DNA of 32,873 nucleotides from an uncultured Anaerolineales bacterium (GTDB taxonomy: Bacteria > Chloroflexota > Anaerolineae > Anaerolineales > UBA4823), in contig CAIQJJ010000147.1 of assembly GCA_903872065.1 (NCBI GenBank), positions 1 through 32,873 of the forward strand, given 5' to 3'. The translations under genes were made by a program, and so were the position numbers. The notes beneath the pieces are model-generated. The model was not told the DNA's origin. It saw only the letters and a list, made by a program, of their open reading frames with translations, and did not search any database. Shown in pieces: positions 1-32,873 of this stretch (position 1 is the first letter of the stretch; each line of letters begins with the position of its first letter).

Positions 1-2
1 CG

Positions 3-1295
3 CGCACGCCGGCCCAGGCTTTGCGACGCTGGGACGGCGCGCATACTGGACCTCTTGGCAGCCGGCACGGGCTGCGCTATCTACTCAGCGCAGCGGCGGC
101 TTATCACATCCCTTTGGGCCTTTACAATGTAGAACCCACAGCCCTCAATGCCCTGCACATCGCCATTCAACCCGGCGCTGCCCGTTGGAGCCGCCAAAAT
201 CCGCCTTCCGATCTGTTCCCGGCCCTTCCCCCTGGCGATCAACTGGATGCGACCGGGTTGACGCTTGCCGCTCGCGCCGCATTCGCCAATCAGGACAAGC
301 TCATCATGGGAGGCGACTTTGCCTCCGGCTTATGGGGCGACCCACAAATTGTCCAGACAGCCTTGTATTGGATTGCCAATCATCCCTGGATACAGCCCAT
401 GTCAGCGCCCGCGCCGACCGCCCTCCCAACGCCTTCTTCTACAGAGCCAGACTTTATAATGGACTTTGAAACCCTTCTCGCCGCCTCGCCCCCTCCATTG
501 TCAACCATTTATGCCGGTTATTTGGGAGACCTGGATGCGGTTGCGGACTGGAAATCGTCTCTCTCCCCCATCAACCGATGCAGCCGCGATCTGGATCACG
601 ATGGCCGCGCCGAATGTATCCTGGCTTCATCCAATCTTTTCGCTGTTGTGGAAGCCGAGCAGTCCTCATTGACCTTGCTCTTTAGCCAGGCCGGCGGTCA
701 TTTGCATCAGATCGTTGCCCCTTCATTCCAGTTTGCAATCGGTCTTAGCGATCCCAGTCAGTGGGATGTTGAGGCCGGCTTTGCCGCGGATCCATCAGCG
801 ATTACGAGTTTTGCCGAACCCACGGAAAGTTCCTGGCAAATTGTTCCTTGCGAAGCAAATGCGCTGTGCTTTGCATCCGGCCAGCGTGAAAAAATCTATC
901 GCCTTTTGCCCGATGGACTTGAACTGATCTATCGCCAGGGGCCACTTTTACCCATGCACCTATCCCTGGCCCTGGATGGTTGGCTGCGCTCTCAACCTGG
1001 CGGACTGGATCGCCGCTGGAATGTTTCCACCGCGACTGGTTGGGACTTCGGCTTGAGCGGTTTCGCCGGCAGCGATGCCTCCGGGCCTGCACTGCACGTG
1101 ACAGTTGAAAGCAGCGTCCCGCTTAACCTGCGTTCGTCTGTAGATTCTCTCGCCCTGCTGCGCCTGCCCGAAGATCCCAATTACCCCTATCCTGACGGAC
1201 ATTTTCTTCCCTTCCCCCTGGCCGTGCTGGATCTTCCCACCGCCGAAGCGTTGACCATCCGCCTCTATATTTCCCCGGTTGGCAAGGAAAAGTAA
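3..1295 (+). CDS. C-terminal part of a large protein, possibly a carbohydrate-active enzyme (5' end outside window)
   Basis: The frame is open to the left edge, so this is the 3' part of a longer gene. The TTG at 21 is probably not the real start. The first ~120 residues look like the end of a catalytic barrel (GGDFASGLWGDPQ, then an IANHPWIQP segment). A Pro/Thr/Ser-rich linker follows at about residues 135-150. The rest looks like a beta-rich domain opening with DLDHDGRAE. That phrase resembles the C-terminal beta-sandwich entry of GH57-type amylases and related deacetylases, but the resemblance is from memory only. The domain ends with a strand-rich stretch and LYISP near the C-terminus. 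The missing N-terminus would carry any signal peptide. The 3' end overlaps the convergent histidine kinase gene by 31 bp. I am sure of the coding region and unsure of the function; a non-enzymatic surface protein is also possible. Confidence 0.75.
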   Translation, partial: RTPAQALRRWDGAHTGPLGSRHGLRYLLSAAAAYHIPLGLYNVEPTALNALHIAIQPGAARWSRQNPPSDLFPALPPGDQLDATGLTLAARAAFANQDKLIMGGDFASGLWGDPQIVQTALYWIANHPWIQPMSAPAPTALPTPSSTEPDFIMDFETLLAASPPPLSTIYAGYLGDLDAVADWKSSLSPINRCSRDLDHDGRAECILASSNLFAVVEAEQSSLTLLFSQAGGHLHQIVAPSFQFAIGLSDPSQWDVEAGFAADPSAITSFAEPTESSWQIVPCEANALCFASGQREKIYRLLPDGLELIYRQGPLLPMHLSLALDGWLRSQPGGLDRRWNVSTATGWDFGLSGFAGSDASGPALHVTVESSVPLNLRSSVDSLALLRLPEDPNYPYPDGHFLPFPLAVLDLPTAEALTIRLYISPVGKEK

Positions 1296-2749
1296 AAGAT
1301 ACTCCCTTTGCCAGGTTCACTTTCCGCCCAAATGCGCCCACCGTGCGCCTCAACGACCAGCCGGCAAAAGGCCAGTCCTAACCCATTGCCGCGCCCTTCA
1401 ACTCGTCCGGCGGCAAATTTCTGAAACAGGCGCTCGCGCAGCGCAGGCGCAATGCCTGGGCCATTATCGCTGATACTCACTGTGATATTGGTAGGATAGG
1501 CTTGCATTTTAAGGCGGATAACCCCGCCAGATGGGGTAAATTTGACCGCGTTCCCAATCAGGTTTTGCAGCACACGCCGGATCAGGCTTTCATCTACAGA
1601 TACCAGGGGTAGATCATCCGGCAGTTCATCTTGCAGGCTCAAACTCTTCTCTTGCGCCACTGGCGCTTGCAAAAGCAAGGTCTCAAGCCCCAAGTTCGGC
1701 AAGGAGGTCATTTGTCGTTTGAGGGGCACCTGTCCGCTTTCCAACTCGCTCAGATCGAGAATGGCATTTACCAGATCGATCATACGCGTGGTGCAGCTTC
1801 GCGCCACGTCTACCAACTCGTGCTGGTAAGCGTTAAACCCAGATGATTCAGCTATGAGTAGTTCCAACGAGGTGCGGATATTTGCCAGCGGGCTGCGCAG
1901 ATCATGCACCAGAGTGCCAGTCAAATCCTCACGCATTTTCTCCAGGCTGCGCTCCTCAGTAACGTCGCGCAGCACAAACAGCCGCCCAATCAAGGTTCCC
2001 GTTACCATCACTGGCAGGTTCAACCAGCGGATGAAACGCCCCCCTATTTCAAATTCACCGGATGAGCTGGCATAGCCTTTAGCAAAGCGCCGGATCTCTG
2101 CCACCAAGGCGCGCGCCGCCTCTGGCGAGTGATGATGCAGCGATCGCAAGATGTGGGCAAAATGCTCCCCATCCCAATCCTCAGGCAGTCCCGACAAGTG
2201 CAAAATTTGAATGGCCGGCGCATTGGCAACGCGCACCAGGCCTGACTGATTGATCATCACCAGCCCATCACGGCTAGATGCGATCAAGGCTTGCAATTGA
2301 CTATGATTGTCCTCAATTTGCTTGAGATAAGCCTGTTCCCGGTCACGCAGACGCTTGTTGGCTAACGAGGTATTTAAGCGCGCCTGGAGCAGCACCGGGT
2401 CTAAAGGTTTTAGCAGATAATCAGTCGCGCCCATCGAAATACAGCGAATGGCGCTTTCCACCTCGTTAACCGCGGATACCACAATCACCGGCAAGCGACA
2501 CAGAGCCGCATCCTGGTTGATCTGATTCAGTACCTGGTAACCATCTACCTCAGGCATCAAAAGGTCCAACAGCACAATATCACACTCATTCTGCGCCAAA
2601 AACGCCAGCGCTTCTCGCCCATTGCACACTTCCCAAACCTGATAGCCTTTCTGCTTCAGACTGGCAGCCAACAGCGCACGTTCGAAGTGATTATCTTCAA
2701 CAACCAAAATGCGGCCCTGATCTACCGCCGCTCCAGATGAATTGATCAT
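1265..2749 (-). CDS. Hybrid two-component protein: receiver - PAS - histidine kinase
   Basis: This 494-residue cytoplasmic signalling protein has no membrane segment. An N-terminal receiver domain (about 12-130) carries the acidic pair E18/D19, the phospho-acceptor D62 in LLDLLMPEVDG, and K114 in LLKPLDP. A short helical linker leads to a PAS-like domain (about 145-265). The dimerisation/phosphotransfer helix has H282 in the VHDLRSPL H-box. The ATPase domain shows the N-box (NLIGN, 396-400), G1 DNGPG (428-432) and G2 GLGLA (456-460). All catalytic residues are present, so it should both accept and donate phosphate. No response regulator or sensor kinase lies beside it, so the partner is unknown; an upstream kinase probably signals through its receiver. 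It is transcribed alone and converges with the gene ending at 1295. The ATG at 2749 begins just before the receiver domain. Confidence 0.93.
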   Translation of the reverse strand: MINSSGAAVDQGRILVVEDNHFERALLAASLKQKGYQVWEVCNGREALAFLAQNECDIVLLDLLMPEVDGYQVLNQINQDAALCRLPVIVVSAVNEVESAIRCISMGATDYLLKPLDPVLLQARLNTSLANKRLRDREQAYLKQIEDNHSQLQALIASSRDGLVMINQSGLVRVANAPAIQILHLSGLPEDWDGEHFAHILRSLHHHSPEAARALVAEIRRFAKGYASSSGEFEIGGRFIRWLNLPVMVTGTLIGRLFVLRDVTEERSLEKMREDLTGTLVHDLRSPLANIRTSLELLIAESSGFNAYQHELVDVARSCTTRMIDLVNAILDLSELESGQVPLKRQMTSLPNLGLETLLLQAPVAQEKSLSLQDELPDDLPLVSVDESLIRRVLQNLIGNAVKFTPSGGVIRLKMQAYPTNITVSISDNGPGIAPALRERLFQKFAAGRVEGRGNGLGLAFCRLVVEAHGGRIWAESEPGKGSIFYFSLPTGEI

Positions 2750-2809
2750 AACATTCTCAGCTTCTCATAAACAGGCAATCATCTTCCCCGGAAATACTCC
2801 AAGGGTTAA

Positions 2810-2815
2810 ATTGTA
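2810..2815 (-). promoter_or_regulatory. Candidate -10 box (TACAAT) for the histidine kinase
   Basis: On the minus strand TACAAT lies about 60 nt before the ATG at 2749. The -35 position at 17-bp spacing reads TTCTCG, a poor match. This is a pattern match only. Confidence 0.3.
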
Positions 2816-2865
2816 CCTGACTGTTCTCCCGGCGAGAATAGCCGAACTGTCTCTTTCTATCTACC

Positions 2866-2897
2866 TTGCAAAATTGTAAGGTGCTTTGTGATAAAAT
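2866..2897 (+). promoter_or_regulatory. Candidate promoter of the sugar kinase operon
   Basis: TTGCAA at 2866-2871 is followed by TGATAAAAT at 2889-2897. Taking GATAAA as the -10 gives an 18-bp spacer. Transcription would start near 2904, downstream of the possible GTG start at 2888, so translation would begin at the ATG at 2918. Overlapping readings of the -10 are possible. Confidence 0.45.
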
Positions 2898-2917
2898 GGC
2901 CGCGAAAGACATCCTTC

Positions 2918-4063
2918 ATGCGCCAATACTTATCCCTTCCTGCACGTATCAATATCCTGGGCAATCCTAGTGACGCCAATGAAGGCGATTTTGCTACCAT
3001 TTCGGCAGCGGTTGAAATCCGCGCCGGGGCAATTGTTGAGCCGGCAGATCACTTTATCATTGAATACCTGGAAAACCGCCCCTCGCCAGCCAATCCTGCT
3101 CCGGCTGTATCCGCTCACCAAGAGTTTGCACTGGATGCTTTGCCGCTGCCTTATGATGGTGTCATGCCTCTGATCAAAGGGGCGCTTAATCGCCTTTACC
3201 AATTCAGCGAACCATTTCGCGCCGCCTTGCAGCAGCGCGGCGGGATCCACATTGCGATCGGCAGCAATGTGCCGCGCCAGAGCGGGCTGGGCGGCTCCTC
3301 ACTGTTCATCGCTTTAACTCTGGCCGCTCTACGCGAATTTTACAATCTTGATCAATATCTCCACAATGACTACATCCTCTGCGAATTAACTCAGCGTGTT
3401 GAGGCTAACGAGTTAGGGATTACCTGCGGTTACGCCGATCGCTATGTACCTTTGATGGGCGGACTGGCCTATATTGATTACCGCGCCAAGTTACGCCAAC
3501 GTCCGCTGCGACAAGAACCTTACGCTACCTATGAACGCCTTGATCATTGGATTTCCGATATTCCTTTGTTGGCGATCTGCACTGGCATCCCACATGATTC
3601 AGGCGATGTACATGGACGCATGCGCCCGCGCTACCTGGATGAGTATACTGCCTGGGAACAAAGCGGCGGAAATCCACCGCCTATGGTGCAGTTTATGAGC
3701 GCTGCCTGGGAAACTGCCTGGCGCGGGAAGATCGCTCTGCTAGAACAAGACTGGCCGACCTTTGGCGCCTTGATGAATGACAACCATCACGCGGTAGATA
3801 AAATGATGCGCTACTGCGGTTTCGAGGATGGCGCAGGGTGGGCTAACAACCTCTTTATTGAGATCGCTCTTCAAAACGGCGCACTGGGTGCCAAACTGAC
3901 CGGCGCCGGCGGCGGCGGCTCGGTCTTTGCACTGGTGCAGCCAGGCGATGAAGAACGCCTGGCGATAACCTGGCAGCATGCGGCTGATGAACGGGGTCTA
4001 ACTGAGGCCTGGGTTTACCGTCCACGCATCGCCAGGCAGGGATTGGTGCAGCAGCATGACTGA
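2918..4063 (+). CDS. GHMP-family sugar kinase (glucuronokinase-like)
   Basis: This ATP-dependent small-molecule kinase of 381 residues probably phosphorylates the anomeric hydroxyl of a sugar or uronic acid. All three GHMP signatures are visible: motif 1 ARINILGNPSDANEG close to the N-terminus, the phosphate-binding motif 2 PRQSGLGGSS at about residue 123, and motif 3 TGAGGGGSVFAL near the C-terminus. The GNPSD variant of motif 1 resembles plant glucuronokinase and related sugar-1-kinases rather than homoserine or mevalonate kinases. A GTG at 2888 with AAGGTG before it would add ten residues, but it lies inside the likely promoter, so I prefer the ATG at 2918. The next gene, a sugar-1-phosphate nucleotidyltransferase, overlaps it by 8 bp. 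Together they suggest a two-step route from free sugar to NDP-sugar. The true substrate cannot be read from sequence. Confidence 0.88.
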   Translation: MRQYLSLPARINILGNPSDANEGDFATISAAVEIRAGAIVEPADHFIIEYLENRPSPANPAPAVSAHQEFALDALPLPYDGVMPLIKGALNRLYQFSEPFRAALQQRGGIHIAIGSNVPRQSGLGGSSLFIALTLAALREFYNLDQYLHNDYILCELTQRVEANELGITCGYADRYVPLMGGLAYIDYRAKLRQRPLRQEPYATYERLDHWISDIPLLAICTGIPHDSGDVHGRMRPRYLDEYTAWEQSGGNPPPMVQFMSAAWETAWRGKIALLEQDWPTFGALMNDNHHAVDKMMRYCGFEDGAGWANNLFIEIALQNGALGAKLTGAGGGGSVFALVQPGDEERLAITWQHAADERGLTEAWVYRPRIARQGLVQQHD

Positions 4064-5000
4064 GCGCCGCCTGGACACTGCTGTTGTTTTGGCCGCCGGC
4101 AAGGGCAAGCGGCTGCAGCCTCTCACCGCCTCGCGCACCAAAGCCATGGCGCCGGTAGCTGGCAAGCCAATCGTGGCGCGAGTAATGGAAAGCCTGGCGG
4201 CGCATGGGGTGCAGCGCTTCATCCTGGTTGTCAGCCCTGAGGATTCTCAAATCACGTCTTATTTTGCCGCTTCGCCTCATGAGATTCGCTTTGTGCTTCA
4301 GCCTGAACGGAAAGGGATGGGGGACGCCCTGCTGCACGCTGCGCCCTTCATCACCGGCGATTTTATTCTTTCCGCGTGCGACAATCTGATGGAAACAGCA
4401 GATATTGCCCAGGCGCTGGCAGCATGGCAGGTAGAGCCGCTCCCGCAGGCGGTCTTAAGCCTGCTGCGAGTCAGCGCAGCAGAGATTCCACACACCGGAA
4501 TCGTCGCTTTGCAAGAGGGCTGGGTGACGCGCATTGTCGAAAAGCCGGCCCTGACTGAAGCCCCTTCGGATATCGCCAGCATTCCCTTGTACATTTTTAC
4601 ATCATCTTTTCTGGATTATTTGCCTTCTATCCGCCCCTCTGCGCGCGGCGAATACGAATTGCAAGATGCGATTCAGAATTTGATCCAGCACAATCTTGCC
4701 ACGCAGAACTGCAGTTCGGTCAGAGGTGTGCTGGTCGCACAGCGCATGACATTGACCAACACAGCCGATCTGCTGGCGCTCAACCTGCATTACCTGGCCC
4801 AGGAACAGCCTCTGGTAATTCAAACCGACAAGATCGGAACAGATTTCCAACCTCGCCCACCGTTATGGGTTGACCCTGGCGTCGTTATTGGCGCGCACTG
4901 CCAACTTGGCCCAAATGTCTTCGTCGAGAGCGGCTGCGTGATTCCCGATGGCGCCATGGTGCAAAACGCGGTTGTTTTGCGCGAGGCGATTTTAAAATAG
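4056..5000 (+). CDS. NDP-sugar pyrophosphorylase (nucleotidyltransferase with partial beta-helix tail)
   Basis: This protein of 314 residues has the family signature at its N-terminus ([13 protein letters not shown], then [11 protein letters not shown] at about 31-41). It should transfer a nucleotidyl group from an NTP to a sugar-1-phosphate and release pyrophosphate. A metal-binding Asp lies in SACDN, where many relatives have [13 protein letters not shown] is the typical late motif before the C-terminal domain. Residues about 265-314 ([17 protein letters not shown] and onward) resemble two or three coils of a left-handed beta-helix, as in bacterial glucose-1-phosphate thymidylyltransferase and GlmU relatives. 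No acetyltransferase active site is evident. The ATG overlaps the stop of the kinase gene (ATGACTGA), implying translational coupling and supporting use of that kinase's product. The nucleotide (UTP, dTTP or GTP) is not determinable. Confidence 0.88.
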
Positions 5001-5013
5001 AACAGGCAAATTC

Positions 5014-6444
<1,431 letters not shown>

Positions 6445-6453
<9 letters not shown>

Positions 6454-7278
6454 AATCATCGCCAATTCATTACGATACTGGCGCGTTATGGCGTTGTTTT
6501 CACCCAGGATTTCAAACACGCCCAATATCACACGCCGCGGCTCACCGTTGCGATAACGCTTATCCTGGCGCAAGATGTCCAGCAAGCCATCCATGGCCGG
6601 TTCAAACTTACCGCGCTTGATCAAGGAGAGGGCGCGCGCATAGGCTGCATCCAGAAGATTCTCGCTTTCCAGATCATCCAGCGCTGAACGCACCAGCACA
6701 TCTGCCAATGGACGCAGCTTTTCGGCATCCAGGTATTCTTTGCTGGCAGGAAATTCGAGCAAAATCTTGCGCCCATCCGCCACACGCCCTTGCGCCAATA
6801 AACACTTACTTAAGCCTAAGAGAGCGGCAGGATGACCCGGCGTCTTGGCTACAAACTGGCGGAAGGCTTTCTCGGCCTCGGCCCAGGATTGCAGGTCAAG
6901 CAGACCCAGGGCCTTTTCCAGCATCAGATCGGTTTGACTGGGCGCCAATGAGCGGAAGAAATCGCGCACGCGCCCCTCAGGTTGATTGCCGACAAACTCT
7001 GCTGTCATCTGCCCATCACGAAACGCCTTAACTGCGGGAATGCTGCGCACGCTAAAACGCAGCGCCAGGTTAGGATTCGCGTCCACGTCCACCTTCGCCA
7101 GGCGTAATGCGCCCTGCGCCTCCTGCGTCAGCCGCTCCAGCAGAGGCCCCAGGCTCTTGCATGGCCCACACCACTCTGCCCAAAAATCAACGATCACCGG
7201 CGACTGGCGCGAATAGGCGATCACATCGTACTCAAAACTCGATTCTGTCACCGCAATAATATAATCCGAAGGTTTCAT
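6445..7278 (-). CDS. cnoX: Thioredoxin-TPR protein, CnoX/YbbN-like
   Basis: This cytoplasmic protein of 277 residues has an N-terminal thioredoxin domain with an intact WCGPC redox site at residues 36-40. The cis-Pro segment ([10 protein letters not shown]) follows about 35 residues later. Residues from about 105 onward are helical repeats ([17 protein letters not shown] and [10 protein letters not shown] blocks), the layout of CnoX/YbbN. In E. coli that family hands substrates to GroEL/DnaK and protects proteins from oxidative damage. E. coli CnoX lacks the CxxC pair, so this version should also be a thiol-disulfide enzyme, like the Caulobacter protein. I place the start at the ATG at 7278, which has AGGA about 8 nt upstream. 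A TTG at 7284 in frame is too close to that site. It is the last gene of a long minus-strand cluster, 9 bp after the unknown gene. Confidence 0.88.
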
Positions 7279-7287
7279 CGCCAATTC

Positions 7288-7713
7288 CTACCTTTCATCG
7301 TCATCAATGACGCCTGGCTGATCCACCCCCACAACCTCGCCATGGTAATTAATCCGAACCTGGAAGCCAAGCATCCCAATGTAAGCGCGCCCTTCTTCAG
7401 GAATACCCGTCTCCAACACCGATTCAATCTGCTTTTCGACGTTCTTCAACTGATTCTCAATCAACGCTTTGGAAAAAATATCATCCTGTCCAAGCATCTT
7501 GGCGGCCTGGGCAGCAATAACTTCCTCGCTGCCCTCGATCTGGCTCAATAACAACTGTAACACCTGGCGATCCACATCTGCTGCTGGGATATGCCGGTGA
7601 AAGCCAGCGTCGTCAACCACGTAACAAGCCTCCTCCCCCACGTAAGCGACCGCAACTGGATGATTGTATTCATCCACAATCAGACCTTCAAACAAAGGAT
7701 GATGGCGCGCCAT
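7288..7713 (-). CDS. Conserved-looking protein of unknown function
   Basis: I do not recognise this 141-residue soluble protein. It starts with a compact beta-rich region (LIVDEYNHPVAVAYVGEEACYVVDD, described here in two halves: residues 11-18 and 19-35). A helical, Glu/Gln-rich centre (about 48-100) follows, probably amphipathic or coiled-coil. The last third returns to strand-like sequence and ends in an acidic tail (DDDER). No cysteine or metal motif stands out. It has a good ribosome site (AGGAG about 10 nt before the ATG) lying inside the end of the LURP-one-like gene. It sits between that gene and the CnoX-like gene with gaps of 5 and 9 bp. That fixed position suggests a role tied to protein quality control or membrane state, but this is inference only. 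Confidence 0.8.
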   Translation of the reverse strand: MARHHPLFEGLIVDEYNHPVAVAYVGEEACYVVDDAGFHRHIPAADVDRQVLQLLLSQIEGSEEVIAAQAAKMLGQDDIFSKALIENQLKNVEKQIESVLETGIPEEGRAYIGMLGFQVRINYHGEVVGVDQPGVIDDDER

Positions 7714-7718
7714 ATTTT

Positions 7719-8300
7719 TTAACTCTCCTGTTTTCCTTCAATTGTCGCCAGCAATATGCCGGCGGCAATCCCCAGGCGGCGATCAAGCCGGCGGGCCTGA
7801 TCCATCTCAAAATCAAGGGTCAGTTCATAGCGGAAAGGATTGAAACGTTGGCGCAGGTCAGCGACGCGCTGTTCTCCGAGGAACAGATCGTAATTTTGCG
7901 GCAGCAGCGTTCCCAAAATCATCCGGCGCAGCATGGCCTGACCCAGACTGTCCTCAACCAGTGTTCCAAGTGGTCGATCGGCGGCGTCTAAGACTTCCCA
8001 TTCATCACGCAGTAGAGATTTGATCCCCCGCCGGCGCAGCACGCCCACCTTTCTCCGCTCCAGACTGTCAATCACATCATAAGATGCTGAAAAATCAATG
8101 ATCTGGCGCGCTTGAATATATAATAACTCCTGACTTTTATCCTCATCTGAATAGACGCGAATATCCTCACGCAGCTTGAACATCTTTTGCTGGCTAAAAA
8201 GCACCAATTGCCCATCCAGAGTATATAAGCGAAATTTTCCCGTGAGCGCAAAGATTTGGCGGCGTAAAACATACTGAGTGTACTGAAAAGCGCTGTGCAT
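7719..8300 (-). CDS. LURP-one-related (LOR) family protein
   Basis: This protein of about 193 residues fits the LURP-one/scramblase-like fold. It begins YVLRRQIFALTGKFRLYTLDG, in which a run of strands is interrupted by a conserved turn. LFSQQKMFKLREDIRVY follows, typical of the first half of the barrel. The centre has LYIQARQIIDFSASYDVID and a basic linker (RRKVGVLRRRG). The end carries DLFLGEQRVADLRQRFNPFRYELTLDF and a hydrophobic helix-like tail. The biochemical role of bacterial members is not established; membrane or lipid-linked roles are suggested by their relatives. The ATG at 8300 is preferred because AAAGGA lies 8 nt before it; an in-frame ATG at 8309 would add three residues. It lies 12 bp behind the Tat-exported transpeptidase gene and 5 bp before the unknown gene. 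Confidence 0.7.
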   Translation of the reverse strand: MHSAFQYTQYVLRRQIFALTGKFRLYTLDGQLVLFSQQKMFKLREDIRVYSDEDKSQELLYIQARQIIDFSASYDVIDSLERRKVGVLRRRGIKSLLRDEWEVLDAADRPLGTLVEDSLGQAMLRRMILGTLLPQNYDLFLGEQRVADLRQRFNPFRYELTLDFEMDQARRLDRRLGIAAGILLATIEGKQES

Positions 8301-8312
8301 TATCTTCATCCT

Positions 8313-9401
8313 TTAAACGATCACATCTACATGTGTACCATAATTCTCATATACCTGCTGCGTCTCTGCCGGTACGATAGGCTGAGTCCAGCGATAAAAC
8401 CAGCGGGCGGCCTGTGGGGTCAGATTGATGCAGCCGTGGGTGCGCGGGCGACCAAAACCGTTATGCCAGTAAGCGCCGTGGATGGCCAACCCACTCTCTG
8501 TAATATAACATATCCACGGCACACCCGGCAAGTCAAATCCACTGGCCGCCGGGTCGCCGCTGGCCATGTGGCGGCCGGCGCGCTTACAAAAAGTGACGTA
8601 TTGCCCGGCGGGGGTCGAGTAATCGCTGCCGCTCATTTGTGAACCGGTGGCGGCGCGCGCCATGAACACGGGCGTATCGTTTTCGTAGGCAATTACCACT
8701 TGCTGCTGCAACATCACCTCAATCCGTTTCGCTTCCAGCGGCATATCAGGCGACAACGGATTGAGTTCTTCGGGAGGGATCAGACGCAGATGGGCGGCAG
8801 GAACATAGTAGACACCCTTCCATTTATCTTCCAACAGGCGCATCCAGGCCTCGCCGGCTGCATCATATTCTACCCCCAAAACCCAATGTACGGATTCATA
8901 ATAAAAGCGGTAGGCAAAAGGCTTGAGCCAGTTTAGCTCCCAAAAAGCATCGGTGAAAGGCACCGTTACCTCGGCCCATGTTCCCTCAGGTGGGATGACC
9001 CCGGCCAGCAGGCGGCGATTCTCAGCCACGGGATGCGTCTTGACCGGCTGAATATCGCCTGAATGTACATAACCATCCTCACCGGCGCGGTACCAGACGC
9101 GGTTATAGTCCGGCTGCTCATCCCCTACGGTGACATCCGTGATCGGAAAAACTGTATCGCGCCAGTAGATTTTGAGCGGTTTGCTTTGCAATGACGGAGA
9201 ACTGTAGATCGTTGTTTTATCTGGCGTTACCCGGCCTTGTTGATCGGGCAGCAGGTCTTGAAATGCCTCGCGCAGGCTGCCGAAACCCCTTGCCCCAGCC
9301 AGAACATGCCTCGAACTACCCAAAGGCGTCAATCCCCCCAGCAAACCGGCGGCGCCCAGTTGCAAAAAGCTGCGGCGGGATAAGGAACGGCGTGAGGACA
9401 T
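8313..9401 (-). CDS. L,D-transpeptidase (YkuD) with Tat signal and SH3-like region
   Basis: This protein of 362 residues should cross-link peptidoglycan through 3-3 bonds or attach proteins to the wall. It opens with a twin-arginine signal (SRRSLSRRSFLQLG) followed by a short hydrophobic core, so it is predicted to be exported folded by Tat. The middle (about 55-210) has two stretches typical of bacterial SH3 domains (residues near VWYRAGEDGYVHSGDI and WMRLLEDKWKGVYYVP). The YkuD domain ends with H308 in IHGAYWHN and the catalytic T-H-G-C motif (H322, C324). The ATG at 9401 is chosen because an in-frame extension to 9485 would place 28 unsuitable residues ahead of the Tat signal and overlap the preceding gene. 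It follows the second transpeptidase gene by 19 bp. Confidence 0.92.
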   Translation of the reverse strand: MSSRRSLSRRSFLQLGAAGLLGGLTPLGSSRHVLAGARGFGSLREAFQDLLPDQQGRVTPDKTTIYSSPSLQSKPLKIYWRDTVFPITDVTVGDEQPDYNRVWYRAGEDGYVHSGDIQPVKTHPVAENRRLLAGVIPPEGTWAEVTVPFTDAFWELNWLKPFAYRFYYESVHWVLGVEYDAAGEAWMRLLEDKWKGVYYVPAAHLRLIPPEELNPLSPDMPLEAKRIEVMLQQQVVIAYENDTPVFMARAATGSQMSGSDYSTPAGQYVTFCKRAGRHMASGDPAASGFDLPGVPWICYITESGLAIHGAYWHNGFGRPRTHGCINLTPQAARWFYRWTQPIVPAETQQVYENYGTHVDVIV

Positions 9402-9420
9402 GGGTTTTATCTTTACTGGA

Positions 9421-10629
9421 TCAGTAATGAACGCTAACCACTGTGCCCACTTCGACGAAATCGAACACATAGCCGGCGTCATCAATCGAAAAGTTCACGC
9501 AGCCGTGGCTCATGGGCGTACCAAAATTATTGTGCCAATAAGTGCCGTGCAGTCCATAACCCTCATAAAAATACATTACATAAGGCACATCCGGCAGATA
9601 ATAGCCCGGCCCGGCCATATCCGCGTAGCGATATTTGACATAAATACGATAAACGCCGGTGACGGTGGGATGTTCCCAGGTGCCGGTAGAAACCAAGAAA
9701 GAATTAGATAGTTCACGCCCAGTATAGGCATACGCTTGCTGCAAGCTGAGATTGACATCAATCCAATGCTCATCTTCGCCAACCCCTTCGGGCAGAGCAA
9801 CGTCTTGACCATCATCCACCACCGGCGGTTCGACAGGAGTTTCCTCAATGGGCAGATCCGTGGGGATGGAGGTATCGTCAGGAGGTGGAAGAAAAGTCTC
9901 ACTGGGAACCGGTGTATCGCTCGCGACAGGCGTCGCCGTCTCGCTGGGGATGGGTGTAGGGATAGGCGTTTCAGTAGGAGGCGGCGTGGCGGTAACAGTC
10001 GGCGTAGAGGTGGGCTGATCCAGGATCACCTGCGCCAGCGAAACGGAGCCATTCCCGGCAAAAGCCTGCTGCACAAAAGGTGCGCTGGCCAGTCCCAGGC
10101 ATAACAGCATCACCAACATCAGCGCGGCGGCTATACCAGCCAGGCTGACCGGCGTGATCAATGGACGCGAACTAATCCAGCTTTGCGAGGTAATCGAGCG
10201 ATCCACCAAGTCACGCCGTGCAATTCGTGGCGTTGGGCGCAAAGCGGCGGGGGTTTCCACCGCCGCGGGGCGGCGCAAAACAGGATGTGCGGCAGCCTGC
10301 GGCTCTACGGGCCGATGCGCGGCTGGTTGGGCGGCAGGTTGAACTGCCTGCACCTGGCCCAGGCGCTGCACTGCCCAGCGCCGTGCCTTGCGAGCCGCCT
10401 CGCTCTGCGGATTGAGCGCCAGGGCGCGATCAACGTAATACAGGCTGGCTTGTGGGCTGGATAGCGAAGCCAACCATAACCAGGGTTCCTCACGCTTCGG
10501 CGCTAAGAGCGCTGCCCTTTCTGCCCAACGGCGCGCCAGGCGGCGGTCGCCAGCGCGGTAAGCTTGCTGCACAAATTGCAGCGCTTGCTGCACTTCCATC
10601 GTATGTTCACTCGGAGCAGGAATGTTCAT
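9421..10629 (-). CDS. Membrane-anchored L,D-transpeptidase with cytoplasmic TPR-like head and Thr/Pro stalk
   Basis: This protein of 402 residues has an unusual layout. Residues 10-90 form helical TPR-like repeats (ALQFVQQAYRAGDRRLARRW, PWLWLASL, YYVDRALALNP). A Pro/Ala/Arg-rich basic linker reaches about 155. One transmembrane helix (about 159-182) is followed by a Thr-Pro-rich stalk (205-270). The C-terminal YkuD domain has H361 in LHGTYWHNNFG and the catalytic SHGC (H375, C377). The orientation predicted is N-in, C-out, so the TPR faces the cytoplasm and the enzyme faces the wall. The start codon overlaps the amidase stop (ATGA), implying coupled translation. Two L,D-transpeptidases in one operon with different export routes suggests division of labour. 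The TPR may bind a cytoplasmic partner, which is inference. Confidence 0.92.
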   Translation of the reverse strand: MNIPAPSEHTMEVQQALQFVQQAYRAGDRRLARRWAERAALLAPKREEPWLWLASLSSPQASLYYVDRALALNPQSEAARKARRWAVQRLGQVQAVQPAAQPAAHRPVEPQAAAHPVLRRPAAVETPAALRPTPRIARRDLVDRSITSQSWISSRPLITPVSLAGIAAALMLVMLLCLGLASAPFVQQAFAGNGSVSLAQVILDQPTSTPTVTATPPPTETPIPTPIPSETATPVASDTPVPSETFLPPPDDTSIPTDLPIEETPVEPPVVDDGQDVALPEGVGEDEHWIDVNLSLQQAYAYTGRELSNSFLVSTGTWEHPTVTGVYRIYVKYRYADMAGPGYYLPDVPYVMYFYEGYGLHGTYWHNNFGTPMSHGCVNFSIDDAGYVFDFVEVGTVVSVHY

Positions 10630-11528
10630 GGAGTCGCGGTCAGTTCGGGAGTAATGGATGAGATCGTTTCGGTAATCACGCCAGTCGGCTCGGCATTTTG
10701 TGGAGCGATCTCACTGGTCGGCGTGGGCAGATTAACCGGCTCGCCGCGCAAAAAGCACAAGATGCCGGCCGTCACAGCATCTGCCAGCAAATCCTGCTTT
10801 TGAGTTAAAATCTCCAGGTCGCGGTTAAGGAAACCAACTTCAATGATCGCCGCCGGCGTATCAGGGTCAATTTCGGCGAAGGCATGGTAGTGGGTCATGT
10901 CGCGCGTGACGCTGCCCGGATGGAGCTGCATACCGGTCATAGAAGCATACCGGCTCTCGACACACGCCACCAAAAGTTTCGAGTTGTCCGGGTTAGGATT
11001 GGACAGCGGGGCAGAGACCTTAAAGCCCGTGGCTTCATCGTTGATATATTCACACGAATCGGAGTGGATTGAGACCAATGACAAGGCCCGATATTTGAAC
11101 AATTTCTGATCAAACTCCTCCAACACATCCACCTGGTAGCCCTGCTGCAGCAAATCCTGCTGAACGCGGGTAGCGATGGCGTGGTTGACATCAACTTCTT
11201 TAACGCCGCCCAACGCCTCAGCGCAGACCGCGCCAGGATCGTAATAGGCAGGGTCTTTGCTCCAATGCCCTGAGACAATCCCCACCCGCGGCTCGATGGT
11301 GGGTGGAATTGCGCTGGGTTCGAGGGTAATGGCCGCGATCTGATAGGTCGGCTCCGGAGGCGGTTCTGGCAGATAGCCTGATGGAATCCAGGCCGTGAAG
11401 AGCGTCGCCACCACAAAAGCCACCGCAACGACAGTGCGCAGTGGGTGAGCATTACCCGTCCCAGGGCGAGTCGCCTGAGATTGAGACGATGCAGAAGTAT
11501 CAGAAGTTCCAACCGATGGAATAGTCAT
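10626..11528 (-). CDS. N-acetylmuramoyl-L-alanine amidase (Amidase_3)
   Basis: This 300-residue zinc amidase is predicted to cut the bond between MurNAc and the stem peptide. A membrane helix lies at about residues 32-49, so it is anchored or secreted. The zinc and catalytic residues are visible: H88 in VSGHWSKD, E111 in GVKEVDVN, H155 in SIHSDS and the catalytic E230 in AIIEVGFLN. The tail after about 260 is Thr/Pro-rich. I prefer the ATG at 11528; a GTG at 11537 would add three residues but has no ribosome site. The gene begins 21 bp after the macro-domain gene and overlaps the transpeptidase gene by 4 bp. That pairs wall cutting with wall cross-linking in one transcript. Confidence 0.9.
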   Translation of the reverse strand: MTIPSVGTSDTSASSQSQATRPGTGNAHPLRTVVAVAFVVATLFTAWIPSGYLPEPPPEPTYQIAAITLEPSAIPPTIEPRVGIVSGHWSKDPAYYDPGAVCAEALGGVKEVDVNHAIATRVQQDLLQQGYQVDVLEEFDQKLFKYRALSLVSIHSDSCEYINDEATGFKVSAPLSNPNPDNSKLLVACVESRYASMTGMQLHPGSVTRDMTHYHAFAEIDPDTPAAIIEVGFLNRDLEILTQKQDLLADAVTAGILCFLRGEPVNLPTPTSEIAPQNAEPTGVITETISSITPELTATP

Positions 11529-11549
11529 ATTTCTCACGTAATGGGAAGT

Positions 11550-12122
11550 TTAAGTTGCAGCGCGGCGGCGCAGTTCGGTCTCGAAGATATCCACCGTAGG
11601 CTGGTCAAAATTGGTCAGGCGGATCTGGCGCAGCGAGCTGTGCGGATACTGCGCGCAGAAATCGAGCGCGGTCTGAATAAAAATAGCGGCGCAGCGGTCT
11701 TTGGGAAAGCCAAAGATGCCGCTGCTGATCGCCGGCATGGCGATACTTTCGATCTTCAGTTCATCAGCTTTGAGCAGGCTGTTCCAGACTGCCCGGCGCA
11801 GCAGTTCATCCTCACCCTGATCCCCTCCTTGCCAGACCGGCCCTACAGCATGAATAACGAATCGGCAGGGCAGTTTGCCGGCCGTCGTCAGCGCCGCCTG
11901 CCCGGTAGGAACACTGCCATGTTCGCGCACCCAACGAGCGCTTTCCTCCTGGATGACCCAGCCGCCGCGCCGCACAATCGCCGCCGCCACGCCGCCGCCG
12001 TGCGCCAGGTGCGAATTGGCGGCGTTCACGATCGCATCTACTTCCTCCTGCGTCAGATCGCCGCGCCGGATTTGAATGACTTGCCCGGAGGGGGCAGTTA
12101 ATTCAGCTTTGAGCAGACTCAT
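11550..12122 (-). CDS. Macro-domain protein (MacroD-like ADP-ribose/O-acetyl-ADP-ribose hydrolase)
   Basis: This single-domain protein of 190 residues binds ADP-ribose. It shows GDLTQEEVDAIVNAANSHL, whose Asp and Asn line the adenosine pocket. The GGGVAAAI loop follows, then HAVGP and the late PAISSGIFGFP loop that holds the distal ribose. These are the features of MacroD/YmdB-type enzymes, which hydrolyse O-acetyl-ADP-ribose and remove mono-ADP-ribose from proteins. The ATG at 12122 lies inside the end of the methyltransferase gene (20-bp overlap), with AGAGGA some 11 nt upstream; an ATG at 12155 is less likely. The overlap means it is translated from the restriction-modification transcript. 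No ADP-ribosyltransferase such as DarT is visible nearby, so a toxin-antitoxin role has no direct support. Its GC looks closer to the cell-wall genes than to the methyltransferase. Confidence 0.9.
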   Translation of the reverse strand: MSLLKAELTAPSGQVIQIRRGDLTQEEVDAIVNAANSHLAHGGGVAAAIVRRGGWVIQEESARWVREHGSVPTGQAALTTAGKLPCRFVIHAVGPVWQGGDQGEDELLRRAVWNSLLKADELKIESIAMPAISSGIFGFPKDRCAAIFIQTALDFCAQYPHSSLRQIRLTNFDQPTVDIFETELRRRAAT

Positions 12123-13359
12123 TGATTCTGTGATCCTCTTCAGCAATGGAAACATCGGCCGCCATGCGTTTTTGTTTTGCCTGAAGCCACTGGTTGATAG
12201 TTAGATCATAAGCATCTATCACCAACACATCCTCATCCGCCATCCAGTCATCGAACAGCGAAAGTTCAGTCTCTTTTTGGGTGCGCACTAAGATCATTGC
12301 AATACAGTGCTTGGTTTTACTGGCTGCAACCAATTTTCGTCTGGCGACGCTCAAACTCTCCCCAGGCTGTTGGATGCGCACAGACACCGGACGGTTATTC
12401 AGGTAAAACTTCAACAGGCCATCAATACCTTGATTCCGTTCAACCGGAATCGCGTCGAGCGCCTTGAGAAGCCCCCTTTCGTAATCCGTCTTGTCAAGAA
12501 AGCTTTCCTCGCCAACAGCAAAAACTTGTGAAAAACTTTTGACAGGTTCCTGTAAGCGCTTTTGTGATAATTCGACAGCATCTGGCGATAGATCGATGCC
12601 AATAAAATTGCGTCCGAGAAGCCGGGCTGCGACCAGAGTCGTACCACTGCCACAAAATGGGTCGAGAACGCAGTCGCCAGACTCTGTAGCGATTTCAAGG
12701 ATACGCTCTAACAAAAGGATCGGTTTCTGGGTGGGGTAGCCAACTCTTTCCCTGGCTTTCGGATTGAGAAAAGGAATATTCCACACATCCGCCAAAGGGA
12801 CGCCTCGCTTTTCGCCAGCAAAAACCACATGTCCATTTTCATCACGACGGTAAGCAGCCTTTCCCGCCTCATTGCGCATTCTGGCTTGCAAAATTTGGTC
12901 AACATTTGTGGTTGGCGAATAGTCCGTAAAGAGAATATTGAACTTAAAATCACTTGTCTTGCTGTAAAAATAAATCGTCTGGTGAGAATTCAACAATCCC
13001 TTTTTGGCATTCGACCACCTTTTATAAGTCCAAATAATCTCGCTTTGGAAGAATTCACATCCAAAGACGTTATCCAGAAGAAGGCGCAGGTGATGCGAAG
13101 CCGTTTTATCACAATGCAAGAAGATACTGCCAGTAGGTTTCAACACCTTGTGACATTCGCTCAAAACATCTCGCATGAAGACCAGGTATTCAGCCAAAGA
13201 CGCCCAATGATCCTCAAATGTAAATTCCGCCATATTGTCTCTGGCAGCCAAAGAATGCGTCTTTTGGGTGAAAAAAGGCGGGTCGAGATAGACAAGGTCC
13301 ACACTTGCCGAAGGGATGCTCTTCATGATCTCTCGGCAGTCGCCTAGCAGTACGGTCAT
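12103..13359 (-). CDS. Type II DNA methyltransferase (beta-class amino-methyltransferase)
   Basis: This 418-residue methyltransferase transfers a methyl group from SAM to an exocyclic amino group in DNA. The catalytic motif DPPF (26-29) precedes the SAM-binding motif VLDPFCGSGTTLVAA (231-245), which is the beta-class order. GYPTQKPILLLERI (208-221) is the conserved motif X region. A C-terminal extension (about 276-418) does not belong to the catalytic core and may help recognise DNA. Its start overlaps the stop of the restriction gene (ATGA), so the two form one operon. By context it should protect the site cut by that enzyme, probably GTGCAC. Whether it makes N6-methyladenine or N4-methylcytosine cannot be decided; both bases occur in that site. 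Hand-counted GC in a sampled line is 48%, against about 67% in the sampled flavoenzyme line. Confidence 0.92.
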   Translation of the reverse strand: MTVLLGDCREIMKSIPSASVDLVYLDPPFFTQKTHSLAARDNMAEFTFEDHWASLAEYLVFMRDVLSECHKVLKPTGSIFLHCDKTASHHLRLLLDNVFGCEFFQSEIIWTYKRWSNAKKGLLNSHQTIYFYSKTSDFKFNILFTDYSPTTNVDQILQARMRNEAGKAAYRRDENGHVVFAGEKRGVPLADVWNIPFLNPKARERVGYPTQKPILLLERILEIATESGDCVLDPFCGSGTTLVAARLLGRNFIGIDLSPDAVELSQKRLQEPVKSFSQVFAVGEESFLDKTDYERGLLKALDAIPVERNQGIDGLLKFYLNNRPVSVRIQQPGESLSVARRKLVAASKTKHCIAMILVRTQKETELSLFDDWMADEDVLVIDAYDLTINQWLQAKQKRMAADVSIAEEDHRINESAQS

Positions 13360-13985
13360 AGGTTCTCCCGGCGTAAATTTTCAGCCGCAATCTGGCGCAA
13401 AATTGCTTGCAAATCAACTCCTGTCCGCGTCAGTACATATTCCCAGGCATCTCGACCAATGTAACATTGTCCACCAACCCCCGCATAAACTGTTTTGATG
13501 GTTTCTTGCACCTTAATCGCCTGTTCGCGATTTGGAGAGTAAAACATTACCCGAACTGGCGTAAAACCATGCTGACGGATAACTTTAATGCGAGTGTGTT
13601 CTTTCGTAATGTGATCGCCATCCGTGGTTGCATCACGCCACTTAATTTCTATTGCATCGTTTTCAACCAGGCAGTCAATCTCAAATTGTTTCGGCCTATA
13701 GCCACTTGTATTTGGAATGCGTTGACGACTCGCTGCCGGGTATTTTGCCATAAAGCAAAGAAACGTTGCCTCTTCAAGAAATGCGCCAGCGTAATTATAC
13801 AGAAAACGCCCTTTGTTTTGATAGATGTCAATCAGCCGACCTTCTTGATCTGTCACAGCGAGAGCCTGATAGATCAAAGAATGAGATCGATCATCTGTCT
13901 GCATTTCCCTTAAGCGGACATCTACTTGCTCATGCAATTTTTGGGCATAGGTTGCAGCCAAGTGGCGAATTTTGTCTTCAATCAT
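13356..13985 (-). CDS. Type II restriction endonuclease, ApaLI-like
   Basis: This 209-residue protein carries a PD-(D/E)xK nuclease core: D104 in FEIDCLVEND, then E113 and K115 in AIEIKWRDATTDGDH. E71 and E72 (GAFLEEATF) may also contribute. The phrases NKGRFLYNYAG and EIKWRDATTDGDHITKEH match what I recall of the ApaLI family, whose founder cuts G/TGCAC. This is recognition from memory, not a search result. It sits directly upstream of, and overlaps by 4 bp, a DNA methyltransferase, as expected for a restriction-modification pair. No controller (C) protein gene is present. Sampled lines have about 42-48% GC, well below the neighbours, which suggests acquisition by transfer. A GGAG lies 8 nt before the ATG. 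It appears intact, with no frameshift seen. Confidence 0.8.
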   Translation of the reverse strand: MIEDKIRHLAATYAQKLHEQVDVRLREMQTDDRSHSLIYQALAVTDQEGRLIDIYQNKGRFLYNYAGAFLEEATFLCFMAKYPAASRQRIPNTSGYRPKQFEIDCLVENDAIEIKWRDATTDGDHITKEHTRIKVIRQHGFTPVRVMFYSPNREQAIKVQETIKTVYAGVGGQCYIGRDAWEYVLTRTGVDLQAILRQIAAENLRRENL

Positions 13986-14017
13986 CCGATCGTCTCCGCG
14001 CGAAATACTTCCCCTTT

Positions 14018-14023
14018 ATTATA
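14018..14023 (-). promoter_or_regulatory. Candidate -10 box (TATAAT) of the restriction-modification operon
   Basis: On the minus strand a perfect TATAAT in the context GGGTATAATAAAGG overlaps the stop codon of the preceding small gene (14019-14021). It would start transcription near 14011 and give a short leader with GGAG before the ATG at 13985. The -35 at 17-bp spacing (GTATGA) is weak. Confidence 0.45.
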
Positions 14024-14270
14024 CCCGCGGATTGATTTGTTCATACTCTTGGATCAACCGGTACATCACCTCTACCTTGCGCGCGGGATAAAGTCCCCCG
14101 CTTTTCTGGCAGTATGCCGCGCAGACAGTTTCATACTCTGCCAGCAGCAAGCGCGCGCAGGCGATAATCTCCTCACTCTGCAAATGTGGGTAAGTTCTCG
14201 CCAGGCGCGCTGCCAGGGATGGATCGGCCCGCGCCAGGTAATCTTTGACGCCCAATGTCCACAAACGCAT
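14019..14270 (-). CDS. Small protein of unknown function
   Basis: This protein of 83 residues is not recognised. It appears all-helical and soluble: MRLWTLGVKDYLARADPSLA, then ARTYPHL, a long helix EEIIACARLLLAEYETVCAAY and a C-terminal helix VEVMYRLIQEYEQ. It has two cysteines (about 38 and 53), not arranged as a metal site. GAGAGAAG lies about 8 nt before the ATG. The GC level resembles the chromosome background rather than the restriction genes. It is on the same strand as the rhodanese gene (53-bp gap) and the restriction operon. A competing 80-residue frame (14072-14314, same strand) is rich in Arg, Trp and Cys and looks spurious, which supports this frame. Confidence is moderate because the gene is short. 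Confidence 0.6.
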   Translation of the reverse strand: MRLWTLGVKDYLARADPSLAARLARTYPHLQSEEIIACARLLLAEYETVCAAYCQKSGGLYPARKVEVMYRLIQEYEQINPRV

Positions 14271-14323
14271 GTGATGACTTCTCTCTGCAATTGGCGATGC
14301 TGATCATGATTCATAGCGCCTGA

Positions 14324-14674
14324 TTACTTGCTTCCCCTCTTGGCCGGCAAACCGGCCCGCAGCCAGCCGCCCATCCCGTTGCGCACATTGACCACATTGA
14401 AACCCATTCCGGTCAATTGGCGCGTTGCGGCGATGCTGCGGCTGCCCGAGGCGCAAATGCACAAAATTTCTGCATCTTTGGGCAAGTTTTTCGCTTCGCG
14501 CCCCAGTTCTCCCAAGGGGATCAATTTGGCGCCGTCCACATGCACTTCACGGTATTCTTCAGGCTGGCGCACATCAAGCAATAACGGGGCGGGTTTATTT
14601 TGCAACCGGGCATAAGCCTCGGCCGGGTCAATGCTTTTAATGCCGCCGCCTAAAAGGGATGTCAAGAAATCCAT
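14324..14674 (-). CDS. Rhodanese-like sulfurtransferase
   Basis: This single rhodanese domain of 116 residues would carry a persulfide on an active-site cysteine and pass sulfur to an acceptor. LLLDVRQPEEYREVHVDGA is the entry signature. The active-site loop is CASGSRS, with the catalytic Cys in the CxxGxR pattern of GlpE/PspE-type proteins. The C-terminal NVRNGMGGWL is the usual closing motif. The N-terminus is a short hydrophobic stretch (MDFLTSLLGGG), too weak for a sure signal peptide. The ATG at 14674 has a strong TGGAGGT site about 6 nt ahead; the longer open frame to 14767 is not needed. It is the first gene of the minus cluster and is divergent from the AMMECR1 gene. Its physiological partner is unknown. 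Confidence 0.9.
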   Translation of the reverse strand: MDFLTSLLGGGIKSIDPAEAYARLQNKPAPLLLDVRQPEEYREVHVDGAKLIPLGELGREAKNLPKDAEILCICASGSRSIAATRQLTGMGFNVVNVRNGMGGWLRAGLPAKRGSK

Positions 14675-14768
14675 AGAGAACCTCCAGTTTGATGAGAAAG
14701 GGATATCGTTGTGAGGACAAGAGTCCGGATAATTAGATGCAAGATCGCCTCGCAGGTGACAAAACAAG

Positions 14769-14774
14769 TATAAT
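14769..14774 (+). promoter_or_regulatory. Candidate -10 box (TATAAT) for the AMMECR1 gene
   Basis: A perfect TATAAT lies 43 nt before the ATG at 14818, in the divergent gap shared with the rhodanese gene. No convincing -35 hexamer is seen at 16-18 bp. The predicted leader includes the AGGTAAG ribosome site. Confidence 0.45.
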
Positions 14775-14817
14775 CGCCTTATCGCTGATTAATTCATTGT
14801 GTCTCTCAGGTAAGTTT

Positions 14818-15393
14818 ATGAACCCTACCGATTCTCTTACACCACAAGAACGTCAACTGCTGCTCACTATCGCGCGGCAGTCGTTGGAAGCCGGCGTCCG
14901 CCGCCAGCCGCTGCCCGACCTGAACACTTTCCCGCTGACGCCGCTGCTCAAAGAGCCAGGCGCATCCTTCGTCACGTTGACTGTCCACGGCAATCTGCGC
15001 GGCTGCATCGGCGCGCTGGAACCCTACCAGCCTTTGGCCGAGGATGTGCGCGAACACGCTGTTGCGGCCGCGCTGGATGACTACCGGTTCACACCGGTGC
15101 AGCCGAAAGAACTTCCCGACATTGCCATCGAAGTCTCGCGTCTTACCTTGCCGCAGCCTCTGGTCTACCAATCATCCGCAGACCTGGTACGGCGCTTACG
15201 TCCCGGCATAGATGGCGTGATCTTGCGCGACGGCATGCGCCGCGCCACATTCTTGCCCCAGGTATGGGAAAAAATCCCCGATCCGGCCACTTTTCTCAGC
15301 TACCTGTGCGAGAAGATGGGCGCGCCGCTCAATCTATGGCAGCGCAAAAAGCTGGAAGTGCTGATCTACCAGGTCGAAGAATTTCACGAATGA
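14818..15393 (+). CDS. AMMECR1-domain protein (AmmeMemoRadiSam system protein A-like)
   Basis: This protein of 191 residues consists of one AMMECR1 domain. The hallmark LRGCIGALEPY lies at 60-70, with the conserved cysteine C63. ALDDYRFTPVQPKEL and IEVSRL follow, then GVILRDGMRRATFLPQVW and FLSYLCEKMG, all in the usual order. The family's biochemical function is unproven; it is often found with a MEMO1 protein and a radical SAM enzyme, neither of which is in this window. The ATG at 14818 is chosen because AGGTAAG lies just before it; the open frame runs back to 14737 but without a ribosome site. It is monocistronic, and its stop lies 12 bp from the stop of the convergent PII-like gene. Confidence 0.92.
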   Translation: MNPTDSLTPQERQLLLTIARQSLEAGVRRQPLPDLNTFPLTPLLKEPGASFVTLTVHGNLRGCIGALEPYQPLAEDVREHAVAAALDDYRFTPVQPKELPDIAIEVSRLTLPQPLVYQSSADLVRRLRPGIDGVILRDGMRRATFLPQVWEKIPDPATFLSYLCEKMGAPLNLWQRKKLEVLIYQVEEFHE

Positions 15394-15405
15394 GCCGCTC
15401 AACGG

Positions 15406-15669
15406 CTACAACTGCTCGAAGTGGCCGACATTCAAGACGAACAACGTGGCTTGTTTCTGCCCGCCATCGCTTGGTGGACAGGTCTTGCGCATAATCTCGA
15501 TCACTTCGTCAACTTTTTCCGCCTCGGTACCGATCATCAGGGTGGTAGAGCCGCGACGCAAAAAGCCGCCCGTTGACGCAATGCGTGTGACCCGAAAGCC
15601 AACTGACACCAGCGCCTGCGACACGCATTCTGCCGTTTCATCACGCAGGATAGCCAAAATCATCTTCAT
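15406..15669 (-). CDS. PII-like cyclic-di-AMP receptor (DUF970), short copy
   Basis: This 87-residue protein matches the PII-like c-di-AMP receptor family (PstA/DarA/CdaA-receptor type). It starts MKMILAILRDE, followed by VSVGFRVTRIASTGGFLRRG. The TGGFL segment is the signature nucleotide-contact loop. TTLMIGTEAEKVDEVIEIM then closes the ferredoxin-like fold. It is shorter than the usual ~109 residues, because the segment after TCPPSD that normally forms the second loop is reduced. In Firmicutes such trimers bind c-di-AMP and link it to osmotic and wall homeostasis; the role in Chloroflexota is not known. AGGAG precedes the ATG by 8 nt. It lies 14 bp after a second, full-length copy, so the pair is probably a tandem duplication. 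Confidence 0.87.
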   Translation of the reverse strand: MKMILAILRDETAECVSQALVSVGFRVTRIASTGGFLRRGSTTLMIGTEAEKVDEVIEIMRKTCPPSDGGQKQATLFVLNVGHFEQL

Positions 15670-15683
15670 AGTCCAACTCCTCG

Positions 15684-16016
15684 TTAAAATTCCTCGTACC
15701 GCTCGACTTCAAACGAAAAAATGGTTGCTCCGCCGACTGTGACCGGCGTTGGAGCTGGCAAATGCAGCGGTGAACCTTCCAATGGAATGGTCACATACTC
15801 GACCCGCGTGCGGCAGTTCTCACGCAGCGCTTCCACCATCAATCTCTCTTGTCCTTCACTCAAGCCGATTAACAAAGTGGCGCTGCGCCGTCCCAAGAAC
15901 CCCCCTGTGCTGGGCAGGCGCGTCACCGTAAAGCCCAGCTTATGCAAGGAGCGCAGCGCGCTCTCCACATCTTGTTCTTGCACCACCGCTGTCACCAGCC
16001 GGTTGATTGTCTTCAT
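15684..16016 (-). CDS. PII-like cyclic-di-AMP receptor (DUF970), full-length copy
   Basis: This 110-residue protein is of normal length for the family. MKTINRLVTAVVQEQD is followed by LGFTVTRLPSTGGFLGRRSATLLIGL, with the TGGFL nucleotide loop at about residue 38. The larger loop (CRTRVEYVTIP to VTVGGATIFSFEVERYEEF) is intact, unlike in the downstream copy. It should form a trimer with ligand sites between subunits. A very strong AGGAGGT site 6 nt before the ATG at 16016 fixes the start; upstream codons in the same frame lie in the glycosidase end region and are not used. The gene starts 16 bp after the glycosidase stop and is probably on its transcript. The two copies share the TGGFL core but differ in the loop, so they may bind different ligands or form mixed trimers. 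Confidence 0.9.
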   Translation of the reverse strand: MKTINRLVTAVVQEQDVESALRSLHKLGFTVTRLPSTGGFLGRRSATLLIGLSEGQERLMVEALRENCRTRVEYVTIPLEGSPLHLPAPTPVTVGGATIFSFEVERYEEF

Positions 16017-16032
16017 CACAACCTCCTGCTGC

Positions 16033-18426
16033 TTACTGTAGCATGACCGTACAGGGCCGTGGATCATCTATGACCACCGTTTGCCCGTCCGGGAAAATAA
16101 CTGTTGTTTTGTCGCTCTGGCGTAAGATCGTCAGACCGCGATATTTTACCGTAACCGGCCAGGCAAAAGGATTAAATCCTTGCAACGAAACCTGTCGCGG
16201 CGAAGCGATCTTGACGCCTAAGACCCGTAAGAATAAGCCGGCCGGCGGCAATCCACCCAATGAATTGCGCTCTCCCAGGCCCTGCCCGTTATCGGCGCGG
16301 TAATGACGCCGAAAAGATCCATCGCGCTTTAGAGCCTGCACCATGCTCCCCATCAGCCGCCCAAAGAGCGTCGCGGCCTCCTTACGAAAGCCATAGTCCA
16401 ACATACCATCCATCACAAACGCATTCCATAATAAATGCACCGAGTGCAGCGACAGGCTGTCCTCATAGCTTTCTGGCGGGTTGGGACAGGCGCGCAGCCC
16501 ATAAGGACTGGCAAAGGCTTCCTCAGACATCAAGGTTCGCTGCATCAGGGCCTGCGCCCGTGTGCTGGAGGGAATCCCGGCCCACAATGGCAGCAGCAAA
16601 GTGTGATCCAACACTTCATAGCCGGCGGTTTGCACGCGCACCCGGTCAGCGTCATCAATCCCTTGCACCTCAATCCGCTCCAGGTGTGCGTACACCCGTT
16701 CACCTGTCGTCAGACCATTCTGCATAAACCAGTTGAACTGTTCCGCTCCCAGGCGCTCAACGCGATGCTGCCCAGAAACCCCCGCTCCGGTGATAAACAA
16801 GACAATTCCGCGCGCTGTCTCCGACTGCGCCTCCACACCGATCATCAGGCGCACCGGCGCAGCGAAATCGCGCTGGATTAGAATCTCGCCTGGCCCATAG
16901 CGCTCGCCCAGCGTCTCGCGCCGCGTGGTAAGGTGAGAATCGCGATCCCAATAGCGATAACAGGCGGCCTTTTCATCCCAATTTGCATCAATCACGGTGC
17001 GTAGAATATCTGTAAAGGCTTCCAACGCCGGGATGGCTTCCTTGTGCTGCACGATTAAGGCAATTCGCTGCAGCGCCTGGCATTCACAATACAAATAGGC
17101 GCACAAATCTGGGCATTCTGCAGTGGTAATATTCACTCCTTGCGCCCAGGGATGCCAGCGTGAGAAGATAGGGTGCTCATCAAAGCCGGTCTGTACTGGA
17201 TGATCCCATTCTGGCGCGCCGTCGCCATCACGGTCATGCGCGCTCAACCAGGCATGTACAAAGGCCAGCAGAGGCGAGAAGACCTCACCCAGAAAGGCCT
17301 GATCGCCATCAGCCTGATAGATACGTTCAGCCAGCGTTGCCAGGAGAGGGGTGGCCCAAATTTGGCTGCGCTGCCCTGCCAGACCAGGCCGGCCATCAAT
17401 AAAGCCATTTTCCATCTGCGTTGCCAAAAAATTACGCAAAATGGATTTTGCCACTGCGGCCCCGGCCGGCAAAATCTGATCGAACAACAAACAGGTATCC
17501 AGGGGCGTCTGCCCACTCCACGGCAGAGCATAGTCGCTGCCGTCGCCGCGCGGAGAATAGCCCTGGTCGGGCTGCCGGCTCGTGACAAAAGAAAGCGCCG
17601 GCGACGCGGCAGAAATCGAATTTGAGGCATTCATCAACAGTCCCCAGGCCGCGTTTTGTCCGGCAGCCAGGGCAAAATCCCAATCGGCGTCGCCAGTGTG
17701 AATATCAATTTGGCCGGCGTTGGTCAGCTCAATACGCGCGACTTCAGCGTTCCAATTGCGCGCCGCTGTCGCTCGCGCCAGTTCAAACGACTCCTCAGCG
17801 CTGGCTTCAGCCACCTCAACCCAGGTCAAACGGTAGACCTGCCGTGAGGCGATCTCCACGCGCAAACACAGGGATGGATATGCGCCGACGCCGGCCTGCG
17901 CCCCGCCAGTCAAAAAAACCAGCGGATATAAATCGCCAGTCTGACCGCTCAAGACGGTCGCCGCGCCCATCTCCACGGCTGCCATGCGCCGTCCATTTTC
18001 GATGGGGATCAGATTAGCCGCCAGTTCAAAGCTGATCTGCCGTGCTTGCGCGCTGTGATTCTCCACCTGCATTCGTCCGGCGATGATCTGTGAACTTGCC
18101 GCCCAATACTCGGCGCTGATAGAAATCTCAGCCAATGGATCAAAGTTGAGGCGCAGGTAATTGGGATAAAACGCTTGCAAAACAGGCGGCGCAGCAAAAG
18201 CAGCCGGGTCGCTCAACGTCAATCCTCCCTCGCTGAAACGCCAGAATAAGCGAAAGCCCAGGGCGCGCAGTCCAAACGTCGTCTGCAGGGCTAAGGCCGG
18301 CGGTTCCCCTGTCCCAAGAGTCAATTCCCATATCTGATCGTTGGTATAACTGACTGGCGTCAGGCGTGTATCTGCGGCCAGGGGAAGTATCAATGGAGGT
18401 TTGGCGGGAATATTCCAGGAACGCAT
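16033..18426 (-). CDS. Large (alpha/alpha)6-barrel glycoside hydrolase, MGH/GH63-like
   Basis: This 797-residue protein has no signal peptide or membrane segment, so it is predicted to be cytoplasmic. The first ~250 residues are beta-rich, like the N-terminal supersandwich of GH63, GH37 and amylo-alpha-1,6-glucosidase enzymes. From about 270 the sequence becomes helical and fits an (alpha/alpha)6 toroid, with PDQGYSPRGDGSDYALPWSG, QIWATPLLATLAERIY and AHDRDGDGAPEWDHP. The last carries candidate acid residues. WNAFVMDGMLDYGFR and GLGERNSLGGLPPAGLFL near the C-terminus include a candidate catalytic Glu. The substrate is likely an alpha-glucoside or mannosylglycerate/glucosylglycerate-type solute, which I cannot narrow down. 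The ATG at 18426 has no ribosome site and may be leaderless. The two PII-like genes follow at once. Confidence 0.85.
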   Translation of the reverse strand: MRSWNIPAKPPLILPLAADTRLTPVSYTNDQIWELTLGTGEPPALALQTTFGLRALGFRLFWRFSEGGLTLSDPAAFAAPPVLQAFYPNYLRLNFDPLAEISISAEYWAASSQIIAGRMQVENHSAQARQISFELAANLIPIENGRRMAAVEMGAATVLSGQTGDLYPLVFLTGGAQAGVGAYPSLCLRVEIASRQVYRLTWVEVAEASAEESFELARATAARNWNAEVARIELTNAGQIDIHTGDADWDFALAAGQNAAWGLLMNASNSISAASPALSFVTSRQPDQGYSPRGDGSDYALPWSGQTPLDTCLLFDQILPAGAAVAKSILRNFLATQMENGFIDGRPGLAGQRSQIWATPLLATLAERIYQADGDQAFLGEVFSPLLAFVHAWLSAHDRDGDGAPEWDHPVQTGFDEHPIFSRWHPWAQGVNITTAECPDLCAYLYCECQALQRIALIVQHKEAIPALEAFTDILRTVIDANWDEKAACYRYWDRDSHLTTRRETLGERYGPGEILIQRDFAAPVRLMIGVEAQSETARGIVLFITGAGVSGQHRVERLGAEQFNWFMQNGLTTGERVYAHLERIEVQGIDDADRVRVQTAGYEVLDHTLLLPLWAGIPSSTRAQALMQRTLMSEEAFASPYGLRACPNPPESYEDSLSLHSVHLLWNAFVMDGMLDYGFRKEAATLFGRLMGSMVQALKRDGSFRRHYRADNGQGLGERNSLGGLPPAGLFLRVLGVKIASPRQVSLQGFNPFAWPVTVKYRGLTILRQSDKTTVIFPDGQTVVIDDPRPCTVMLQ

Positions 18427-18432
18427 GATTGA

Positions 18433-18438
18433 ATTGTA
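18433..18438 (-). promoter_or_regulatory. Candidate -10 box (TACAAT) for the glycosidase operon
   Basis: On the minus strand TACAAT ends 6 bp before the start codon at 18426, so transcription could begin at or near the A of the ATG. No Shine-Dalgarno sequence lies before that ATG. The -35 region is not convincing. Confidence 0.4.
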
Positions 18439-18439
18439 C

Positions 18440-18504
18440 TATAATATTCCCTCGGAACTTTCACACTTTTCTGGTGTTCCCCCTCTCGGTGCGAACTTGA
18501 GAGG
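18440..18504 (+). promoter_or_regulatory. Candidate -10 (TATAAT) and leader hairpin before the MaoC gene
   Basis: TATAAT at 18440-18445 would give a leader of about 110 nt for the gene at 18564. Within it CCTCTC (18482-18487) pairs perfectly with GAGAGG (18499-18504) around an 11-nt loop. No known riboswitch is recognised and the hairpin has no U-tract. Confidence 0.35.
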
Positions 18505-18563
18505 AACGCATTGGGCTTTTGATACGTCTTACTCCTCAACCTTCAACTTCATAGGAGCAATTT

Positions 18564-19031
18564 ATGTCCACTCTATTATCCCATGGTTTATATTTTGAAG
18601 AATTTAGCCTCGGCCAGAAGATCGTTACCCTGGGCCGGACAGTTACTGAATCAGATGTAGTCACTTTTGCGGGTCTCTCTGGCGACTACAACCAGATTCA
18701 TACTGACGCCGAATTTAGCAAGAATACTCCCTTCGGCCAGCGCGTCGCGCATGGACTGCTGGTGCTTTCAATTGCCTCTGGCCTGGCGATGCGGACAGGC
18801 TTCATCGAAGGAACGACACTGGCTTTTCGCGAGATCAACGAATGGAAATTTACCAAACCTGTTTTCTTGGGCGACACTGTGCATGTCGTCATGGAAATCA
18901 AGGAACTAAAAGCCCTGCCGCGCCTCAAAGCTGGCGCGGTCACAATTGAACTTGACGTGCGCAACCAGCGTGACGAGACCAGCATGAAAGGTCTCTGGAC
19001 GGTGTTGGTCGCCAGTAAACCTGCTGGTTAA
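18564..19031 (+). CDS. MaoC-like hot-dog hydratase (R-specific enoyl-CoA hydratase type)
   Basis: This 155-residue single hot-dog protein is predicted to hydrate enoyl-CoA esters, giving (R)-3-hydroxyacyl-CoA. The catalytic pair is D41 and H46 in SGDYNQIHTD, and FGQRVAHGLL is the downstream signature. NEWKFTKPVFLGDTVHV is also typical of MaoC proteins. AGGAG lies 6 nt before the ATG at 18564. It is followed 10 bp later by the penicillin-binding protein gene. Which pathway it serves (fatty acid, polyhydroxyalkanoate or another acyl-CoA route) cannot be told, since no thiolase or synthase is adjacent. It is likely co-transcribed with the PBP gene. Confidence 0.92.
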   Translation: MSTLLSHGLYFEEFSLGQKIVTLGRTVTESDVVTFAGLSGDYNQIHTDAEFSKNTPFGQRVAHGLLVLSIASGLAMRTGFIEGTTLAFREINEWKFTKPVFLGDTVHVVMEIKELKALPRLKAGAVTIELDVRNQRDETSMKGLWTVLVASKPAG

Positions 19032-19041
19032 AGGCCTGACA

Positions 19042-22000
19042 ATGTCCGATGATCCTCTCAAACCACCGTTTGATTCACCTGATGAACAATCACAGCCAGA
19101 TGCGTCCAGGCCTGAATCCAGCCGTTCCCGCGCCCAATCTCGCATGATGCGGCTTCAAGCAGCGCGCCGGCAAGAACAGCGACAGACCGAGGCCGGCGAA
19201 AACGCTCAAGCCAGCCCAAGCCCATCTGAGCCGCCCCCTGCGCCCGCGCCAGACGCGCCCGTTCTTGATCCAGGTCTGCGCGCCGCCCCACCGCCGCCTG
19301 CGGCCGAGACGAATGCCGCTATCACCGACTCGTCTGCTCCAACTATCCCGCCCCAAACATCAAGCGGCCCGATTGCCCATGAACCGGAGAAAACTCCGCC
19401 GCCGCCCCTGGGCGACTCCCCTCGCCAAACGCCGCCAGCGCTTGGCACGATGGATATGCCTCTGCCGCGCCGCATCAGTGAGACGGATTCTGCTGCTACC
19501 CGCGTGACGCCCTCGGCTTATCGCCGCGCATCTGAACCTGCTGCCCCTGCCTCTCAACCGCTGCCCCCTTTGCACCGTCCAGCTTCGGATAGTTCTTCCA
19601 ACAGGCCGCCGGTTCAGCCCGCTGCATCTACTCCCCAACCGCTGCCCCCTTTACGTCGCCCAACACCCTCCGGCGGCAGCCAGCCAACTCGCGTGACGCC
19701 TCCGCCGACTTACCAGGAGCCAGTTTCGCCGCCCGCTTCCAGGCCGCAGGCTGAGAGTCCCTCTTTTCCACGACAAGCCCCGACTGTTGATACGCGCCAG
19801 GTTGTGGGCTGCCTGGCGCGCATGGCATTAATCGGCGTCTTTCTTTCGATTTGCATGCTGATCACAGGCGGCAGTTTTGTCATTTACACCTATTACGATA
19901 TCGCCTCCAAATTGCCATCTGTAGATGATTTGCAGCAAAAGGCGGCCAATTTCGAAACCACGCGCATCCTGGATCGCAAAGGAAACATCCTTTACGAAAT
20001 CCTCGACCCTCAGGCCGGGCGGCGCACCTACATTTCCCTGGATAAAACATCGCCTTACCTGCTGGCAGCGACGATCGCTGTCGAAGATAAAAATTTCTAC
20101 ACCCACCCCGGATTCGATTGGTTTGCCATTGTGCGCGCCTTCTGGCAAAACGCGCAAAACAGCGGCGAGACCGTCTCGGGGGCCTCAACCATCACGCAGC
20201 AGCTTGCGCGGGCTTTGTTGTTTACGCCTGAGGAGCGCAACAGTCGCACCTATATGCGCAAAGTGCGCGAGGCATTGTTAGCGGCTGAAATTACCCGCCG
20301 CTATAGCAAAGATGAGATTTTAGAGCTATATATCAACGAGGTTTATTACGGCAACCTGGCGTATGGCGTTGAGGCCGCAGCAGAGACTTATTTTGGCTTG
20401 CGCACCAGCCAACTTACTCTGGCGCAGGCAGCTTTCCTGGCCGGCCTGCCCCAGGCGCCGGCCATTTATGACGTTTATCAAAACCGGCAGGCTGCCATGC
20501 AGCGCTACCAGGATGTGCTTCAATTGATGATTGACGCCAGCGTTGAGCAGAGTTGCATTGATGTCTACATTGCTGATCATCTGCAAGATATTTGCATCAG
20601 CTATGACGAGGCCATCTCTGCCTACAATCAGCTTGAATCTTACCAGTTCGCCTCGCCAGATGTCCCCATGCACTATCCACATTGGGTCAACTATGTGCGC
20701 ACCCTGCTAGAGGCGCAGTTCGACGCGCAGACCATTTATCGTTCTGGCTTTACCGTCTACACAACGCTTGACCCCGATCTGCAAAATGCAGCGGAGGAGA
20801 TCGTCCGCCGCCAGGTAGAATCTCTGGCCGCCAATAATGCTTCTGATGGCGCCCTGTTGGCGATCATTCCAAACAGCGGTGAAATTGCGGCCATGGTAGG
20901 ATCGGCCGATTTTTACAACGAAGCCATTGATGGCCAGGTAAACATGGCTATCTCTCCGACCCGCCAGCCAGGTTCAGCCATCAAACCCTTCACCTATCTG
21001 GCCGCCTTTGAAAAAGGGTGGACACCGGCCACGCTTCTGTGGGATGTGCCAACCAGTTTTTCCCCTTCCGGCGATCCCAATGACCCGCGCGGCCTGGCCT
21101 ACAGCCCCGTCAACTACGATGGTCGTTTTCACGGGCCGGTAACAGTGCGCTCTGCCCTGGCCAACTCTTATAATATCCCAGCCGTCAAAACTTTAGAGTT
21201 CGTCGGCATTTATGACAATCCAGGAACCCCGCAACAAGATGGGCTGGTGGGTATGGCGCGCCGCCTGGGTGTAACTTCTCTCAATCGTAATGATTATGGG
21301 TTGGCCTTGACTCTGGGTGGCGGCGAGGTCAGTCTGCTGGAAATGACTTCTGCCTATGCAGTGATCGCCAATGGAGGGGTGCGCGTACCGCCTGTGGCTA
21401 TTACGCTCATCCAGGATCATGTAGGCAATACGGTCTACCAATACCAGCCGCCTGCCGGCGAGCAGGTACTGCGTCCCGAACATGCCTATCTCATGTCGTC
21501 CATTCTTTCGGATAACGAAGCGCGTACGCCCATGTTTGGCGCAGGTTCAGTCCTGGCGCTGCCCTTCGCCGCGGCTGCTAAAACCGGCACCACGAATGAA
21601 TTTCGTGATAACTGGACGATCGGCTACACTCCTGATATTGCAGTGGGAGTCTGGGTGGGCAATGCAGACAATACGCCCATGCAAAATACGACCGGTCTGA
21701 CCGGCGCGGCCCCGATCTGGGCGGAGTTCATGTCTGTTGCCATTCAACGCCTGGTGAACGGAAATGCGACGCCTTTTTTCCGCCCCGGGGGCATTACTGA
21801 TCGGGTGATATGTACTCTCTCTGGCGCGGAGCCTTCGCAGTGGTGTCCAATCCAACGCAGTGAAGTCTTTGCCGCCGATCAGCCTCCTTTGCCCAAAGAA
21901 CAAGATTTATGGGCCAGGGTGCTCTTTGATTCCTGGACTGGCTTGCGCGCTTCGGAGGCCTGCGGCAACCTGGTCAAAGAAGAATACGCCATTAATGTCA

Positions 22001-22632
22001 CCGATTCCTGGGCAGTGCAGTGGATTAACGATAACCCACAGGGCCAGGAATGGGTGGCCAGTATGGGTTTCACGCCGCCGCTGTTATTCGCTCCGCCGCG
22101 TGAATGCCGCCCCGAAGACCCTCATCCTATCCTCAAATTCACCGCCCCCAACGAAAGTCAGACCATCACGCTTTCGCCGCTTGAATTATTCGCACAAATT
22201 GACGCGACGGCCGATTTCTCGCACTACCATCTCGAATATGGGCTGGGCAGCGACCCGCAAGAATGGCTGCCGCTGACCGATAGCAGCGCTCCGCTCAAGC
22301 AGCCGGAAAAATTCTATGTTTGGGATATCAAGGACTTGCCGGCCGGGGTAATTACCTTGCGCATTACCTTGAAAAGCACGCGCGATACATCGGTCGAAAC
22401 GCGCCTTCACTTAGACTTGCAAATTCCCACCCCCACCGCCACCGAAACCCCCACGTCTACGCCTACCCTTACATTCACCCCAACTGAAACATACCCTCCC
22501 ACCGCCACCGAAACCCCTCTGCCCACAGAGACACTCACTCCCTTGCCGGCAACGGAGACGGAAACTCCTGTTCCCAGTGAGCTGCCTCCGCCAGAACCTT
22601 CTCTTACCGATACTCCCTCGCCGACGCCTTAG
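19042..22632 (+). CDS. Class A penicillin-binding protein (PBP1-type glycosyltransferase/transpeptidase)
   Basis: This 1196-residue bifunctional enzyme polymerises and cross-links peptidoglycan. A Pro/Ser-rich cytoplasmic region of about 255 residues precedes one membrane helix (about 258-283). The GT51 domain has the catalytic E348 in AVEDKNFYTHPGFDW and the SGASTITQQLAR block. It continues with RKVREALLAAEITRRYSK and ELYINEVYYG. The transpeptidase has S645-x-x-K648 in PGSAIKPF, S709-Y-N711 in NSYNIP and K847-T-G in AAKTGTTNEFRDNW. A beta domain follows and then a Thr-Pro-rich tail (about 1130-1196), an outward stalk seen in other proteins here. It is much longer than E. coli PBP1a (about 850 residues), mainly because of the two low-complexity ends. 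It starts 10 bp after the MaoC gene. No other shape or division gene is adjacent. Confidence 0.96.
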   Translation: MSDDPLKPPFDSPDEQSQPDASRPESSRSRAQSRMMRLQAARRQEQRQTEAGENAQASPSPSEPPPAPAPDAPVLDPGLRAAPPPPAAETNAAITDSSAPTIPPQTSSGPIAHEPEKTPPPPLGDSPRQTPPALGTMDMPLPRRISETDSAATRVTPSAYRRASEPAAPASQPLPPLHRPASDSSSNRPPVQPAASTPQPLPPLRRPTPSGGSQPTRVTPPPTYQEPVSPPASRPQAESPSFPRQAPTVDTRQVVGCLARMALIGVFLSICMLITGGSFVIYTYYDIASKLPSVDDLQQKAANFETTRILDRKGNILYEILDPQAGRRTYISLDKTSPYLLAATIAVEDKNFYTHPGFDWFAIVRAFWQNAQNSGETVSGASTITQQLARALLFTPEERNSRTYMRKVREALLAAEITRRYSKDEILELYINEVYYGNLAYGVEAAAETYFGLRTSQLTLAQAAFLAGLPQAPAIYDVYQNRQAAMQRYQDVLQLMIDASVEQSCIDVYIADHLQDICISYDEAISAYNQLESYQFASPDVPMHYPHWVNYVRTLLEAQFDAQTIYRSGFTVYTTLDPDLQNAAEEIVRRQVESLAANNASDGALLAIIPNSGEIAAMVGSADFYNEAIDGQVNMAISPTRQPGSAIKPFTYLAAFEKGWTPATLLWDVPTSFSPSGDPNDPRGLAYSPVNYDGRFHGPVTVRSALANSYNIPAVKTLEFVGIYDNPGTPQQDGLVGMARRLGVTSLNRNDYGLALTLGGGEVSLLEMTSAYAVIANGGVRVPPVAITLIQDHVGNTVYQYQPPAGEQVLRPEHAYLMSSILSDNEARTPMFGAGSVLALPFAAAAKTGTTNEFRDNWTIGYTPDIAVGVWVGNADNTPMQNTTGLTGAAPIWAEFMSVAIQRLVNGNATPFFRPGGITDRVICTLSGAEPSQWCPIQRSEVFAADQPPLPKEQDLWARVLFDSWTGLRASEACGNLVKEEYAINVTDSWAVQWINDNPQGQEWVASMGFTPPLLFAPPRECRPEDPHPILKFTAPNESQTITLSPLELFAQIDATADFSHYHLEYGLGSDPQEWLPLTDSSAPLKQPEKFYVWDIKDLPAGVITLRITLKSTRDTSVETRLHLDLQIPTPTATETPTSTPTLTFTPTETYPPTATETPLPTETLTPLPATETETPVPSELPPPEPSLTDTPSPTP
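19555..19652 (+). repeat. Internal 17-bp direct repeat in the Pro-rich head of the PBP gene
   Basis: CAACCGCTGCCCCCTTT occurs at 19555-19571 and again at 19636-19652. It encodes the repeated phrase QPLPPL followed by a basic/proline pair (HRP or RRP). The repeat could allow slippage or recombination within the coding sequence. Confidence 0.7.
22432..22517 (+). repeat. Two 20-bp copies in the Thr-Pro tail of the PBP gene
   Basis: CCCACCGCCACCGAAACCCC is found at 22432-22451 and at 22498-22517. The tail as a whole is a degenerate PT/TET repeat coding for an extended stalk. Confidence 0.75.
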
Positions 22633-22659
22633 GAATCAGAAGTTGCCGCGTTATTGTCC

Positions 22660-22687
22660 AGCAAAATTTCGTAAATTTTGCTATACT
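22660..22687 (+). promoter_or_regulatory. Perfect inverted repeat abutting a candidate -10 box
   Basis: AGCAAAATTT (22660-22669) is followed by a CGT spacer and AAATTTTGCT (22673-22682), giving ten perfect base pairs. It is directly followed, with a 1-bp overlap, by TATACT (22682-22687), a possible -10 for the gene at 22721. It could be an operator. As a terminator for the PBP gene it would be atypical, since the stem is AT-rich and no U-tract follows. Confidence 0.45.
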
Positions 22688-22720
22688 TAGCGGATAATCT
22701 TTCTTCTTGGACATATCTTC

Positions 22721-24112
22721 ATGGCAGTACCTCATTCTCCACAAGAGTATCGTGATGGACAAAACATCCCCTGCGAGAAATGCGGCAAAAGTGTCCGCGT
22801 GAAGTGGTTTCCAAACAAGCAGTTGGTGGTGGTTCCCGTCAAAGAGCGCGAAGAGTTAGCTTTGCGCTGCAAAGCCTGCGGCTTTATCACCTGTGATGCT
22901 TGCGCTCATCCTAACGATTCGTTTTTCCCCGTTTGTCCCTCTTGCAAGCTGGAGATGGGACCTTACTACTTCATTGGCAGCAGCGTGGCCGAGACCAACG
23001 CGTCAGTCGCCCCTGACGAACCGGCCGCCATCGACGCGCTGCGTTCGTTGGGCAATTGGTCAAATCTGGAGCAATCCATGCAGATGGATTTCCCCCAAGA
23101 TGAAGTGGTTGCCGCCGATGAAGAACCTCAGGAAGTTGAAGAACCCACTCAAGAATCGCCAACGTGGTTAAAGCGAGCGCCGTTTCTGCAAAACCTTTTC
23201 CGGCGCGACGTCTCGCCGCGCCCCGCGCAACAGCGTTCGCCATTGATGCTGTTCATCTTCATCGCCATTGGCGGCATCCTGGCCTTGCTCTTGTTCGCCT
23301 TGTCTCAACTTCCGGCGTTTTTGTCCTCCCGCCGCGTGATCCAACCAACTTCCAAATCTGCTACTCAGCAAACTGGCATCCCGGCAAATACCCAGGTCTC
23401 CCTGGTAGATGGAAAGTCCGTCAGCCTGACGGGGCGCGTATTGGCCTCGCCTGCCAGCGACGAATGCGCCTTTGTCAAGGACAATCTGACCTGGTGCAAC
23501 GCCTATCTAGAGGTGGAAGGGGAACAAGAACAAATTGTTCTGCGTATTCGCCGGGGTGAGCCAATGAACGCCATCACGCGTTCACGAGAATTTTTAGCCA
23601 AAGATGGCACTCTTATGGCTGAAGGAAGCATAATCACAGTGGATGGCAGTGTGACTTGTGAGGCAGAGAGCTGCGCGGTCTGGGTAGAATCTATCGCCGG
23701 CGTCAACGTGATCACCTCCACACCTCTGCCCACAAGCACCGCCACCCCGAGTTCTGCAACCCCCACCTCCACAGAAATTTCCACAGCTACCCCCAAGCCT
23801 GTTACACCAACCATCACACCCACCTCTGCGCCGACCGACTCGGGCTGCAAAGATGCCCTGGCAATCACAGCCAGTGATATTGGACAAACCCTGTGTGTGC
23901 AAGGCGTCGTAGTGCGAACATTGCAAGAGGGGAATGCCTTTATTATCTTCTTTAGCGAAGAAAAAGGCACTTTCCAGTTTTTGCTTTATGATCGCGTTCC
24001 TAAAAACATCGAACCTGGCGCATGTGTGCGCGCCACTGGCAAAATTTCACAGCCGAGCAAGACCCTGGTACTGGCCTTGAAATTCAAAGATCCGTTAGAG
24101 ATTTGCCCATAA
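22721..24112 (+). CDS. Zinc-ribbon, single-pass membrane protein with OB-like C-terminal domain
   Basis: I do not recognise this 463-residue protein as a named family. Its N-terminus has three CxxC pairs: IPCEKCGK, LRCKACGFITCDAC and PVCPSCK. The first 80 residues therefore look like one or two zinc ribbons. An acidic, Pro-rich linker and a basic patch (about 145-170) lead to a membrane helix (about 176-203). Two beta-rich domains follow outside. The first (about 225-330) opens SVSLTGRVLAS and has four cysteines. The second (about 380-463) opens GQTLCVQGVVVRTL and closes RATGKISQP, resembling an OB-fold. They are joined by a Thr-Pro stalk, so the layout is cytoplasmic ribbon, membrane, extracytoplasmic stalk and OB-like end. 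It sits 88 bp behind the PBP gene and overlaps the CCA-enzyme gene by 29 bp at its 3' end. Function is unknown. Confidence 0.82.
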   Translation: MAVPHSPQEYRDGQNIPCEKCGKSVRVKWFPNKQLVVVPVKEREELALRCKACGFITCDACAHPNDSFFPVCPSCKLEMGPYYFIGSSVAETNASVAPDEPAAIDALRSLGNWSNLEQSMQMDFPQDEVVAADEEPQEVEEPTQESPTWLKRAPFLQNLFRRDVSPRPAQQRSPLMLFIFIAIGGILALLLFALSQLPAFLSSRRVIQPTSKSATQQTGIPANTQVSLVDGKSVSLTGRVLASPASDECAFVKDNLTWCNAYLEVEGEQEQIVLRIRRGEPMNAITRSREFLAKDGTLMAEGSIITVDGSVTCEAESCAVWVESIAGVNVITSTPLPTSTATPSSATPTSTEISTATPKPVTPTITPTSAPTDSGCKDALAITASDIGQTLCVQGVVVRTLQEGNAFIIFFSEEKGTFQFLLYDRVPKNIEPGACVRATGKISQPSKTLVLALKFKDPLEICP

Positions 24113-25589
24113 GAAGGTCGCGCGCCAATTCCATCGCTTGGGCGCGGTTGGTTGCCTGCCCTGCTGCTTGCGCTTCGCGGATCGCTTCGAGCAATTTGCC
24201 GATCTGAGGTCCAGGGGATAGATGGAGGGCTTCGATCAAGTCACTGCCGTTGACTAGCGGCGTTGGAGCGACTACCTCCTGCGGGTGTTCCCACCAGGCT
24301 TCCAAGAGAGTGCGAATGAGGTCCAGGTGTTTGCCCCATTCCTCTTGCGGTAAGGATGCTCCATAAGTACCTAAAAAGTCGGCCAGCGACAAAATGCAAA
24401 TATCCACCCCGGCCGCCCCACAGGCGCGAAAGAAGCGGTAGATGGCGCGCGAGGTAGGGGCGCTGCCGCTCTGACCAAGCAGGAATGGCCGCATGTGGTG
24501 GCGCACGATCATTTGCAAACGCTCGCTCTCGGCGTTGCTCAAGTGCAGCGCCTGGGCCCGACCAGCAGCAAGACGACCGCCCGTTTCATCATGGCCATAA
24601 AAGTGAATCTTGCCTTGTTCATCCACTGAGCGCATCACCGGCTTGGCGATATCATGATAGAGCGCCGCCAAAAAGAGCAGTGGGCGCAGCGAGCGATCGG
24701 TATTTAAATGCGTCGCCAGATGCGCATCCAATGCCTGGCGATAGCGCCCCAAGCGCAGTGTTAACAGCCCGAAGGCAAAGCTGGCCGATTTTTCTTCGTC
24801 ATAGTTGGGGGCCAACAGCGCCAAAATGCGATCCAACTGTGCAACCACTTGCAGCGTATGCTCCCACACATCGAAATGATGCGGAGGCGACTGAGAAACG
24901 TCCTTGAGCGCGGTCAGTTCAGGCAGCGCATAAGGCAGCGCCCCCAATCTCTCCATCACACGGATGCACACATCCACCCGCCGGCCGCTCAAAATGCGGA
25001 ACAATTCATCGCGCAATCGCTCCGGGGAAACGCGCGTCAAACCCGCAGCCGATGCTTTCATCCAGGCGCGGGTCTGGGGCTGGATTTGAAATCCGAAAGC
25101 TGTCGCCTGGCGCACGCCGCGTAAGACCCGCAGCGGGTCATCGGTGAAAGAAGTCGCAGAGCAGGCGCGGATAATTTTGGCCCGCAAATCCGCCGCGCCG
25201 GCCAGCGGATCCAGCAGTTCTTGCGGCCGGCGGACATCAAAAGCCATGGCATTGATCGTGAAATCGCGCGCCCTCAGATCGGCTTCCAGGGTTTCGCCGC
25301 GCAGCTCGGCAAAATCCAGCTTCATACGCTCGCCGTTTTCGTCCACCAGAATTAACCTGGCAGTATTTCTTTCTTCATCCAATGGGAAATAAGCCGCGCC
25401 GATCTGATTCGCAACCCGGCGCGCCGCCCGCAGCGTATCCACCGGCAGAGCAAAATCCCAATCGTACGAGGCGCGTCCTAGAAGCGCATCACGCACCGCT
25501 CCACCCACCATGTAAACCGGCATGCCCGAGGGCAGCGCGGCGATGATTCGCTCTAGCAGAGGGGAAAAGGAAAATATTTGGTTATTCAC
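24084..25589 (-). CDS. cca: tRNA nucleotidyltransferase / poly(A) polymerase family protein with HD domain (CCA-adding type)
   Basis: This protein of 501 residues is predicted to add or repair the CCA end of tRNAs. The class II nucleotidyltransferase head shows YMVGGAVRDALLGR (about 26-39) and DWDFAL, whose D43 and D45 bind metal. LRARDFTINAMAFD and FTDDPLRVLRGVRQA are the second and third conserved blocks. An HD domain follows with LAALYHDIAKP, likely a phosphohydrolase. The GTG at 25589 is chosen because it lies just before the hpt stop (8-bp overlap, GTGAATAA) and gives a clean N-terminus. The longer open frame to 25847 is a shadow of hpt. In the family, some HD-containing members act only on A or only on CC, so exact specificity is open. 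It ends the folC-lon-tdk-hpt operon and overlaps the zinc-ribbon gene tail. Confidence 0.88.
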   Translation of the reverse strand: MNNQIFSFSPLLERIIAALPSGMPVYMVGGAVRDALLGRASYDWDFALPVDTLRAARRVANQIGAAYFPLDEERNTARLILVDENGERMKLDFAELRGETLEADLRARDFTINAMAFDVRRPQELLDPLAGAADLRAKIIRACSATSFTDDPLRVLRGVRQATAFGFQIQPQTRAWMKASAAGLTRVSPERLRDELFRILSGRRVDVCIRVMERLGALPYALPELTALKDVSQSPPHHFDVWEHTLQVVAQLDRILALLAPNYDEEKSASFAFGLLTLRLGRYRQALDAHLATHLNTDRSLRPLLFLAALYHDIAKPVMRSVDEQGKIHFYGHDETGGRLAAGRAQALHLSNAESERLQMIVRHHMRPFLLGQSGSAPTSRAIYRFFRACGAAGVDICILSLADFLGTYGASLPQEEWGKHLDLIRTLLEAWWEHPQEVVAPTPLVNGSDLIEALHLSPGPQIGKLLEAIREAQAAGQATNRAQAMELARDLLMGKSLTDL

Positions 25590-26136
25590 CCAGGTAGCGG
25601 CTTTGATCGAGAACGGCAATAAAGGGCAGGTTGCGGTAGTATTCGTCAATATCCAGACCATAACCGAAAACAAACTTATCGGGGATGGTAAAACCGCGGT
25701 AATCAATGGGAACAGGCGTTTCGCGGCGCTCGACTTTATCCAGCAAAACGCAAACTCGCAGACTGTTGGGGTGACGGGTATTGAGCAGTTCCAAAACCGC
25801 TTCAATGGTATAGCCGCTGTCCACGATGTCTTCAACCAGGAGAACATCCCGCCCGTTGATATCGGTGTTGAGATCGAGCGTTAAACGGGCCTGGGCGCCT
25901 GATTTGCGCGCGCCCACCCCATAAGATGAAACGGCCATAAAATCAACAGTATGCGGGATGCTGATTTGGCGCATCAGGTCAGTCAGGAAGAAAACCCCGC
26001 CGCGCAAAATGCAAACCAACAGCAGGTCTTTGCCGCGATAATCATTGCTGATCTCAACGCCCAGCTCCGCAATGCGCTTCTGCATTGTTTCAGTTGAAAC
26101 CAGGATCTCCGCCAGAAATTCTCGATAATCTTGCAT
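25582..26136 (-). CDS. hpt: Hypoxanthine phosphoribosyltransferase
   Basis: This 184-residue purine salvage enzyme makes IMP or GMP from hypoxanthine or guanine and PRPP. The PRPP-binding motif is VEDIVDSGYT (101-110), with the acidic pair E102/D103. LLLVCILRGGVFFLTDL is the first loop, and DFMAVSSYG is the flexible loop region. The length and order agree with bacterial Hpt. AGGAG lies 6 nt before the ATG at 26136. It follows tdk by 9 bp and precedes the CCA enzyme with an 8-bp overlap. It belongs to a cluster of nucleotide and tRNA maintenance genes and is likely expressed with them. Confidence 0.96.
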   Translation of the reverse strand: MQDYREFLAEILVSTETMQKRIAELGVEISNDYRGKDLLLVCILRGGVFFLTDLMRQISIPHTVDFMAVSSYGVGARKSGAQARLTLDLNTDINGRDVLLVEDIVDSGYTIEAVLELLNTRHPNSLRVCVLLDKVERRETPVPIDYRGFTIPDKFVFGYGLDIDEYYRNLPFIAVLDQSRYLGE

Positions 26137-26145
26137 AAATGCTCC

Positions 26146-26715
26146 TCATCTTGGCACGATATGATGTTTCCGGCAGCGCGCTTCATACAATTCCGCCGCG
26201 CCTACGATGACCACCGGATCATCATGGCGCGCCGGATGTCCATTCACCAGGCGCTGCGTCCGGCTGGCCTCCTCGCCGCAGACCATACAGATCGCATGAA
26301 GTTTGTCCACCCGTTCAGCAATCGCCATCAGAACCGGCATAGGCCCAAATGGGTCCCCGCGGAAGTCTGTGTCCAGGCCGGCCACAATCACGCGCAGACC
26401 ACGGTTGGCCAGCATTTGCACCAGAGGGATAATCTCCATATCAAAGAACTGCGCTTCGTCAATTGCCAGAACCGTGGTATCTTCATCCAGACCCGCTAGA
26501 ATGCCTTCCGATTTCTGGATCGGGAGCGCCTCGTAATCGTTGCCGGCATGGGAGGTGACTTTCTCCACCGCATACCGGTTGTCAATGATCGGCTTGAAGA
26601 CCTTCACCTTTTGGTGAGCAATGGTCGAACGGCGCAGCCGGCGAATCAGTTCATCGGTCTTGCCGCTGAACATAGAACCCGTAATGACTTCGATAGAGCC
26701 TGTGTGGTGTTTCAT
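26146..26715 (-). CDS. tdk: Thymidine kinase (type II)
   Basis: This 189-residue enzyme phosphorylates thymidine with ATP. The P-loop GSMFSGKT lies at 13-20, and the catalytic E87 is in the DEAQFF motif. The lasso and zinc site show C133, C136, C171 and H174 (CMVCGE and ARCRKHH), so the fourth ligand is probably His. This fits the TK1-like bacterial form. Its start overlaps the lon stop by 4 bp (ATGA), implying coupled translation. It is followed by hpt, and together they form a nucleoside/base salvage pair. Confidence 0.97.
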
Positions 26716-29237
26716 GATGCTGCGACTTCTGGCGCTGACTTTTCAGCGTCATCCTTTTTCCGCTTTCGTTTTGGTTTCGGTGGATTGACCGGTTTTGGGA
26801 CTAAAGCAACTTCAAGCACCTGATCCATGTGATCCACCGGCGCAATCTGCAGTGCATTGAGCGCCTTTTTCGGCACATCCACCAGGTCTTTCATATTCTT
26901 CTTCGGCAAGATCACGGTTTTGATCCCCGCGCGATGAGCAGCCAGTACCTTTTCTCGCAGCCCGCCAATTGGCAGAACCTTGCCCCGCAGCGTAATTTCG
27001 CCAGTCATGCCCACCTCTTTGCGCACTTCGCGCCCGGTAAAGGCTGACACCAGAGCGGTGCAGATGGTGATCCCGGCGCTGGGGCCATCTTTGGGGATAG
27101 ACCCCTCTGGAATATGGATATGAATATCCACATTCTCATAGACCTCACTGTCAATCTCAAACTCAGGCGAGCGCGCTTTCATATAAGAGAGCGCAGCTTG
27201 CGCCGATTCTTGCATCACACTGCCGATCTGGCCGGTAATTTGCAAATTCCCCTTACCCTCCACCAGCAAAACCTCGACCGGCATGATCTCACCACCGTTT
27301 TCCGTCCAGGCCATGGCGGTTGCTACCCCAATCTCATCCTGGCGCTCGGCCTCCAGGCCGAAAAATTGCGGCGGCCCTAAGAATGTGTCCACCATGCCAG
27401 ATGTGATCCGTTTGGGGAAAGGCTTTTCCTCAGCTTTTTTGCGCGCCACCTTGCGCAGACAGCGCCCGATTTCGCGTTCCAGGTTGCGAACCCCCGCTTC
27501 ATAGGTATATTCACGAATGAGGCGCTGCAGCGCCGCTTCGGCAAAAATGATCTCTTTTTCTTCCAGCCCGGCTTCTTCCAACTGGCGAGGCAGTAAAAAG
27601 CGATGGCTGATTTCCAGTTTTTCTTCCTCAATATAACCGGGGAACTCGATCATCTCCATCCGATCCAACAAAGCCGGTGGAATCGTCACCGTCGAGTTGG
27701 CAGTGGTAATAAACATAACCTGTGAGAGATCGTAGGCAACCTCAAGATAATGGTCAGAAAAGGCATGATTTTGCTCCGGGTCTAACACTTCAAGCAAGGC
27801 CGAGGAGGGATCGCCGCGAAAATCATTGCCTAGTTTGTCTATTTCATCGAGCATGAACAAGGGGTTAACGCTGCCGGCGCGGCGCATAGTCTGTAAAATC
27901 CGTCCAGGCAGCGAGCCGATATAGGTGCGCCGGTGCCCGCGAATTTCAGCTTCATCGCGCACCCCGCCCAACGAGACGCGCACAAATTTTCGCCCAAGCG
28001 CCTCGGCAATCGAACGGCCAAGCGATGTCTTACCAGTGCCAGGCGGCCCTACAAAGCACAAAATGGGCTGGCGAAAGCGTTTGGGCTTATTCGGGCTGCG
28101 CAATGCCAGGTTGCGCACGGCGATGTATTCCAGAATACGTTCCTTGGCGCGCGGCAAACCATAGTGATATTTTTCAAGCACCTCCGCCGCATGGCTCACG
28201 TCCAGATTGTCCTCCGTGCTGTTCACCCAGGGCAGTTCAATGATCCAATCCACGTAGGTGCGCAGGATGGTCACTTCGGGCGACATGGGCGGCATCTGCG
28301 CCAGGCGCTCAATTTCTTTGATCGCGCGTGTCTTCACCTCATCTGGCAGGGTGAGACCTTCCACCCGGCTGCGCAGTTCTGCCAGTTCACGACTCCAGGG
28401 ATCGCCATCGCCCAACTCAGTCTGGATTGCCTTCATCTGCTCGCGCAGGTAAAACTCGCGCTGCGAGCGATCCACCTCGCTTTGGGCGCGTGAGTGGATC
28501 TCATCCTCCAATTCAAGGACATCAATTTCTTGCGCCAGCAGTTTGATCACCCGCTTGAGCCTGGAGAGCGGCGAAAGATTTTGTAGAAGTTCCTGCCGTT
28601 CCTTGAACTGCGGCGAAATGGCTGTCGCGATCATATCCGCCAGCCAGCCAGGATCCTCAATGTTGAGAGCATACAAATACGATTCTTCCGGCAAACTGCG
28701 GTTCAGTTGAACGCAATGCTGGAACATTTCGCGCGCCGTACGCATCGAGGCTTCTGTCTGTTTATCAGATTTGAAGCTCTCATGAATTGGGCGAGCGCGG
28801 GCGATCATATATGGCTCAAGTTGGATAAATTCCACCAGTTCTACCCGCCGACGCGCCTGCACCAGCGCTGAGGATGATCCATCGGGCATAGATAGCAAAC
28901 GCCCAACCGCCATCTCAACCCCGATTGGCAGATAATCTTCAGGCGCAGGAGTATCGTTATCGGGATCGCGCTGCGTCAGCGCGATCACCGTTGTATCTTG
29001 CATTTGCGCTTCTTCGATGGCCATAATCGCCAGTTCACTGCCCACGAAGATCGGCGAAACCATGTGCGGATACACCACCAAATCCCGCAGCGGCAGCACA
29101 GGACATTCAATAAAGCCGTGCGAATCCGGTTCTGCATCGGGAATCTTGTATAATTCTTCGGTGCGACGATGCATCATGTTGCGAAAATCTTCGTCGTCAA
29201 CCTCATCATCGTCAAAATCTATATAATCATCTCTCAT
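26712..29237 (-). CDS. lon: ATP-dependent protease Lon
   Basis: This 841-residue protease degrades misfolded and regulatory proteins. The N-terminal domain (about 43-245) has [19 protein letters not shown]. The AAA+ module carries Walker A GPPGTGKT (397-404, K403) and Walker [11 protein letters not shown]. The proteolytic domain has the catalytic dyad S720 (PKDGPSAG) and K763 ([11 protein letters not shown]). The C-terminal tail is rich in Lys and Pro. The N-terminus has an unusually acidic stretch ([14 protein letters not shown]) absent from E. coli Lon. GGAG before the ATG at 29237 supports that start; the frame extends upstream without need. It overlaps folC by 11 bp and tdk by 4 bp. I see no CIRCE or other heat-shock element nearby, so it may depend on the folC promoter. 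Confidence 0.97.
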
Positions 29238-30606
29238 ATCTTCTCCAGACTTCCCGCACCGCGGCGGCAATAAACAGACTGCCGGTTGCTAAAACCATTG
29301 CGCCCTCTTGCTCGGCCAGGCGTAAAGCCTCTCGCAGCGCATCTTCCACTGGCGTCACCACTTTCGCCGGACAGGCAAACTGATGCGCCATGTCCACCAG
29401 TTCACTGGCTGACATGGCGCGGGGATGAAAAGACTCGGTGGCGATCACACGGCGAACTCGCGGCAAAAGCTCCGCGAACATCCCCCGCACATCTTTATCG
29501 GCTGAGGCTCCAAACAACAAAACCACAGGTCTTTCAAGAAAATAATCACCCAGGGCCAGGCGCAATTTTAACGCCGAGTCCCGGTTGTGAGCCGAATCGA
29601 CCACCACTGGCGGCTCGCGCTGTAAAACCTCGAAGCGCCCCGGCCAAACGACGCTGGCAAAGCCGCTTTGGATAGACTCATCTGTTAACGGTAAACCTGC
29701 CAGGCGTCCAGTCTGCAAGGCAGCATAGGCCGTGGCTGCATTTTCGATTTGATGATAGCCCAACAAGGGGATGGTCAATTGGCGCGGCGCGTGACCGGCC
29801 TGTCCATCGCTCTCAATATAGGTATTGACTGCCGGTTGATCGTCCGCCGCCCAGATCCAGAACGATTGCCCATCCAACGTATGCTCGCGCAGGGCATAGC
29901 GCCAATCACTGCCCACTTTCACCAGCGGCGCTTGACGTTCGGCGGCCATGCGCGCAATAACCGCCAGCGCCTCATCTTTTTGAGGGGAGGTTACCACCGG
30001 CACACCATGCTTGATAATGCCGCATTTTTCTGCGGCGATCTGGCTGAGTGTTTCGCCCAACACTGCAACATGGTCATACGAAATCGAGGTAATTACCGAA
30101 ACGCAAGGGACGACGACATTCGTAGCGTCCAAGCGCCCGCCCAAGCCCACCTCGATCACCGCCGCCTCCGCTTTTTGGCGAGCAAAGTAGCAAAACGCCA
30201 GCGCAGTGGTGATTTCAAAAGTAGTTAAGTATGGGATGGAAGCCACAACAGGCTTCATTTCCTCAATCAAACTTACCAAAGTTTCCGGGGCAATCGGCGC
30301 GCCGTCAATCTGGATACGTTCAGTGAATTCTTGCAAATGCGGCGAGGTGTAAAAGCCTGTGCGCAGCCCGGCGGCTTGCAGAGTGCTGGCGCACAGGGCG
30401 GCGGTTGACCCTTTGCCTTTTGTTCCGGCGACATGGATGATCGAGTACTGCTTTTGCGGATCGCCCAGGGCAGCCATAAAAGCTTGCATCCGTGAGAGAT
30501 CAAATTTATCTAATGTCTCGCGAGACATTCGCTGAACACTATAGTCTACAAAACTGTAGAGATAATCGAGCGCTTGCTGATAGGGGGATTTTTGTGAAAC
30601 GGTCAT
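29227..30606 (-). CDS. folC: Folylpolyglutamate synthase / dihydrofolate synthase
   Basis: This 459-residue Mur-ligase-family enzyme adds glutamate to folates with ATP. The P-loop VAGTKGKGSTAA is near residue 60, followed by GFYTSPHLQEFTERI. VIEVGLGGRLDATNV is the Mg-binding motif and SISYDHVAVLGETL the next block. The C-terminal VVDSAHNRDSALKLR matches the ligand-binding domain. Whether it also makes dihydrofolate cannot be told. The ATG at 30606 has no ribosome site, but a GGTAAAAT box lies 9 nt upstream, suggesting a very short or absent leader. It is the first gene of the minus operon and is divergent from the SanA-like gene, 55 bp apart. Its 3' end overlaps lon by 11 bp. Confidence 0.95.
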   Translation of the reverse strand: MTVSQKSPYQQALDYLYSFVDYSVQRMSRETLDKFDLSRMQAFMAALGDPQKQYSIIHVAGTKGKGSTAALCASTLQAAGLRTGFYTSPHLQEFTERIQIDGAPIAPETLVSLIEEMKPVVASIPYLTTFEITTALAFCYFARQKAEAAVIEVGLGGRLDATNVVVPCVSVITSISYDHVAVLGETLSQIAAEKCGIIKHGVPVVTSPQKDEALAVIARMAAERQAPLVKVGSDWRYALREHTLDGQSFWIWAADDQPAVNTYIESDGQAGHAPRQLTIPLLGYHQIENAATAYAALQTGRLAGLPLTDESIQSGFASVVWPGRFEVLQREPPVVVDSAHNRDSALKLRLALGDYFLERPVVLLFGASADKDVRGMFAELLPRVRRVIATESFHPRAMSASELVDMAHQFACPAKVVTPVEDALREALRLAEQEGAMVLATGSLFIAAAVREVWRRYER

Positions 30607-30615
30607 GGCGGGTGG

Positions 30616-30623
30616 ATTTTACC
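30616..30623 (-). promoter_or_regulatory. Candidate -10 box (GGTAAAAT) of the folC operon
   Basis: On the minus strand GGTAAAAT ends 9 nt before the ATG at 30606, so the leader would be only a few nucleotides. No -35 hexamer is clear. Confidence 0.5.
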
Positions 30624-30647
30624 CTCGGAGGGGTTAGCGTGCAAGGT

Positions 30648-30655
30648 GGTAAAAT
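30648..30655 (+). promoter_or_regulatory. Candidate -10 box (GGTAAAAT) of the SanA-like operon
   Basis: The same eight bases occur on the plus strand, ending 6 nt before the ATG at 30662. Transcription would begin at or next to the start codon. CCCTC (30622-30626) and GAGGG (30628-30632) form a short palindrome in the gap between the two divergent boxes. Confidence 0.5.
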
Positions 30656-30661
30656 GGGACT

Positions 30662-31321
30662 ATGTTAAAACGAATCTTTTCCCTTTTGATACGCTTGCTA
30701 AAGTTTCTTATTCCCCTGGGCGCGGCGCTTCTCCTTGTCCCGCGCTTGGTGACCGCCTTCAATGCGCGGGCGCGTCTTTTCCAGGTGAATAGCGCTCCAG
30801 CATCTCGCGTGGCGATCGTTTTTGGCGCCGGCTTGCGTCGCGATGGCAGCCCAACTCCGGTATTGAGTGACCGTGTTGCGACTGCTGCGGAATTGTACTT
30901 TGCCGGCAAAGTCGAAAAGCTGCTCATGAGCGGCGACAATCGCTTTGCGTACTACAACGAACCAGAAGCCATGCGCCAATATGCAATCCAACTGGGTGTG
31001 CCTGATGCGGCGATTGTGCTGGATTACGCCGGGCGGCGCACCTATGATACCTGCTATCGCGCCCGCCAGATCTTTGGCGTTACCGAGGCGATCCTGGTAA
31101 CGCAAGCTTTCCATCTGCCGCGGGCGCTTTACCTGTGCGACAACCTGGGGGTGAATGCCGCCGGCGTCTCAGCCGATCAGCGCCGCTATTTCTTGTCCTC
31201 CCAGCTTTCCTGGAACCTGCGCGAATTGTTTGCCACCTTAAACGCACTGGTGGAAATCCACTTGACTCACCCTGTGCCGGTATTGGGACAATTTGAGCCC
31301 ATTTTTCCGGCCAGTCAATAA
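30662..31321 (+). CDS. SanA/YdcF-like DUF218 membrane protein
   Basis: This 219-residue protein has an N-terminal membrane helix (about residues 4-30, LLIRLLKFLIPLGAALLLV). A DUF218 domain follows and faces outward: AIVFGAGLRRDGSPTPVLSDRV, then KLLMSGDN and RRTYDTCYRARQIFGV. ILVTQAFHLPRALYL is the central signature. The family includes E. coli SanA (vancomycin barrier) and ElyC (envelope polysaccharide homeostasis); its chemistry is not settled. Context fits envelope maintenance. It probably uses a leaderless transcript, since no ribosome site is seen before the ATG. An HD-domain gene follows 13 bp later. Confidence 0.9.
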   Translation: MLKRIFSLLIRLLKFLIPLGAALLLVPRLVTAFNARARLFQVNSAPASRVAIVFGAGLRRDGSPTPVLSDRVATAAELYFAGKVEKLLMSGDNRFAYYNEPEAMRQYAIQLGVPDAAIVLDYAGRRTYDTCYRARQIFGVTEAILVTQAFHLPRALYLCDNLGVNAAGVSADQRRYFLSSQLSWNLRELFATLNALVEIHLTHPVPVLGQFEPIFPASQ

Positions 31322-31334
31322 TTGAGGAGATTTT

Positions 31335-31886
31335 ATGACCCGCGAAGAAGCATTTGCCATTGTGCAAGAATTCGTTAAGAATGAAGGTTTGGTGCGTCAC
31401 ATGCTGGCCGTTGAGGCCGCTTTACGCTGGTATGCTGAAAAATATGGAGAAGATGTCGAATTGTGGGGCGTTGTTGGCCTGCTGCATGATTTCGACTGGG
31501 AGATTCACCCCACCCTTGAGGAACATCCCCTCAAGGGGGCGGCTATTCTACGCCAGCGCGGCGTTTCAGAGGAGATTGTGCGCGCAATTTTGAGTCACGG
31601 GGTTGAAACTGGCGTGCCGCGCACAAGCCGCCTGGAAAAGGCGCTCTATGCCTGCGATGAAATTACCGGTTTGATCACTGCGGTCGCTTTGGTGCGACCT
31701 TCGCGCGTCCTGGCCGATCTCGAGGCATCCTCGGTCAAAAAGAAATGGAAGGATAGGGCTTTTGCTGCGGCGATTGACCGGCAGGAGATTGAGCAGGCTG
31801 CGCAGGATTTGGGGGTGCTGGTTTGGGAGCATGTTGGAAATGTGATTGTGGCTATGCGCAAAATAGCTCCTGAATTAGGACTATAG
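31335..31886 (+). CDS. HD-domain protein, putative phosphohydrolase
   Basis: This 183-residue protein has the HD metal site: H22 in VRHMLAVEAA, H51-D52 in LLHDFDWE, then H88 in LSHGVETG and D108 in ACDEITGL. It resembles the small HD hydrolases found widely in bacteria (YfbR/MJ-type), whose substrates are often nucleotides. No second domain is present. The metal ligands look complete, so it is probably active. GGAG lies 6 nt before the ATG. It ends exactly next to the kinase gene (TAG then ATG) and is likely co-transcribed with it and with the SanA-like gene. Confidence 0.88.
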   Translation: MTREEAFAIVQEFVKNEGLVRHMLAVEAALRWYAEKYGEDVELWGVVGLLHDFDWEIHPTLEEHPLKGAAILRQRGVSEEIVRAILSHGVETGVPRTSRLEKALYACDEITGLITAVALVRPSRVLADLEASSVKKKWKDRAFAAAIDRQEIEQAAQDLGVLVWEHVGNVIVAMRKIAPELGL

Positions 31887-32873
31887 ATGCTTGACGGTAC
31901 GCGCAGAGTTAAGATGGCTGCCAGACCAGACCCACCGAGTTACATTCGCCGCCGCTATCGCCTGGAACAGTGGTTGGGCCAGGGCAGTATCGGCCTGGTC
32001 TATCGCGCCCTGGATGAGGCGCTCGATCGCCCGGTTGTGATCAAGTTTCTCACCCTGGATGAGGTTGAAGCGCCTGGCTTTGAGCGCCGTCATGCCCGTT
32101 TTCTGCGCGAGGGGCGCGCGGCAGCGCACCTCTCTCACCCCAATATCATGGCGATCTATGATATGGGCCAGGAACAGGGATGGGAATACCTGGTTTTAGA
32201 ATACATTCCCGGCAGTGACTTGCGCAAGCTGATGCAGCAGCGCGGCAGGCCTGCACCTCTGGAAGAAGCGTTAAACATCGCCGACAGCGTCCTCCAGGCG
32301 CTGTCTTATGCCCATGACCAGGGCATTATCCATCGCGACATTAAGCCTGAAAACATCTTGATCACTCCTGCCGGCCAGGTGAAAGTCGCCGATTTTAGCC
32401 TGGCGCGCGGCAAGCACGACACCCATCTAACACAAGACGGAGCGGTGTCTGGAACATTGGCTTACCTGGCGCCCGAATATTTACACGGAGCAGAAAGCGA
32501 CCAGCGCGCCGACTTATATTCCCTGGGCGTTGTGCTTTACGAATTGCTGACCGGGCGTTTACCGTGTGCCGCTCAATCCATCGGACTCTTACTCAGCCAA
32601 ATTCTCGCCGGCGCATTGGATCCGCCAAGCAAATTCAACGATCAGATCCCCCTCGCGGTGGAAGAGTTCATCCTTCGCATGCTGGCGACGGATCCCGAAA
32701 TGCGCTATGCCAGCGCGGCGCAGGCTTTGGAAGCTTTGCGCGCCATCTTGGCAGAAACCCCGCCTGGCAAACAGGGAGAACCTTTTTCAGCCAGCGCCAA
32801 CGATCTGACCGTCGCTATCGAAAGCGACCGCCGCCAGGTGGCCGGGCATATCCAGGCAAGCATCATAGACCCA
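31887..32873 (+). CDS. Ser/Thr protein kinase (3' end outside window)
   Basis: The open frame continues through the right edge, giving 329 residues of a bacterial PknB-type kinase. The glycine loop is GQGSIGLVYRA, and the ATP-anchoring lysine lies in VIKFL. The catalytic loop is HRDIKPENI. The magnesium motif reads ADFSLAR, where most kinases have DFG; the Gly is Ser here. GTLAYLAPE follows as the activation-segment end. From about residue 285 the sequence is outside the kinase fold, and any membrane helix or sensor domain lies beyond the window. The ATG at 31887 directly follows the stop of the HD gene; an ATG at 31914 is an alternative. No cognate phosphatase is visible in the window. Confidence 0.92.
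   Translation, partial: MLDGTRRVKMAARPDPPSYIRRRYRLEQWLGQGSIGLVYRALDEALDRPVVIKFLTLDEVEAPGFERRHARFLREGRAAAHLSHPNIMAIYDMGQEQGWEYLVLEYIPGSDLRKLMQQRGRPAPLEEALNIADSVLQALSYAHDQGIIHRDIKPENILITPAGQVKVADFSLARGKHDTHLTQDGAVSGTLAYLAPEYLHGAESDQRADLYSLGVVLYELLTGRLPCAAQSIGLLLSQILAGALDPPSKFNDQIPLAVEEFILRMLATDPEMRYASAAQALEALRAILAETPPGKQGEPFSASANDLTVAIESDRRQVAGHIQASIIDP

Follow-up and report, generated by a model that had tools for sequence, protein, structure and literature searches.

The locus and its two enzymes

The window analysed here is the whole 32,873-nucleotide stretch of contig CAIQJJ010000147.1, from an uncultured Anaerolineales bacterium, in which a restriction-modification (R-M) gene pair had been predicted from the letters alone between positions 12103 and 13985. 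Such a pair is indeed present, with both open reading frames full length and on the minus strand (Table 1). The endonuclease gene lies upstream, and the four bases 13356–13359 are common to its end and to the beginning of the methylase gene, whose start is placed inside the endonuclease stop; the two genes are probably co-transcribed. As in type II R-M systems, endonuclease and methylase are encoded by separate, adjoining genes, and both enzymes look intact.

Table 1. Features of the R-M locus in the window
Feature	Length	Positions	Strand	Basis
ApaLI-family type II restriction endonuclease	209 aa	13356–13985	-	PF09499 match
Beta-class amino DNA methyltransferase	418 aa	12103–13359	-	PF01555 match
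C-terminal domain of the methylase	about residues 285–418	12103–12519	-	Alignments and model
Macro-domain (ADP-ribose-binding) gene		11550–12155	-	

The endonuclease matches the Pfam family PF09499 (RE_ApaLI) with 317.2 bits (E 4.6e-95) over model positions 2–188 of 189, exceeding the curated cut-off of 25 bits, and this match together with the intact active-site residues bears out the original assignment of the enzyme to the ApaLI family. Three residues, D104, E113 and K115 (FEID...EIK), are unchanged in an alignment of 38 homologues and would form the PD-(D/E)XK active site. Searching solved structures with the endonuclease sequence gave no match, and neither did Foldseek alone with the AlphaFold2 model (pLDDT 92.8) at E 0.001. 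The predicted structure resembles EcoO109I from end to end (Z 10.8, rmsd 4.2, 193 residues aligned), as well as PspGI and other PD-(D/E)XK enzymes; the likeness to EcoO109I is one of fold, since the sequence identity is 11% and the recognition site of that enzyme (RGGNCCY) is different.

The methylase matches PF01555 (N6_N4_Mtase) over residues 20–267 (E 5.1e-56), and its motif IV (DPPF) precedes motif I (LDPFCGSGTT, residues 232–241), which is the beta-class order. Residues D26, P27 and P28 are unchanged in the methylase alignment and F29 is nearly so. Its closest solved structures include CcrM and RsrI by sequence and are CcrM, M.BceJIV and MboIIA by fold, and we infer an enzyme of the N6-adenine rather than the N4C type. 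CcrM and M.RsrI, both beta-class N6-adenine methylases, share the catalytic domain and motif order of the window methylase, whereas their C-terminal domain is unlike its own and their target is presumably different too. This C-terminal domain contains an unchanged N-x-GID and Q330 in the alignments and is ordered alpha-beta-beta-beta-alpha-beta in the model. A Pfam search with the C-terminal domain of the window methylase returned no match; in the same domain of one homologue, Mrr_cat was found below threshold (E 0.08). It is possibly a degenerate PD-(D/E)XK-like domain or a DNA-recognition domain.

Distribution, partner methylase and age of the pair

Scanning one-per-species genomes gave 260 relatives of the endonuclease, and the best 80 of these were examined. 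They span Chloroflexota, Campylobacterota, Gammaproteobacteria, Planctomycetota, Cyanobacteria, Bacillota and others, and in 79 of the 80 loci the endonuclease gene is immediately followed, on the same strand, by a homologue of the window methylase; the contig of the remaining one ends just past the endonuclease. A motif screen of the neighbourhoods of these best 80 relatives found no C5-methylase-like ORF. Endonuclease identity among most carriers is 58–71%, with conserved blocks. The 6-kb Psychrobacter plasmid pA40P2 (NZ_MN657091) encodes an ApaLI-family endonuclease and a DNA methyltransferase in the same order and strand as in the window, with about 55–58% identity for the endonuclease and about 52% for the methylase; it differs in that the pair is plasmid-borne and in the longer N-terminus of its endonuclease (264 aa).

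The founder of the family, ApaLI from Acetobacter pasteurianus (G^TGCAC), is related to the window endonuclease by common membership of PF09499, a likeness of family and not of direct alignment. Its partner M.ApaLI, which Xu et al. in 1998 are said to have described as a C5-cytosine methylase, differs in class from the beta-class amino-methyltransferase of the window. The description of the locus as an ApaLI-like pair is thus right for the endonuclease and wrong for the methylase, which is of the PF01555 amino type and not a C5-cytosine enzyme as the founder's partner reportedly is. The GTGCAC site of ApaLI has been confirmed, and DNA of the phage Xp12, which contains 5mC, resists this enzyme (PMC7653180).

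A shortened PF09499 gene of about 166 aa is found on a Paucilactobacillus plasmid (L005:3995–4492), near a Tn3-family transposase, and no methylase was found beside it; it is probably a decaying copy. The existence of this truncated copy indicates that decay occurs in the PF09499 family, so that the window pair might likewise be an inactive remnant; this reading is very improbable, with both genes at full length, the catalytic motifs in place and a tight four-base overlap between them.

The base composition of the pair differs from that of its surroundings. GC content is 0.45–0.47 in the endonuclease and methylase genes against 0.55 in the window, and third-position GC is 0.40–0.50 in the two genes against about 0.59–0.69 in neighbouring genes. 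Additionally, PF09499 has a patchy distribution (3 of the 301 genomes of the order), and because of this and of the AT-richer genes the pair was likely acquired recently. The macro-domain gene, which overlaps the end of the methylase gene, has a GC content of 0.62, unlike the restriction genes; since it is GC-rich and has relatives in 26 of the 38 genomes of the family, it is probably resident DNA adjoining the inserted pair. In the relatives, the macro-domain gene and the gene at 14737–15393 that flank the pair are separated by several hundred kb or do not share a contig, and since they are not neighbours there the insertion is not datable by synteny.

GTGCAC in the window, the host genome and other carriers

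The original prediction had reported, from a scan by eye, that GTGCAC is absent from the window, and counting gives the same result (0 occurrences); the flanking hexamers and pentamer had also been estimated accurately, the plus strand having 14 CTGCAC, 10 TTGCAC, 7 ATGCAC and 22 GTGCA. How improbable the absence appears depends on the expectation. Dinucleotide shuffles give 8.3 occurrences (sd 2.8; P(0) 0.0002), a maximal-order Markov model 4.5 (P(0) 0.011) and 4-mers 3.3 (P(0) 0.037), and at the rate of the host genome itself (312 GTGCAC in 7,488,114 bases) the window would be expected to contain 1.4 (P(0)=0.25). Nine other 6-base palindromes are absent as well, which makes ten in all. The absence is real but unremarkable.

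Across the genome, the 312 occurrences compare with 752–1,281 expected from Markov models of order 3 to 4, that is, an observed/expected ratio of 0.24–0.42; these expectations were derived from a 541-kb sample of the host genome, and part of the first contig batch in that sample was picked for carrying GTGCAC, so that a slight bias is possible. GTGCAC is therefore below its expected frequency genome-wide, and the expected frequency that would have spoken against restriction pressure was not observed. Its compositional bias, a measure known from the restriction-site literature, is about 0.40, with 0.78 taken as the mark of under-representation. Of the 64 palindromes in the host genome, 25 lie below this mark. 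GTGCAC is the 11th most depleted of the 64 by compositional bias, and the Markov models place it 10th to 24th. Depletion is much stronger for CATATG, GTCGAC and CAGCTG than for GTGCAC (observed/expected about 0.07–0.18, maximal-order Markov), which suggests other restriction systems, past or present, in the host genome.

Among the 38 genomes of the family, the host is second lowest in both GTGCAC density and GTGCAC/CACGTG ratio, and the lowest (G128) has no PF09499 match. Outside the family, the order has non-carriers with far fewer GTGCAC, 14–22 per genome; five of these (G212, G087, G025, G299 and G023), in which no PF09499 gene was found, have 14–20. GTGCAC is depleted weakly or not at all in the other two carriers of the order (0.61–0.88 of the Markov expectation in G031 and 0.76–1.05 in G117). 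The absence from the window consequently says little, because GTGCAC is uncommon genome-wide, about ten palindromes are avoided more and non-carrier relatives can avoid it to an equal or greater degree. A site missing from a 33-kb window should be read as restriction pressure only after comparison with its rate in the genome, with the other palindromes and with relatives that lack the system.

It had been proposed that the absence reflects long-term pressure by an active enzyme, in other words that this locus drove GTGCAC down over a long residence. The compositional bias of GTGCAC is 0.81–0.85 in G106 and G054, two non-carriers sampled from the family, so the value of the host is low beside theirs, and its position as second lowest of the family points the same way. 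This interpretation of the absence is nevertheless not sustained by the rank of GTGCAC among the palindromes, by the still lower density in the non-carrier G128 and by the weak depletion in G031 and G117, and the AT-rich genes and patchy distribution suggest a recent arrival. Long residence of an active system is therefore rather unlikely, though it is the least unlikely of the rival readings. According to Rusinov et al. (PMC4687349), about half of the orthodox type II systems go with site avoidance, systems of recent acquisition leave less of it, and it can also be the mark of a system since lost.

Whether strongly depleted non-carriers keep the same methylase without the endonuclease was also considered and rejected, since the closest cases are 36–42% identical and in the catalytic domain only. 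Two inspected methylases of non-carriers (L230 in G025 and L234 in G128, about 40% identical in the catalytic domain) adjoin an OmpR-type response-regulator gene, and with this neighbour and the identity confined to the catalytic domain they appear to belong to another system. No PF09499 gene was found in either genome, and the methylase may be a conserved chromosomal one that stands alone.

Forty-nine carriers with counts, from many phyla, have between 2 and 1,121 GTGCAC per genome. A GTGCAC/CACGTG ratio below 0.1 is seen in 6 of these 49 and in 5 of the 301 genomes of the order (Fisher p 0.0015), a comparison that mixes phyla and uses CACGTG as a crude control; the larger share among carriers hints that GTGCAC is the target of the PF09499 family. 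Those extreme carriers that were sampled have lost many other palindromes as well. The very wide range among carriers would also fit an endonuclease that has moved by drift to another, related site, with a GTGCAC deficit unrelated to it, as would the fact that GTGCAC is not top-ranked among the depleted palindromes of the host. Such a drift is improbable, more so than long residence, given that most carriers retain the identity and conserved blocks described above and that some are nearly free of GTGCAC. The 49 carriers are a usable set for testing site avoidance against residence time, an effect reported in PMC4687349.

Proposed function of the pair

With high probability, the locus is an orthodox type II R-M system that was horizontally acquired. 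The ApaLI-family endonuclease, of the PD-(D/E)XK type, would most likely cut unmodified GTGCAC in incoming DNA, and the amino-methyltransferase would protect the host copy, most likely by m6A methylation of the single adenine in each strand of the site (GTGCm6AC). The pair is probably functional. Its family membership, catalytic residues, conserved gene order, patchy distribution and deviant composition are observed, whereas its activity, its target sequence and the methylated base are predictions. GTGCAC specificity is likely by family; the absence from the window does not establish it, and the depletion of the site bears on it indirectly, being confined neither to this motif nor to carriers. 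Many palindromes are avoided across the host genome, and its low GTGCAC would be part of this pattern; the R-M system may have a share in it, causation not being demonstrable.

The pair is an ordinary member of an already known R-M family. It is a tentative suggestion, and a doubtful one, that endonucleases of the ApaLI family have had methylase partners of two unrelated classes. The founder would work with a C5-cytosine enzyme, and the widespread clade to which the window pair belongs with an amino-methylase, whose C-terminal domain may recognise the target by means of a dead PD-(D/E)XK fold. If true, one class of methylase would have been exchanged for the other while the target site was conserved.

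Distant relatives of PF09499, with about 30% identity and about 100 bits to the Pfam model, also occur on viral contigs (L213–L228). No relative of the window methylase was found beside them, and comparison of these proteins with PHROGs families gave no match. One of them (L217:3965–4600) is located among ORFs resembling T4-type phage genes.
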